Assembly (NCBI RefSeq): GCF_004923295.1
Contig: NZ_CP039634.1
Location: 2,322,001 to 2,386,000 of the forward strand
DNA: 64,000 nucleotides
Direction: 5' to 3'
DNA from: Azospirillum sp. TSH100
Lineage (GTDB): Bacteria > Pseudomonadota > Alphaproteobacteria > Azospirillales > Azospirillaceae
Each line of letters opens with the position of its first letter. Within the stretch, counting starts at the first letter, position 1. Shown here in pieces: positions 1-64,000 of this stretch. Both the position numbers and the translations under genes were made by a program. Below the pieces are notes generated by a model, which worked only from the letters and a program-made list of their open reading frames with translations, was not told the DNA's origin and ran no database searches.

Positions 1-339
1 AAGCGCCTGCCCTTCGCCCAGGCCGCCCCCGGGGTGATCGGGCTGGAGACACTGTTCCCGCTGACCCTGGAACTGGTGCACAAGGGCAAGATGCCGCTCC
101 TGAAGGCGCTGGCCTGCGTCACCGCCAACCCGGCCGCAATCCTCGACTTGTCCCTCGGCCGGATCGTCAAGGGCGGGCCTGCCGATCTGGTCGTCTTCGA
201 CGCCGACATGCCGTGGCAGATCGACGTCAGCCGCTTCAAGTCAAAGTCGAAGAACTCGCCCTTCGAGAACCGCCCGGTCCAGGGCCGGCCGCTGCGCACC
301 ATTGTCGACGGCCGCACCGTCTGGCAGGCGGAGGGTTGA
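1..339 (+). CDS. pyrC: Dihydroorotase, C-terminal part (partial, cut by window start)
   Basis: Dihydroorotase interconverts carbamoyl-aspartate and dihydroorotate in pyrimidine synthesis. Only the last 112 codons lie in the window. They show the end of an amidohydrolase: a segment with the TANPA-type motif (VTANPAAIL), then the small beta-sandwich tail with GRIVKGGPADLVVFD and a closing IVDGRTVW, typical of the class I PyrC family. The metal-binding N-terminal half is outside, so I cannot tell an active PyrC from an inactive PyrX-like paralogue. The stop codon lies 4 nt before the likely plsY start, suggesting co-transcription. pyrC next to plsY is a common alphaproteobacterial arrangement. 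Confidence 0.85.
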   Translation, partial: KRLPFAQAAPGVIGLETLFPLTLELVHKGKMPLLKALACVTANPAAILDLSLGRIVKGGPADLVVFDADMPWQIDVSRFKSKSKNSPFENRPVQGRPLRTIVDGRTVWQAEG

Positions 340-343
340 TCCG

Positions 344-943
344 GTGCTGACTCTCCTGCTTGCCGCCCTGCTGGGCTACCTGCTGGGCTCGATCCCTTTC
401 GGACTGGTGCTGACCCGGATGGCTGGTCTGGGCGACATCCGCCAGATCGGCTCCGGCAACATCGGCGCCACCAACGTCCTGCGCACCGGCAACAAGCCGC
501 TGGCGCTCGCCACCCTGCTGCTCGACAGCGGCAAGGGCGCCATCGCTGCATTGCTGGCCCTGTGGTGGGCCGGGCCGGAAGCGGCGGTGCTGGCCGCCGG
601 CGGCGCCATGCTGGGCCACAGCTTCCCGGTCTGGCTGGGCTTCAAGGGTGGTAAGGGTGTGGCCACGGCGCTGGGCGTGCTGCTGGCGGTGTCCTGGCCA
701 GTCGGGCTGCTGGCCTGCCTGACCTGGATCGTCATGGCGGCACTGTTCCGCATCTCCTCGCTGTCGGCCCTGACCGCCCTCGGCCTCAGCCCGCTGACCG
801 GCTGGTATTTCGGCGGTCCCCTGGTCGGTGGCCTCTGCCTGTTCATCGCCGTGCTGGTCTTCATCCGGCACGAGGCGAACATCCGCCGCCTGCTGAAGGG
901 CGAGGAACCGAAGATCGGATCGGGCAAGAAGAAGGCCGCTTGA
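344..943 (+). CDS. plsY: Acyl-phosphate:glycerol-3-phosphate acyltransferase PlsY
   Basis: PlsY is an inner-membrane enzyme that moves the acyl group from acyl-phosphate to glycerol-3-phosphate, the first step of phospholipid synthesis. The 199-residue protein is very hydrophobic, with about five membrane segments, and carries all three family motifs: GSIPFG (residues 15-20), GSGNIGATNVLR (36-47) and a GHSFPVWLGFKGGKGVAT stretch (91-108). I chose the GTG at 344, which has GGAGG at about -13 and matches where family members start. A longer ATG reading (from 302) would overlap pyrC and add a non-membrane leader. It lies 4 nt after pyrC. Confidence 0.95.
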   Translation: MLTLLLAALLGYLLGSIPFGLVLTRMAGLGDIRQIGSGNIGATNVLRTGNKPLALATLLLDSGKGAIAALLALWWAGPEAAVLAAGGAMLGHSFPVWLGFKGGKGVATALGVLLAVSWPVGLLACLTWIVMAALFRISSLSALTALGLSPLTGWYFGGPLVGGLCLFIAVLVFIRHEANIRRLLKGEEPKIGSGKKKAA

Positions 944-970
944 GCGAGCGGACCGACAAGGCAGATCGAA

Positions 971-1004
971 GATGAGGCGGGGAGGAAACTTCCCGCCATT
1001 TCCT
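971..1004 (+). terminator. Possible weak terminator hairpin after plsY
   Basis: A GC-rich stem (GGCGGG paired with CCCGCC, 976-981 with 992-997) is extended by weaker pairs and capped by a GAAA tetraloop. It is followed by a short, T-rich but not pure-T tail. The position between plsY and the next gene fits a terminator, but the U-tract is weak. Confidence 0.35.
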
Positions 1005-1188
1005 TGTGCATCATCTTGATTTCGTTGCCCTTGCCCCAGTCTGCCCCATCCGATTCCGCCCACCAGGACAAAGACAACCGGTGCGGCCATGCGCTATGCT
1101 GCACGGCAATCCGGGGCACGAACAAGCAACCCGGCAGGAGAGCCGGCGGCTGGCGCCGGCGGAAAACGAGACGCTGAGGGAACCGAGA

Positions 1189-3141
<1,953 letters not shown>

Positions 3142-3142
3142 G

Positions 3143-3601
3143 GTGCCGGCGAAGCTGTTCCTCGACCTTGACGGCGTGCTTGCCGATTTCGACCGCGGCG
3201 TCGTTGCAGTCACCGGCAAGCGGCCGGAACAGCTGCCAATGAAGGAGATGTGGCGGGCACTGTCCCGCCACAGCGATTTCTTCGGCACGCTGGAGTTCAT
3301 GCACGACGCGCAGGAGCTTTGGGCCTTCTGCGCACCACACCGCCCGACCATCCTGACCGGTCTGCCGCTGGGCAGCTGGGCACCGGAGCAGAAAAAACGC
3401 TGGGTTGCCCGCATGCTGGGGGCCGACGTGCCGGTCATCACCTGCATGGCACGCGACAAGGCACGCTATGCCATACCCGGCGCCATTCTGGTCGACGACC
3501 GCGAGAAGGCCCGCGATCCGTGGGAAGCGGCTGGCGGCCGCTTCATCCTCCACCGCAGTGCCGGGCAAAGCATCGCTGAACTGGCGACGCTGGGTTTCTG
3601 A
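3143..3601 (+). CDS. HAD-family phosphatase, 5'-deoxynucleotidase-like
   Basis: A 152-residue HAD-superfamily hydrolase. Motif I is FLDLDGVLADFD (D8 nucleophile, D10 acid), motif II is the TILTGLP stretch near residue 72, and motif IV is ILVDDREKARDPW near 117. The short cap and the order of motifs resemble the 5'(3')-deoxyribonucleotidase (NT5C) group, so a small phosphomonoester such as a nucleotide is a plausible substrate. The exact substrate cannot be read from sequence. The start is a GTG at 3143, immediately after the aacS stop, with GGAG about 10 nt upstream inside aacS, so the two genes are probably translationally linked. No functional link to acetoacetate use is evident. Confidence 0.85.
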   Translation: MPAKLFLDLDGVLADFDRGVVAVTGKRPEQLPMKEMWRALSRHSDFFGTLEFMHDAQELWAFCAPHRPTILTGLPLGSWAPEQKKRWVARMLGADVPVITCMARDKARYAIPGAILVDDREKARDPWEAAGGRFILHRSAGQSIAELATLGF

Positions 3602-3607
3602 AACGGA

Positions 3608-3638
3608 AAAGGGGCGGCACCCTTTGCCGCCCCCTCCC
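3608..3638. terminator. Terminator between convergent HAD and terC genes
   Basis: A perfect 9-bp GC stem (3611-3619 with 3625-3633) with a 5-nt loop. On the minus strand it is followed by a T run (read from 3610 down), so it is best placed to end terC transcription. It may act in both directions. Confidence 0.75.
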
Positions 3639-3653
3639 TCTCAAAAAACCTGT

Positions 3654-4646
3654 TCACTCGGCAGCCGCCGTCTTGGTCTCCCGGCTGGTCTTCCACAGCG
3701 AGACCAGCACGCCGCCGCCGATCAGGGCGAAGGTGACGCCCAGCGCGATCAGGGGATCGGGCTTGCCGAAGACCTGCGTGTAGAAGATCTTGCCGCCGAT
3801 GAACACCAGAACCAGGGCCAGGGCGTACTTCAGATAACGGAAGCGATGAACCATCGCCGCCAGGGCGAAATACAGCGCACGCAGGCCCAGGATGGCAAAG
3901 ATGTTGCTGGTGTAGACGAGATACGGGTCGGTGGTGATGGCAAAGATCGCCGGCACGCTGTCGACAGCGAACACCAGATCAGCCAGTTCCACCATGATCA
4001 GCGCCAGCAGCAGCGGCGTGGCCGTCCAGCGCATGACGCCGCTGTCGCCCACCGGCTGCTTGACGATGAAGTGATGGCCATGGAACCGGTCGGTGACCCG
4101 GATATGGCGCTTCAGGAACCGCAACGCCGCATTGTCGCCGATGTTGGTCTCCTCATCCTTGGCGAACAGCATCTTGATGCCGGTCAGCAGCAGGAAGGCA
4201 CCAAAGACGTAGAGGATCCAGTGAAACTCGGAAACCAGCGCCGCGCCGGCGCCGATCATCAGGCCGCGCAGAACGATGACGCCCAGGATGCCCCAGAACA
4301 ACACCCGGTGCTGCAATTCACGCGGCACGGCGAAATAGCTGAAAATCAGCGATATGACGAAGACATTGTCAAGTGACAAGCTCTTTTCGACGAAGAAGCC
4401 CGTGTAATACTGCAAGCTGGCTTCCCCGCCCATCGACCACCAGACCCAACCGCCGAACAGCAGAGCGACCGCGATGTAGAAGGCCGAGAGTTTCAGGCTT
4501 TCGCCGACGCCGATGACATGGTCCTTGCGGTTGAGAACACCCAGATCGAGCACCAGAAGAGTCAGCACGATGCTGACAAAGATCAACCAAATCCAGACAG
4601 GTTTTCCCAAAAATTCGAGGAAAACCATAGAAAGCAAAACATCCAT
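3654..4646 (-). CDS. TerC/Alx-family integral membrane protein
   Basis: A 330-residue polytopic membrane protein of the TerC family (Alx/YgjT type). Members are linked to manganese export, metal loading of exported proteins, or tellurite resistance. It has about nine hydrophobic segments and the family's conserved acidic motifs inside the membrane: SLSLDNVFVISLIF early and VELADLVFAVDSVPAIFAI later, which are thought to bind metal. I chose the start MDVLLSMVFLEF (4646) because the family begins at this first membrane helix; an upstream in-frame ATG at 4688 would add 14 polar residues. No strong Shine-Dalgarno is visible, so the start is uncertain by a few codons. I looked upstream for the yybP-ykoY manganese riboswitch seen before some terC genes and did not find its core. 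Confidence 0.9.
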   Translation of the reverse strand: MDVLLSMVFLEFLGKPVWIWLIFVSIVLTLLVLDLGVLNRKDHVIGVGESLKLSAFYIAVALLFGGWVWWSMGGEASLQYYTGFFVEKSLSLDNVFVISLIFSYFAVPRELQHRVLFWGILGVIVLRGLMIGAGAALVSEFHWILYVFGAFLLLTGIKMLFAKDEETNIGDNAALRFLKRHIRVTDRFHGHHFIVKQPVGDSGVMRWTATPLLLALIMVELADLVFAVDSVPAIFAITTDPYLVYTSNIFAILGLRALYFALAAMVHRFRYLKYALALVLVFIGGKIFYTQVFGKPDPLIALGVTFALIGGGVLVSLWKTSRETKTAAAE

Positions 4647-5082
4647 CGCAAAACCCACTTGATGACGCTGCGTTAGCGGAGAGATCAAGCGGTTCCGACA
4701 TCACGACCGACGCCTCGATCGTCAGAGGGGCCCGGACCCGAACTTCCTGCCAGATGGTGTCGCCCAGGCCGGGGTCAAGATCGGGACAAACAGCGCATGC
4801 TTCTGCGGAAGCAAAAAAGTCGGTTTGCCCCTATCGCTGGCCTTTGCGAGTCGCAGGTGCAACAGCGCCACCGGGATGCCGAAGCCCTGGAAAACTGCGG
4901 TGATTCCAAACGAAATGCCATCGGGACTCGGCACTTGATGCAGCGACGCCACAGATGGCGAACGAATGACGCGCAAGAAAAACACCATCGGTTGCCCAAT
5001 CTGTGTTCGCTCTTGTGCGGATGGTGCCGTTCTGCCAATAACTCCGAAAAACCGAAACCAAACCGAACAAATGGAGTTTTGC

Positions 5083-5358
5083 ATGAACCAGGCCGAGCTG
5101 ATCGAAACCGTCGCCACCAACGCCGGCATCAAGAAGGCCGACGCGGCCAAGGTCGTTCAGGCTGTGTTCGAGGGCATCTCCGGCGCGCTGGGCCGCGGCG
5201 AAGATGTGCGCCTGGCCGGTTTCGGCATCTTCGAGGTGGCCGAGCGCGCCGCCCGTGAAGGCCGCAACCCGCGCACCGGCGAAGTGGTGGCGATCGCCGC
5301 CTCCAAGGCTCCGAAGTTCAAGCCGGCCAAGCAGCTGCGCGATCTGGTGAACGGCTGA
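5083..5358 (+). CDS. HU-family DNA-binding protein
   Basis: A 91-residue histone-like protein that bends and compacts DNA as a dimer. It shows the classic HU fold: an N-terminal helix pair starting MNQAELIETVA, then the beta-sheet with GFGIFEV, and the DNA-embracing arm containing RNPRTGE, ending with FKPAKQLRDLVN. The length matches HU (about 90). The ATG at 5083 has TGGAG about 8 nt upstream and matches the family start; longer in-frame readings are excluded. A MucR-like regulator gene follows after 35 nt with no terminator between them, so they may be co-transcribed. Confidence 0.95.
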   Translation: MNQAELIETVATNAGIKKADAAKVVQAVFEGISGALGRGEDVRLAGFGIFEVAERAAREGRNPRTGEVVAIAASKAPKFKPAKQLRDLVNG

Positions 5359-5393
5359 GCAGCCCGTAACCACGTCCTACGGGGAGCGCAGCC

Positions 5394-5804
5394 ATGACCA
5401 TCGATCAAACCGAACTGCAGTCTCTGACCGCCAAGGTCGTTGCCGCCTATGTCGGCAACAACTCGGTGCCTGTCCAGGATCTGCCCACGCTGATCAACAG
5501 CGTCCAGGTCGCCTTCCGCAGCCTGGGCGATGAGAAGCCGGCCCCGGCCAAGGCCGAACTGGTTCCGGCCGTCGCGATCAAGAAGTCGGTCACGCCGGAA
5601 TACATCGTCTGCCTGGAGGACGGGAAGAAGCTGAAGATGCTGAAGCGGCATCTGAAGACCGTCTACGACATGACGCCGGACGAATACCGCGCCAAGTGGG
5701 GCCTGCCGCCGGAATACCCGATGGTTGCCCCGAATTACGCCAAGGCGCGTTCTGAAATGGCGACCAAGCTCGGGCTTGGCCGCAAGCGTGCGGCGGCCGA
5801 GTGA
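5394..5804 (+). CDS. Ros/MucR-family transcriptional regulator
   Basis: A 136-residue regulator of the alphaproteobacterial Ros/MucR family, which controls exopolysaccharide, motility and surface traits by binding AT-rich DNA. The N-terminal oligomerization part (residues 1-50) is followed by a linker and the prokaryotic zinc-finger region. Here the ligands read C73, D76 and H86, but the expected fourth ligand four residues later is V90 in HLKTVYDM, so the zinc site looks incomplete. The C-terminal basic tail (LGLGRKRAAAE) and MTPDEYRAKWGLP motif are intact. The start has GGGGAG about 9 nt upstream. A strong terminator follows. Confidence 0.93.
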   Translation: MTIDQTELQSLTAKVVAAYVGNNSVPVQDLPTLINSVQVAFRSLGDEKPAPAKAELVPAVAIKKSVTPEYIVCLEDGKKLKMLKRHLKTVYDMTPDEYRAKWGLPPEYPMVAPNYAKARSEMATKLGLGRKRAAAE

Positions 5805-5827
5805 GAGCCTTCGCTTCGCTGATCGAC

Positions 5828-5857
5828 AAGGCGCGTCCTTTGGGACGCGCCTTTTTC
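5828..5857 (+). terminator. Rho-independent terminator after mucR-like gene
   Basis: A perfect 9-bp GC-rich stem (5830-5838 with 5843-5851), flanked by AA/TT pairs, with a 4-nt loop and then a run of five T. A textbook intrinsic terminator 24 nt after the stop codon. Confidence 0.93.
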
Positions 5858-5860
5858 TTT

Positions 5861-6536
5861 ATCCGACATCCGCATCTCGGCTCGCCGTCGCAATCCACCG
5901 CACTCCGCCCGGGGTACCCTGGCCCCCCTCAACGTCCTATGACCAATGTTCGAGTGGTGAAGCGGCTCGGCCTTCCCATCTAGGGTTCCGGTATGGTTGA
6001 GGGACCACGGGCGGTCCTATCACCTTCCTCGTCGCAGAGGCATAGTCGCCTCCCGCTATCCCGGTCGACCGGGGACTTGGCTGCCTCCGATCGGTTTCGC
6101 GGATGCGGCATAGCGATGTCGGCCGGTCGGAATCACGGCCGACCGATTGGGGAAGAACCGCTCGCCCGGAAGTCACCCGGCCGAAGGTCAGGGGTCATAG
6201 GAATGCCTCCTCCTCCGGACTGCCGGTGCGGGTGGAAGAAGAGCCTGGGTATACGCCGAAAAACACCCGGAACACGCCCTTTACAGGGTTGATCCGTCGC
6301 ATTTCTGCGGCCACATTAGCATTGTCATAAGGACGCAGTTCCTTAAGGCGCCAGGCGAAATACCAACCCAATTACAAACCCATTACAAACCAAGACCAGC
6401 CAGAGCCGAAGAGACGGACGATATTCCTGCGTCCGCCAATGGATCATCGCCTCTAGGGCGATCCCCGCCATGGGCCCCGACCGGGCCGGCCTTTGAAATG
6501 AGGCTGCCCGGGAAGCGTTGGAGAGGAGGCAATCAC
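5861..6536 (+). other. Long non-coding upstream region of rpoH
   Basis: About 675 bases lie between the mucR terminator and the rpoH start. Short open frames exist on both strands, but none has a ribosome-binding site or recognisable protein. I found no tRNA, no clear repeat, and no confident sigma-70 or sigma-32 promoter. The last 200 bases are less GC-rich and probably hold the rpoH promoter(s) and 5' leader. Confidence 0.5.
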
Positions 6537-7427
6537 GTGCTGAAGAAACTGCTGACCGGTGAAAACGCCAGCCTGACCCGCTACATTGAGGAGTCCAAGC
6601 GCTTCCCCATCCTCGCGCCGGATGTCGAGCGGGATCTCGCCATCGCCTGGCGGGAACGCGGGAACCCGCAGGCCCTGGAACAGCTCGTGGGCAGCCATCT
6701 CCGTCTCGTGATCAAGATCGCCCGTGGCTTCGGCGGCTATGGCCTGCCGCTGGTCGATCTCGTCGCCGAAGGCAATGTCGGCCTGATGCAGGCCGCCCAG
6801 AAATTCGATCCGCAGCGCGGCTTCCGTTTCGCCACTTACGCCACCTGGTGGATCCGCGCCGCGATCCAGGAATACATCCTGCACAGCTGGTCGCTCGTTA
6901 AGATGGGCACGACCGCCGCCCAGAAGAAGCTGTTCTTCAACCTGCGCCGCCTGAAAAGCCAGATGGCCGAACTGGAACAGGGCGACCTGTCGCCGGAGAC
7001 GGTAGCGACCATCGCCGCCGAGCTGGACGTGCCCGAGACAGAGGTGGTCGAAATGAACCGCCGCCTCGCCGCCAACGACAGCTCGCTCGACGCAACGCTT
7101 TCGACCGATGGCGAAACCAACTGGCTGGAGCTGTTGGCCGACGACCGGCCAACCCAGGACACCATGCTTGCCGAGGCCGACGAACTTGCGCTGCGCCGCC
7201 GGTTGGTCGGGCAGGCGCTGGACCGGCTGGACGCCCGTGAACGCCGCATCCTGTTCGAACGCCGCTTGAAGGACGACCCTTCGACCCTGGAAGCGCTGAG
7301 CCAGCAATTCTCGGTGTCGCGCGAACGGGTACGCCAAATCGAGGTTCGGGCCTTCGAAAAGCTCCAGAAGGCGGTTCTGAGCGCCGCGCAGGCCCTGCGC
7401 CGCCCGGTGACACCAATGGTGGCCTGA
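6537..7427 (+). CDS. rpoH: RNA polymerase sigma-32 factor RpoH
   Basis: An alternative sigma factor directing heat-shock and stress transcription. The 296-residue protein has region 2 (LVGSHLRLVIKIARGF, then DLVAEGNVGLMQAAQKFDP, then GFRFATYATWWIRAAIQEYIL), the RpoH-box-like QKKLFFNLRRLK that distinguishes sigma-32 from sigma-70, and region 4 with a helix-turn-helix ending SVSRERVRQIE. I chose the GTG at 6537 because a near-perfect GGAGG (6525-6529) sits 7 nt upstream, and translation then begins at LKKLL, where the family aligns. An ATG at 6498 would add 13 unrelated residues. Alphaproteobacteria often carry several rpoH copies, and the neighbouring genes do not show which regulon this one serves. 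Confidence 0.95.
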   Translation: MLKKLLTGENASLTRYIEESKRFPILAPDVERDLAIAWRERGNPQALEQLVGSHLRLVIKIARGFGGYGLPLVDLVAEGNVGLMQAAQKFDPQRGFRFATYATWWIRAAIQEYILHSWSLVKMGTTAAQKKLFFNLRRLKSQMAELEQGDLSPETVATIAAELDVPETEVVEMNRRLAANDSSLDATLSTDGETNWLELLADDRPTQDTMLAEADELALRRRLVGQALDRLDARERRILFERRLKDDPSTLEALSQQFSVSRERVRQIEVRAFEKLQKAVLSAAQALRRPVTPMVA

Positions 7428-7780
7428 TCCACCCTGTTCTCCCGCTGGCGGCCATGGCAGCCGGCGGGACCTGTGCGGGACCGGCTTGGCCGTGCCCCGC
7501 ATTGTTCCCACGGGCCGTTTGCCCGTCTGTTGCCTCCAGACCTGTCACCTCAATGCCGGCGGCGCCCATGGCTCCGCCGGCCTTTTGTTTCCCGGACTGT
7601 GCGGTATTCACTCCATACGACTTGCAAACTGTTCTTTTTATTGCTGATTTTTTATGCCGTGCGACAAAGTGACCGATGCAAAGATACAGATGCCTGCGCA
7701 TGATGTGCGGCCCGCAGGAAATATTGCATTTTCGCCAATACTTAGTACGCTCGTTATAGTTCAAATGGGAGAGGGGCTCC
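7428..7780 (+). other. Intergenic region rpoH to chemoreceptor
   Basis: The first part has a 10-bp inverted repeat with one mismatch (7440-7449 with 7460-7469) just after rpoH, which could act as a weak terminator but lacks a T run. From about 7600 the DNA becomes noticeably AT-richer up to the next start, as expected for a promoter region. I could not assign confident -35/-10 boxes. No credible gene is seen. Confidence 0.45.
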
Positions 7781-9127
7781 ATGTCGCACGCTGCCCAGAC
7801 GCAATCGATCATCGACCGCATCACCTTCCTGCGCATTGACGAGGCGACGAAGGCAACATTGCGGGAGTTCCAACCCTATCTGGCGCAGCGGATCGATCAG
7901 ATTCTGGAGGAGTTCTACGGCTACCTGCGCACGGTGCCTCAGGTGGCGCCAATGTTGGCCAACCCGGCGGTGACCGGCCGCGCCCGCGACCTGCAGAAGC
8001 AGCATTGGCTGCGCAACGTCTTCACCGGCACCTTCGACGAGGCCTATGTTAATCAAGTCCTGAAGATCGGCCAGACTCACCAGCGCATCGGGCTTGAGCC
8101 GCGCTGGTACACCGGCGCCTACTGCTTCACCCTGAACAAGCTGATCGACTTGGCAACCCAGGTCCACCGCAAGAAGCCGGAAAAGCTGTCGCAGCTTCTC
8201 CAGGCCATCAACAAGGCGGTGTTTCTGGATATGGACCTCGCCACCTCCGTCTATATCGACTTGAACACCGCCGCGATCATCGCACGGGAACTGGGCAGCA
8301 CCGCCGACAGCTTCGAGCGCGAGGTCAAGGGCGTGGTGCAGGCGGTGGCGAGCGCCGCCGAGCAGCTTCAGGGAACCGCCCAGGCGATGAGCCGCACGGC
8401 GGAAGTCACCAGCGAACAATCGACCCAGGTCGCCGCCGCTGCGGAAGAGGCATCGGTCAACATCCAGACCGTTGCCGCGGCGGCGGAAGAACTGACTGCC
8501 TCCATCGGAGAGATCAGTCAGCAGGTGACCCAGTCGGCGTCGATCGCCAACGCCGCGATGACGGAAGCGGAGCGGACCAACGCCACCGTTCAGGGTCTCG
8601 CCGATGCGGCCAGCCGCATCGGACAGGTGGTGAAATTGATCCACGACATCGCAAGCCAGACCAACCTGCTGGCGCTGAACGCCACAATCGAAGCGGCGCG
8701 GGCCGGCGAAGCGGGCAAGGGCTTCGCCGTCGTCGCCAGCGAGGTGAAGAGCCTCGCCAATCAGACCGCTAAGGCGACGGAAGAGATCAATTCGCAGATC
8801 GGCGCCGTCCAGGGGGCGACCCAGGAGGCTGTCGGGGCCATCCGCTCCATCTCCGGCACCATTGCCCGTATCAACGAGATTTCCACCTCGATCGCCACCG
8901 CCATGGAAGAGCAAGGTGCCGCCACGACGGAGATCGCCCGCAATGTGCAGCAAGCCTCGATCGGCACCCGCGAGGTGAGCGAGACCATCACCGCGGTGAA
9001 TGCATCGGCCGCCAATGCTGGCGAAGAGGCGCGGCAGGTTCTGGAGGCGACCAACGAGTTGTCGCGCCAGTCCGGTACCCTGAAAGCCGAAGTCGAACGC
9101 TTCCTGGCCCGCGTCCGCGCCGGCTGA
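7781..9127 (+). CDS. Globin-coupled methyl-accepting chemotaxis protein (HemAT-like)
   Basis: A soluble chemoreceptor expected to sense oxygen or another heme ligand and signal to CheA/CheW. The 448-residue protein has an N-terminal sensor globin (about residues 15-165), with the proximal heme histidine most likely H100 in [15 protein letters not shown], the HemAT signature context. A coiled coil follows, then an MCP signalling domain whose hairpin tip contains the conserved [20 protein letters not shown] and the [15 protein letters not shown] stretch. No transmembrane helix and no CheR-docking pentapeptide are visible, so it is cytoplasmic. The start has a strong GGGAGAGGGG upstream. It appears monocistronic, closed by a long hairpin. 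Confidence 0.95.
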
Positions 9128-9140
9128 TCCGCCCAGCATC

Positions 9141-9194
9141 ATCCTGAATCGGAAAGGGCGCGCTCCCTGGAACGCGCCCTTTCCGATTCAGGAT
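9141..9194. terminator. Very long perfect hairpin, probable bidirectional terminator
   Basis: Two perfect 22-base arms (9141-9162 and 9173-9194) flank a 10-base loop, 14 nt after the chemoreceptor stop. The arms include AAAGGG/CCCTTT but there is no terminal T run outside the stem. The stem is longer than most terminators in this window. It sits between a plus-strand gene and a minus-strand gene, so two-way termination is plausible. Confidence 0.7.
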
Positions 9195-9212
9195 CTGCCG
9201 TGATGCGACCGA

Positions 9213-9383
9213 TTATGGCAGCGTGCGCACCACCAGATCACAGATCGGGATATTTTCCGCCTGAGCCGCAAGGCGAACATCATCGGCGCTACGCCAATGG
9301 CTGCGGCCACCGAGACTGGCCAGGACACCGCCGCGCATCGCCACGAAAAGCCCAGTACGTCCCAGATTGACGATTCTCATCAT
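9213..9383 (-). CDS. Small hypothetical protein
   Basis: A possible 56-residue protein starting MMRIVNLGRTGLFVAM and ending CDLVVRTLP. The start has GGGGTG about 6 nt upstream. I recognise no family. The N-terminal half is mildly hydrophobic but too short to call a membrane segment. The open frame extends upstream to 9482, but that part is AT-rich and unlike its neighbours in codon use. It could be a non-coding frame; the evidence is the ribosome-binding site and its place just past the hairpin. Confidence 0.35.
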   Translation of the reverse strand: MMRIVNLGRTGLFVAMRGGVLASLGGRSHWRSADDVRLAAQAENIPICDLVVRTLP

Positions 9384-9389
9384 GATTTC

Positions 9390-9625
9390 ACCCCGCCCCG
9401 TATAGTGCATTTTAGGGAAATTTATCTTATTCTTTCCAAAGATAGCCACGTGATCTCTTCGGGGAGACTTAGCAAAGACCATTCCCAGACGTCAACAAGA
9501 CATCTGCCACTAAACCAAGCGCAGATTTCATGGAAAACTTCATCTTCGAGTGAATCTTCAATGCAAACACTCTGCCTTCCGAGATAATATTATTTATAGT
9601 AAAATTTTATTTTATGCCGAGAACG
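9390..9625. other. AT-rich patch
   Basis: A stretch with far lower GC than the rest of the window, most extreme at about 9585-9615 where nearly every base is A or T. I find no gene, terminal inverted repeat or target duplication that would mark an insertion sequence. It could be a scar of horizontal transfer, a promoter region, or a binding site for a nucleoid protein or MucR-type regulator. The rest of the gap up to 9762 holds nothing recognisable. Confidence 0.5.
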
Positions 9626-9762
9626 AGACAGGACCACCTGGCCGAAAGCCTTATCCCGACCGCGCCACGTGGGAACGTCCGCATACCGTGTAGGGTTGTC
9701 AATGGAGGCCGTCCCCCGATCGGCGGCATGTTGCGGGAAAGAACCTGCGAGGCATCGGCATC

Positions 9763-10419
9763 ATGGCAACAGCGCGGCGCCGCGCCGACATTTATGGCAC
9801 GCCCACAAACGACCGCTCCGGCTCGGAAGCGGCAGAAGGCGGCTATGGCGAAAATGGTGATTGCGCGACGCTCGCGCTGCCGCTGACCGTTCGTCAGGCA
9901 CGACAGGAGGATCTGACGACGCTGGAATGGTACGGCCTGCACACCCCTCATCGCGAGATCATTGCCGGCGCCTTCCGCCTCCAGGAACGGGGGGACGGCG
10001 CCATGCTGCTGGCCGACGCGAATGGCTTCCCAGTCGGGCAGATCTGCATCGATTTTCTGCGCAAGCGGCCAAGCGGCCGCGCCACCCTATGGGCCTTGCG
10101 GGTGTTCCAGCCCTTTCGCGGGCTCGGCATCGGCGCCCGGCTGCTCCGGGCAGCCGAGCGGGTGGTGATCCAGCGCGGTGTTCCTTACGCTGAACTGGGC
10201 GTTGACCGCGACAATGCCGGCGTCCTGCCCTTCTATGAACGGCTGGGTTACCAGCATTGCGGACGGGAGCGCGGGCAATTTCTCTACCACACGCCGGAAG
10301 GCCGGCTGGTCCGCGTCGCCATCGACCAGTGGCTTCTGCACAAGCGACTGTCCAAAGACAACGACGCCACCGGCACGGCGTCAAACACCACCAGCCGGAT
10401 GAATCTCGCCACCGACTGA
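9763..10419 (+). CDS. GNAT-family N-acetyltransferase
   Basis: A 218-residue acetyltransferase of the GNAT superfamily. The acetyl-CoA-binding motif A appears as LRVFQPFRGLGIGARLL (near residues 113-129), followed by motif B-like NAGVLPFYERLGYQHCG. The substrate cannot be inferred. The first 40 residues are low-complexity and unlike the family, so the true start may be further in, at about the PLTVRQARQEDL segment (near residue 40). The ATG at 9763 has only a weak GCGAGG upstream. It stands alone between an AT-rich patch and a convergent unknown gene. Confidence 0.8.
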   Translation: MATARRRADIYGTPTNDRSGSEAAEGGYGENGDCATLALPLTVRQARQEDLTTLEWYGLHTPHREIIAGAFRLQERGDGAMLLADANGFPVGQICIDFLRKRPSGRATLWALRVFQPFRGLGIGARLLRAAERVVIQRGVPYAELGVDRDNAGVLPFYERLGYQHCGRERGQFLYHTPEGRLVRVAIDQWLLHKRLSKDNDATGTASNTTSRMNLATD

Positions 10420-10422
10420 TCC

Positions 10423-10926
10423 TTATTCCGCCGCCATTGCCACATCGACCATGGCCACACCGCTTGCGGGAGAAACCAGTCGCGCCGCCCGGCGACGCGG
10501 CAGGAAGATACGGGCACCATCCAGGATCCCGCCCAATTCGCCCATGGCATCGGTCGCCATGCACAGCGCCACCGGCGGAAGCCAGCGGTCGAACAGTTGC
10601 GCTGCCACCTCCGCATCGCCACCCTGCACGGCGGCCAAGGAATCAAGCAAGGCGGCCTCATCGGCACTGATCCGGTTGCAGGCTGGGCATCGGATCTCCG
10701 GCCGGCGGGCTCCGGCCACCGCGAAGGTACCGAGCAGAGCGAACAGCGGCAGCAACGCGGTGTTCGGCACCCCCGCCACATTCAGCCCGATGCGCATCGA
10801 CGCCATCGCCCCGGCAGTGCCGGCGCGAAACCACTGACGCACGCCGGTCAGCAGCGCCCGTTCGGCGGTTGTCAGATCCGCCACCGTCCAGGGCGAGGGC
10901 CGCCCCTCTTCCACCGTCCCGCACAT
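10423..10926 (-). CDS. Hypothetical protein with CPAC motif
   Basis: A 167-residue protein I do not recognise. The start at 10926 is well supported by AAGGAG 7 nt upstream, and codon use is typical of the region, so I consider it a real gene. Features: an acidic N-terminus (TVADLTTAERALLTGVRQWF), a central hydrophobic stretch (TALLPLFALLGTFAVAGA) that could be one membrane helix or a buried helix, and a single CPAC pair at about residue 80. It is convergent with the GNAT gene, with stops only 3 nt apart. Confidence 0.7.
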   Translation of the reverse strand: MCGTVEEGRPSPWTVADLTTAERALLTGVRQWFRAGTAGAMASMRIGLNVAGVPNTALLPLFALLGTFAVAGARRPEIRCPACNRISADEAALLDSLAAVQGGDAEVAAQLFDRWLPPVALCMATDAMGELGGILDGARIFLPRRRAARLVSPASGVAMVDVAMAAE

Positions 10927-11114
10927 GCCGATGCTCCTTCATCCGGTTGCAGAGACATCGTAGCGCCTATCGCTCCTAATTGCGAGTCATTCTTATTTGC
11001 GCCTGCGCTTGTGACAAAAAACGGTCGATCGTGACACTGAAAATCGTGGAAAGGTCGCGTTAACGAACCGCGGCAATCCTGAAGCGACTCGCAGTACAGG
11101 GGGGATCGCTGGGC

Positions 11115-12284
11115 ATGGGGCGGACGATTCGGGGGATGGTTCTCGGACTGGTCGCGACGATCGGACTGGCTGTTGCCGGGGGCCTGACGGTCGCCCACCC
11201 GGCAACGGCACAGATCGTTCTGAAGTCCGCCTATGGCGAGGCATCGCTGGCCGGCCCGGCCAAGGCGCGCGGTGCCGTGGTGTGGAGCCATGGCCGCTCG
11301 GTGGACTCCGAAGATTCAGAGGCCCCCACCCCGCTCTACATGAAGGCCCTGCGCGACGCAGGCTGGGACGTCTACCGGCTGGACCGCATGCGGGTCAGCG
11401 ACACTCTGCCCAACAGCTCCCGCGCGCTGGCCGGCTATTCGGAGACGCTGAAGGCCAAGGGCTATCGCCGGGTCGCCCTGACCGGTCAGTCCTTCGGCGC
11501 CTTCATCTCCCTGATCGCCGCCGGCCAGACCAATGCCATCGACGCCGTCGTCGCCACCGCGCCGGCCGCCTTCGGCAACTTCACCGAAGCCTTCGACAGC
11601 TACCGCGAGAACGCCGCGCAGCTCTGGCCGATCCTGCGCGAGGTGCGCCGGGCCCGGGTGATGATGTTCTTCTTTCATGGCGACGACTTTGATCCGGGCG
11701 GGCGCGCCGAACCGGCCCGCAGCATCCTGAGCCAGCGCGGGCTCGGCAGCCTGATCGTTGACCAGCCGTCGCTGCTGACCGGCCATGGCGCCGCCAACAC
11801 AGGGCTGTTCGTCCGCCGCTTCGGCGCCTGCATCGTCCGCTTCGCCGAGGAACCGCCGACACCAAACGACCCACCCTGCGACGAATCCTGGGGCCGCAGC
11901 CCGAGTGCGGAGATGCTTCAGGCTGCCCTGCCCGGCAACGCCTCGGGCTCCGCCAAGGGCAACGACGCCACCACCGCGCTGCGCCCTTATATGGGCATGT
12001 GGTACGGCAGCTACATCAACGGGCGCGAGGTCGCCCTGTCGGTGGAGAAGGCGGAAGGTGACGCCGTCTACGCCGATTATGTGCTGGGTGCCGGCATGGA
12101 AGCCGACCAGCCCGCCGAACGGGTCCGCCGCAAGGGCCGGATCGAGAGTGGTGAGCTCGTCTTTGACGAGAAGGGCCGCAACATCCTGCGCTACCGTCTG
12201 CGCCCGGATGGCCGTGTCGCCGCCAGTTGGCTGGACAAGGACGGCCATGGCCGGCTGGACACGGTGCTGCGCCGGGTGAACTGA
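11115..12284 (+). CDS. Secreted alpha/beta-hydrolase-like protein
   Basis: A 389-residue protein with a Sec signal peptide (hydrophobic VLGLVATIGLAVAGGLTVA, cleavage probably after ATAQ near residue 33). Residues 50-235 form an alpha/beta-hydrolase fold: GAVVWSHGRS at the oxyanion position, a GQSFG nucleophile elbow (serine near 124), an acidic residue in FFFHGDDFD, and a TGHGAAN histidine near 224. The C-terminal 100 residues form a separate beta-rich domain beginning RPYMGMWYGSY and ending DTVLRRVN, resembling lipocalin-like ligand-binding repeats. The substrate is unknown. The start has AGGGGGG about 11 nt upstream. Monocistronic. Confidence 0.8.
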   Translation: MGRTIRGMVLGLVATIGLAVAGGLTVAHPATAQIVLKSAYGEASLAGPAKARGAVVWSHGRSVDSEDSEAPTPLYMKALRDAGWDVYRLDRMRVSDTLPNSSRALAGYSETLKAKGYRRVALTGQSFGAFISLIAAGQTNAIDAVVATAPAAFGNFTEAFDSYRENAAQLWPILREVRRARVMMFFFHGDDFDPGGRAEPARSILSQRGLGSLIVDQPSLLTGHGAANTGLFVRRFGACIVRFAEEPPTPNDPPCDESWGRSPSAEMLQAALPGNASGSAKGNDATTALRPYMGMWYGSYINGREVALSVEKAEGDAVYADYVLGAGMEADQPAERVRRKGRIESGELVFDEKGRNILRYRLRPDGRVAASWLDKDGHGRLDTVLRRVN

Positions 12285-12305
12285 TCCGCCCCCTTCGGAG
12301 GACGG

Positions 12306-13163
12306 TCAGCCCTCAGCCAGGAAGCTGCGGACGATGGAGATCTGTTCGTCCGTCATCAGCGACGGGGCGTGGCCGATGTTGGGGATTTCCACCACCCGCA
12401 CCAAACCGGCCGCCCCCGGTCCCCGTTCCGCCATCCGTGCCGCCGTCTCGGCACTGAGAAGATCGGAATCCGCGCCGCGCAGCACCAGCACCGGGCAGTG
12501 CACACGGTCCCACAGCGCCCACAGATCGACATCACCGATCGGCGCGGTCTTGAAGGCATCGCCGATTGCCGGATCGTAAGCCAGTCGGAAGCGACCATCG
12601 GGCAGCGGCCGCGCACTGTGCTCCGCCATATGGCGCCAGCATTCGTCGCTGATCGTGCCGAATCCCATCAGGACGAAGCGCAGGTAGGATTCCAGCGCCG
12701 GCAGATCCTCGAACACCGGGTCCTTCCCGACATAATCGGCGATCCGCTGCAGGCCGGCCTGGGCGATGAAGGGGCCGACATCGTTGATGACCATGCGGCG
12801 GATCGGACTGTTGGCCTGCGCCGCCAGCGTCATGCCGATCAGTCCGCCCATCGAGGTGCCGACCCAGTCCACCGCATCCACCCCCATGCGGGCGATCAGC
12901 GCCACCATGTCGGAACAATATTGCGGATAGCCGTAGAGCGCCGGCACCGGAAGCCAGTCGCTGCGCCCGCGCCCGACGACGTCCGGGCAGGCGACGCGCC
13001 AGCGATCTGCCAGCCCCAAAGCCAGCCGGTCGAAATCACGGCCATTGCGCGTCAGTCCATGCACGCAGACCGCCGTCCGTGCGGCATCGTCCCGTCCCCA
13101 CTGGGTATAGGCAATCTTGTGGAACCCGGCGGCGCTGAGGCCGAGGACGCTGCGTTCGGACAT
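12306..13163 (-). CDS. Alpha/beta-hydrolase family protein
   Basis: A 285-residue cytoplasmic alpha/beta hydrolase. The oxyanion region is VCVHGLTRNGRDFD, the nucleophile elbow is GTSMGG, the acid lies in VLRGADSDLL and the histidine in IGHAPSL. This pattern is close to esterases and haloalkane or epoxide hydrolase-like enzymes, but the substrate is not predictable. I start at MSERSVLGLSA; the open frame reaches back to 13268 but would then overlap the upstream transglycosylase gene. AGGAG lies about 16 nt upstream, so a GTG two codons earlier is an alternative. It follows the transglycosylase gene on the same strand by about 37 nt and may share its mRNA. Confidence 0.85.
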   Translation of the reverse strand: MSERSVLGLSAAGFHKIAYTQWGRDDAARTAVCVHGLTRNGRDFDRLALGLADRWRVACPDVVGRGRSDWLPVPALYGYPQYCSDMVALIARMGVDAVDWVGTSMGGLIGMTLAAQANSPIRRMVINDVGPFIAQAGLQRIADYVGKDPVFEDLPALESYLRFVLMGFGTISDECWRHMAEHSARPLPDGRFRLAYDPAIGDAFKTAPIGDVDLWALWDRVHCPVLVLRGADSDLLSAETAARMAERGPGAAGLVRVVEIPNIGHAPSLMTDEQISIVRSFLAEG

Positions 13164-13200
13164 CGGCACGGGCGGGCACTCCTGTTGAGGCTGGATCAGA

Positions 13201-14112
13201 CTATCCCTTTTTCGGCGATTTGCCGGCGCGAGGCAACTCCGCCTCGACAGCACCTTCCACCGCAGCACGAATGGCCGGCATCGCCGATGACGGCTCCGTC
13301 ACCGACGCATCGAAGGGATGGCGGGTGTTGTCATAGATGCGGCGGATGATGCGGACGTAGTTGCGCGTCTCGTCATAGGGCGGCACGCCCTTGTAGCGGT
13401 CGACCGCCCCCTCCCCGGCATTGTAGCCGGCCAGCGCCAAGGTCACGTCACCCTGGAAATAGGCCAGAAGCCAACGCAGATACTTCACCCCGCCGGTAAT
13501 GTTCTGCTTGGGATCAAAGACATCGCCGACGCTGAAGCGGTCGGCCGTGTCAGGGATCAACTGCATCAGGCCGGCGGCATCCTTTGGCGAGACCGCGTCG
13601 GTGCGGAAGGCGCTTTCCGCCTGGATCACAGCCAGCACCAACGCCGGATCGAGGCCGTATTTCGGCGCGATGGAATTGACCAACGCCACCACCTCGGACG
13701 GCGGTGGCCCGACTTCGCGCACCGGACCGCCGCCGGGACGGCACCAGGGACGGATGCGCCCCATGCGGCCGGGAACGTAATTGACCAGCCGCCGCGCCTC
13801 CGGATGCCCACGCGACGCGGCCGCGCGCAGCCAGGCGGTGCCGAGCCGCCGGTCCTTGCGAACACCCTTGCCGAACAGATAGCGACGGGCCAGCCGGAAG
13901 GCGGCATCGGCATCGCCCTGCTCGGCCAGTTCACAATCACCGGATTTGGCACCGGGTTTGATCTTCGGCGAGGGTGGCGGGAGTTCCGCCACCGCCTTCG
14001 GTTTCGCCGCGGATTGGGCGTCCGCCGTCTTGGCGATGGATGCCGATCCGCCACCGACGCCCCACAGCGCCAGCGCGATCAGCGGCACCATCACGACACG
14101 ACGAAAAAACAC
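13201..14112 (-). CDS. Lytic transglycosylase (SLT domain) with Sel1-like repeat
   Basis: A periplasmic enzyme cleaving peptidoglycan between MurNAc and GlcNAc. After an N-terminal hydrophobic signal (VPLIALALWGVGGGSA), a Sel1-like helical repeat (about residues 65-110, GDADAAFRLARRYLFGKG) precedes the goose-lysozyme-like SLT domain (140-260). The catalytic glutamate is in VIQAESAFR (E166), followed by GLMQLIPDTA and LALAGYNAGEGAV, all diagnostic. I propose the GTG at 14112, preceded by AGGGG; the frame is open to an ATG at 14172, which would add 20 residues that do not look like a signal. Cysteines at CELAEQ and RPWC might form a disulfide. Confidence 0.88.
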   Translation of the reverse strand: MFFRRVVMVPLIALALWGVGGGSASIAKTADAQSAAKPKAVAELPPPSPKIKPGAKSGDCELAEQGDADAAFRLARRYLFGKGVRKDRRLGTAWLRAAASRGHPEARRLVNYVPGRMGRIRPWCRPGGGPVREVGPPPSEVVALVNSIAPKYGLDPALVLAVIQAESAFRTDAVSPKDAAGLMQLIPDTADRFSVGDVFDPKQNITGGVKYLRWLLAYFQGDVTLALAGYNAGEGAVDRYKGVPPYDETRNYVRIIRRIYDNTRHPFDASVTEPSSAMPAIRAAVEGAVEAELPRAGKSPKKG

Positions 14113-14196
14113 CCCACACCCCTTTTTGCAATCCCGCGTCACGCTACGGGAAGCGGAAGTATGGTGATGCAACCTGACGACGACAAGGGGCGCAGG

Positions 14197-16728
<2,532 letters not shown>

Positions 16729-17745
16729 ATGTCAGATAAGTTCTTCTCCGATATTTCGGAAACACTCTCTTCCGCCCGCTCAGTCGAGGACCTCACACGT
16801 CCCCTGCTGAGCCTGCTGGAGGCGGTGACGGAACTGGAGGCGACCTATCTGACCTGCGTCGATCCGGATTTGGGCGTACAGAAGGTTCTGTTCTCCTACA
16901 ACACCAAAACGATGAGGATTCCCGAAGGGCTCGCCGTTCCCTGGGAAGGCACCCTCTGCAAGCGCGCATTGGATGAGGGGAAATTCTATACCGACGATGT
17001 GCCGACCCTGTGGGGCGACTGCGATGCCGCCAAAACGCTCGGCATCCAGACCTATGTCAGTACCCCGGTCAGACTGAATGACGGCACTCTCTTCGGAACG
17101 CTGTGCGCGGCCGGTTCAGAACGCAAGCCGCTGACCCCGAAAGGGGAGCAGGTTCTCCGCCTCTTCTCCTCGCTCATCGGTCTGCATGTCGAGCGGGAGC
17201 AGCTTCTGAAGAGCCTGCAATCGGTCAACAGCGCGCTGGAGGCACACTCCTTCACCGACGTGCTGACCGGATTGCCCAACCGCCGCTTCCTTCTGAAGGA
17301 GATGGATCGCCTGTTCGCCGACGCCGAGGCGACGGGGCAAACGGTTCTGATCGCCTTCGTCGATCTGGATGGCTTCAAGGCGATCAACGACCGTCACGGC
17401 CACGAGGTCGGCGACGCGTTTCTCATTGAGGTCGGCAAACGCTTGTCCACCGGTCTCCGGACAGGCGACATCCTTGGGCGCTTCGGTGGCGACGAATTCA
17501 TCATCACCGGCCTGGGTCCTGCCGGGGAGGCCGAAAGCCAAGCGGCAGCTCGGGCGATGTGCAACCGTCTGGCACCGCTGCTGATCGGCAATTACCGGCT
17601 TCGAGGAATCACGTTGCATTATTCCGGAGCGAGCTTTGGCCCCACCGCCGCCGATCCGCGTGCTGTCAACGTCGACGCCGCGCTGCGAAAGGCCGATGCC
17701 GCCATGTATGAGGTTAAGCGCGGACGGAAGGCGCTCAGGGGCTGA
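16729..17745 (+). CDS. GAF-GGDEF diguanylate cyclase
   Basis: Synthesises the second messenger c-di-GMP from two GTP. The 338-residue protein has an N-terminal GAF sensor domain (about 15-155), a short linker helix, then a GGDEF domain (about 175-335) with the intact active-site motif RFGGDEF (GGDEF at 253-257) and the metal/substrate region DLDGFKAINDRHGHEVGD. An RxxD inhibitory I-site (RTGD, 244-247) sits exactly five residues before GGDEF, so product inhibition is likely. No membrane segment or EAL domain. The start MSDKFFSD at 16729 has only a weak CGGCGG upstream but fits the GAF domain boundary. The GAF ligand is unknown. Confidence 0.93.
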   Translation: MSDKFFSDISETLSSARSVEDLTRPLLSLLEAVTELEATYLTCVDPDLGVQKVLFSYNTKTMRIPEGLAVPWEGTLCKRALDEGKFYTDDVPTLWGDCDAAKTLGIQTYVSTPVRLNDGTLFGTLCAAGSERKPLTPKGEQVLRLFSSLIGLHVEREQLLKSLQSVNSALEAHSFTDVLTGLPNRRFLLKEMDRLFADAEATGQTVLIAFVDLDGFKAINDRHGHEVGDAFLIEVGKRLSTGLRTGDILGRFGGDEFIITGLGPAGEAESQAAARAMCNRLAPLLIGNYRLRGITLHYSGASFGPTAADPRAVNVDAALRKADAAMYEVKRGRKALRG

Positions 17746-17789
17746 TCAGGGCGCCGGGCTACCTATCATACCCCCCGCCCTCAGCCTGC

Positions 17790-18176
17790 CTACCCCAGCG
17801 CTTTCGGGTTCGAGATCCCCAGCCGGGCCTTGACGATGGCATCCAGCGAATCCATCAGCACGTCCTGCCCTTCGGTGTCGAAATCGCCGGCGGCAATCTC
17901 GATGCACAGGCGGTGCTGCAAGGCCTCCACCCGCTTGCGAAGATCCTCGCCGGACAACCCGTCGTCGGCATCCTCGCCATAGAGCAAGGAAAGTGCGCCG
18001 AGCATCGAATGGCCGGCGGCATCCAGTCCCTTCAATTCACGCTCGGCGATCTCCAAGGCATTGGCGACCATCAGGGCGGCGAAGCGGGCTTCCGGCGCCA
18101 CATGCGGAAGAACGTCGGCACGAAAGGTGGTGGCGGCAATCTCCAGCAGGCCGCGGGCATCGGGATTCGCGCGCAT
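17790..18176 (-). CDS. DUF6285-type protein
   Basis: A 128-residue mostly helical protein resembling the DUF6285 family, which is commonly encoded beside an aminoglycoside-phosphotransferase-like protein and acyl-CoA dehydrogenases. Visible features: an acidic, helix-forming sequence with ARFAALMVANALEIAERELKG and a C-terminal VLMDSLDAIVKARLGISNP. Function unknown. Its ATG overlaps the stop codon of the upstream phosphotransferase gene (TGATG), so the two are translationally coupled and probably work together. Confidence 0.75.
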   Translation of the reverse strand: MRANPDARGLLEIAATTFRADVLPHVAPEARFAALMVANALEIAERELKGLDAAGHSMLGALSLLYGEDADDGLSGEDLRKRVEALQHRLCIEIAAGDFDTEGQDVLMDSLDAIVKARLGISNPKALG

Positions 18177-19273
18177 CAGGCCACCTTTTCCACGCTGCCC
18201 GACGCCATGCCACCGACTACCATACCGCTGATGGACCGCAGATGACGCAGCATGTCCATCTCGATTTCCGGCAGCATGCGTCCGGTTAGCGCCAGTTCCA
18301 GCGACCGCTCGGCGCCGGAGCTGTGGCGAAGCCCCTGCTCCACCGCAATCGCCGCCCAGCGCAGATAGGCCGCCGTTTCCCAATAGGCGACGCGTGCCGG
18401 ATCGACGCGGCGGCCGGAGGTCTCCTCATAGCCGGCATAGAAATCCGCCCGGTCGGCGATGCCGCCCGCCTCGCGGTCCGGCCGGCGGAAGCGCCAGGAG
18501 CGGGCGCAGAACCACCCCAGATCCTCCATCGGGTCGCTGAATCCGGCGAACTCCCAATCCAGGATCGCGGTGAGCGCGCCGTCCTTGACCAGATAATTGC
18601 CCGTGCGGAAATCGCGGTGGCACAGCACCACCGCCCCCGGCAACGGCGCGTTGACATCCAGCCAGCGCAGCCCCCAGGCGATCACCGGATCACGGCGCCC
18701 AAGGTCGCCGAACCAGCGACGGTACTGTGCCAGCGTCTCCTGAGCCGGACATTCCGGCGCCTCGGCCAGCCGTTCCAACCCTTCGGTCTCAGGCGTGATC
18801 CGGTGCAGCAGCCCAAGCTGGCGGCCAAGCTCGCGCGCCAGTTCCGGCTGCGCCGCATCGGACCGCGTCACCGCATGCCCGGCCCCCAGCCCTTCGGCCC
18901 GCCGCATGATGTAGAAGTCATGGCCCAGCACTGCCGGATCGTCGCAACCAAACAGCGGCTCCGGCGCCATCACCCCGGCGGCGAAGGCGGCGCGCAGCAC
19001 GACGAACTCCCGCAGCTTGCCGATGCTGGCCGAGATGCGCCCGCCGCCCTCGGCCCGCAGCACGCAGGCATGGCGCCCGGCCAGCGGCCCGCCGCAGATA
19101 TCCAGTGTGACCGCCAAATTCAGGGAGATCGCACCACCGCCCAGACGTCCATCCTCCGTCACTGTGACCCGGGATGCGCCGGCCTGCAGGGCGAGCCAGT
19201 TTTCAAGACGGCCCCGGTTGTCGTCGGACAGCAGCGAAGGCGGGGACTGGTCGGACGCTTTCACGACGTGCAT
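18176..19273 (-). CDS. Phosphotransferase (APH/choline kinase-like) family protein
   Basis: A 365-residue protein kinase-like-fold phosphotransferase. The catalytic loop is VVLCHRDFRTGNYLV (HRD-x4-N) and the metal-binding motif is ILDWEFAGFSDP (DWE in place of DFG); the N-lobe holds VLRAEGGGRISASIGKLREF. This subgroup (ACAD10-like) usually sits beside acyl-CoA dehydrogenases and DUF6285 proteins and is thought to phosphorylate hydroxy-acyl substrates rather than antibiotics. That role is inference; the neighbouring genes here show no fatty-acid enzyme. The start at 19273 has a good GGAGGG 9 nt upstream; the open frame continues further but without family sequence. Confidence 0.88.
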   Translation of the reverse strand: MHVVKASDQSPPSLLSDDNRGRLENWLALQAGASRVTVTEDGRLGGGAISLNLAVTLDICGGPLAGRHACVLRAEGGGRISASIGKLREFVVLRAAFAAGVMAPEPLFGCDDPAVLGHDFYIMRRAEGLGAGHAVTRSDAAQPELARELGRQLGLLHRITPETEGLERLAEAPECPAQETLAQYRRWFGDLGRRDPVIAWGLRWLDVNAPLPGAVVLCHRDFRTGNYLVKDGALTAILDWEFAGFSDPMEDLGWFCARSWRFRRPDREAGGIADRADFYAGYEETSGRRVDPARVAYWETAAYLRWAAIAVEQGLRHSSGAERSLELALTGRMLPEIEMDMLRHLRSISGMVVGGMASGSVEKVA

Positions 19274-19401
19274 GGCGTTTTCCCTCCAGAGATGGCTCGG
19301 CGCGTTGGTCCGCGCGTCTCGTGCATATGAGGCATCGATGGTAGGCACGAAGCGCTGTTGCCGACAAGTTTCACCTTGGTGAGAAAAGCGTCTATACCCC
19401 C

Positions 19402-19454
19402 AAAAAAGTCGGCCCCTTCCCCGCCGTACGAGCGGAAAAGGGGCCGACTTTTGC
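19402..19454 (-). terminator. Rho-independent terminator after the GH17-GT2 gene
   Basis: A 15-bp perfect stem (19404-19418 with 19438-19452) about 30 nt beyond the GH17-GT2 stop codon. Read on the minus strand it ends in a run of six T, so it is oriented to terminate that gene. Confidence 0.9.
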
Positions 19455-19482
19455 ATGCAACGCTGAGAGAGGCGCCGAGGCG

Positions 19483-22128
19483 TTACGCGGCGACCGGGTG
19501 GTTCGCCCCCTGCTCCTGGCCGGACTGATTGGCCTGCTGGGTGGCGGGAACCGGTGCCGGCTTGGTATCGCGGACCGGCAGCATGTCACCGATGCCGAAG
19601 GCGACGGCCATCAGGTTCGGCACCGCCATGGCGGCGAGAAGCACCGACCACAGTTCCAGAGACTGGGTGCCCAGCGGGTTGACCAGCGCGGCGGTGGCAG
19701 AGGCGGCGACCAGAGCGGCCGACAGCCAGGCTTCCGGCTTGGCGCAGAAGCGGCCGGCGGTGCGCTTGCCACCCTTGGCGGTCACCCGGAAAGCGTCGTG
19801 CTTGCGGACCAGACCGCGGACAACGGCCAGGGCGACGGTGGTGGACAGTGCCATGCCGATGGCGCAGGCACCCAGGCTTTCCTTCCAGCTGTTGCCCGAG
19901 GCATAGCGCGAGGCCAGCAGGCTGGAACCGGCACGCAGCACCAGGGCACCCAAAACAGCGGCGGTGGCGGCAACCGGTGGCAGGTGCAGCGGCAGAACCA
20001 GCGAGGCAAAGGTCCAGACCACGGCAGCAGCGGCGGCGAACAGACCGACGGCATCGGACCACCAGCGGATCCAGTTGATGACGTAGCCCAGCTTCTGCCG
20101 CGCGCTCAGTTCGGCCGCACCCGGCAGGAACTTCTTCCAGTGGGCGCGGACGATCTGCGTGGAGCCGAATACCCAGCGGTCACGCTGCTTGCGGAACTGC
20201 ATGAAGTTGTCCGGGGCCAGACCGGCGCCCAGCCGTTCGTCGGTGTAGGCAGCGCGATAGCCGGCCGACAGGATGCGCAGCCCCAGTTCGGTGTCCTCGC
20301 AGATGCCGGCTTCCGACCAGCCACCGACCTGATCCATCGCCGAGCGGCGCAGCATGATCATCGTGCCGTGGCAGATGAAGGCCTGGGACGACACGCCTTC
20401 CTGCATGCCGACGTCGAAGAAGGGACGGTACTCGGCGGTCATCGCCGACTTCAGCGCCGTCTCATGGCCGTCACGGTGTTCCTGCGGGGCCTGGACGATG
20501 CCGACTGCGGGGTCGGCGAAGGTCGGGGCCAGCTTCGACAGCCAGTCGGGCGACACGGTGTAGTCGGCGTCCAGCACAGCGACGATCTCGGCCGACGGAC
20601 CGGTGTGGCGCAGCGCGGCGTTCAGGGCGCCGGCCTTGAAGCCGGAGATCCTCCTGTACCAGTGGAACTTGAACTTCGGACCCAGCGCCCGGCACATCTC
20701 CTCCACCGGGCGGACCAGATGCTCCTCCTCGGTGTTGTTGATCAGGACGACGACCTCATAGTTCGGATAGTCGAGCCGCGACAGCGAGGCCAGCGTGGCG
20801 TTCAGCACGTCCGGCTGCTCACGGCAGGCGGCGACGTGGATGGAGACCATCGGCTTGTGGTCGTTGCCGGGCACGGCATGCGGCAGCAGGGCCGGGGCGC
20901 GGCCGGTCAGCAGCCGGCGGGCGACATCCACCAGATCGGCGAAGGCGACGCTCATCATCAGGGTGCCCAGCGCGAAGGCGGAGCCCCAGGTGGTGACCGC
21001 ACCGAAGGTCAGGTACTCGGAGAAGGCGCCGGCGACGGCAGAACCGATGGCGAAGCCGATGATGTTGGCACCCAGCGAGGCGGCGAGCGCAAAGCCGGCA
21101 TTGGTCCGGCGGCGGAACACGGCGAAGGCCGACAGGGCGAGGCCGACAGCGATGGCGACGCCCGCCCCCACCCGCTCGCCATAGGGGGCGGCGACGGCGC
21201 CGGTCATCGACCATTTCGGCTGACGATCTGCGTCCAGCACGCCCCAGGTCGGGCCGGGCGAGCCTTCGATGGTCGACTTCCAGATGCCGTCGAAGGCCTC
21301 GACGACGTTGTAATGCAGGCCGAGCGCATTCGCTTCCGCGGCGAAGCCACGAACCACGGCCGCCTGGGCCTCCGGCGTCGGGTAGGCGTCGTGGAAATTC
21401 TCGCCGCCCGACGGCCAGCCGACCTCGCCGACAAACAGCGGCTTGCCCGGATGGGCCTTGCGCACGGTATCGAGCCGGTCGCGGATCCAGGTCAGCGCGT
21501 CGGACACCGGCACGCCTTCCCAGTAGGGCAGAACATGCACGCCCATGAAGTCGGACGCCTTCACCGTGGCGTCGGCCTTGACCATCTCCGACCACACGTC
21601 GGCGGTGCCGACCTTGATGGTGGCCGGGACGGCGGCACGGACACGCTTGATGTAGGAGGCCAGTTCGGCGTCGGTCAAGTCCGCACGCAGCAGCGTCTCG
21701 TTGCCGACGACGATACGCTTGATGCCGCGGAATTCCTTGGCCAGCGCGATGCCGTGCAGCACCTCCCGCTCATTCCGGGACTTGTCCTTGCTCAGCCAGA
21801 TGCCGAGCGTGACGTCCAGCCCCTTGGACACCGCGATCTCCGGCACCTCACCCTGCGAGCCGAGCGTCGAGTAGGTACGCACGCCATCGGCGAAGCCGGC
21901 GATGGCGGTCATGTCCCGCTCGATGTCCTTGCGCGGCACCACCGGCTGGTGGTTGGGGTCGTAATTGCGGCCCGAGGGCGAATAGGACACGGATTCGATG
22001 CGACCGGGCTCCGCTTCCACCGGCGTCGGCGCGTTGCGCCAGGACCAGAAGGACGCTTGGCCGGCGGTCACGGCCAGCACGGCGGCGGCCATGGCGGCGC
22101 GCCGGATCGAGGTCTTCGGGTTGCTCAT
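19483..22128 (-). CDS. GH17-GT2 fusion, beta-glucan synthase/glucosyltransferase (NdvB-like)
   Basis: An 881-residue two-enzyme protein. After an N-terminal hydrophobic helix, residues 45-315 form a glycoside-hydrolase family 17 domain with acid/base VGNE (E144) and nucleophile GEVGWPS (E235). Four hydrophobic segments (321-400) lead to a processive GT2 domain (425-665) with DAD (D520, D522), ED (611-612) and the Q-x-x-RW motif QRDRW (648-652), then further membrane helices. The same architecture occurs in proteobacterial beta-1,3-glucan synthase/transferases, for example Pseudomonas NdvB and Bradyrhizobium cyclic-glucan enzymes. So I infer synthesis of a beta-1,3 (possibly 1,3/1,6) glucan by the membrane GT2 part, with periplasmic remodelling by GH17. 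Monocistronic, with its own terminator. Confidence 0.93.
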   Translation of the reverse strand: MSNPKTSIRRAAMAAAVLAVTAGQASFWSWRNAPTPVEAEPGRIESVSYSPSGRNYDPNHQPVVPRKDIERDMTAIAGFADGVRTYSTLGSQGEVPEIAVSKGLDVTLGIWLSKDKSRNEREVLHGIALAKEFRGIKRIVVGNETLLRADLTDAELASYIKRVRAAVPATIKVGTADVWSEMVKADATVKASDFMGVHVLPYWEGVPVSDALTWIRDRLDTVRKAHPGKPLFVGEVGWPSGGENFHDAYPTPEAQAAVVRGFAAEANALGLHYNVVEAFDGIWKSTIEGSPGPTWGVLDADRQPKWSMTGAVAAPYGERVGAGVAIAVGLALSAFAVFRRRTNAGFALAASLGANIIGFAIGSAVAGAFSEYLTFGAVTTWGSAFALGTLMMSVAFADLVDVARRLLTGRAPALLPHAVPGNDHKPMVSIHVAACREQPDVLNATLASLSRLDYPNYEVVVLINNTEEEHLVRPVEEMCRALGPKFKFHWYRRISGFKAGALNAALRHTGPSAEIVAVLDADYTVSPDWLSKLAPTFADPAVGIVQAPQEHRDGHETALKSAMTAEYRPFFDVGMQEGVSSQAFICHGTMIMLRRSAMDQVGGWSEAGICEDTELGLRILSAGYRAAYTDERLGAGLAPDNFMQFRKQRDRWVFGSTQIVRAHWKKFLPGAAELSARQKLGYVINWIRWWSDAVGLFAAAAAVVWTFASLVLPLHLPPVAATAAVLGALVLRAGSSLLASRYASGNSWKESLGACAIGMALSTTVALAVVRGLVRKHDAFRVTAKGGKRTAGRFCAKPEAWLSAALVAASATAALVNPLGTQSLELWSVLLAAMAVPNLMAVAFGIGDMLPVRDTKPAPVPATQQANQSGQEQGANHPVAA

Positions 22129-22316
22129 GGGGAGTTCGCGTGCCCTGTTGCAGGGTGGCGGTTCGCCACCGGACATCCGCACAAACGGGCAAACCCACTT
22201 CCCTATTCCGCCGCTTCCAAAAAATTTTTGTGCAGTGCGGGGAGCGGAACCCCGGCCGGCAACTCCTGTTGGACAAGGTCCGGTTTCTCAATGCCCAAGC
22301 CAGAGGAGAACGACCC

Positions 22317-22511
22317 ATGGCCATCCGCCACGAAGACAGCCCCGAGCACAAGAAGGCCCACGATCTGGCCGAGCAGGCCCTGGACAAGGCCGCCGATGGC
22401 GACGCCCGCAAGGCGCGCGACCTGATCGAGGAGGCCAAGAGCATCGATCCGAAGATCGGCGAGGAGATGGCCCGCGAGGCCGCCGAGGATCAGAAGAAGG
22501 CCGACAAGTGA
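22317..22511 (+). CDS. Small charged helical protein (64 aa)
   Basis: A 64-residue, highly charged protein (HEDSPEHKKAHDLAEQALDK, then DARKARDLIEEAKSIDPK) predicted to be almost entirely alpha-helical, like a TPR-type helix pair. There is no signal or membrane segment. The ATG at 22317 has a clear GAGGAG 9 nt upstream, and codon use is coding-like, so it is probably real. It is divergent from the glucan enzyme gene, and a strong hairpin follows it. The function is unknown; proximity to the glucan gene is not evidence of a shared role. Confidence 0.7.
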   Translation: MAIRHEDSPEHKKAHDLAEQALDKAADGDARKARDLIEEAKSIDPKIGEEMAREAAEDQKKADK

Positions 22512-22517
22512 CAAAGA

Positions 22518-22552
22518 GAAACTCCCCCTCCCGTGTGGAGAGGGGGAGTTTC
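22518..22552. terminator. Bidirectional terminator hairpin
   Basis: A perfect 13-bp stem (22518-22530 with 22540-22552) with a 9-nt loop, placed between the stop codons of convergent genes (the small protein and gcvPB). The arms carry GAAA/TTTC ends, so each direction has only a short T stretch. Confidence 0.75.
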
Positions 22553-22562
22553 AGGTCCATCC

Positions 22563-24134
22563 TCACTCCGCCGCCAGAGCCTCCGCCGGAACCGGCGGGG
22601 TCCAGCGCAGGACAGGCTTGCGGGCGGCGGCCGTCTCGTCCAGGCGACGGCGCGGCGTCAGGCGCGGCGCGGCCTGGAAGTAGGCGACGTCGCCGGACTT
22701 CGCCCGCTCGGCCAGCGCACGCAGCGCATCGACGAACTGGTCCAGGCTGGCCTTGCTTTCCGTCTCGGTCGGCTCGATCAGCAGGGCACCATGGACGACC
22801 AGCGGGAAATACATGGTCATCGGGTGGAAGCCCTCGTCGATCAGCGCCTTCGCCATATCGAGCGTGGTGACCCCCGTCCCCTTCAGGAAACGGTCGTCGA
22901 ACAGGCACTCGTGCATGCACGGTCCCTCGAAGGAGGCCGTCAACACATCCTCCAGCCGGGCCATGACGTAGTTGGCGTTCAGCACCGCGTCGCCCGACGC
23001 CTGCCACAGCCCGTCGGCGCCGTGGCTCAGCATGTAGGACAGGGCGCGGACGAACATGCCCATCTGGCCGTGGAAGGCTTTCATGCGGCCGAAGGCAGGC
23101 CCCTCGCCGGCATTCTCGACCAGCGCGAAGCCGCCCTTGCCGTGGGTGACGTAGGGCACCGGGATGTAGGGCGCCAGCGACTCCGCGAACACCACCGGGC
23201 CGGAGCCCGGACCGCCGCCCCCATGCGGGGTGGAGAAGGTCTTGTGCAGGTTGATGTGCATGACGTCGACGCCGAGATCGGCTGGACGCACCCGCCCGAC
23301 GATGGCGTTGAAGTTGGCGCCGTCGCAGTAGAAATAGCCGCCCGCCGCATGCACCGCGTCGGCGATCTCGATGATGTCGCGTTCGAACAGGCCGCAGGTG
23401 TTGGGGTTGGTCAGCATCAGCCCGGCGACATCGGGGCCGAGCTTCGCCTTCAGCGCCTCCAGATCGACGCGGCCGTCGGCGGTCGCCGGAATGGCATCGA
23501 CGCTGTAGCCGCAGGCGGCGGCCGTCGCCGGGTTGGTGCCGTGGGCGCTTTCCGGCACCAGGATCTTGGTGCGGCCGGTATCGCCCTTCGCCTCATGCGC
23601 CGAGCGGATCGCCATGATGCCGCACATCTCGCCATGGGCGCCGGCGGCGGGCGCCAGCGTCACGGCAGCCATGCCGGTCAGCGTCTTCAGCCAATAGGCC
23701 AACTGGTCCATCAGTTCCAAGGCACCCTGAACCGTGCTGACCGGCTGCATCGGGTGCACGTCGGAGAAGCCCGGCAGCCGCGCCATCTTCTCGTTCAGGC
23801 GCGGGTTGTGCTTCATCGTGCAGGAGCCCAGCGGATAGAATCCGCTGTCGATGGCGTAGTTCTTCTGCGACAGGCGGGTGTAGTGGCGGACCACCTGCGG
23901 CTCGGCGAGGCCGGGCAGCCCGACCTTGGCGCGCGGCTTCACCGCCCCCAGGCGCGAGGCCACCTGCGGCACGTCGGGCAGATCGACACCGGTGCGGCCG
24001 GCGCTGTCCTGCTCGAAGATCAGCGGCTCTTCGATCTGGAGGCCGCGGTTGCCGGTGACGGTGCCGGTCACGCCGTCGAACGAGGCGGCACCGGCCGGAA
24101 TGGCCGACGGACGGCCCTGGTTGTTCATGCTCAT
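22563..24134 (-). CDS. gcvPB: Glycine dehydrogenase (P-protein) subunit 2
   Basis: One half of the two-subunit P-protein that decarboxylates glycine using pyridoxal phosphate and passes aminomethyl to the H-protein. The 523-residue protein carries the cofactor lysine K298 in [18 protein letters not shown], preceded by ESAHGTNPA and the [10 protein letters not shown] stretch. It is the last gene of the gcv operon; its ATG overlaps the gcvPA stop (ATGA), so the two subunits are probably made in equal amounts. Transcription ends at the hairpin at 22518-22552. Expression is expected to follow the glycine riboswitch 3 kb upstream. Confidence 0.97.
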
Positions 24135-25474
24135 GCCAGAACCTCACTCAGAGCGGCGGCGAAAGCGTCCATGTCGGCGTCGGTGTTGGTCTCGGTGACG
24201 GCGACCAGCAGCAGGTCTTCCATCTCGCCCGGATAGAGGCGCGACACCGGCACGCCGCCCAGGATGCGGCGCTTGGCCAGCTCCTCGACCACCGCGGCGG
24301 CCGGCTTCGGCAGCTTGACGGTGAATTCGTTGAAGAATCCGTCGTTCAGCAGCTCTACACCAGGAACCGCTGCCAGCTTGTCGGCCATCTGGACCGCCTT
24401 GGCATGGTTCAGCTGGGCCAGCTGCGTGATCCCCGCCTCGCCCAGCAGGCTGACATGGATCGAGAAGGCCAGCGCGCACAGGCCGGAATTGGTGCAGATG
24501 TTCGAGGTCGCCTTCTCGCGGCGGATGTGCTGCTCGCGGGTGGAGAGCGTCAGCACGAAGCCGCGCCGGCCATCTGCGTCCACCGTCTCGCCGCACAGGC
24601 GGCCCGGCATCTGGCGGACATATTTGTCCTTCACCGCGAACAGCCCGACATAAGGGCCGCCGAAATTCAGCGCGTTGCCGAAGGACTGGCCTTCCGCCGC
24701 GACGATGTCGGCGCCCATGTCGCCCGGCGGCGTCAGCAGCCCCAGCGACAGTGCCTCGGTCACCACGACGATCAGCAGCGCGCCCTTGGCCTGGCAAGCG
24801 GCGGCGAGGTCGGTGTAGTCGCGGACATGGCCGAACACGTCCGGATTCTGCACGACGACGCAAGCGGTCTTGTCGTCGACCAGCGCCAACAGATCCTCGC
24901 CGCCGGTCGGGGCGGCCGGCAGGGCCACCGCCTCGAAGCCGATGAAGCGGGCGTCGGTGGTGGTCACGTCGCGGTAATGCGGGTGCAGGCCACCGGACAG
25001 GATCGCCTTCTTCCGCCGGGTGACGCGGTTGGCCATCATCACCGCCTCGGCGCAGGAGGTGGCGCCGTCATACATCGAGGCGTTGGCCACATCCATGCCG
25101 GTCAGCAGCGCGACCTGGGTTTGGAACTCGAACAGAACCTGCAACGTGCCCTGGCTCACCTCCGGCTGGTACGGCGTGTAGGCGGTCAGGAACTCGCCGC
25201 GCTGGATCAGATGGTCGACGGTGGCCGGCACATGGTGACGGTAGGCACCGGCACCGAGGAAGCTGGGCACCGACCCGGCCGGGATGTTCTTCGCCGCCAG
25301 GGAGCCCAGCAGCCGTTCGACCTCAAGCTCGCCCATATGGTTGGGCAAGCCCCCGATCGGGCCGGCCAGACGGGCCGCCTTTGGAACGTCGCGGAACAGG
25401 TCTTCGACCGATGTTGCGCGGATGGCCTCCAGCATGGACTGCCGGTCGGCCTCGGTCAGGGGCAGATAGCGCAT
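24131..25474 (-). CDS. gcvPA: Glycine dehydrogenase (P-protein) subunit 1
   Basis: The partner subunit of the split P-protein. The 447-residue sequence starts [18 protein letters not shown] and includes typical subunit-1 stretches such as [30 protein letters not shown] and [24 protein letters not shown]-like patterns, here [20 protein letters not shown]. It lacks the PLP lysine, which lies in gcvPB, as expected for the split form. Its start is separated from the gcvH stop by 1 nt. Confidence 0.97.
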
Positions 25475-25475
25475 G

Positions 25476-25850
25476 TTAGTGGGATTCCTCCACGAAGGCC
25501 TTGTAGGCCGATTCGTCCATCAGGCCATCGAGTTCCGCGGCGTCCTTCAACTGGATCTTGAAGAACCAGCCCTCACCCTCGGCCGCGCTGTTGACCATCG
25601 ACGGGTCATCGACCAGAGCCTGATTGGCCTCGACGACGGTGCCGGAGACCGGGGCGTAGACGTCGCTGGCGGCCTTCACCGATTCGACGACGGCGGCTTC
25701 CTTGCCCTGCTCCAGCACGCGGCCAGCCTCGGGCAGCTCGACGAACACCACGTCGCCGAGCTGGCTCTGGGCGAAGTCGGTGACGCCGACGGTGGCGACG
25801 TCGCCGTCGACCTGAACCCACTCGTGGTCCTTGGTGAATTTCTTGGTCAT
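25476..25850 (-). CDS. gcvH: Glycine cleavage system H protein
   Basis: The lipoylated shuttle protein of glycine cleavage. The 124-residue protein shows [23 protein letters not shown] at its N-terminus and the lipoylation site K59 in [10 protein letters not shown], followed by [14 protein letters not shown]. Length and motifs are normal. The start has AAGGG near -10 (GTGAAGGGTTCC read backwards shows AACCCTTCAC upstream). It sits between gcvT (52 nt upstream) and gcvPA. Confidence 0.97.
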
Positions 25851-25901
25851 GTGAAGGGTTCCCTGTTTGAAACGTTGCTTGCGGTTGGGAGGACCGGAGC
25901 G

Positions 25902-27014
25902 TCAGCCCCGGTAATAGCGTTGCGGCACGAAGGGCGTGGCGGCGACACGGGCAGGCAGCGGCTTGCCGCGCACCACCAGCGTCAACGGCGTGCCGACTGC
26001 GGAATTCGCGATGTCGACATAGCCCATGGCGACCGGCGCCCCGGCGGTCGGGCCGAAGCCGCCGCTGGTGATCTCGCCGATGCGATTGCCGTTGGCATCC
26101 TGGATTTCGGTGTGCTCGCGGGCCGGCTGGCGGCCTTCCGGCTGGATGCCGACGCGGCGGCGCGCGGCGCCCTCGGTCAGTTGCCGGTGGATGATGTCGT
26201 AGCCGGGGAAACCGCCCTCGGCGCGGCGGCGCTTGGGCAGCGTCCATTCCAGGGCACCGTCCACCGGCGTGGTGGTGGTGTCGATGTCGTGGCCGTAGAG
26301 GCAGAGGCCGGCTTCCAGCCGCAGCGAGTCGCGGGCGCCCAGACCGATCGCCTCGACCTCCGATTCGGCCAGAAGCGCGCGGGCGATCATCTCGGCGTCG
26401 GCCTTGTCGCAGGAGATCTCGTAGCCGTCCTCGCCGGTATAGCCGGAACGGGTCAGGATCACCGGCACGCCCTTGAAGGTGGCGGACAGGTAGCTCATGA
26501 ACTTCATGGTGGCGGCTTCCGGCACGAAGCGGGCCATCACCTCGGCCGCCATCGGCCCCTGGAGCGCCATCAGCGCCAGATCGTCCAGCAGTTCGACCTC
26601 GGCCTTGCCGGCCAGCTTCTCGCGCAGGTGAGCGACGTCCTGCTCCTTGCAGGCGGCATTGACCACCAGGAACAGGTGGTCGCCGGCGTTGGTCACCATC
26701 AGGTCGTCGAGGATGCCGCCCTGCTCGTTCAGGAACAGCGTGTAGCGCATGCGGCCCTGGGCCAGCCCCTTGATGTCGCCGGGCACCAGGGTTTCCAGGG
26801 CGGCGGCGGGATCGGCCCCGGTCAGGCGGACCTGCCCCATATGGGACACGTCGAACAGCCCGGCCTTCTCGCGGGTGTGCTGGTGCTCCTTCAGGATGCC
26901 CAGCGGATACTGCACCGGCATGTCATAGCCGGCGAAGGGCACCATGCGGGCGCCAAGCTCGACATGGAGCGCGTGCAACGGGGTGGTCTTGAGAGCGGTT
27001 GCGGCCTCGGTCAC
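25902..27014 (-). CDS. gcvT: Aminomethyltransferase (T-protein)
   Basis: The tetrahydrofolate-dependent T-protein, which releases ammonia and forms methylene-THF from the aminomethyl-H-protein. The 370-residue protein has the folate-binding and catalytic features of the family: VPFAGYDMPVQYP near the start, DVSHMGQVRLTG, GYTGEDGYEIS and the C-terminal GEITSGGFGPT barrel domain. It begins with GTG at 27014, supported by GGAGG 7 nt upstream. It is the first gene of the operon, directly downstream of the tandem riboswitch. Confidence 0.96.
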   Translation of the reverse strand: MTEAATALKTTPLHALHVELGARMVPFAGYDMPVQYPLGILKEHQHTREKAGLFDVSHMGQVRLTGADPAAALETLVPGDIKGLAQGRMRYTLFLNEQGGILDDLMVTNAGDHLFLVVNAACKEQDVAHLREKLAGKAEVELLDDLALMALQGPMAAEVMARFVPEAATMKFMSYLSATFKGVPVILTRSGYTGEDGYEISCDKADAEMIARALLAESEVEAIGLGARDSLRLEAGLCLYGHDIDTTTTPVDGALEWTLPKRRRAEGGFPGYDIIHRQLTEGAARRRVGIQPEGRQPAREHTEIQDANGNRIGEITSGGFGPTAGAPVAMGYVDIANSAVGTPLTLVVRGKPLPARVAATPFVPQRYYRG

Positions 27015-27061
27015 GCGGGTCCTCCGACAGGGTTACGGCACCCGCGCCGGGATCGGTGCGG

Positions 27062-27300
27062 GACGCTGCCCCCTCTGTCTTGGACCTGAGAGATTCACCG
27101 CCGTCCGGTCGAGCCGGGCACCCGGTTTACTCCTTCGGTGAGTCGCGGCGGGTAAGCGCCGAGGCTGCTTTCCAGAGTTGCCTTATCCCCTTGCGGTCCT
27201 TTTGCCTGAGAGTTTCCGGGGGCGGTTGCTCCTTCGGCGCCGCCTGCCAACCTGTCGATTTACGACAAGCCCGCAAGCGATCTCTCCCGCGAGGGATCAT
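27062..27300 (-). promoter_or_regulatory. Tandem glycine riboswitch (gcvT type) upstream of gcvT
   Basis: Read on the minus strand, two glycine aptamers follow each other. Aptamer 1 (about 27188-27300) starts GGGAGAG and has GGCGCCGAAGGAGCAA, then GGAAACTCTCAGGCAAAAGG. A short linker with ACTCTGGAAAG leads to aptamer 2 (about 27062-27180), with CTCACCGAAGGAGTAAAC and GAATCTCTCAGGTCCAAGAC. These are the conserved core elements of the family. Such RNAs sense glycine and usually turn the gcv operon on. The expression platform between aptamer 2 and the GTG start (27015-27062) includes a GC-rich repeat (GGCGCGGGTGCC) near the ribosome-binding site, so control at translation or termination is possible. 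Confidence 0.95.
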
Positions 27301-27315
27301 CGGCGTAATGGCGGC

Positions 27316-27344
27316 ACACTGTCGCGATCAGACAGGTTTGTCAA
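27316..27344 (-). promoter_or_regulatory. Candidate promoter of the gcv operon
   Basis: A perfect -35 TTGACA (27339-27344, minus strand) is followed after 17 nt by CAGTGT at the -10 position. The -10 match is poor, but the predicted transcript would start near 27309, just before the first aptamer, which supports it. Confidence 0.5.
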
Positions 27345-27514
27345 TCGGCGCTCTGGGCCACGAACCAGCCAATTCGTTGAAATATCGCAGTTTTGGAAAT
27401 TTTCCTTTCTTGCGGTCAATATAGGTATAAAAACCTTTACACCGCGTCACGCCGAGCTGGCCAGCCGTTGTCCATCGCGGGACTCATCCCAATCGACAGA
27501 GTGGAGAGCGCGCA

Positions 27515-28348
27515 ATGACCGTTCAGGCCTTCAACCCGTCCGACCTGTCCCAGTCCGCAGCCAACTGGGCGGTGTCCCAGCGCATCGTCGGCAACTTCGC
27601 CCCCCATGCCCAGCTCGTGCCGAACCTGACCCTGGCGCTCGATCCCGGCAACCTGCTGAACGGCACCACCCTGACCGAGGTGAACGCCCAGTCCATCGGC
27701 CCCTTCGCGCCGCCGGCCAGCGGTTTCCGCATCGACCGCGTGGTGGTGGACCGCAGCACCGGTGCGGCGGCCATCGTCACCGGCGCCGCCAACAGCCTGA
27801 CCCCGCCGGCGATTCCGGCCGGAAAGCTGCCGGTGGCCCGTGTGATGCTGCTGCCGACCACCGATGCCATCACCAACGATGCGGTCGTGGACGAGCGATC
27901 CTTCATCGACCTTACGGCCTCGACGCAAAACTCTGTCGTTGTCCGGGCGCACCGCAACAACGTCGGCCAGAACGGCATCACCAACAACAGTTGGGCCAAG
28001 GTCCTGCTGACCACGGCCGACATCAATGTCGGCAACGCATTCAACGGCACGACCTCCCGCTTCCAGCCTTCCATCGCCGGCTACTATCTGCTTCACGCAC
28101 AGGTGATGATGAATTGCGGCGCCAACGGGTCGATTTACGCGGGGCTCTACCTCAACGACGCCAATATTTCCCTGTGCCGATCCCTCACCCCCATGTCCAC
28201 CCCGACCTATGCCGCCACGACGTCGGTGACATACATGAACGGGACGACGGATTACGTGGAGATGAAGGTGCTCAACACCATCATTACCGATGGCATTCTC
28301 GACGGTACGCCAACCGCAACCTTCTTCGCCGCAAGCCGACTTGCGTAA
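27515..28348 (+). CDS. Orphan C1q-like (jelly-roll) protein, possibly phage-derived
   Basis: A 277-residue protein without signal peptide or membrane helix. Residues 150-277 look like a C1q/TNF-type beta-sandwich (WAKVLLTTADINVGNAF, then RFQPSIAGYYLLHAQVMM and SIYAGLYLNDANI), a fold used in trimeric phage tail-fibre tips and virion decorations. The N-terminal part (residues 1-125) is rich in Ala/Thr/Pro and beta-prone (GFRIDRVVVDRSTGAAAIVTG) and resembles phage structural modules. No other phage gene is nearby. The start ATG at 27515 has GGAGAG about 9 nt upstream. It is divergent from the gcv operon, in an AT-richer leader, and is closed by a strong hairpin. The function is unknown; the phage link is inference. 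Confidence 0.85.
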   Translation: MTVQAFNPSDLSQSAANWAVSQRIVGNFAPHAQLVPNLTLALDPGNLLNGTTLTEVNAQSIGPFAPPASGFRIDRVVVDRSTGAAAIVTGAANSLTPPAIPAGKLPVARVMLLPTTDAITNDAVVDERSFIDLTASTQNSVVVRAHRNNVGQNGITNNSWAKVLLTTADINVGNAFNGTTSRFQPSIAGYYLLHAQVMMNCGANGSIYAGLYLNDANISLCRSLTPMSTPTYAATTSVTYMNGTTDYVEMKVLNTIITDGILDGTPTATFFAASRLA

Positions 28349-28375
28349 TCTCTCTGCCCTGAGTTCGCAAAGTTG

Positions 28376-28408
28376 AAGGAGCGCCCACATTCCATGTGGG
28401 CGCTCCTT
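28376..28408. terminator. Terminator between convergent genes
   Basis: A perfect 15-bp stem (28376-28390 with 28394-28408) with a 3-nt loop, 27 nt after the C1q-like gene. The outer AAGGAG/CTCCTT ends give a short T-rich tail. It probably ends both the C1q-like gene and the convergent lipoprotein gene. Confidence 0.85.
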
Positions 28409-28442
28409 TCAAGCGATCAATCAACTGGAAACCCGAAAACGC

Positions 28443-28997
28443 CTACTTCTTGACCTGAGTCCGGTTGAAGTTCAGCTGCTCCGGCGTCAGCTGGAAGCCG
28501 AGATAGATCTTCCAGTCCTTGGCGTTGGCGTCCTTGGGCAACGGAATCTTCGGGGCCAGCTCCTCCTTGGTGCCGGCGCGCGGTTGGCCGGGGACGAAGG
28601 TCACATCGGTGTCGAAATAGGCCTTCGACACCAGCGTGTCGTCCGGCTTGGCGATGGCGACGAAATACTGGTACTTGGCGGTGGTGCCCTGAAGCGCCGG
28701 GCCGCGTTCGGCCACCAGATAGACATTGACGTTCACGGTGACGCCGGCGCTGGTGTAATCGCAGCTGCCGCTGAAATCGGTCAGGGCGGCGCGCGACTCC
28801 AGATCGGTCAGATCCTTGCCGCCGGGACGGAAGACCGTCACCTCCTGCAAATCGCGGACGATGTTGACCTTGGGGCAGGCCAGAGCCGCTTCGGCCGGAT
28901 CCTTCGGCCCCAACCCCATGCCGGAGCAGCCGGAAAGCACCAGAACGGCCCCGGCCGCGAGCAGCGCAGGGCGGCCCATCCCAAAGAGGGACGCCAT
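28443..28997 (-). CDS. Putative lipoprotein
   Basis: A 184-residue protein with a clear lipoprotein signal: MASLFGMGRPALLAAGAVLV then the lipobox LSGC at about 22-25. The mature part includes CPKVNIVRDLQEVTVFRPG and a beta-rich segment with GVTVNVNVYLVAERGP. This resembles small envelope lipoproteins seen in many Rhodospirillales, but I cannot name a family. The frame is open upstream to 29159; I chose the ATG that places the signal peptide at the N-terminus. An ATG at 29045 would add 16 charged residues. It is divergent from ispH. Confidence 0.78.
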   Translation of the reverse strand: MASLFGMGRPALLAAGAVLVLSGCSGMGLGPKDPAEAALACPKVNIVRDLQEVTVFRPGGKDLTDLESRAALTDFSGSCDYTSAGVTVNVNVYLVAERGPALQGTTAKYQYFVAIAKPDDTLVSKAYFDTDVTFVPGQPRAGTKEELAPKIPLPKDANAKDWKIYLGFQLTPEQLNFNRTQVKK

Positions 28998-29193
28998 CGG
29001 GCTTTTCCGGGCGGGGGTTCCTATATTACGGTCGCGGCGGTCCATCGGTTCGGCCTGATCGGTTAACGGGCTGTTGGACCACGACTTTAGTGTCCCAGCT
29101 TGACCGGCACAAGACCGCGCGGCGGTTCTATCCCTTGTGACCGTTCGGCACAGGACCACCTAAGGGCGACCTTCTTCACGCAAGGGCGGTACA

Positions 29194-30162
29194 GTGCACA
29201 TGACCACGACCAATTCCCTGACCATCCTCCTGGCGGCGCCGCGCGGTTTCTGCGCCGGGGTGGACCGGGCGATCCAGATTGTCGAGACGGCGCTGGAGCG
29301 CTTCGGGGCGCCGGTCTATGTGCGGCACGAGATCGTCCACAACCGATTCGTGGTCGAAAGCCTGGAAGCAAAGGGCGCCGTCTTCGTCGACGAACTGACC
29401 GAGGTGCCGGACGGCCGCCCGGTGGTCTTCTCCGCCCATGGCGTGCCGAAATCGGTGCCGCAGGCGGCCGAGGCGCGCGGCCTGTTCTATCTCGACGCCA
29501 CCTGCCCGCTGGTCAGCAAGGTCCACCGCGAGGCCGAGCGGCATTTCGACGAAGGCAAACAGATCGTCCTCATCGGCCATGCCGGACATCCGGAGGTGAT
29601 CGGCACCATGGGCCAGCTGCCGGAGGGCGCCGTGGTGCTGGTGGAGACGGTGGCCGATGTCGCGACACTGGCGGTGCGCGACCCGGAAAACCTCGCCTAC
29701 GCCACCCAGACCACCCTGTCGGTCGACGAGACGACGGAGATCCTGGCCGCCCTACAGGCCCGCTTCCCCGCCATCGCCGGGCCGAAGAAGGAGGACATCT
29801 GCTATGCCACCACCAACCGTCAGGCGGCGGTGAAGGCCATCGCGCCGAAGGTGGACGCGCTGCTGGTGCTGGGCGCGCCGAACTCCTCCAATTCCAAGCG
29901 GCTGGTCGAGGTGGCGAAGACCCACGGCTGCCCGGCCGCCCAGCTGGTCCAGCGCGCCGCCGACATCGATTGGAACGCGCTCGCGGGCGTCGCCCGGCTC
30001 GGCATCACAGCCGGCGCCTCGGCCCCGGAAGTGCTGGTGGAGGAGGTCATCGAAGCCGCCCGCTCGCGCTTCGACGTGACGGTGGAGGAACTGCGCACGG
30101 CGACCGAAAACATCGTCTTCAAGCTGCCGCGCGCCTTATCGGTGGAGCGCGAGGAGGTTTGA
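29194..30162 (+). CDS. ispH: 4-hydroxy-3-methylbut-2-enyl diphosphate reductase
   Basis: The last enzyme of the MEP isoprenoid pathway, an iron-sulfur protein making IPP and DMAPP from HMBPP. The 322-residue protein has the three conserved cluster cysteines: [14 protein letters not shown] (first), [11 protein letters not shown] (second) and a third in [13 protein letters not shown]. The [10 protein letters not shown] and SAHGVP histidine motifs are also present. I chose the GTG at 29194, which has AAGGG 7 nt upstream; an in-frame ATG two codons later is an alternative. dxr and uppS, other isoprenoid genes, lie about 30 kb away in the same window but not in the same operon. Confidence 0.97.
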
Positions 30163-30181
30163 GGGGGCGCGACGCCCCCCT

Positions 30182-31660
30182 TCACCCCTCCGCGACCGTC
30201 AGCAGACCGTCCATGTCCACCACGCTCTCCAGGCGGTCGGCGACCGCGTCGAGCGCCCGTTCCACCGCCGCGCCGTAGCCCAGTTCCGACCCGCCGCCGC
30301 CAAGCCCGCGCAGATAGGCCGCCCGGAAGCCGTCTGCCGTGAACAGGCCGTGCAGGTAGCATCCCGCCACCCGTCCGTCCGCCGACTCCGCGCCGTCGGT
30401 TCCGCCGGCCGATAGTTCCAGCATCGGCCGCGCCCGGTCGGCTCCCTCGGTACGGCCCATGTGCATCTCGTACCCCGCCACCGCCGCCCCGGTGCGCCGC
30501 TCGATTCCTCGAGCCTCCTCCAGCACCTTCGGCCCTTTCAGCACCGTCTCGACGTCAAGCAGGCCCAGCCCGGCGGCGTCGCCCGGCGGACCTTCGATGC
30601 CGTCGGGATCGGCGATGCGCCGGCCAAGCATCTGATAGCCCCCGCAGATGCCCAGCACCCTGCCACCGCGCCGCCAATGGGCCAGCAGGTCGATGTCCCA
30701 GCCCTGTTCCCGCAGGAAGGCGAGGTCGGCGATCGTCGTCTTGGTGCCGGGCAGGATCACCAGATCGGCATCGCCCGGCAGCGGCTGGCCGGGACGAACC
30801 ATGGTCAGCGCCACGCCGGGCTCCTGCGCCAGCGGATCGAAATCGTCGAAGTTGGCGATGTGCGGCAACATCGGCACCGCGACGCGCAACGCTCCGTCAC
30901 CGGCAGTTCGCGGGCGGTCGAGCGCCACCGCATCCTCCGCCGGCAGGGTCGACGCCTCGCGCAGCCAAGGCACGACGCCAAACCCGCGCCAGCCGGTGTG
31001 GCTTTCGATGATCCGCAGCCCTTCATCGAACAGACGAACATCGCCGCGGAACTTATTGATAAGAAATCCTTTAATCCGCTCCTGTTCAGATTTTGGTAGA
31101 AGTGCGTGAGTACCGACCAGACTGGCGATCACGCCGCCGCGGTCGATGTCGCCGACCAGCAGGACCGGCACGTCGGCGGCGGTGGCGAAGCCCATGTTGG
31201 CGATGTCGCCGGCCCGCAGATTGACCTCCGCCGGGCTGCCAGCCCCCTCCACCACCACGATGTTGGCCTCGGCCCGCAGCCGCTCGAAACTGTCCAGGAC
31301 AGTGCCGAGCAGCTCGCGTTTGCGCGCCTGATAGTCGGCGGCGCGCGCGGTGCCGACGACCACGCCCCGCACCACCACCTGACTGCCGACATCCGACTGC
31401 GGTTTCAGCAGCACAGGGTTCATGTGGACGCTGGGCGCGACGCCGCAGGCCCGCGCCTGGAGCGCCTGGGCGCGGCCGATCTCGCCACCGTCGGCGGTCA
31501 CAGCGGCGTTGTTCGACATGTTCTGCGGCTTGAACGGCCGGACGCTCAGCCCGCGCCGCACCAGAGCCCGGCACAATCCGGCCACCAGCAGCGACTTGCC
31601 GACATCGGAGCCGGTGCCCTGCAACATGATCGCCCGGGATCGGAGCGGCTGTGACGGCAT
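30182..31660 (-). CDS. cobQ: Cobyric acid synthase
   Basis: Amidates adenosyl-cobyrinic acid a,c-diamide at four positions using glutamine and ATP, late in B12 synthesis. The 492-residue protein has an N-terminal ATP-binding domain with [10 protein letters not shown] (14-23) and a C-terminal class I glutamine amidotransferase-like domain with nucleophile C339 in [14 protein letters not shown]. Full length. Last gene of the cupin-cobU-cobO-cobQ unit, 4 nt after cobO. Confidence 0.97.
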
Positions 31661-31664
31661 GGCT

Positions 31665-32291
31665 TCAGAACTCGATGCCGGCCTGGGCCTTCACCCCGGC
31701 CTCGAACGGATGCTTGACCAGCGTCATCTCGGTGACGAGGTCGGCGGCGGCGATCAGTTCCGGCTTGGCGTTGCGGCCGGTGATGCAGACATGCAGATCC
31801 GGTCGCCGGGCGGCCAGCGTCGCCAGCACCTCGTCCAGCGGCAGATAATCCATGCGCAGCACGATGTTCAGCTCATCCAGCACGATCAGGCGATAGCGCG
31901 GGTCCGCCATCAGCTCCTTGGCCTTGGCCCAGGCGGCTTCGGCGGCGGCGACGTCGCGGGCACGGTCCTGGGTGTCCCAGGTGAAGCCTTCGCCCATGGT
32001 ATAGAAGTCGACCAGATCCTCGAAGCGCTCCAGCGCCACCGTCTCACCGGTCGACCAGGCGCCCTTGACGAACTGGACCATGCCGACGCGCATGCCGTGG
32101 CCGACCGCGCGCATCATCAGTCCGAAGGCGGCGGTGGACTTGCCCTTGCCCTTGCCGGTGTGGACCATCAACAGGCCCTTCTCCACCGTCTTGGAGGCGA
32201 GCGCCCGCTCCTGCAATGCCTTGCGCCGCTTCATTTTTTCAGCGTGACGGCGGTTCAGCTCTTCGCTATCGGCCATATTGGGGGCGGTCAT
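31665..32291 (-). CDS. cobO: Cob(I)alamin adenosyltransferase, CobO/BtuR type
   Basis: Transfers adenosyl from ATP to the cobalt of corrinoids. The 208-residue protein has the family P-loop [15 protein letters not shown] (43-57), [12 protein letters not shown], and the C-terminal [20 protein letters not shown], typical of the BtuR/CobO group and distinct from PduO. Its ATG at 32291 overlaps the cobU stop (ATGA), and cobQ follows, so translation of the three is probably coupled. Confidence 0.97.
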
Positions 32292-32812
32292 ACGGGGGTT
32301 CCCTTCACGAAGATCGGCAGACCGGCGACGGTCAGCACGACGTGCGGCGCCACGGCCGCAATGGATTGGTGCAGGCGGCCTGCATGGTCGCGGAAGCGGC
32401 GGGCCAGCGCATTGTCGGGCACGATGCCGAGCCCGACCTCGTTGGAGACGAGGACCACCCGGCCCGGCAGTGTCGGCAGCATCTCCACCAATGCAGCGGT
32501 CTCGGCAGCGATGTCGGCGTCGGCCATCATCAGGTTGGTCAGCCACAGGGTCAGGCAGTCGACCAGAACGCCGGTGCCCTCGGCGGTGTGATGACGCAAA
32601 GCACCGATCAGGTCGCGCGGCTCCTCCACCGTGGTCCAGTCCGGGCCACGGTCGTCGCGGTGCTTCGCCACCCGCTCGGCCATCTCCGTGTCCCAGACCT
32701 GCGAGGTGGCGATGTAGACGCGTGGACCACCCAGCGCCGTCACCAGCCCTTCGGCATAGCGGCTCTTGCCCGACCGGGCACCGCCCAGGACCAGCGTCAG
32801 GTCACCGCTCAT
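32288..32812 (-). CDS. cobU: Adenosylcobinamide kinase / guanylyltransferase
   Basis: A bifunctional enzyme that phosphorylates adenosylcobinamide and then attaches GMP, for nucleotide-loop assembly of B12 (also called CobP). The 174-residue protein begins with Walker A LGGARSGKSRYAE (9-21), has the AKHRDDR segment carrying the guanylylated histidine, and ends with the VVLVSNEVGLGIVP and LTVAGLPIF motifs. The start at 32812 overlaps the stop of the cupin gene (ATGA). Confidence 0.96.
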   Translation of the reverse strand: MSGDLTLVLGGARSGKSRYAEGLVTALGGPRVYIATSQVWDTEMAERVAKHRDDRGPDWTTVEEPRDLIGALRHHTAEGTGVLVDCLTLWLTNLMMADADIAAETAALVEMLPTLPGRVVLVSNEVGLGIVPDNALARRFRDHAGRLHQSIAAVAPHVVLTVAGLPIFVKGTPV

Positions 32813-33270
32813 TCCCAGGGTGTTCCGTCGCGATGACGATAACCGCCGTCGCGCCAGACCATATCCTCGTCGGAATAGTTGGCTTCGTCGCCGGCACTGC
32901 GGTCGCCGACCTCCAGATAGCTGGCCGGCCTGTCGCTGCGGTTGATCAGCCGGTGGCCGTCGGCGACGCCATGCGGAAAGCCGGCGCACATGCCGGCGGT
33001 CAGCAGCGTCTCGCCGGCGTCGGTCACCAGCGTCAACTCGCCCTCGACCACATAGACGAACTCGTCCTGCCGGCTGTGCCAGTGGCGCAAGGCGGAGGAG
33101 GTGCCAGGCGCCAGCCGGGTCAGGTTGACCCCGAAATTGGTCAACCCCAGCGGATCGCCCAGCACCACCCGCTGCCGCCCGGCGACCTGTGCCCGAAAGG
33201 GCTGCGGATAGTCGGTGGCGCCGGCTTCGGCGGTCAGGGTGGCAGGATCGAGGACCGGCGGTTTCGGCAT
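32809..33270 (-). CDS. Cupin-domain protein
   Basis: A 153-residue single-domain cupin. Motif 1 reads ALRHWHSRQDEFVYVVEGELTL, with the metal-binding H-x-H-x4-E pattern, and motif 2 is GMCAGFPHGVADGH. It probably binds a divalent metal. I chose the ATG at 33270, with GGAGAG 7 nt upstream; the longer frame to 33312 is not supported. It is the first gene of a cobalamin operon with ATGA overlap to cobU, so a link to corrinoid metabolism is plausible but unproven. I looked at the 160-bp region upstream for a cobalamin riboswitch core and did not find one. Confidence 0.88.
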   Translation of the reverse strand: MPKPPVLDPATLTAEAGATDYPQPFRAQVAGRQRVVLGDPLGLTNFGVNLTRLAPGTSSALRHWHSRQDEFVYVVEGELTLVTDAGETLLTAGMCAGFPHGVADGHRLINRSDRPASYLEVGDRSAGDEANYSDEDMVWRDGGYRHRDGTPWE

Positions 33271-33436
33271 GGACACTCTCCGGTTCGGCATTGCGGGTCC
33301 GGACTGTCGCAAACCGCACCGGCGGCGTCAAACGGCTCAAGTCCCCTTACACAGCAGGGTTGCCGGGACCGTGGCTGGACAGGCGACACTTCGCCCGCCA
33401 TTCTTGTTGCAATGCAAAACAACGTCCCCCGATCCG

Positions 33437-34243
33437 ATGTCCCGCCTGGAAGTCATCAGCCGCCGCCCCTCCGGCACGCCCAAAGCACCGCCTCTTCTCT
33501 TTGTCCACGGCGCCTTCAGTGGTGCCTGGATCTGGGACGCCAAGTTCCTGCCCTGGTTCGCCGAGCGCGGGTGGGAGGCGCATGCCGTGTCGCTGCGCGG
33601 CCATGGCAACAGCGAGGGGGGCGACCGGCTGCATGATTTCGGCATCGCCGATTATGTCGACGACGTGCTGGAGGCGGCGAGCCGCTTGTCCGCCCCGCCG
33701 GTGCTGATCGGGCATTCAATGGGCGGGATGGTGGTTCAGCGCGCCCTGGCGAAGCGCCGATTCCCGGCCGGCGTGCTGATGGCGTCCGCTCCGCCCTATG
33801 GCCTGCTGTCCTCCACCATGGGGCTGGCCTGGCGCTCGCCCTTCGTGTTCCAGCAGATGTCGATGCTGATGGCCTTCGGCGAAAACGCGTTCGATCCGGA
33901 AGCGATTCGCCGCGCCATGTTCTCCGACAAGATGCCGCACGCCGAAGCCGCACAGTATGACAGCCGTATGCAGGAGGAATCACGCCGCGTCCTGCTGGAC
34001 ATCGGTGGCTGGATCCCCTTCCCCGTTCTGCCGCCACGTGACGTGCCGATTCTGGTGATGGGGGCGGAGGAGGATTTGCTGTTCCCCCGCGCCGAAGTGG
34101 TCGCCACCGCGATGGCACTGGGCACCCAGCCGGTGTTCATGCCGGGCATGGGCCATGCGATGATGCTGGAACAGGACTGGCAGTCCGCCGCCGAACGGGT
34201 GGAAAGCTGGATCGCAGCGACGGTGACCGCCAAGGCGGCGTAA
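33437..34243 (+). CDS. Alpha/beta-hydrolase family protein
   Basis: A 268-residue hydrolase of the alpha/beta fold. Oxyanion segment LLFVHGAFSGAWIWD, nucleophile elbow GHSMGG (serine near 93), acid in LVMGAEEDLLF, histidine in MPGMGHAMML. Similar to carboxylesterases and lysophospholipases of the MhpC type; the substrate is unknown. No signal peptide. The ATG at 33437 lies at the family-consistent boundary, though the ribosome-binding site is weak; the reading frame extends upstream into the cupin region but is not family-like. Divergent from the cobalamin operon. Confidence 0.85.
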   Translation: MSRLEVISRRPSGTPKAPPLLFVHGAFSGAWIWDAKFLPWFAERGWEAHAVSLRGHGNSEGGDRLHDFGIADYVDDVLEAASRLSAPPVLIGHSMGGMVVQRALAKRRFPAGVLMASAPPYGLLSSTMGLAWRSPFVFQQMSMLMAFGENAFDPEAIRRAMFSDKMPHAEAAQYDSRMQEESRRVLLDIGGWIPFPVLPPRDVPILVMGAEEDLLFPRAEVVATAMALGTQPVFMPGMGHAMMLEQDWQSAAERVESWIAATVTAKAA

Positions 34244-34260
34244 GGGCTATTGGGTTTCCG

Positions 34261-34491
34261 CTACCCCTTCGGACGCTCCGACCGCGAGTAGTTGCTGAAG
34301 TGCCCCTCCTTCGCCGCCATCCGGCGGGCCGACTGGACGACGGCGCCGGATTTACCCTCCGGCGCGACGTTCGACATCTGCCGGCTCAGGTCGGCACTTC
34401 CGCAGGACGGACAGGCGGGCGTCTCACCAGAGCGGACCAGGGTCTCGAACCCATGGTCGCAGGCCTTGCAGCGATAGGAATAGAGCGGCAT
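34261..34491 (-). CDS. FmdB-family zinc-ribbon protein
   Basis: A 76-residue protein with a zinc ribbon of four cysteines: CKAC (residues 8-11) and CPSC (28-31), starting MPLYSYRCKACDHGFE, the exact FmdB-family signature. Family members are thought to be regulatory or metal-delivery proteins, first noted near formamidase genes. The tail is basic (KEGHFSNYSRSERPKG). The start at 34491 has GAGGG 6 nt upstream. A nearby palindrome (34545-34563) may be its operator. Confidence 0.9.
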   Translation of the reverse strand: MPLYSYRCKACDHGFETLVRSGETPACPSCGSADLSRQMSNVAPEGKSGAVVQSARRMAAKEGHFSNYSRSERPKG

Positions 34492-34544
34492 CGCACCCTC
34501 GCGGAACGGATCGCATCGTCCCGAGCATGCCGCAATACCCATAA

Positions 34545-34563
34545 CAATAAAACGGTTTTATTG
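34545..34563. promoter_or_regulatory. Possible operator palindrome upstream of fmdB
   Basis: Two 9-base arms (CAATAAAAC and GTTTTATTG) with a single G between them, in an AT-rich patch 54 nt upstream of the fmdB start. The symmetry and AT content in GC-rich surroundings fit a repressor operator. No family-specific motif match is claimed. Confidence 0.4.
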
Positions 34564-34595
34564 CGCCGCACCAAAATTCCGATGAGGCGGCAGGT

Positions 34596-34802
34596 TCAGG
34601 CCGCCGGTCCGCAGAAATCGAACCCCGCCGCCTCGACCGCCTGCTGAACCAATTCCACAGGAATGTCGCCGTCGACCAGCACGGTGCCGGTTGCGAGGTC
34701 GACCGTGACCACGGCATCGGGCGCCGCCTTGGTGATCGCGTTGGAAACGGAGCGGGCGCAGCCGCCGCAGGTCATCCCATCCACCTTGTACGCATCGGCC
34801 AT
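34596..34802 (-). CDS. Heavy-metal-associated (CopZ-like) protein
   Basis: A 68-residue single HMA domain with the metal-binding motif MTCGGC (C12 and C15), a beta-alpha-beta-beta-alpha-beta pattern and a length typical of CopZ copper chaperones. Members pass Cu(I) to P-type ATPases or regulators. No copper ATPase is in the window. I start at MADAYKVDGMTCGGC; the longer frame is unsupported. It lies between fmdB and the YibQ-like gene on the same strand. A further C near the C-terminus (FDFCGPAA) could also bind metal. Confidence 0.9.
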   Translation of the reverse strand: MADAYKVDGMTCGGCARSVSNAITKAAPDAVVTVDLATGTVLVDGDIPVELVQQAVEAAGFDFCGPAA

Positions 34803-34827
34803 CGTCGCGGGCTCCCCTTCGGTCGGA

Positions 34828-35946
34828 TCAGCCGCCGGCATGATGCGTCCGCACCACCGCGCTGACCGGGACAAGAACGAAGCCACGCTTTTGCACATCC
34901 GGCAGCCAGGACGCCAGAGCCTCGATTGTCGCATCATGCGGATGGCCGATGGCGACGGCGTAACCCTGGCGCTTCGCAACCTGTTCCGTCTTCGCCAGCT
35001 GGGCCTTCACCGCGGCCACCGTCTCCTCGTTGTCGAGGAACACATCGCGCCCGATCCAGGGCATCTTCAGCTCCTGCGCCAGCCCGATCCCGGCGCTGTT
35101 CGGCGTCGTCCGGCTGTCGAGCCACAGCAGGCCACGGCGGTGCAGTTCCGTCAAAACCGGCGCCAGGGCGGCGCGATCGGCGGTGAAGCGGCTCCCCATA
35201 TGGTTGTTCACCCCGACATAGCCGTCGAAGCTGTCCAGCGCCGCGCGGAACCGCTTGACGATCTCACCCTTGTCCAGCGAGACCAGCAGCGCGTTCGGAC
35301 CGGGATCGGCCTTCACGCTCGGCTCCATCGGCATGTGCAGCATCAGCTCGTGCCCATTCGCGCGCGCCGCCTTCGACTGCGCCGACAACTCGCGGGCATA
35401 GGGCAGCCAGGACAGTGTCAGCGGACCATGGAGCCCCGCCATCCGCGTCGACCGCTTGCGGTCCAGCCCCATATCGTCGATGACGATGGCGATGATCGGC
35501 TTGCCCTGCGGCACCTCGGCCGGCAGCGCGTTCTTGCGCCACAGCGCGGCATTACCGCCCGGCGCCTGCACCGGCGGCTGTGCCGGAGGAGCCGGCGCCG
35601 GCAGCATCGCCACGGTGGTGACGGGTGGACGCGTTTCCGCTTGAGCTGGCTTTTCCGGCACCGCATGTTCCGGCCCCTCGGCCGCATGCTGGGCCGCCGC
35701 CGGCGCTTCCGCCTTCACCGCCGGCAGCGAGGGGAGCGCCGGCGGTACCACGGCCTGCTGGGTCGGCGCTTGTTGAACGGGAGCCTGCAGGGCACGCTCG
35801 GCGCCGGAGCGGCCGCCGGTGAGCGTTGCCACACCGATCGCCACCGCGAACACCACGGCGACGGCCGCCAGAGCCAGAAGGAAGGGGTTCGACAGAAAGG
35901 GCGGAAGCGAAATCTTGCGAGCCTTCGAAGGCGCCTTGCGGGCCAT
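34828..35946 (-). CDS. YibQ-type divergent polysaccharide deacetylase
   Basis: A 372-residue protein with one N-terminal membrane helix (FLLALAAVAVVFAVAIGVA, about 22-40), then a long proline/alanine-rich linker (about 45-135), then a divergent polysaccharide-deacetylase domain. Its first motif is PIIAIVIDDMGLD and it has LHMPMEP, VGVNNHMGSRFT and the WLDSRTTPNSAG stretch, as in the DUF610/YibQ family. It is probably a periplasmic, inner-membrane-anchored enzyme or cell-envelope factor; the substrate is unknown. The start is either 35946 (MARKAPSK) or five codons earlier. No ctpA or envC gene is adjacent, although these often accompany the family. Confidence 0.88.
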   Translation of the reverse strand: MARKAPSKARKISLPPFLSNPFLLALAAVAVVFAVAIGVATLTGGRSGAERALQAPVQQAPTQQAVVPPALPSLPAVKAEAPAAAQHAAEGPEHAVPEKPAQAETRPPVTTVAMLPAPAPPAQPPVQAPGGNAALWRKNALPAEVPQGKPIIAIVIDDMGLDRKRSTRMAGLHGPLTLSWLPYARELSAQSKAARANGHELMLHMPMEPSVKADPGPNALLVSLDKGEIVKRFRAALDSFDGYVGVNNHMGSRFTADRAALAPVLTELHRRGLLWLDSRTTPNSAGIGLAQELKMPWIGRDVFLDNEETVAAVKAQLAKTEQVAKRQGYAVAIGHPHDATIEALASWLPDVQKRGFVLVPVSAVVRTHHAGG

Positions 35947-36085
35947 GGTGACGACGTCCATCCTGCGACCGGGGCGCCGCACAGTGGCACCCTGCCGCGG
36001 CGACCGCAATCGCTCAAACGACGCAAACGGCCGCCGGAACGGCCTTACCACCGATCCGGCCCGCCCATTCCCCGGAGACCGCCCG

Positions 36086-36538
36086 ATGCGTCCGCTCTTT
36101 GTCACCGCCTGCCTGTCGCTGGCCGCCATTTCCTCGCCCACCCTGGCCGCCGGCCCGCAATGCCCGCCAACCATCACCGTCACGGCCCAGCCGGAGGCGC
36201 CCGGCGGCTGGGCGCCCTATGCCGGCCGCGACAGCCACGGCTTCGTCGGCATCACCCTGATTGAAGGCGACCGCGCCACACAGATGGCCAGCGCGTCCCG
36301 CTCCACCCTGGCGCCTGACAACGAGGCCAAACATGCCCGCAAGCTGGTTCAGGTTTGGGAGTTCGACGCCGCGCAACGGGGCAAGCTTTTCGTCCTCTGC
36401 CGCTACCGCGGCACCGAGGCGACGCTCGCCGCCGATCTGCCGCGCCAGACCCGCCGCTGCACTCTGACGCTGGAAACCGACATCCGCGGCGCAGTCCTGG
36501 ACGAGCCCAAGACCCCGCCGCAGCTCGATTGCCGGTGA
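36086..36538 (+). CDS. Small secreted protein, STY0301-like
   Basis: A 150-residue exported protein: [21 protein letters not shown] is a clear Sec signal. The mature part starts [20 protein letters not shown] and has three or four cysteines (C25, C104, C122 and C149 or nearby), likely forming disulfides. The CPPTI...PGGW pattern and the later VWEFD and [12 protein letters not shown] stretches resemble the STY0301 family of unknown function. The start has GGAG 9 nt upstream. Divergent from the YibQ-like gene. It precedes trpG by about 112 nt. Confidence 0.75.
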
Positions 36539-36650
36539 AGGCGCACCAGTCTGCGCGGAGGCTGGAAATCCGCCCCCTCAGCGGCTAGGGTGTCCATCGT
36601 TGGAACAGGGCCGGAACGGCCCAGACGATCCGGGCGAAGGTGGAAGGCGC

Positions 36651-37259
36651 ATGCTGCTGCTCATCGACAATTACGACAGCTTTACCTACAACCTCGTCCA
36701 TTACCTGGGCGAGCTTGGCGCCGACGTGCAGGTCCGCCGCAACGACGCCCTGACGGTGGACGATGCGATGGCGCTCCGCCCCGACGGCATCGTCCTGTCC
36801 CCCGGCCCCTGCGATCCTGACCGCGCCGGCATCTGCCTGCCCCTGATCGACGCCGCCGCCAAGGCCCGACTGCCCTTGATGGGGGTTTGCCTCGGCCACC
36901 AGTCGATCGGTCAGGCCTTCGGCGGCCGGGTGATCCGCGCACCGGTCCCGATGCATGGCAAGGTCGACAACATCCTGCACCAGGGGCGTGGCGTCCTCGC
37001 CGGCCTGCCCAGCCCGTTCCGGGCCACCCGTTACCACTCGCTGATCGTCGAGCGCGACACGCTGCCGGCCTGCCTGGAGGTGACCGGTGAGACCGCCGAC
37101 GGCCTGATCATGGCGCTGGCCCACCGCGACCTGCCGATCCACGGCGTGCAGTTCCATCCCGAGAGCATCGAGAGCGAGCACGGCCACAAGATCCTGCAGA
37201 ACTTCCTGGACCTGACCCGCTCCCCTTTGAAGAACTCGGGCCTGGAGCACGCGGCATGA
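36651..37259 (+). CDS. trpG: Anthranilate synthase component II (glutamine amidotransferase)
   Basis: Provides ammonia from glutamine to TrpE for anthranilate synthesis. The 202-residue class I amidotransferase has the catalytic triad C80 ([15 protein letters not shown]), H169 and E171 (VQFHPESI), and the N-terminal [13 protein letters not shown]. It begins the trpGDC cluster, which is characteristic of Azospirillum, where trpE is elsewhere. The ATG at 36651 has GGTGGAAGG just upstream. Its stop overlaps the trpD start (ATGA). Confidence 0.97.
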
Positions 37260-38290
37260 GCGGCGATCTGACCGACATGAAGGCGATCCTGGGCAAGGTC
37301 GCCACCGGTGCCTCCCTGACCGAGGCCGAGGCCGGCTTCGCTTTCGACATCATCATGTCCGGCAATGCCACCCCGTCGCAGATGGGCGGCTTCCTGATGG
37401 CGCTGCGTGTGCGCGGCGAGACGGTGGACGAGATTACCGGTGCCGCCCGCGTCATGCGCGCCAAGGCAATCCCGGTCGAGGCCCCTCCCGGCACCATCGA
37501 CACCTGCGGCACCGGCGGCGATGGGGCCGGCACCTACAACATCTCCACCGCCGCGGCGCTGGTGGTGTCGTCCTGCGGCGTGCCGGTCGCAAAGCATGGC
37601 AACCGCGCCATTTCGTCGAAGTCAGGCGCCGCCGACGTGCTCGGCTCGCTGGGCGTCAACCTCGACTGCGACTTCGCGCTGGTACGCAAGGCTCTGTGGG
37701 ACGCCCAGATCGCCTTCCTGATGGCGCCGCGCCACCACATCGCCATGCGCAACGTCGGCCCGACCCGGGTCGAGCTCGGCACCCGCACCGTCTTCAACCT
37801 GCTGGGTCCGCTGGCCAACCCGGCGACCGCCAAGCGGCAGGTGCTGGGCGTCTTCTCCAGGCAGTGGGTCGAGCCGCTGGCGCAGGTGCTGAAGCGGCTG
37901 GGGTCCGAGGCCGCCTGGGTCGTCCATGGCTCCGACGGGCTGGACGAGATCACCACCACCGGCCCCACCACCGTCGCCCAGTTGAAGGACGGCGAGGTGA
38001 CGGTGTTCGAGGTGACGCCGGAGGATGCCGGCCTGCCCCGCGCCCGCATCGAGGATCTGAAGGGCGGCGACGCCCAGGTCAACGCCGCGGCGATCCATGC
38101 CCTGTTCGACGGTGTGCGCAGCCCCTATCGCGATATCGTCCTGCTGAACGCCGCCGCCGCCCTGCTGGTGTCCGGCAAGGCCGTGACGCTGAAGGAGGGT
38201 GTCGCCATGGCTACCGACGCCATCGACAGCGGCGGCGCCCGCGACCGCCTGCGCCGGCTGGTCGCCATCACCAACGAGGCAATGGCCTGA
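37256..38290 (+). CDS. trpD: Anthranilate phosphoribosyltransferase
   Basis: Joins anthranilate with PRPP, the second committed step to tryptophan. The 344-residue protein contains the PRPP-binding [16 protein letters not shown] (glycine-rich loop), [19 protein letters not shown] and [19 protein letters not shown]. Full length. Start ATG overlaps trpG; stop overlaps the trpC start (TGATG), so three trp genes are tightly coupled. Confidence 0.97.
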
Positions 38291-39093
38291 TGAGCGACGT
38301 TCTGACCCGCATCAACGACGACAAGCGCGCGCTGGTCGCCTCCCGAAAGGCCGCCCGGCCGCTGTCGGCGGTCGAGGAGTCCGCCAGGGCCGCCAACGAG
38401 ACCAACCCGCCGCGTGGCTTCATCCGGGCGTTGAGCGCCGCGGTGGAGGCCGGCCGCTACGGCCTGATCGCCGAGATCAAGAAGGCCAGCCCATCCAAGG
38501 GCCTGATCCGTCCGGACTTCGATCCGCCGGCCCTTGCCCGCGCCTACAGCGAAGGGGGGGCGACCTGCCTGTCGGTGCTGACAGACGAGCCCTATTTCCA
38601 GGGCAAGGACGAGTATCTGGTGGCCGCCCGCGCCGCGGTGGATCTGCCGGTGCTGCGCAAGGACTTCATGGTCGATCCCTATCAGATCGTCGAGGCCCGC
38701 GCACTGGGCGCCGACTGCATCCTGATCATCATGGCCTCGCTGTCCGACGCGCAGGCGGCCGAGATCGAGGATGCCGCGATCGCCCAGGGGCTGGACGTAC
38801 TGGTCGAGGTGCATGACCGCGCCGAGCTGGACCGCGCGCTTTTGCTGAAGACGCCGCTGTTGGGCGTCAACAACCGCAACCTGAAGACGCTGGCCGTCGA
38901 CATCGCGACGACGGAGGAACTGGCGGCCAATGTGCCGGCGGACCGCATGCTGGTGGCTGAGAGCGGCCTATACACCCCGGCCGATCTGGCCCGGATGGCG
39001 AAGGTCGGGGCGCGCTGCTTCCTGGTCGGCGAATCGCTGATGCGGCAGAACGACGTGACCGCCGCCACCCGCGCCCTGCTGGCCCCGGTCTGA
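38290..39093 (+). CDS. trpC: Indole-3-glycerol phosphate synthase
   Basis: Converts CdRP to indole-glycerol phosphate. The 267-residue TIM-barrel enzyme shows [15 protein letters not shown] (catalytic lysine), [22 protein letters not shown] and [12 protein letters not shown]. Complete. It is followed 4 nt later by a GNAT gene, so the transcript continues into moaC-moeA. This tryptophan cluster is one branch feeding indole-acetic acid in Azospirillum, but no IAA gene lies here. Confidence 0.97.
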
Positions 39094-39097
39094 TCCG

Positions 39098-39571
39098 ATG
39101 GCTGATGTGGTGATCGCCGCAGAAAGCCCGCGCCAGGATGCGGTGATCGCGCTGGTGGCGGCGCTCGACCGCTATCTGCTGGACCTCTATCCGGCGGACA
39201 CCTGCCATCTGCTCGACATCGCAGAGCTGGAGGCGCCGGGCGTGCGCTTCTTCGTCGCCCGCAAGGACGGCGTGCCGGTCGGCTGTGCCGCGCTTCGCGT
39301 CGATCCTACCGGATATGGCGAGGTCAAGCGCATGTATGTCGATCCCGCCGCCCGCGGCCACCGTATCGGCGACCGCCTGCTTGCCCGGCTGGAGGAGCAG
39401 GCGCGGACGGAGGGGCTGTCCGCCCTGCTGCTCGAATCCGGCATCCACCAGCACGAGGCGCTGGCGCTGTACCGCAAGGCCGGCTTCGCCGACCGTGGCC
39501 CCTATGCCTGTTACAAGGACAACGGCGTCAGTGTTTTCATGGAGAAACCCTTGCGAGAGACCGTCCGATGA
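39098..39571 (+). CDS. GNAT-family N-acetyltransferase
   Basis: A 157-residue acetyltransferase with the acetyl-CoA motif [20 protein letters not shown] (motif A; R-x2-G-x-G/A type, here RGHRIG), then [19 protein letters not shown] (motif B). The substrate is unknown. It sits between trpC and moaC, starting 4 nt after trpC and ending with its stop overlapping the moaC ATG (ATGA), so it is embedded in a tryptophan-molybdopterin transcript without an obvious role in either. Confidence 0.9.
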
Positions 39572-40065
39572 CCGGCTTCACCCATTTCGATGCCGAAGGC
39601 AAGGCGGTGATGGTCGATGTCTCCGACAAGGCCGACACCGAACGCATCGCCACCGCCGCGGCAACCGTGCTGATGCAGCCGGAAACCCTGGCGCTCATCA
39701 TGCAGGGCGGGATGAAAAAGGGTGACGTGCTGTCGGTCGCCCGGCTGGCAGGCATCATGGGAGCCAAGCGCACGCCGGACCTGATCCCGCTGTGCCACCC
39801 GCTGATGCTGACCTCGGTCAAGGTCGACCTGTCCTGCGACCCCGCCCGCAACGCGGTGGATGTTACCGCCACCTGCAAGCTGAAGGGCCAGACCGGCGTC
39901 GAGATGGAGGCGCTGACCGCCGTCACCGTCGCAGCATTGACCGTTTACGACATGTGCAAGGCGGTGGATCGCGGCATGACCATCACCGACGTCCGCCTGC
40001 TGCACAAGGCCGGCGGCAAGAGCGGCGAGTGGGGCGCCGCCGCCACTCCGCAAGCCGGAGCCTGA
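39568..40065 (+). CDS. moaC: Cyclic pyranopterin monophosphate synthase
   Basis: With MoaA makes cyclic pyranopterin monophosphate, the first molybdenum-cofactor intermediate. The 165-residue protein contains [22 protein letters not shown] and the signature [24 protein letters not shown]. Typical length. moeA follows after 4 nt. moaA is not in the window. Confidence 0.97.
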
Positions 40066-40069
40066 AGCC

Positions 40070-41299
40070 ATGATCTCCGTCGCCGAGGCACGCGCCCGCA
40101 TCCTGTCGGCCTTCGCCCCTCTGCCGGCGGAGACCGTCGCCCTGGCCGACGCGCTGGGCCGTGTGCTGGCCGAACCGGTGGTCGCCCGACTGACCCAGCC
40201 GCCCTTCCACGCTGCCGCGATGGATGGCTGGGCGGTGCGCGCCGCCGACATCGTGGCTGCGACCGGCGAATCTCCGGTTCTCCTGCGCCGCATCGGTGAA
40301 TCCGCCGCCGGCCATGCCTTCACCGGCAGCGTCGGCCCCGGCGAGGCGGTGCGGATCTTCACCGGCGCTCCCTTGCCCGATGGTGCCGACGCCGTGGTGA
40401 TGCAGGAGGATTGCAGCGCCGACGACGCCACGGTCCGGATCGGGCGCGCCGTCGCCTCTGGCCGGTTCGTCCGTGAAGCCGGCTTCGATTTCTCCCTGGG
40501 TCAGCAGTTGCTGCCGAAGGACCGCCGCCTGACCGCCCGCGACATCGCGCTGGCCGCCGGCGGCAATGTGCCCTGGCTGTCGGTGCATCGCCGGCCGCGC
40601 ATCGCCATTCTCGCCACCGGCGACGAGATCGCCCTGCCCGGCGACCCGCTGGGGCCGAGTCAGATCGTCAGCACCAACGCACTAGGCCTCTGCGCCCTCG
40701 TCACCGCCCAGGGCGGCCTCGCTCACAATCTCGGCGTCGCCAAGGACACGCCGGAGAGTGTCGCCGCGCTGGCGAAGGGGGCGGCAGGCTGCGATCTTCT
40801 GGTCACCACCGGCGGAGCGGCCCATGGTGATTACGACCTGGTTCGTGACGTTCTGGCCGAACAGGGCCTGGCGCTGGAGGTGCAGACCGTGGCGATGCGG
40901 CCGGGCAAGGCGCTGATGTTCGGCCGGGCCGGATCGGTGCCGCTGCTGGGCCTGCCCGGCAACCCGGTGTCCACCGGCGTCACCGCCATCCTGTTCCTGC
41001 GCCCGATCCTGCGGCTGCTTCAGGGCCTGCCGCCGGAGGACGACCGTCCGCCGCTGCGTGCCCGCCTGACCGCCGCGCTGAAGGCCAACGACCGGCGCGA
41101 GGAGTATCTGCGCGCCACCCTCGCCGCCGGCCCTGACGGGGTGCTGACCGTCACCCCCTTCTCCCGCCAGGACAGCGCCATCACCACGCTCTACGCCCAG
41201 GCCGACTGCCTGATCCCACGCCCGCCCCATGCCGATCCGGAGCCTGCCGGCGCCATGGTGAGCGTGCTCCCTTTGACGGATGGTGTATTCAGCATCTAG
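40070..41299 (+). CDS. moeA: Molybdopterin molybdenumtransferase
   Basis: Inserts molybdate into adenylated molybdopterin. The 409-residue protein has MoeA domain I-II features (AAMDGWAVRAADI, IFTGAPLPDGADAVVMQED), domain III with TTGGAAHGDYDLV, and the LLGLPGNPVSTGV loop, followed by domain IV. Domain III usually has TTGGVSVGDYD, and here the loop is AAH. It is the last gene of the trpGDC-GNAT-moaC-moeA run. Confidence 0.96.
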   Translation: MISVAEARARILSAFAPLPAETVALADALGRVLAEPVVARLTQPPFHAAAMDGWAVRAADIVAATGESPVLLRRIGESAAGHAFTGSVGPGEAVRIFTGAPLPDGADAVVMQEDCSADDATVRIGRAVASGRFVREAGFDFSLGQQLLPKDRRLTARDIALAAGGNVPWLSVHRRPRIAILATGDEIALPGDPLGPSQIVSTNALGLCALVTAQGGLAHNLGVAKDTPESVAALAKGAAGCDLLVTTGGAAHGDYDLVRDVLAEQGLALEVQTVAMRPGKALMFGRAGSVPLLGLPGNPVSTGVTAILFLRPILRLLQGLPPEDDRPPLRARLTAALKANDRREEYLRATLAAGPDGVLTVTPFSRQDSAITTLYAQADCLIPRPPHADPEPAGAMVSVLPLTDGVFSI

Positions 41300-41374
41300 A
41301 CTTGAACGGAGCGCCAGGACGGCGGATTGAACAGTTGAACATCACCCGGAAAACTGTTTCACGGCGTTCCAGAT

Positions 41375-41389
41375 GTTCCATTCAAGTTC
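41375..41389. promoter_or_regulatory. LexA box 1 (GTTC-N7-GTTC)
   Basis: An exact direct repeat GTTC-cattcaa-GTTC, the alphaproteobacterial SOS operator, 109 nt before the lexA ATG. Confidence 0.85.
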
Positions 41390-41424
41390 TAAAACAAGCC
41401 GATGGGGGGCTTGACGGGCAGCAG

Positions 41425-41439
41425 GAACCAAACTAGAAC
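41425..41439. promoter_or_regulatory. LexA box 2 (GAAC-N7-GAAC)
   Basis: The same operator in the opposite orientation, GAAC-caaacta-GAAC, 35 nt after box 1 and 59 nt before the lexA ATG. Two boxes suggest tight autoregulation. Confidence 0.85.
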
Positions 41440-41497
41440 ATGGAGCAACGTTTAGTTTTTGTTCCATCTTCAGTCTGGCGACGGCCGGGAGGCATCC

Positions 41498-42220
41498 ATG
41501 CTCACGCGCAAGCAGCACGAATTGCTGCTGTTCATCCACGAACGGCTCGGCCAGGGCGGTGTCTCGCCGTCGTTCGACGAGATGAAGGACGCCCTGGGCC
41601 TGAAGTCCAAGTCGGGCATCCATCGCCTCATCACCGGGCTTGAGGAGCGTGGTTTCATCCGCCGCCTGCCCCATAGGGCCCGCGCGCTTGAGGTTCTCCG
41701 CCTCCCCGAGGGTCTCGACGCCGCCCGCTCGCGCACCGCGCCCAAGCCGAAGTTCCAGCCCAACGTCATCAAGGGCGATTTCGCCTTCGCCGGCCGCGAC
41801 ACCGCCCCCCCCGCTCCGACCCCGGCCGCCGGGAACGAGACCGTTCAGCTTCCGCTCTATGGCCGCATCGCCGCCGGCACGCCGATCGAGGCCCTGCGCG
41901 ACAACAGCGCCTTCGTCGACATCCCCGCCTCGATGCTGACCAGCGGCGACCATTACGCGCTGGAGGTTTCCGGCGACTCGATGATCGAAGCCGGCATCCT
42001 CGACCACGACACCATCATCATCCAGCGCTGCGATTCGGCTGAGAACGGCACCATCGTCGTCGCCCTGGTCGATGAAGGCGAAGTGACGCTGAAGCGCCTG
42101 CGCCGCAAGGGCAACACGGTCGCCCTGGAACCTGCCAACGCCGCCTATGAGACCCGCATCTTCGGTGCCGACCGCGTCCGCGTGCAGGGCAAGCTGATCG
42201 GTCTGGTGCGGAAGTACTGA
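41498..42220 (+). CDS. lexA: SOS-response repressor LexA
   Basis: Represses SOS genes until RecA-promoted self-cleavage. The 240-residue protein has an N-terminal winged helix ([20 protein letters not shown]; recognition helix around [13 protein letters not shown]), then the self-cleaving S24 domain with the cleavage bond A126-G127 ([10 protein letters not shown]), catalytic S161 (SGDSMIEAG) and K199 (VTLKRL). The insertion between domains (70-115) is typical for alphaproteobacteria. The start at 41498 has GGGAGG 6 nt upstream. Its promoter holds two LexA boxes. Confidence 0.97.
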
Positions 42221-42266
42221 GACGCTGCACAGGGGGAAGGGGCGCGGTTGAGCGATCGCTGCGACA

Positions 42267-44420
42267 TCACCTTCCCCCGGTCCACGGCCGGTCTCCCCTG
42301 ACACCCCGCACCGTCTCCAGTCTAATTCCGTCTGTCGTCACCGTCAGCGCATGCGCGCCCTCATGCCGCAGCGCCCAGCGGTCGGCGACAAATTCCGCCC
42401 GGCACCGCCGCGCCACCGCCGCCGTCACCACGGCATCAACCGCGCCGCAATCCTCATCCAGCGCATCCGACAAGCGCGGCAGCGCCACGGTCTTCCCTCC
42501 GACCCGGTACAAACACCCCAGCGCATCGCAGCTCAGCGATCGCTCTCCCTCACTCCATCCGCCCGCCGCCGGCCAGGGATCCGCCGCCGACCGTTCGCCG
42601 TCGCGCTCCCGCCAGGTCTCGGCCACCCGCCCGCCGCCCTTCACCGACGCACTCAACCGCCCATCCGGCAGCCGAACCGCCGTTACCGACCCATCGCCCG
42701 CCACCAGCACATCCGGCCGCACCGCCAGCATCGGCGAGGCCAGCCCCGCCAGGATCGGCAGCATCCCCAGCCACCGCCACCGCTGCCGCCAGATGCACAG
42801 CCAGATGCCGCCCAGCACCAGAACCGCAAAGCCCTCCGCCGGCATTGCCGTTACCGTCAGCGACGCCCAGGGCAATCGGCCGAAGAACTCCGCTGTCCAG
42901 ATCACCGCCCGGTCGCCCCAGTTCATGGCGATCAGCGCCGGTGCCTCCAATCCGAAGGGGAGCAGCGCATAAGCGATCAGGCTCCACGGCATGACCCAGA
43001 AGGATGTGATGGGAATCGCGATCAGGTTCGACAGCACGCCATAGAAGGCGATCTGCTGAAAATGGAAGAGCGAGAAGGGCAAGGTCGCCAGCGTCGCCAC
43101 CACACTGGTCAGCAGAATGCCGCCGACATAGAACAGGCCGCGCACCAGCCACCCGGCATCCCGCCGCCATTCCGCCAGCCGGACGCTGCCGCGCTCGAAG
43201 GCGGCGATCAGCGCCACCACCGCGGCGAAGGACATCTGGAAGCTCGGCCCCAGCATCCCCTCTGGATCCATGGCCACGGTTACCAGCCCAGCGAAGGCGA
43301 CCAGACGCATGCTCAACGGGTGGCGGTCCAGCATGATCGCCCCCATCGCCATGCCCGTCATCAGCACCGACCGCACAGTCGGCAGCGGCGCCCCCACCAG
43401 CATTGTGTAAGCGAGCGCCGAGAGAATGCCGAACAGCGCCGCGATCTTCTTGATCGGCCACCGCAGCGCGACATAGGGCACCGCCGCCAGCAGCGCCCGC
43501 ACCACATAGAACAGGATGCCGGCGGCGATGCCGACATGCAGCCCGGAGATCGACAGCAGATGCGCCAGCCCGCTGTTGCGGAAGTCGTCCATCGTTGCCT
43601 CGGGTATGCCGAACTCCTCGCCATTCAGCAGCGCGGTGGTGACGCTCGCCTCGACCGGATCACCGATCGCCGCCGCCACCCGCTCTGCAATGGCGCCGCG
43701 CGCCCGTTCAAAGGCGATGGCGACCGTGCTCCACCCGGTCACCGGCGGCGCCTCGACAAGCTCCGGCGCTCCGGTAGCGAACCCGGTGCCACCCAACCCC
43801 ATGAACCAGGCACGCCGCTGGAAATCGAAGGCGCCGGGTTCGGCCGGCGCCATTGGCGGCAGGAGGGTCGCCCGCAGCCGCACCACCGATCCGGGCGCCG
43901 GTGCCGGATAGCGGTCCGACAAGCGGATACGCAGGGCCGCCGGCATCTGCTCCGATGCCAGACGGCTGACCGACACCTCCCGCAAGGTGATCCGCGTCGC
44001 CCTCGGCCGCCGTTCAACCGCCATCACCCGGCCGGTGACGGTGGCGCCCGCGATGCTTCGGTTCAGAACCGGTGCCGCCATATGGACCGTGTGCAACTGC
44101 GCCACCAGGAAGCCGGAGGCCAGCATCAGCAGCGCCATCGCTGCACCGGCCACCGCGAACCATCGCCGCACCGCCAGCACCAGCAGCAGGCAGCCGCCCA
44201 CCGCCACCGCGCCGATCCACCGCTCAGGCTCCTGCCGCAGCCCGAAATACAGCGAGACCCCGGCCCCGAACGCCACCGGCAGCCACAGTACCCACCGCTC
44301 TCCCTCGGCCTCCGCCAGTGCCGCGAGTCGCCTGCCGACAGCTGCCAACAGACGACGCCAGCGTCCGCCGAGCGCCGGCGGATCGTCGGTCTCCTCCTCA
44401 GGCCAACCGGCGGCCGTCAC
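42267..44420 (-). CDS. ComEC/Rec2-family membrane protein, lacking the C-terminal nuclease domain
   Basis: A 717-residue DNA-uptake channel-family protein. The order is an N-terminal DUF4131 region (with about three membrane helices and the beta-rich RGP/VTGRVMAVERRPRATRI part), a competence core (LLSISGLHVGIAAGILFYVV, near 300) with about eight further helices, then a C-terminal tail (580-717) that is not a metallo-beta-lactamase domain: no H-x-H-x-D-H motif is visible. Starts with GTG at 44420. Convergent with lexA and divergent from gltX. Natural transformation is not established for this lineage; a channel without the nuclease domain might still import DNA. Confidence 0.9.
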   Translation of the reverse strand: MTAAGWPEEETDDPPALGGRWRRLLAAVGRRLAALAEAEGERWVLWLPVAFGAGVSLYFGLRQEPERWIGAVAVGGCLLLVLAVRRWFAVAGAAMALLMLASGFLVAQLHTVHMAAPVLNRSIAGATVTGRVMAVERRPRATRITLREVSVSRLASEQMPAALRIRLSDRYPAPAPGSVVRLRATLLPPMAPAEPGAFDFQRRAWFMGLGGTGFATGAPELVEAPPVTGWSTVAIAFERARGAIAERVAAAIGDPVEASVTTALLNGEEFGIPEATMDDFRNSGLAHLLSISGLHVGIAAGILFYVVRALLAAVPYVALRWPIKKIAALFGILSALAYTMLVGAPLPTVRSVLMTGMAMGAIMLDRHPLSMRLVAFAGLVTVAMDPEGMLGPSFQMSFAAVVALIAAFERGSVRLAEWRRDAGWLVRGLFYVGGILLTSVVATLATLPFSLFHFQQIAFYGVLSNLIAIPITSFWVMPWSLIAYALLPFGLEAPALIAMNWGDRAVIWTAEFFGRLPWASLTVTAMPAEGFAVLVLGGIWLCIWRQRWRWLGMLPILAGLASPMLAVRPDVLVAGDGSVTAVRLPDGRLSASVKGGGRVAETWRERDGERSAADPWPAAGGWSEGERSLSCDALGCLYRVGGKTVALPRLSDALDEDCGAVDAVVTAAVARRCRAEFVADRWALRHEGAHALTVTTDGIRLETVRGVRGDRPWTGGR

Positions 44421-44576
44421 CGGTAACGGATTCCGGACGTAGCGATGCCGCCCCCGAGCCCCTCAACGACCGTCCATGCGCGCATCGCATTGCCTCCAAG
44501 CCGGGTGGCTGTGTTAAACCACGGTGTCGAACCACCGGCGCATCATACCAGCGCCGAACCGGAAATTGAGAGACCG

Positions 44577-45983
44577 ATGACCGTCGTCACCCGCTTCGCT
44601 CCGTCGCCGACCGGCTTTCTGCACATCGGCGGTGGCCGCACCGCCCTGTTCAACTGGCTGTACGCCCGCAACACCGGCGGCAAGTTCCTGCTGCGGATCG
44701 AAGACACTGACCGGCAACGGTCTACCGACGCGGCTGTAGACGCCATCCTCGATGGTCTGAAGTGGCTGGGCCTGGATTGGGACGGCGACGCCGTCAGCCA
44801 GTTCGAGCGCAAGGACCGTCACGCCGAGGTCGCGCACCAGATGCTGGCCGCCGGCAAGGCCTATCGCTGCTATTGCAGCCCGGAAGAGCTGGAGGAGATG
44901 CGCGCCGCCCAGAAGGCCGCCGGCCAGCCGATGCGCTATGACGGCCGCTGGCGCGACCGTCCAGAGTCCGATGCCCCTCCGGGCGTCGCTCCGGTGATCC
45001 GGCTGAAGGCGCCGCAGGAGGGTCAGACCGTCCTGAACGACCTCGTCCAAGGCGAGGTGACGGTGCAGAACGCCCAGCTTGACGACCTGATTCTGCTGCG
45101 CGCCGACGGCACGCCGACCTATCTGCTGGCCGTGGTGGTGGATGACCACGACATGGGCGTCACCCACGTCATCCGCGGCGACGACCATCTGACCAACACC
45201 TTCCGCCAGATCCAGATCTTCAATTCCATGGGCTGGGACCTGCCGCGCTTCGGCCATATCCCGCTGATCCATGGCCCGGACGGCGCCAAGCTGTCCAAGC
45301 GCCATGGCGCGCTGGGCGTCGATGCCTACCGCGACATGGGCTACCTGCCGGAGGCGATCCGCAATTATCTGCTGCGGCTCGGCTGGTCGCACGGCGACGA
45401 CGAGATCATCTCGACCGAACAGGCGATCGAATGGTTCAACCTGGAGAGCATCGGCCGTTCGGCCTCCCGCTTTGATTTCGCCAAGCTGGAGAATCTGAAC
45501 GCCCACTACATGCGGCTGGCCGACGATACCCGGCTGCTCGGCCTGATCGCCCCGCGGCTGGAAGCGGATCTCGGCCGCAGCCTGACCGAGGCCGAACGCG
45601 ACCTTCTGACGCGGGCGATGACCGGGCTGAAGCAGCGTGCCCGCACCGTCGTCGATCTTGCGCAGAGCGCGCGCTTCTATGTCGCGCCGCAGCCGCTCAG
45701 CTATGACGAAAAAGCGACCGCCCTGCTGGACGAAAAGGGCCGCACCCTGTTGAAGGAACTGGCCACCGCCTTCGCTGCCGAGCCGGACTTCACCGCCGCC
45801 GCGCTGGAATCGCAGGTCCGCGCCTTCGCCGAGGCACGTGGCGAGAAGCTGGGCAAGGTGGCGCAACCGCTGCGCGCCGCGCTGACCGGCTCGACGGTAT
45901 CTCCGCCGATCTTCGAGGTCGCCGAATTGCTGGGCCGGGAAGCGACGCTTTCTCGCATCCGCGATGCAGCGGGTGCAGCATAA
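44577..45983 (+). CDS. gltX: Glutamate-tRNA ligase
   Basis: Charges tRNA-Glu (and, in many alphaproteobacteria, mischarges tRNA-Gln for later amidation). The 468-residue class I synthetase has the HIGH-like HIGGGR (16-21) and KLSKR (238-242) motifs and a typical [13 protein letters not shown] start. The start is at 44577, because the open frame reaching to 44445 lacks family sequence. A good sigma-70 promoter for the downstream gltA lies right after its stop. Confidence 0.97.
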
Positions 45984-45999
45984 TGGTCATTTCCGTGCG

Positions 46000-46028
46000 T
46001 TGCCATCGGGCAGCCTTGGAACTATGCT
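46000..46028 (+). promoter_or_regulatory. Candidate sigma-70 promoter for gltA
   Basis: TTGCCA (46000-46005), a 17-nt spacer, then TATGCT (46023-46028), 55 nt before the gltA ATG. Both hexamers are close to consensus. Confidence 0.65.
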
Positions 46029-46083
46029 GCGCCGACGAAAAAAGGGCACCAAGCCCGACCCTCAACGATAAGGACGTGCCGAG

Positions 46084-47397
46084 ATGACCCAGACTGAGGA
46101 CGGCAAGGACACCGTTACCCTCATCGACAATAAGACGGGCAAGCAGGTCACGATGCCGATCCTGCACGGCAGCGTCGGGCCGAGCGTGATCGACATCCGC
46201 AAGCTCTACGCCGCGACCGGCTATTTCACCTATGATCCGGGCTTCACCTCGACGGGCAGCTGCGAATCGGGCATCACCTACATCGACGGCGACGAAGGTG
46301 TTCTGCTGCACCGCGGCTATGCCATCGATGAACTGGCCGAGCATTCGACCTTCCCGGAAGTCTGCTTCCTGCTGCTCAACAACCACCTGCCGACCGCGGC
46401 CGAACGCACGGAGTTCGAGAACATCCTGCGCCGCCACTCGATGGTGCACGAGCAGCTGACCAAGTTCTACAGCGGCTTCCGTCGTGACGCCCACCCGATG
46501 GCGATCATGTGCGGTGTCGTCGGCGCCCTGTCGGCCTTCTACCACGACTCTCTGGACATCAACGATCCGCAGGCGCGCAAGATTGCGGCGCACCGCCTGA
46601 TCGCCAAGATGCCGACGATCGCTGCGATGGCCTACAAGTACTCGACCGGCCAGCCCTTCATGTATCCGCGCAACGACCTGTCCTATGCGGAGAACTTCCT
46701 CTACATGACCTTTGGCACGCCGTGCGAGCCGTACAAGGTCAATCCGATCCTGTCCAAGGCGATGGACAAGATCTTCATCCTGCACGCCGACCACGAGCAG
46801 AATGCCTCGACCTCTACCGTCCGTCTGGCCGGTTCGTCGGGCGCCAATCCGTTCGCCTGCATCGCCGCCGGCATCGCCTCGCTGTGGGGTCCGGCCCATG
46901 GCGGCGCGAACGAAGCCGTTCTGAAGATGCTGGAAGAGATCGGCTCGGTGGAACGCATCCCCGAGTTCGTCCGCCGCGCCAAGGACAAGAACGACAACTT
47001 CCGCCTGATGGGCTTCGGCCACCGGGTCTACAAGAACTACGACCCGCGCGCTCAGGTCATGCGCCAGACCTGCCACGAGGTTCTGGGCGAGCTCGGCATC
47101 AAGGACGAGCCGCTGCTGGACATCGCGATGGAGCTGGAGAAGATTGCCCTGTCGGACGAGTACTTCATCGAGAAGAAGCTCTATCCGAACGTCGATTTCT
47201 ATTCGGGCATCATTCTGAAGGCGATGGGCTTCCCGACCAGCATGTTCACGGTGCTGTTCGCGCTGGCCCGCACCGTCGGCTGGATCAGCCAGTGGAAGGA
47301 GATGATCGAGGACCCGGTGCAGAAGATCGGCCGTCCGCGTCAGCTCTACACCGGCGACACCAAGCGGCCGTTCGTGCCGCTGGCCGAGCGTGGCTAA
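46084..47397 (+). CDS. gltA: Citrate synthase
   Basis: Condenses oxaloacetate and acetyl-CoA at the entry to the TCA cycle. The 437-residue protein is the large bacterial (type II, usually hexameric and NADH-sensitive) form. Active-site segments: the [15 protein letters not shown] histidine, [14 protein letters not shown] histidine, and a DFYSG aspartate (NVDFYSGII). The start ATG at 46084 has a weak upstream ribosome-binding site (AAGGACG). A small membrane-protein gene overlaps its end. Confidence 0.98.
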
Positions 47398-47593
47398 CCG
47401 GCCCACAGCGCATATGGGGATGGGCGGCTCCAATGGAGCCGCCCAGGACCCGACTGCGTACATCGTTCCGGCCCGGCGGGTTCGTCTGCGCCCGCCGGCC
47501 AACGACAACCGGGCGCCGCTTGGATGGCGTGTCCGCCGGTTGATCGTCTATCTGCTGATCCTGGCGCTGATTGCCGGGATCGTGTTCATCTGA
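47390..47593 (+). CDS. Small single-helix membrane protein
   Basis: A possible 67-residue protein with one C-terminal transmembrane helix ([17 protein letters not shown]), a basic region before it (RVRRLIV) and an N-terminal polar part containing [10 protein letters not shown]. This type of short tail-anchored-looking protein is common in this lineage but unnamed. The frame starts with GTG inside the gltA stop region (overlap of 8 nt); an ATG at 47414 is an alternative. A weak start makes it uncertain. Confidence 0.5.
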
Positions 47594-47602
47594 GGCGGCG
47601 CT

Positions 47603-48001
47603 TCAGCTTTCGCCTTCCAACGCGAAGCCTTCGTCGATCCAGCCTGTCACGCCGCCGATCATAAGCTTGACCGGCCGCCTGAGCCGTGCCAGCCGCAGGG
47701 CTGCGCGATCCGCCCCGTTGCAATGGGGGCCGGCACAATAGACGACGAACAGCGTGCCCTCCGGCCACTCCGCCATCCGCCGCTCGGTCATCTTGCCGTG
47801 CGGCAGGCTCAGCGCACCCGGCACATGCCCCCGCGCATAAGCGGCCGGACCGCGGACGTCGAACAGGACGAAGTCCGGTGCTCCGGATTTCAGCGACTCA
47901 TGCACATCCCAGCAGTCGGTCTCCAACGACAGCCGCCTGGCGAAATGGGCGGCCGCATCCTCTGACTGGGCGGCGGGAGTTTCGGTGACGAGACTGGTCA
48001 T
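47603..48001 (-). CDS. Rhodanese-like domain protein
   Basis: A 132-residue single rhodanese domain. The active-site loop starts at catalytic C89 in VVYCAGPHCNGADR, with the supporting DVRGPAAYARGHVPGAL motif (48-64) and a closing MIGGVTGWIDEG. It may transfer sulfur or act as a sulfurtransferase/phosphatase-like switch; no substrate is known. I start at MTSLVTET, which has GAGGA 7 nt upstream. Divergent from an FtrA-like regulator gene, a pairing often seen in proteobacteria, so regulation by FtrA is likely. Confidence 0.9.
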   Translation of the reverse strand: MTSLVTETPAAQSEDAAAHFARRLSLETDCWDVHESLKSGAPDFVLFDVRGPAAYARGHVPGALSLPHGKMTERRMAEWPEGTLFVVYCAGPHCNGADRAALRLARLRRPVKLMIGGVTGWIDEGFALEGES

Positions 48002-48099
48002 GGCGTCCTCTTCAATCGTCTGAACCGGTGTGACGGCCACATCATCCCTTTCAAGGCTGCCGCTGGAAAGTGGCGTGATTGCCAGCTATCGTGCAGATC

Positions 48100-49134
48100 A
48101 TGCCAAAAGCAACGTCCCCGCTTGCGGTCGCCCTCGCCTATGACGGCCTCTGCACCTTCGAGTTCGGCGTCGCGGTCGAAGTGTTCGGCTTGCCACGGCC
48201 GGAACTTGGACCGGACTGGTATCGCTTTGCCGTCGCTGCTCTCGATCCTGGCCCATTGCGCGCCATGGGCGGCATCCGCGTCGAGGCCGATGGCGGTCTC
48301 GACCTGCTCGACCAAGCCGACATCATCGTCATTCCCGGCTGGCGCGGCGCGACTGAGCCCGTCCCCGATGCCCTGATCGCCGCACTTCGGCAGGCCGCCA
48401 GCCGGGGCGCGTGCCTGCTGTCGATCTGTTCCGGCGCTTTCGTCCTTGCGGCTGCCGGCCTTTTGAATGGGCGACAGGCAACAACCCACTGGCGATACGC
48501 AACGATGCTCGCCGATCTCTATCCGGACATCCAGGTGGTGCCGGATGTGCTGTATGTGGATGAGGGCAACATCATGACGTCTGCCGGCAGCGCTGCCGGC
48601 ATTGACCTCTGCCTGCATCTGGTCCGTCGCGATTTCGGGCCGGAGGCGGCGAACAGCGTGGCCCGACGCCTGGTGGTCCAGCCTCACCGCGAGGGCGGAC
48701 AAGCCCAATTCATCGAAGCGCCGGTGCCGATTGCCCGCGAAGGTGCCCGCCTTGCCCCTTTGCTCGATCATCTGCGGGACTCCCTGGCAGAGGACCACAG
48801 CCTGTCCAGCATGGCGTCAAAGGCGGGCATGAGCCTGCGCACGTTTCTGCGCCGCTTCCAGGCGATGACCGGCACCACGCCCGGCGAGTGGCTGTTGACC
48901 GAACGGCTGTCGCGGGTCCGCGAGCTACTGGAATGCAGCAGCCTGCCGGTGGAGGAGGTGGCGACCCTCACCGGCTTCGGCTCCGCCGCCACCCTGCGGC
49001 ACCATTTCCGACAAAGGCTCGGCCTCAGTCCTGCCAGCTACCGGGCACGTTTCCGCCGCACGTCCTTACCCGAACAGGCCACAGCGAAAAAGGGCGCGGT
49101 CGTCGCCGACCACGCCCAAATTTCAGAGCGGTGA
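48100..49134 (+). CDS. ftrA: FtrA-like transcriptional regulator (GATase-like + AraC HTH)
   Basis: A 344-residue regulator of the FtrA/GlxA type. The N-terminal 190 residues form a DJ-1/PfpI-like domain (LAYDGLCTFEFGVAVEVFGL, LLSICSGAFVLAAAGLL with the conserved cysteine), and the C-terminal 100 residues form an AraC DNA-binding domain with two helix-turn-helix units (SLSSMASKAGMSLRTFLRRF, then EVATLTGFGSAATLRHHF). The ligand is unknown. Its start is probably the ATG at 48100; upstream in-frame TTG and GTG codons exist. It is divergent from a rhodanese gene over a 98-bp region. Confidence 0.85.
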   Translation: MPKATSPLAVALAYDGLCTFEFGVAVEVFGLPRPELGPDWYRFAVAALDPGPLRAMGGIRVEADGGLDLLDQADIIVIPGWRGATEPVPDALIAALRQAASRGACLLSICSGAFVLAAAGLLNGRQATTHWRYATMLADLYPDIQVVPDVLYVDEGNIMTSAGSAAGIDLCLHLVRRDFGPEAANSVARRLVVQPHREGGQAQFIEAPVPIAREGARLAPLLDHLRDSLAEDHSLSSMASKAGMSLRTFLRRFQAMTGTTPGEWLLTERLSRVRELLECSSLPVEEVATLTGFGSAATLRHHFRQRLGLSPASYRARFRRTSLPEQATAKKGAVVADHAQISER

Positions 49135-49145
49135 CTGCGGAGCGG

Positions 49146-49541
49146 TCACTTCCGTTCGATCAGTTCAACCTTGTAGCCGTCCGGATCCTCGATAAAGGCG
49201 ATCACGGTGGTGCCGTGCTTCATCGGACCCGGCGGACGCGGGATCTTGACGCCTTCGGCAGCCAGCTTTTCGCAGGTGGCATAGATGTCCGGCACGCCGA
49301 GCGCGATGTGGCCATAGGCGGTGCCGATCTCATACGGTTCCTTCTGATCCCAATTGTGGGTCAGTTCCAGAACGGCGGTGTCGGACTCCTCGCCATAGCC
49401 AACGAAGGCCAGGGTGAAACGGCCGCCTTCAAAGTCGTTGCGGCGCAACAACTTCATGCCGAGCAACCGGGTATAGAAGTCCAACGACTTCTCCAGATCC
49501 AGCACCCGCAGCATCGTGTGCAGCAGACGGAACTCGCTCAT
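49146..49541 (-). CDS. gloA: Lactoylglutathione lyase (glyoxalase I)
   Basis: Converts the methylglyoxal-glutathione hemithioacetal to lactoylglutathione. The 131-residue protein keeps the four metal ligands H8, E59, H78 and E126, and shows [22 protein letters not shown] and [14 protein letters not shown]. Length and pattern match the nickel-type E. coli enzyme. It lies 17 nt after lpxB and may be read from the same transcript as a passenger. Confidence 0.97.
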
Positions 49542-49558
49542 GATCTCTGTACTCCCGT

Positions 49559-50770
49559 TCAGGGTTTGCCCGCTTGGGGGCTGTTCGGGCGACGCTCTGC
49601 CACGACGTCAAGAATGGCACGGGCGGCCCGTTCGCTGGGCGGGGTATCTCCCTGCCCCAGCCAACGGGCAACCTCTGCGACGCCATCGATCTGCACCTGC
49701 CGTGCAGTCGGGTCGTCCAGCAGGCGACCAAGTTCACTGGCCAGCTTATCCGGCCGGCAGTCCTGTTGCAGCAGTTCCGGAACCAGCATCCGATCGAGCA
49801 TCAGGTTTACGAGGTTCACATACTTGACTCGGATCAGCCGCCGATAGAGCGCGACCGTCACCGGGTTCAGCCGATAAGCGATGACCGTCGGCAGACGGGC
49901 AAGCGCCAACTCAAGCGCAACAGTGCCGGAAGCAGCAAGTGCCACCTCCGCCGCTGCAAAAGCATCATATTTTTCAGCATCGCCCTCGACCAGCAGGGTA
50001 CGGATCGGCCAGTCGGCGATGGCGGCGGCGACGCGGTCGCGCACCGTGGCGACTGTCGGCACCACCGCCACCAGATTGGGATGGGAGGGACGCAGCAACT
50101 CCAGGGTCGCGCGGAAATCCGGCAGCAAGCGCGACACTTCACCTCTGCGGCTGCCGGGAAGCACGGCGACGACCCGGTCTGTCGCGGCGATTGCATGGCG
50201 CTGATGGAATGCCAGGCTGTCGCCCTTCCCTGCTCCCCCCTCGACCACCGAATGGCCGACGAAAGTGCAAGCCAGCCCTTCCTTCTCGAAATAGGGAGGC
50301 TCGAAGGGAAGCACGGCCAGCAGATGGTCATAGATGGCGGCATATTTTGCCGCACGCTTCGGCTTCCAAGCCCAGACCGTGGGCGCCACATAGTGGATCA
50401 GCGGTATTGTCGACTCAGCCGCACGCACCTTCTTCGCGACACGCACGGTAAAGCCAGGCGAGTCGATACCAATTACAACGTCCGGCCGCAGGCGCAGGAT
50501 CTCCGCGACCGTCTGGTCGATGCGACGGATCAGGTTCGGCAGATGCGGCAGCAACTCGAAGATGCCGAACAGCGTCAATTCAGCCATCGGAAACAGGCTG
50601 ACAAGCCCTTCCGCCGTCATCCGCTCGCCGCCAATGCCGACGAAGCGGACCTTTCCATCGGTCAATCGCTTCGCCGCCGCCATCAGCCGAGCCCCCAACG
50701 CATCGCCGGACGGCTCCCCAGCGATCAGAAACAGCGTGAGGCTATCGTCAGCACTATCGCGGGCAGTCAT
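49559..50770 (-). CDS. lpxB: Lipid-A-disaccharide synthase
   Basis: Makes the beta-1,6 disaccharide of lipid A from UDP-diacylglucosamine and lipid X. The 403-residue GT19 protein contains [16 protein letters not shown] (nucleotide-binding start), VGIGGERM, and [15 protein letters not shown], plus the FVGHSVVEG stretch. The start at 50770 overlaps lpxI (ATGA). Last gene of the envelope operon. Confidence 0.96.
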
Positions 50771-51624
50771 TGCGGGATCTCGATGCCGACCACGAACAGC
50801 CCGAGCCGGTCAGCCGCTTCTGCAACCGCAGCACGATCGACAAGTAGGCTGCCCCCGGCCTCGACCGCGATACCGCGCAAGCCGGCAGCGGCAGCCCGCT
50901 CCACCGTGGTAACCCCCATGGTAGGCAGATCGATGCGGCGGTCCTGCTTGGGCTTCTTCACCTTGACCAACACACCACCGGCTCCGGGACGGGCCAATGC
51001 AGCGCAGCGTCCAAGCATGGCGTCGGTCCCCTCGATTGCCTCCACCGCCAGAACGATGCCCTGCTGGACCACAGCACCCTGCCCGACATCGAGCGCCCCC
51101 AGGGCACGGGCAACCTCGATGGCACGGGCGATGTCCCGCGCCGCCTCTGAATCGGGAAGCAGCCGCCCCACCGGACCGGCGACGGTCAGGAGATCCTTGA
51201 GCAACTCGTGCAAGCCAACCACGCGAAACCCATCCTCCTCCACCTCCCTCACGACGGCGCGCAACAGCCCGTCATCGCCTAAGGCGCGGGTACCGACGCG
51301 GGCAAGAAAGCGGGCGGTGCGCCAATCCGGCATCAACTCGGTAAAGGAAGGGCGCTTCACCGGCCCGGCAAGCACGACGTCCCCGACCCGTTCCTCGTGA
51401 AGGCGGCGCAGGATGGTACCGGCGGCACCGAAGCGGCTCCAGAGATGAGGAAGCCCGGCGACCGTTTGCGGATCGGTGTGACCGTCGAAGGCGACGATGA
51501 AAACCTCACGGCCCTGACCGCGCACCGCTTCCGCGATGCGGGCGGGAAGCGTTCCGCCGCCGGCCAGGATAGCCAGCTTCGGTCCAGCCGCCGGCGATCC
51601 CGCCTCCTGTCCGGTATCGGCCAT
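50767..51624 (-). CDS. lpxI: UDP-2,3-diacylglucosamine diphosphatase LpxI
   Basis: The alphaproteobacterial alternative to LpxH, making lipid X from UDP-diacylglucosamine. The 285-residue protein (DUF1009 family) starts with a GGGTLPARIAEAVR motif and contains VEAIEGTDAMLGRC and the C-terminal DLPTMGVTTVERAAAAGL with the catalytic aspartate region. It lies between lpxA and lpxB, its usual place. Confidence 0.95.
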   Translation of the reverse strand: MADTGQEAGSPAAGPKLAILAGGGTLPARIAEAVRGQGREVFIVAFDGHTDPQTVAGLPHLWSRFGAAGTILRRLHEERVGDVVLAGPVKRPSFTELMPDWRTARFLARVGTRALGDDGLLRAVVREVEEDGFRVVGLHELLKDLLTVAGPVGRLLPDSEAARDIARAIEVARALGALDVGQGAVVQQGIVLAVEAIEGTDAMLGRCAALARPGAGGVLVKVKKPKQDRRIDLPTMGVTTVERAAAAGLRGIAVEAGGSLLVDRAAVAEAADRLGLFVVGIEIPQ

Positions 51625-51636
51625 CGGCCGGTCGCC

Positions 51637-52431
51637 TCAGCTCTCGCGCGGCTGACAGAGAGACCGGGCTTCCTTGGCCCGGATGAAGGACAGCACGTCG
51701 GAAATCAGCGCACGCTCACCGAAATCGCGGCCGACCTCGTCCACCCGCTCGGCGAAGGTGCCCTCCGGACCGAACAGCATCCGATAGGCGGCGCGCAGGG
51801 CGTGGATGTCGTCCTTCTTGAAGCCGCGCCGCTCCAGCCCGACCAGATTCAAGCCAGCAAGACGAGCCCGGTCGCCCATCACCAGACCGAAGGGAATCAC
51901 GTCATTCTCGACGCCGGACATGCCGCCGATCATCGCGTGGGAACCGATACGAACGAACTGGCGCACTGCCGACAGGCCGCCAATGATGACATAGTCGCCC
52001 AGCGTCACATGGCCACCGAGGGTGGCGTTGTTCGCCATGATGACATGGTCGCCGACGATGCAGTCGTGCGCCACATGCGAGCCCATCATGAACAGCCCGT
52101 CATCGCCGACGCGGGTGATCATCCCACCACCCTCGGTGCCGGGATTCATGGTGACATGCTCGCGGATCTGGTTGCGGGCACCGATGACAAGCTCCGACGG
52201 CTCGCCATGGAACTTCAGATCCTGCGGGCGATGGCCGATCGACGCAAACGGGTAGATGACGGTATCGGCACCGATGCTGGTGCGCCCGTCCACCGCCACG
52301 TGCGAAACCAGCCGAACGCCATCGCCCAGCGTGACGTCGGGACCGACGACGCAGAAGGGGCCGATGTTGACCCCTTCCCCCAGCTTGGCCGCGGGATCGA
52401 CGATGGCGGACGGATGGATGGTGACGGTCAT
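51637..52431 (-). CDS. lpxA: UDP-N-acetylglucosamine acyltransferase
   Basis: First enzyme of lipid A synthesis, attaching a 3-hydroxyacyl group to UDP-GlcNAc. The 264-residue protein is a left-handed parallel beta-helix of hexapeptide repeats with the catalytic-region signature [17 protein letters not shown] and [13 protein letters not shown]. Start overlaps fabZ stop (ATGA). Confidence 0.97.
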
Positions 52432-52910
52432 TTTTCGTCCAGGATCATGGCGGAATAGACGGCTTCAGCGACGAGGACGCCGTTGACCTTGGCCTCGCCC
52501 TTGAACTTCCACACGTTGGCGCGCTGGCGCTGCTTGGTCACGTGGATGTGGATGGTGTCGCCGGGAGTTACCGGGCGGCGGAACCGCGCCTCGTCGACGG
52601 TCATGAAATAGACCAGCTTGCCTTCCGCATCGGGGCCCAGAGTCGCCACCACCAGCACGGCGGAGGTCTGCGCCATCGCCTCGATGATCAGCACGCCGGG
52701 CATCACAGGACGCGACGGGAAATGCCCCTGGAAGAAGGGCTCGTTGATCGTGACGTTCTTCACGCCGGTGGCACCTTCACCCAGCGTCACATCGATCACC
52801 CGGTCGATCATCAGGATCGGGTAGCGATGTGGGATCATCTGCATGATCCGCGTGATGTCGATGTCGTCGATCTTGTTGCTTTGCGCGTTGTTGTCCGCCG
52901 TCACGTCCAT
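52428..52910 (-). CDS. fabZ: 3-hydroxyacyl-ACP dehydratase FabZ
   Basis: Dehydrates 3-hydroxyacyl-ACP in fatty-acid synthesis and supplies the hydroxyacyl pool balance for lipid A. The 160-residue hot-dog protein has the catalytic histidine in [14 protein letters not shown] and glutamate in [13 protein letters not shown]. It follows a hairpin after skp, and lpxD, often just upstream, is absent here. Its ATG at 52910 has no strong Shine-Dalgarno, but the family start fits. Confidence 0.96.
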
Positions 52911-53084
52911 TGCCCGGCCGCCCGCCTTTCCACCAACCGATAGGGTTCAGCATTCCCCTTTCCGGGGAACGGACACCGCTGCCCCGATGGGGAGCACCGG
53001 CGCCTTCTTGTTTGCTCCGCTTTCTTGCCCCATTTCCGCGACGACCGCAACGCCGAACCCGGAAAGGGAAAAAGCCGGAAACGG

Positions 53085-53125
53085 AACGGGGCCGCCGCCC
53101 CCCTTTGGAGAGCGGCGGCCCCGGT
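53085..53125 (-). terminator. Hairpin between skp and fabZ
   Basis: An 11-bp GC stem (53088-53098 with 53112-53122) with a 13-nt loop, just after skp. The T-tract on the minus strand is weak. It could be a partial terminator or an RNA-processing element separating the bamA-skp part from fabZ-lpx. Confidence 0.6.
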
Positions 53126-53135
53126 CAGTTCAGCA

Positions 53136-53783
53136 TCACTGCTTCGGAACGTTCAGGGCAACCTGCGGCAGTTTCTTGTTCACACGCTCCATCACCAGAT
53201 CGGTGACGTCAAGCTGGGTGTCGACAAGAACGAACTGCTGACGGGCGAGAACGAGGTTGGCGCCCCGCTCGCGGGAAACGTCAGCCACCACCTCGACCAT
53301 CGTCTTGTGAACGACGGCCATCGCTTCGTTCAGGCTCGTCTCCAGGGCGCGCTTGCGGGCCTGCACGGTCTTCTGGACGTCGGCGACCTGCTTCTCAAAG
53401 TCGCGGCGCTTGTTGGCGAGGGCTTCCGGCGACAGAACGGTCTGCTGCTTGCGCAGCTCATCCTCGTTCTTGCGGAGCTTGTCCTCAAGCGCAGAGATTT
53501 CCTTCTGGTAGGAATCGCGCAGCGATTCGAAGGACTTGGTGATGCCCTTCGACGCGTTGGAATCCTGCATGATCTTCTGGACGTCGATCACGGCAATGAT
53601 CGGCGCCTTCAGCTCCGCACCCGGTGCCGGAGCATCGGCTTTGGGGGCTTCAGCCGCCTTGGGAGCCTCGGCCTTGGGCGCCGACTGCGCCTGAGCAGCG
53701 CCTGCGGCGAAAACGAGACCGGCAGCCGTTACGGCCGACAGGACGGCGACGCGAAACGGCGTCTTCGACTTGGTGAATTGCAT
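53136..53783 (-). CDS. skp: Skp/OmpH-family periplasmic chaperone
   Basis: Periplasmic chaperone that holds unfolded outer-membrane proteins. The 215-residue protein has a Sec signal (VAVLSAVTAAGLVFAAGAAQA), a low-complexity Ala/Pro/Lys spacer (33-58), then the Skp core: KAPIIAVIDVQKIMQDSNASKG and a coiled-coil arm (KSFESLRDSYQKEISALEDK and onward). The spacer after the signal is an unusual extension. The gene starts 1 nt after the bamA stop, so it is coupled to it. Confidence 0.93.
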   Translation of the reverse strand: MQFTKSKTPFRVAVLSAVTAAGLVFAAGAAQAQSAPKAEAPKAAEAPKADAPAPGAELKAPIIAVIDVQKIMQDSNASKGITKSFESLRDSYQKEISALEDKLRKNEDELRKQQTVLSPEALANKRRDFEKQVADVQKTVQARKRALETSLNEAMAVVHKTMVEVVADVSRERGANLVLARQQFVLVDTQLDVTDLVMERVNKKLPQVALNVPKQ

Positions 53784-53784
53784 C

Positions 53785-56124
53785 TTAGAACCTGGTTCCG
53801 AAGCTGAAGCGGACGAGCTCTTTCTTGTCGTAGCCTTCCTTGCGGATCGGCAGCGCGACGTCGAGCCGGATTGGACCGAACGGCGACTTCCACGACACAC
53901 CAGTGCCGATGGAAACGCGGATGCTCTCGTCATCCTTCACGTTCGGATCTTTGATGTCGACCTTGCCAAGCGTGCCGATATCGGTGAAGGCATGGCCGAG
54001 CAGACCGAACTCCTCCGGCAGGCCGAAGGGGAAGCTCATTTCCACCGAGGCGCGGGCGTAGCGCGTGCCGCCCAGCGCATCGCCGGTCGAGACGTCTCGC
54101 GGGCCGATACCGGCAGTGTTGAAGCCGCGCAGGGTGTCGCCGCCGATGAAGAAGCGGTCACCCAGATCCACCTTCTTGCCGAGACCGTGGATATATCCGA
54201 TCTCGCCGGTCGTGCTGAGGACCCACTGGTCCTCACCGAGCGGCAGATAGTACCCACCGGCCAGCTTGTTCCGCAGGAAGCGGACCGAGCCGCCGAGACC
54301 GGCGATGTCGTTGGTCAGCCGGATGAAGTAGCCTTCTGTCGGCGTCAGCTTGCTGTTGCGGACGTCGTAGGTAAGCTCCTGACCGATCAGCGAGGTCAGA
54401 CGTTCACCCCGCTGTTCTTGGATGTACTTAGACGCAGTCGACGGCACTTCCTCGATCAGCGTGTCCTGGAGCTGGTAGTAGACACGCTGGCGCAGACGTT
54501 CGGTCAGCGGATAGCCGAGACGCAGAGCGAAGCCGGTGTTCTTCTCGTTGAACGAGCTTTCGTCCTGATAGTTGTAACGAGTCCTGAAGATGTCGACACC
54601 TGCCGACAGGTCGCGGTCCATGAAGTACGGCTCCGTGAAGGAGATATCGTACAGCTGGCGCCGGCCAGAGAGCGTCGCGCCCAGGCGCAGATCCTGACCA
54701 CGGCCAAGGAGGTTGCGCTCACGGATCGAGAAGTCGCCCAGCGGACCGTCGGAAGTCGAGAAACCGGCACCGATGGAGATTTCGCCGGTGGACTGCTCGG
54801 CCACGTCGACATTGACCACGGTGCGGTCGGGCGCGCTGCTCTCGGCGGTCGTGATGTTCACGCGCTCGAAGAAGCCCAGATCCTTGATGCGCTGTTCGGA
54901 GCGCTTCAACTTCGAGGCGCTGAAGGGGTCGCCTTCCGACAGCAGCATCTCGCGACGGATAACCTTGTCGAGCGTACGGACGTTGCCCGAGATGTCGATT
55001 CGGTCGACGAAAGTGCGCGGCCCCTCGTTGATCTCATAGGTGATGTCGATCGTGTGGGTTTCGCGGTTGCGCGAAATCCGCGGCCGGACATCGACGAAGG
55101 CATACTGGAGATCGCCGACGGCGTTCGTCAGCTTGGTGATGGTGTCTTCCACCTTCTGGGCGTTGTACCAATCGCCTTCGGTGGTGGTCACGCTGTTCTG
55201 CAGAACGGCCGGATCGAGCTGCTTCAGCGAGGTGTTGATGTCGACCTTGCCGAACTTGTAGCGCTCGCCTTCCTCAATGGTGAAGGTGATGAAGAAATCG
55301 GACTTGTCCGGCGTCAACTCGGCGACGGCAGACACCACGCGGAAATCCGCATAGCCTTCCTTCAGATAGAAGCGGCGCAGCAGATCACGGTCGTAGGCCA
55401 GGCGGTCCGGATCGTAGTTGTCATCCGACGTCAGGAAACGCCACCAGGCCGATTCCTTCGTCTGGACGTTCTCACGCAGGGTGCCGTCCGAGAAATGCTC
55501 GTTGCCAATGAAGGTGATGCCGCGAACGCCGGTGCGGACCCCCTCATTGATCTCGAACACCAGATCGACGCGATTCTGGTCGAGCTGAATGATCTTCGGC
55601 TCGACCGTCGCGCCGAAACGGCCCTGGCGACGGTAGATTTCCTGGATGCGCTGGACGTCCGACTGCACCCGGGTGCGCGTGTAGACGACGCGGGGACGCA
55701 GTTGAATTTCCTTGTCCAGCGTCTCCTTGTCGATGCGCCGGTTCCCCTCGAACGCAATGCGGTTGATGATCGGGTTCTCGGCGACCGTCACCACCAGCAC
55801 GTCGCCATCGCGCTTCAGCACGACGTCGGCGAACAAGCCGGTGTTGAACAGCGACTTCAGCGACTGGTCGATCCGGTCAGGATCGAACGGATCGCCCGGT
55901 TGGATCGACAGGTAGGAGCGGACCGTGGAGGCTTCGATTCGCTGGATGCCTTCGACCCGGATGTCGCGCACCGTACCGCCACTGAACACCTGGGCGACCA
56001 TTGACCCCGTGGCACCCGTCGCCCGTCCGGGCGAGGTTGCGGTTTGGGCGTGGGCGACAGACACCGTCGTCATGGCGCAGCCGGCCAGCAGGCCCGCCAC
56101 CAGAACTTTGCTCGACACCGGCAA
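53785..56124 (-). CDS. bamA: Outer-membrane protein assembly factor BamA
   Basis: The Omp85 barrel that inserts outer-membrane proteins. The 779-residue protein has a signal peptide (VLVAGLLAGCAMTTVSVAHA), five POTRA repeats (about 45-420; for example IRVEGIQRIEASTVRSYL), and a C-terminal 16-strand barrel with the GGDTLRGFNTAGIGP loop (RGF motif of L6) and closing aromatic residue (SFGTRF). Located between rseP and skp as in most proteobacteria. Confidence 0.97.
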   Translation of the reverse strand: MPVSSKVLVAGLLAGCAMTTVSVAHAQTATSPGRATGATGSMVAQVFSGGTVRDIRVEGIQRIEASTVRSYLSIQPGDPFDPDRIDQSLKSLFNTGLFADVVLKRDGDVLVVTVAENPIINRIAFEGNRRIDKETLDKEIQLRPRVVYTRTRVQSDVQRIQEIYRRQGRFGATVEPKIIQLDQNRVDLVFEINEGVRTGVRGITFIGNEHFSDGTLRENVQTKESAWWRFLTSDDNYDPDRLAYDRDLLRRFYLKEGYADFRVVSAVAELTPDKSDFFITFTIEEGERYKFGKVDINTSLKQLDPAVLQNSVTTTEGDWYNAQKVEDTITKLTNAVGDLQYAFVDVRPRISRNRETHTIDITYEINEGPRTFVDRIDISGNVRTLDKVIRREMLLSEGDPFSASKLKRSEQRIKDLGFFERVNITTAESSAPDRTVVNVDVAEQSTGEISIGAGFSTSDGPLGDFSIRERNLLGRGQDLRLGATLSGRRQLYDISFTEPYFMDRDLSAGVDIFRTRYNYQDESSFNEKNTGFALRLGYPLTERLRQRVYYQLQDTLIEEVPSTASKYIQEQRGERLTSLIGQELTYDVRNSKLTPTEGYFIRLTNDIAGLGGSVRFLRNKLAGGYYLPLGEDQWVLSTTGEIGYIHGLGKKVDLGDRFFIGGDTLRGFNTAGIGPRDVSTGDALGGTRYARASVEMSFPFGLPEEFGLLGHAFTDIGTLGKVDIKDPNVKDDESIRVSIGTGVSWKSPFGPIRLDVALPIRKEGYDKKELVRFSFGTRF

Positions 56125-56151
56125 ATCACGCTCCCTGGCAAGGGGCTGGTT

Positions 56152-57285
56152 TTAGGAAACCAGTCCCCGGAAGAAATCGACCACGCGCAATTGAACAAGG
56201 TCGTTCCACGTGGCGAAGACCATGAGCGTTAATACCAAGGCCAATCCAATTCGGAAACCGTATTCTTGCGCTCGCGCTCCCAAGGGCCGGCCGAGCAGCT
56301 TTTCGATCCCGTAAAAAAGCAGGTGCCCGCCATCCAGCATCGGTACCGGAAACAGGTTGATCAGCCCCAGATTGACCGACAGGAAGGTCATGAACCAAAC
56401 CAGCGGATACCAGCCGGACTGCGCCACCTCGCCCGACATCTGGGCGATGCGCAGCGGACCACCCAGTTCTTCCGTGCCCCGCGACCCCTGGACCATCTGA
56501 CCGAGCGCCGTGAAGGTGCCGGTGATCATGCCTGCGACTTCTCGTCCCGCCTGCCACACGGCCGTCAGGGGATCGTGGCGCATCATGCCGACGCTGCCGC
56601 GGCTGATGCCCAGCAGGCCGATCTGGTGAGCGTTGCCGAGTCGGTCGGTGACAGCCTGCGAATCCGGCGTCGCGGTCAGGGTCATCACTCGGCCGTCGCG
56701 CTTCAACTCAATCGCCAACGGCTCACCGGGGCGGATCGAGACGATCTGGCGGATTTCCTCGAATCGCTGAACGCCGGTACCGTCGACCGACAGGATCAGA
56801 TCGCCCGGCTTGATGCCGGCGCGCTCCGCGGCACTGCCGGGCTGGATGCCGCCGACATCCGGCGGGGTGAAGGACTGGCCGGCCGTCATGAACAGCAGGG
56901 CCAGCACCACGATGGAAAACACGAAATTGGCGATCGGACCGGCCGCGACGATGGCTGCGCGCTGCCCCACCCGCTTGTGGTGGAAGGAAACCGCGCGCTC
57001 CTCCGCCGACATGGCGGTCAGATGGGCGCCTGGCGTGCTTGCCGGATCAGCATCGCCGAACATCTTGACGTAGCCGCCGAGGGGAAGCGCGCTGAACTTC
57101 CAGCGCGTGCCGGTGCGGTCGGTGACGCCAAACAGTTCCGGCCCGAAGCCGATGGAAAAAGTCTCGATCCTTACGCCGTTACGGCGCGCGACCAGATAAT
57201 GACCAAGCTCGTGCACGAAGACGAGCACGGTGAGGACCAGCAGGAAGGCCAGCACCGAGGTCCAAAAACCGCCGATTACGTCCAT
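56152..57285 (-). CDS. rseP: RIP metalloprotease RseP (site-2 protease)
   Basis: Intramembrane zinc protease that cleaves anti-sigma factors and remnant signal peptides. The 377-residue protein has the HELGH zinc motif in the first membrane helix (H25, E26, H29), one PDZ domain (about 130-200, GIKPGDLILSVDGTGV), and the distal NLFPVPMLDGGH ligand motif. Complete. Sits between dxr and bamA, consistent with control of envelope stress. Confidence 0.97.
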   Translation of the reverse strand: MDVIGGFWTSVLAFLLVLTVLVFVHELGHYLVARRNGVRIETFSIGFGPELFGVTDRTGTRWKFSALPLGGYVKMFGDADPASTPGAHLTAMSAEERAVSFHHKRVGQRAAIVAAGPIANFVFSIVVLALLFMTAGQSFTPPDVGGIQPGSAAERAGIKPGDLILSVDGTGVQRFEEIRQIVSIRPGEPLAIELKRDGRVMTLTATPDSQAVTDRLGNAHQIGLLGISRGSVGMMRHDPLTAVWQAGREVAGMITGTFTALGQMVQGSRGTEELGGPLRIAQMSGEVAQSGWYPLVWFMTFLSVNLGLINLFPVPMLDGGHLLFYGIEKLLGRPLGARAQEYGFRIGLALVLTLMVFATWNDLVQLRVVDFFRGLVS

Positions 57286-57321
57286 ATCAACCCTTGCGCC
57301 TTCCAGCGCCTCGAACGCGGA

Positions 57322-58530
57322 TCATCGGCTGCCAACCGCCATCGCACCGATGGCCGCAACGCGGCCGGCGGCATCCCGCCTTGCGTCCGCGTCGGCCTCC
57401 CGCACGGCGGCGAGATCGCGCAGCGGGCGGTGGGGCAACGCCGTCAACGTCTCCTCGACGATCCGTTCGATGTCGAGAAAGCCGATCCGGCGGTCGAGAA
57501 ACGCCTGAACGGCCACCTCGTTGGCGGCACTGAGTATAGTAGGAGCGCCCCCACCGCTTTGCAAGGCGGCCCGGGCCAGCCGAAGTGCCGGGAATCGCAC
57601 GGGATCCGGCGCCTCGAAAGTCAGCGTCGCTGCCTTGACCAGATCCAGCCGCTCTGCCGGAGTGGCGATGCGGGCAGGCCAGCCGAGCGCATAGGCGATG
57701 GGTGTACGCATGTCCGGAGTGCCGAGCTGCGCCAGGACAGAGCCGTCGACATATTCGACCAGCGAATGGATAACCGACTGCGGGTGGACCAGCACGTCGA
57801 TGCGCTCTTCCGGAATGCCGAACAGAAAATGGGCCTCGATCAGCTCCAGTCCCTTGTTCATCATGGTGGCGCTGTCGACCGAGATCTTGGCGCCCATGTC
57901 CCAGGTCGGGTGCGCCACGGCCTGCTCCCGAGTGGCCGTCGCCATAAAGGCGCGGTCCCTGGTGCGGAACGGGCCGCCCGATGCCGTGAGGATCAGGCGC
58001 GCGACGCTGTCGGTGCGCTCGAAATCGAAGACCTGATAGATGGCGGAATGTTCGCTGTCGACCGGCAGCAGCGTCGCACCATGGGCCTTGACCTCCTCCA
58101 TCATGAGGGCGCCGGCACAGACCAGCACCTCCTTGTTGGCGAAGGCAACGATGGCGCCGCGGCGAATGGCGGCAAGCGTCGGCTCCAGACCGGCGGCGCC
58201 GACGATGGCCGCCATCACCCAGTCGGCCGGACGTTCGGCGGCGGCGGCAACCGCGTCGGAACCGGCGGCAACCTCGATCCCGGTGCCGGACAGAAGCTCC
58301 TTCAACTCGGCATAGGCGCAGGGATCGGCGACCACGGCCATGCGCGCCTTCAACTGGCGGGCCTGCCGGGCCAGCAGAGACACGTTGCGGTTCGCGGTCA
58401 GCGCCTCGACAGGAAAACGCTCCGGATTGCGGGAGACGAGGTCAACGGTCTGCGTGCCGACCGAGCCCGTGGACCCGAGAATCGTCACGCTGCGCGGCGC
58501 ATCCGCCGTCGCTCCCGCTTTCACCACCAT
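57322..58530 (-). CDS. dxr: 1-deoxy-D-xylulose-5-phosphate reductoisomerase
   Basis: Second enzyme of the MEP isoprenoid pathway, using NADPH and a divalent metal. The 402-residue protein has the cofactor loop GSTGSVG (19-25), the metal/substrate regions [12 protein letters not shown] and TASGGPFR, and [19 protein letters not shown]. Start overlaps the cdsA stop by 10 bp. Isoprenoids made here feed uppS in the same cluster. Confidence 0.97.
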
Positions 58531-59411
58531 GACAGAACCGATCCAACGGCCGCGTGGAACAGGGCCAGCACCGGGGCGGCGGCCAGAAGCCCGTCGATGC
58601 GGTCGAGGATGCCGCCATGCCCGGGAATGAGCTGGCCGCTGTCCTTCACATTATAGCGTCGCTTGATCGCCGATTCGAACAGGTCGCCAGCCTGCCCGAC
58701 CACGGCAACGGCCGCTCCGACCGCAAGGGCAATGTCCGGACGCGCCGCCCCGAAGGCAAGAGCCACCAGCCAGCCGAACAGAGCGGACGACAGCATGCCG
58801 CCGATCAGCCCGGCCCAGGTCTTCTTGGGGCTGATGCGTGGCGCCAGCTTCGGCCCGCCGATGCTGCGGCCGGCGGCATAGGCGCCGATGTCAGTCGCCC
58901 AGACCGCAAAAAGGACGAACAGGAAGAGGGACAACCCGGCATCGGGCAGGTCGCGCAGCCACAACAGGCCGGCCATGCCGATCGCCACATAGAGCACACC
59001 GAAACCGAGCAGGCCACGGTCGGAACCACCGCCGACGATGGCCGTCAAAGCGGCAAAGGCGGCAGCCGCGCCGAATGCCGCGGCGGGGCCGGCGGCAATC
59101 TGCACCATCAGCGCGACGAGGATGCCGATGGCCGCCATCAGGCGGGCCGGCAGGCGGCGGGCGCTGGGAACGATGCTGGTCCATTCGGAAACGGCAATCA
59201 CCGACCCGAAGGCGATCAAGGCATGGAAGACCCAACCGCCGGCCCACACGGCGCCCAGCACGACCGGCGCCATGACCAGGGCCGACAGCACGCGGACCTT
59301 GAGATCGCCCGCCTTGGATGACTTCGCAGGCGCGGAAACCGAACCCGGCGTGTCAGCGGGACCCGGCGGTGGTGGCGCCGAAGCGGCGTTCCCGTCGGTG
59401 GAACTCTTCAA
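58521..59411 (-). CDS. cdsA: Phosphatidate cytidylyltransferase
   Basis: Makes CDP-diacylglycerol, the precursor of all phospholipids. An integral membrane protein with about eight helices and the signature [28 protein letters not shown] near the C-terminus (in parts: [20 protein letters not shown]). I propose a TTG start at 59411 inside the end of uppS, because GGAGG lies 7 nt upstream and no ATG or GTG is well placed. The protein is then 296 residues with a Pro/Ala/Ser-rich head. The longer frame (to 59477) lacks a good ribosome-binding site. Start uncertain. Confidence 0.9.
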
Positions 59412-60093
59412 TCGCCGCCTCCAGATCGCGCTTGGTGAAATCGGGCCAGAGCGTATCGACGAAGACCAACTCGGCATAGGCCGCCTGCCACAGCAGGAAG
59501 TTGCTGATCCGCTTCTCGCCGCTGGTGCGGATGATCAGGTCGGGGTCGGGAATGTCGGCGGTGTAGAGCCGGGCCGACAGCGCATCCTCGTCGATGGCGC
59601 CGGGCGACAGGCGGCCAGCCGCCACCTCTTCCGCCAGCCGTCGCGCGGCGTGGACGATCTCGAGCCGTGAGCCGTAACTGAGCGCGACGACCAGGGTCAT
59701 CACCCGGTTGTCGCGGGTCAGTGCCTCGGCATTGTCGATCAGCCGGTTGATATCCTCGGAAAGCCGGGTCCGGTCTCCGATCACCCGCAATCGGATGCCC
59801 GCCCGGTGCAGTTCGGCAACCTCGCTGCGCAGATAGAAGCGCAGCAGACCCATCAGGTCGCTGATCTCCTCCTCCGGCCGGCGCCAGTTCTCCGAAGAGA
59901 AGCTGAAGATCGTCAGAGTGCCGATGCCTAGTTCGCGCGCCGCTTCCACGGTGCGGCGGACGGCGTCCACGCCCTTTTTGTGACCGGCGGTGCGCGGCAG
60001 GCCGCGCGCCTTGGCCCAGCGCCCGTTGCCATCCATGATGATGGCGACGTGCCCGGGGGCCGTGTTGGACCGGTTGTCGTCCGCGTCGCGCAT
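59353..60093 (-). CDS. uppS: Undecaprenyl diphosphate synthase
   Basis: Cis-prenyltransferase that builds the C55 carrier lipid for peptidoglycan and O-antigen. The 246-residue protein has the catalytic IIMDGNGRWAKARGL (D21), FSFSSENWRRP, and the C-terminal IRTSGEKRISNFLLWQ and RFGATTAG. Located between frr and cdsA. Its last 59 nt overlap the likely cdsA start. Confidence 0.97.
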   Translation of the reverse strand: MRDADDNRSNTAPGHVAIIMDGNGRWAKARGLPRTAGHKKGVDAVRRTVEAARELGIGTLTIFSFSSENWRRPEEEISDLMGLLRFYLRSEVAELHRAGIRLRVIGDRTRLSEDINRLIDNAEALTRDNRVMTLVVALSYGSRLEIVHAARRLAEEVAAGRLSPGAIDEDALSARLYTADIPDPDLIIRTSGEKRISNFLLWQAAYAELVFVDTLWPDFTKRDLEAAIEEFHRRERRFGATTAGSR

Positions 60094-60099
60094 TCCGGA

Positions 60100-60657
60100 T
60101 CAGACCTGCATGATTTCCTTTTCTTTTTGCGCAAGCGTATCGTCGACCAGCTTGATGTGCTGATCGGTCAGCACCTGCACCCTGTCCGCCTGGACCTTGT
60201 GCTCGTCCTGAGTGATCTCGCTGGCCTTCTCGGCCTTCTTCAGACCGTCCATGCCGTCGCGACGGATGTTGCGGACGGCGATACGGCACTGCTCGGCGTA
60301 CTTGTGAGCGACCTTCGCCAGTTCGGCACGGCGCTCCTGCGTCAGGTCGGGCAGCGGAACGCGGATGACCTGGCCCTCGGCCTGCGGGTTCAGACCCAAG
60401 CCGCTGTCGCGGATGGCCTTCTCGACCGCCTTGGTCATGCCGCGGTCCCACACCTGGACCGAGATCAGGCGCGGTTCCGGAACGGAGACCGTCGCGACCT
60501 CGCGCAGGTGCATGCGGCTGCCGTAGGCCTCCACCATCACCGGTTCGAGCAGATTGGACGAGGCGCGACCGGTACGCAGACCGCCCAGTTCCTTGCGAAA
60601 CGACTCAAGCGCGCCTTCCATGCGGCGCTTCAGATCCGATAGGTCGGGCGCAGCCAC
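60100..60657 (-). CDS. frr: Ribosome recycling factor
   Basis: Splits post-termination ribosomes with EF-G. The 185-residue two-domain protein shows [20 protein letters not shown] (the conserved RTGRA segment), [17 protein letters not shown] and [17 protein letters not shown]. Full length. Four nt after pyrH on the same strand. Confidence 0.97.
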
Positions 60658-60661
60658 GGGC

Positions 60662-61417
60662 CTACTCCCTTTCTTCCGTTATGATGGTGTGCTTGCCACG
60701 GCCCTGCATCACTTCAGCGAAGGCGCCGGGCGTGTGAATCGAGAAGACCAGAATGGGGATGTGATTCTCGCGCGACAGCGCGATCGCCGAAGCATCCATC
60801 ACCTGCAGCTCCTTGGTAAGGACATCCATGTAGGTGAGGCGTTCGTAATGCTGGGCCGAGGGATCCTTCTTCGGATCGGCGGTATAGACGCCATCGACCT
60901 GCGTGCCCTTCAGCAGACCGTCACAGCCCATTTCTGAGGCGCGCAGCGCCGCGGCGGTGTCGGTGGTGAAGAAGGGGTTGCCGGTGCCGGCGGCGAAGAT
61001 CACCACCCGCCCCTTTTCCATGTGACGGACCGCGCGGCGCCGGATATAGGGCTCGCAGACCGTCGACATGGGAATGGCCGACTGCACCCGCGTGCTGACG
61101 CCCATCCGTTCGAGCGCGCTCTGCATCGAGAGCGCGTTCATCACGGTGGCGAGCATGCCGATATAGTCGGCCGAGGCACGCTCCATGCCGCTCGCCGCAC
61201 CCTTCACACCCCGGAAGATGTTCCCCCCGCCGATGACCAGACAGACCTGGACGCCGAGCGCGATGACCGCCTTCACCTCGCTGGCGATGCGGTTCACCAT
61301 CTCCGGGTCCAGACCATAGTCGCGCTGACCCATCAGCGCCTCGCCCGACACCTTGAGGAGGACGCGCTTGTAGCGGACGCCCTCGGCCGGCGCGGTGGTC
61401 CCGGTGGTTTCGACCAT
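60662..61417 (-). CDS. pyrH: UMP kinase
   Basis: Phosphorylates UMP to UDP; allosterically controlled and hexameric in bacteria. The 251-residue protein contains [26 protein letters not shown], and [16 protein letters not shown]. The start ATG at 61417 lies within a conserved rpsB-tsf-pyrH-frr order. Confidence 0.97.
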
Positions 61418-61484
61418 GGGGGGAACGCTCCCTTGCTGTTTCAGACTGCGGCGTATGGACCTTCAGCGTTGGACCTTACCGGTC

Positions 61485-62417
61485 TCAGCCCTGACCACCT
61501 GCGGCGGCGGCGACTTCGGCGGCGAAGTCCGACTGGGCCTTCTCGATGCCCTCGCCCAGCGCGAAGCGGGTGAAGGCGGTCACCTTGACCGGAGCGCCGA
61601 TGTCCTTGGCGGCGTTCTCCACCACCTTGCGGACCTTGGTCTCGCCATCGATCACGTAGGTCTGCTCCAGCAGGCAGACTTCCTCGTAGTATTTGCGGAC
61701 GCGGCCTTCGACCATCTTCTCGATGATGTTCTCCGGCTTGCCCGAAGCGCGGGCCTGCTCGGCCAGCACGTTGCGCTCACGCTCCAGCGACGAGCTGTCG
61801 ACATCGGCGATGTCCAGCGCGTCCGGACGGGCGGCGGCGATGTGCATGGCGATCTGCTTGCCGAGATCGGCCAGCTTGCCGGCGTCGCCGGTCGACTCCA
61901 GAGCGACCAGAACGCCGATCTTGCCCAGGCCCGGCGCGATGGCCGAGTGGACGTAGCTGACGACCACGCCGGCCGAAACCGACAGGGTGACGCTGCGGCG
62001 CAGGTTCATGTTCTCGCCGACGGTGGCGATCAGGCTGGTCAGCTCGTCCTGGGCGGTGTGCGAGGTGCCCGGATAGGCGGCGGCCTTCAGGGCCTCGACG
62101 TCGCCACCGGTTGCCAGGGCCAGCTCGGCAGCCTTGGCGGCGAAAGCCTGGAACTTGTCGTTGCGGGCGACGAAGTCGGTCTCGGCGTTCACCTCGACCA
62201 CGGCACCCTTGGTGCCGGCGGTGGCGACGGCGACCAGACCCTCGGCGGCGATGCGGCCCGACTTCTTGGCGGCGGCGGCGAGGCCCTTCTTGCGCAGCCA
62301 GTCGACGGCGCCCTCGAGGTCGCCCTGCGTCTCGTTCAGCGCCTTCTTGCAATCCATCATGCCCGCGCCGGTCTTCTCGCGCAGTTCCTTGACGAGCGAG
62401 GCGGTAATCTCGGCCAT
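61485..62417 (-). CDS. tsf: Elongation factor Ts
   Basis: Nucleotide-exchange factor for EF-Tu. The 310-residue protein begins [20 protein letters not shown], continuing into MDCKKAL (the N-terminal UBA-like domain), and has the TDFVARND core and an ANGKAI-like dimerization region. A start at 62417 is preferred over 62438 because GGAAGAGGG lies just upstream and it matches the family start. Confidence 0.97.
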
Positions 62418-62511
62418 GTTGCGCCCTCTTCCTTCCAAGCGATCCGGCTGGCGGATCGGATTGAGTCACAAAGTCAAAACGGGTGGCAACCCATCAAAAA
62501 GGCAGCCCATA

Positions 62512-62553
62512 AAAAAGGCAGCCGGGCCATAGGTCATAAGGCCCGGCTGCCCT
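62512..62553 (-). terminator. Terminator/attenuator between rpsB and tsf
   Basis: A 12-bp GC stem (62517-62528 with 62540-62551), followed on the minus strand by a T run (62511-62516). It lies 14 nt after rpsB and probably lowers read-through into tsf rather than stopping it completely. Confidence 0.85.
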
Positions 62554-62566
62554 TGAACCGTCAGGG

Positions 62567-63346
62567 TCAGGCCTGGGCGGTCTCGGCGGTCTCTTCCTCC
62601 GGCAGCTGCTCGGCCGGGGCGTCCTCAGCGGCGCCGACGTCGATGCCGGCGGCGCTCATCTCGGCCTGCAGGCCGTCAAGCACGGCGCCGACCGTCAGGT
62701 CGCAGTACAGCTCGATGGCGCGCAGCGCGTCGTCGTTGCCGGGGATCGGGAAGGCCACGCCATCCGGATCGGAGTTGCTGTCGAGGACCGCGATGACCGG
62801 GATGCCCAGCTTGTTGGCTTCCTTGACCGCGATCGACTCCTTGTTGGTGTCGATGATGAAGATGACGTCCGGCAGGCCGCCCATCTCCTTGATGCCGCCC
62901 AGCGCACGCTCCAGCTTGTCGCGCTCGCGGGTCAGCTCCAGGATTTCGCGCTTGGTCAGGCCCGAAGTGTCGCCACCCAGGCGCTCTTCCATCTCGCGCA
63001 GGCGCTTGATCGACTGGGAGATGGTCTTCCAGTTGGTCAGCATGCCGCCGAGCCAGCGGTGGTTGACATAGTACTGGCCACACTTGGCGGCAGCCTCGGC
63101 GATGCGCTCCTGGGCCTGGCGCTTGGTGCCGACGAACAGGACGCGACCACCGCCGGCGACGACGTCACGCACGGCCTGGAGGGCGCGGTGCAGCATCGGG
63201 ACGGTCTGCTCGAGGTCGATGACGTGCACGCCATTGCGGACGCCGAAGATGTACTGGTTCATCTTCGGGTTCCAGCGGCGGGTGTGGTGACCGAAGTGGA
63301 CACCGGCTTCCAGCAGCTGGCGCATGGTGAAGGTGGGCATGGTCAT
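62567..63346 (-). CDS. rpsB: 30S ribosomal protein S2
   Basis: Structural protein of the small ribosomal subunit. The 259-residue protein has [36 protein letters not shown], and the [10 protein letters not shown] loop, with a C-terminal acidic extension ([20 protein letters not shown]). Start ATG at 63346; an in-frame ATG two codons later is equally plausible. Its own promoter sits about 140 nt upstream. Confidence 0.97.
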
Positions 63347-63487
63347 GTGGAAAAAATCCCTTTTTCCGGTTGCTCCGCCGCGGGCATTGTCGACAGCACA
63401 TGAAGTCCATGGCCGAAGACACCGGATCGGGCCATCGGAGTAAAGCCGAGGGTCCGCCAGCCCGCGTGAGGTTTTGACGACGGCGCT

Positions 63488-63516
63488 TACATAGCCCCGC
63501 ACGCGCATGTTGACAA
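63488..63516 (-). promoter_or_regulatory. Candidate promoter for rpsB
   Basis: On the minus strand: TTGTCA (63511-63516), a 17-nt spacer, then TATGTA (63488-63493). Good hexamers and spacing, about 140 nt before the rpsB start and just downstream of the aspS terminator. Confidence 0.65.
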
Positions 63517-63518
63517 GG

Positions 63519-63556
63519 AAAAAGGCCACCCGGACCTGCGTCCGGATGGCCTTTTC
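63519..63556 (-). terminator. Terminator after aspS
   Basis: A 16-bp stem with one mismatch (63520-63535 with 63540-63555) and a T run on the minus strand, directly downstream of the aspS stop. Confidence 0.8.
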
Positions 63557-63587
63557 ACCAATTCGCAAAACAGCGGCAGCGAGGCCG

Positions 63588-64000
63588 TTACGCCTGCGGC
63601 GCGGACGGGGCCGCGACCTTCGGCTTGGGCAGGTCGAGCTTCAGGTGCAGTTCCCGCAGGCGGGCGGTGTCGACCGGCGCCGGGGCCTGCATCAGCAGGT
63701 CTTCGGCCCGCTGGTTGAGCGGGAAGGCGATGACTTCGCGGATGTTCGGCTCATCGGCCAGGAGCATGACGATGCGGTCGATGCCAGGAGCCGAGCCGCC
63801 GTGAGGCGGGGCGCCCAGCTTGAAGGCGCTCAGCATGCCGCCGAATCGGGCTTCCAGTTCCTCCGGCGGATAGCCGGCGATCTCGAAGGCCTTGTACATC
63901 ACCTCCGGCAAATGGTTGCGGATGGCGCCGGACGACAGCTCCACGCCATTGCAGACGATGTCGTACTGGTAAGCCTTGATGTCGAGCGGGTTCATCGTCT
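63588..64000 (-). CDS. aspS: Aspartate-tRNA ligase, C-terminal part (partial)
   Basis: Aspartyl-tRNA synthetase, cut by the window end, so only the last 137 codons are visible. Motif 3 of class II synthetases is clear ([20 protein letters not shown]), together with the [15 protein letters not shown] tail typical of bacterial AspS. Alphaproteobacteria often have a non-discriminating AspRS that also makes Asp-tRNA-Asn; the visible part cannot tell. A terminator follows, separating it from rpsB. Confidence 0.95.

Follow-up and report, generated by a model that had tools for sequence, protein, structure and literature searches.

Azospirillum sp. TSH100 has no lpxD between skp and fabZ, and the native in-cluster gene has very probably been replaced by one second-lineage LpxD encoded at a distant site, the partner genes that accompany this lineage as a cassette in relatives probably being lost afterwards. 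In lipid A, the amide-linked chains are set by LpxD. Here a single-gene step has apparently been swapped for a transferase nearer to that of another phylum, with the rest of the operon left in place. The window analyzed here is a 64,000-nucleotide stretch of the genome (contig C1, positions 2322001-2386000), in which the genes are transcribed in the order cdsA, dxr, rseP, bamA, skp, fabZ, lpxA, lpxI, lpxB (the first three named by eye from translations). Its relevant features, in window coordinates, are as follows.

49559-50770, minus strand: lpxB (TIGR00215, 286.3 bits; cut-off 190.25)
50767-51624, minus strand: lpxI (NF047836, 258.3 bits; below the cut-off of 400, match nearly full length)
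51637-52431, minus strand: lpxA (TIGR01852, 343.6 bits; cut-off 231.05)
52428-52910, minus strand: fabZ (TIGR01750, 190.8 bits; cut-off 155.15)
52911-53135, minus strand: skp-fabZ gap without lpxD, the position of lpxD in sister genera of the usual type
53087-53123, minus strand: GC hairpin, 12 nt after skp, terminator- or attenuator-like with a weak T-rich tail
53136-53783, minus strand: skp, OmpH family (PF03938, 76.5 bits; cut-off 32.4; start picked by eye, score from the longer frame 53136-53933)
53785-56124, minus strand: bamA (TIGR03303, 824.3 bits; cut-off 297.15)

The interval between skp (stop codon at 53136-53138, minus strand) and fabZ (start at 52910, minus strand) is exactly 225 bp. 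The hairpin within it has 12 perfect pairs, or 17 if G-U pairs are counted, and the 78-nt RNA around it folds at -47.6 kcal/mol (z = -5.75), a stability equalled by 0 of 200 shuffles; it is best read as a putative terminator or attenuator behind skp, and GC hairpins are found behind skp in many, not all, Azospirillum gaps. No lpxD remnant is detected in the gap with 31 usual-type LpxD proteins as tblastn queries against 39 short-gap rows (34 genomes, the window among them), for which the best match has E = 0.022 and spans 23 residues only, and a pseudogene remnant is thus rejected; as a positive control, usual-type LpxD queries match 67 of 67 long-gap rows. The spacing of skp and fabZ is 28 to 235 nt in all 33 measured Azospirillaceae genomes with the second type of LpxD (26 from the genus of the window genome and 7 from sister genera), and because the short gap recurs in every one of these, assembly error is an unlikely cause of the missing lpxD. 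Coordinates, fold and tblastn all agree with the preliminary description of a 225-bp gap that holds a hairpin and lacks lpxD. It had also reported lpxA, lpxI and lpxB as present; LpxA and LpxB score above their NCBIfam cut-offs, and LpxI, at 258 bits, falls far under its cut-off of 400 though nearly the whole model is covered.

The expectation that LpxD is either encoded elsewhere or replaced turns out to be right on both counts, as there is a single full-length, distant LpxD and it belongs to another lineage. Across the whole genome (7.17 Mb, 8 contigs) the sole LpxD above the TIGR01853 cut-off lies at C1:436896-437900 (minus strand), ∼1.9 Mb from the window, and the next-best match is partial (45.9 bits). 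Against TIGR01853, the lpxD equivalog model (cut-off 242.5 bits), it scores 279.3 bits in the genome search and 286.1 bits on the protein; it also exceeds the NF002060 cut-off, matches LpxD over its full length, and has the hexapeptide repeats and catalytic His-Asn pair. In the extracted locus, L039, lpxD occupies positions 9798-10955 (minus strand). Upstream, in the same orientation, are genes for a cupin and an OmpA-family protein, and ∼50 nt past lpxD a SpoU-family methylase gene begins. The neighbors of lpxD differ among three Azospirillum loci (L039, L117, and L118), and the lpxD site is therefore not conserved even within the genus. LpxC and LpxK of this genome are each over their own cut-offs. 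The earlier alternative of a changed lipid A pathway finds no support among the five proteins checked, with LpxA, LpxI, LpxB, LpxC, and LpxK all present.

A survey of 82 Azospirillaceae genomes finds LpxD in 81 and fabZ in 80; G096 has neither gene, and G025, which has the second type, has no fabZ match. Each of the 81 has one LpxD gene at E ≤ 1e-30, and no Azospirillaceae genome has both types together. The second type is present in 54 genomes and the usual type in 27, with TIGR01853 scores of 262 to 291 bits and 329 to 347 bits, respectively (17 second-type matches came in two pieces, and their scores were summed). Judged by eye from coordinates, lpxD adjoins fabZ in 27 of 27 usual-type genomes and in 0 of the 53 second-type genomes having both genes, where it lies on another contig or far off. 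The second-type genomes comprise 45 of the window's genus, five of g27, two of g28, and one each of g31 and g32. The possibility that the lineage never has lpxD in its cluster accordingly applies to the genus (0 of 44 testable genomes among the 45) and fails for the family, 27 genomes of which have it there. Gene order is otherwise the same in the 24 family genomes examined, cdsA-dxr-rseP-bamA-skp-[lpxD]-fabZ-lpxA-lpxI-lpxB with or without lpxD, the exceptions being G081 (usual type), where lpxA was unmatched in a simple search, and several regions that end before cdsA or dxr. A tree of six cluster proteins places g1, g27, g31, and g32 in one group (SH-aLRT 89) and g28 apart, weakly, and there were therefore one or two losses of lpxD.

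The two types are only distantly related. By blastp, LpxD of the window genome shares 51% identity with that of Vampirovibrio chlorellavorus and 34 to 37% with eight in-cluster usual-type LpxD proteins of its own family; identities to the sister genera are 58 to 62% (g27, g31, and g32) and 52 to 58% (g28). Used as a phmmer query against an initial set of extracted loci, it scores 270 to 825 bits with the second type and at most 159 bits with the usual type, although such a query is biased toward its own kind. In a 74-row LpxD tree the types split at SH-aLRT 100. In a 60-row tree that includes 11 nonalphaproteobacterial Pseudomonadota, the usual alphaproteobacterial type joins these (SH-aLRT 99), and the second type forms a separate group (SH-aLRT 99) with Vampirovibrio, Gastranaerophilales, Verrucomicrobiota metagenome-assembled genomes (MAGs), Rhodobacterales, and others. 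The approximately unbiased (AU) test rejects a single clade of the family's 16 second-type and eight usual-type proteins (P = 2e-67, delta lnL 320), and the 16 second-type rows as a single clade are not rejected (P = 0.477). These trees are quick searches with SH-aLRT support only and midpoint or outgroup roots, and branching is weak inside the second lineage and for g28, so the trees are compatible with one or two losses and do not single out a donor.

Plain relocation, in which the native lpxD was moved out by a rearrangement and then diverged, would account for a gene elsewhere in the genome and an otherwise unchanged cluster, but it is extremely unlikely given the AU result, the closer identity to Vampirovibrio than to the family's own in-cluster proteins, a shared insertion, and an lpxD-acp-kas cassette that is common to the sister genera and Rhodobacterales (both described below).

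The insertion lies in the loop between the DGF and IGxVxIGD motifs. This loop is 13 residues long in every one of the 32 usual-type rows and 29 to 33 long in all 53 second-type rows, an extension of 16 to 20 residues. The catalytic His (H239 of Escherichia coli) is kept in all 85 aligned rows of both types. All 16 second-type rows of Azospirillaceae have nonaromatic residues at both sites that correspond to F41 and Y47, the aromatic uracil clamp of the E. coli enzyme; the Y47 site is Tyr or Phe in 11 of 11 Rhodobacterales-type rows, that of F41 is Phe or Tyr in a few second-type rows, and a few usual-type rows are without one or both aromatics. The position of E. coli H276 is Asn in seven of 11 Rhodobacterales-type rows and two of 16 family second-type rows. 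The N-terminal uridine-binding domain (PF04613) of the window genome LpxD scores 20.5 bits (E = 0.00045), below the gathering cut-off of 30.8, and because this score and the clamp positions are atypical, the substrate could differ.

Known LpxD structures in the TIGR01853 family (E. coli 3eh0, Pseudomonas aeruginosa 3pmo, and Chlamydia 2iu8) share the catalytic His-Asn and hexapeptide repeats with the window genome protein, which differs in its replaced clamp aromatics and its gene neighbors, and the second-type insertion is missing from the four PDB alignments viewed (2iu8, 6uec, 6ued, and 3pmo). The predicted model of the Azospirillum LpxD at L118 shows a coil of repeats and, at the C terminus, a long helix, with a pLDDT of 57 to 59 in the insertion. 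The best 24 matches in a fold search with this model are all LpxD, at query-normalized TM-scores of 0.24 to 0.29 and root mean square deviations of 16 to 19 Å, and at such values the search bears out the LpxD family and is uninformative on the insertion.

The weak PF04613 score, the lost clamp aromatics, and an association with acyl carrier protein (ACP) and ketosynthase (KAS) genes in relatives would also fit a distant gene that codes for an acyltransferase of some other lipid, in a lineage with altered lipid A. This is very unlikely, however, as the protein exceeds both the TIGR01853 equivalog and NF002060 cut-offs, its catalytic His is invariant, it is the sole LpxD of a genome having LpxA, LpxC, LpxB, LpxI, and LpxK, and the same lineage lies in an lpxD-lpxC-fabZ-lpxA cluster in Vampirovibrio. 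We infer that the distant LpxD functions as a lipid A enzyme.

Second-type lpxD genes are commonly followed on the same strand by a small ACP gene (PF00550) and then a FabF-like KAS gene (PF00109 and PF02801; above the cut-off of NF005589 and below that of TIGR03150). With at least 600 nt required downstream, which leaves one further named locus too short, and with six duplicate second-type loci (L118 included) dropped, KAS and ACP are present at 64 and 58, respectively, of the 68 loci from named Pseudomonadota (chiefly Rhodobacterales), and at nine and seven of 13 loci in other genomes of the class. Among sister-genus loci each is present at five of seven, and among Azospirillum loci at two of 15. 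Neither is found at seven Melainabacteria-type and gut loci or three Verrucomicrobiota loci, and no KAS lies behind usual-type lpxD at 83 loci (duplicates kept), many with only ∼1.5 kb of flank. In Azospirillum sp. SYSU D00513, the end of lpxD and the beginning of the ACP gene overlap. With three duplicate loci dropped, the KAS Cys-His-His motifs are largely intact in the 77 full-length rows (Cys in 77, first His in 76, and second His in 68), and the ACP xSL motif is present in 59 of 75 rows. In an all-against-all ORF comparison of the neighbors, which was full of antisense frames, the lpxD-acp-kas match alone was taken further.

The window genome LpxD shares its lineage and insertion with the Rhodobacterales proteins, but its gene at L039 has neither acp nor kas behind it in the same orientation, and the genome has no close cassette KAS; the best match (41% identity, C1:2438028) is taken to be the housekeeping FabF. 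The best KAS matches in the cassette-keeping Azospirillum genomes are 100% (G027) and 73% (G028). In the Rhizobiales, a passage of PMC11901934 describes the cluster acpXL-fabZXL-fabF2XL-fabF1XL-adh-lpxXL as serving the late very-long-chain acyltransferase LpxXL. This cluster, as described there, likewise links an ACP and ketosynthases to a lipid A acyltransferase, although the linked transferase is LpxXL, whereas in the second-type cassette it is LpxD itself.

The second type extends well beyond the family. Of 190 class genomes, 15 (representing 11 families) reach at least 408 bits with a profile of nine second-type proteins, and the 63 others matched at E ≤ 1e-60 stay at or below 249 bits, a gap that is partly by construction, the profile being made from second-type rows. 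The TIGR01853 score alone was rejected as a type marker, for it separates the types within the family and fails across the class. In none of the 13 second-type class genomes with fabZ places listed does lpxD directly precede fabZ. The named relatives come from 566 matches to the second-type profile, of which they are the best 80; as an uneven sample they document the occurrence of the type and not its frequency. Second-lineage loci of Vampirovibrio and Gastranaerophilales are arranged lpxD-lpxC-fabZ-lpxA (lpxC tested in L126, L128, and L173), the Cyanobacteriota sampled being of the Melainabacteria type. They are similar to the cyanobacterial order lpxD-lpxC-fabZ-lpxA-lpxB given in a section of PMC3087551, and compared with the cluster in that section the Azospirillum lpxD stands away from the other lipid A genes.

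Such a distribution is also compatible with ancient paralogy, in which an early alphaproteobacterial ancestor had both LpxD types and its descendants kept one or the other. The second type is present in 11 families among the 190 class genomes sampled, G167 carries both types (C235:36464 and C120:5541), G145 has two LpxD matches, and the tree alone would fit an old duplication in alphaproteobacteria with many differential losses. We consider this unlikely, as at E ≤ 1e-30 none of the 81 family genomes shows both types, the trees nest Vampirovibrio and the Verrucomicrobiota MAGs among alphaproteobacteria within the second clade, with modest support, and many parallel losses would be required.

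Replacement by a second-lineage LpxD would involve loss of lpxD between skp and fabZ in one or more ancestors of Azospirillum and the genera closest to it, and probable acquisition of the second-lineage gene by horizontal transfer; Rhodobacterales, other alphaproteobacteria, Melainabacteria-type Cyanobacteriota, and Verrucomicrobiota MAGs also have this lineage. The gene likely arrived as an lpxD-acp-kas cassette that was cut to lpxD alone in most Azospirillum examined. In relatives, the cassette ACP and ketosynthase may build the chain that LpxD attaches, comparable to the acpXL genes and LpxXL as presented in part of PMC11901934, and a general ACP would suffice for LpxD in most Azospirillum. 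The distant LpxD would then N-acylate UDP-3-O-acyl-GlcN for lipid A synthesis, a role assigned to it because it is the only LpxD found, and would feed this step into a pathway whose other genes are mostly in the usual cluster; since lpxD is at a distant locus, it would be expressed from another transcription unit.

More broadly, and tentatively, a type II LpxD (with its extra loop and altered uracil pocket) together with a private ACP and ketosynthase may constitute a widespread alphaproteobacterial N-acylation module that dictates the amide-linked chain and possibly explains the rare 3-oxo chain of Rhodobacter, with Azospirillum having kept the transferase and mostly shed its chain-making partners. 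If so, an unreduced ketosynthase product on the private ACP could be handed to LpxD and account for the 3-oxo chain. The Rhodobacterales acp and kas genes are testable candidates for making unusual N-linked chains such as 3-oxo acyl; an origin of 3-oxo-14:0 via the cassette in Rhodobacter is speculation. Text in PMC5923411 reports that 3-oxo fatty acids have been shown in lipid A of Rhodobacter sphaeroides and Rhodobacter capsulatus and gives Ectothiorhodospiraceae an amide-linked 3-oxo-14:0, and an account in PMC7956469 places 3-OH-14:0 at both amide positions of R. sphaeroides lipid A. In the open-access literature we found no gene for the Rhodobacter 3-oxo acyl chain and nothing on two LpxD lineages, an lpxD-acp-kas cassette, Rhodobacter lpxD order, or Azospirillum lpxD.

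Several other arrangements were observed among the genomes searched. Three well-completed alphaproteobacterial genomes (G048, G118, and G120) have fabZ and no LpxD match at E ≤ 1e-40, and are perhaps lineages without lipid A. Across the class, usual-type lpxD does not always adjoin fabZ, which counts against the replacement reading; in the draft genomes G054, G224, and G250, for example, it lies on a different contig. Two LpxD genes of the usual kind are present in G040, at C2:77853 and C7:91312 (L115 and L116), of which only one is in the cluster, and G220 of the same family has two LpxD matches as well. G043 (family f8) has a second-type lpxD right behind lpxB in the cluster (L105, 4722-9172) and a skp-fabZ spacing of 98 nt, possibly a halfway arrangement. 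Verrucomicrobiota MAGs have tandem pairs of second-type lpxD (L150, 4752-7083, and L156, 5986-8362).
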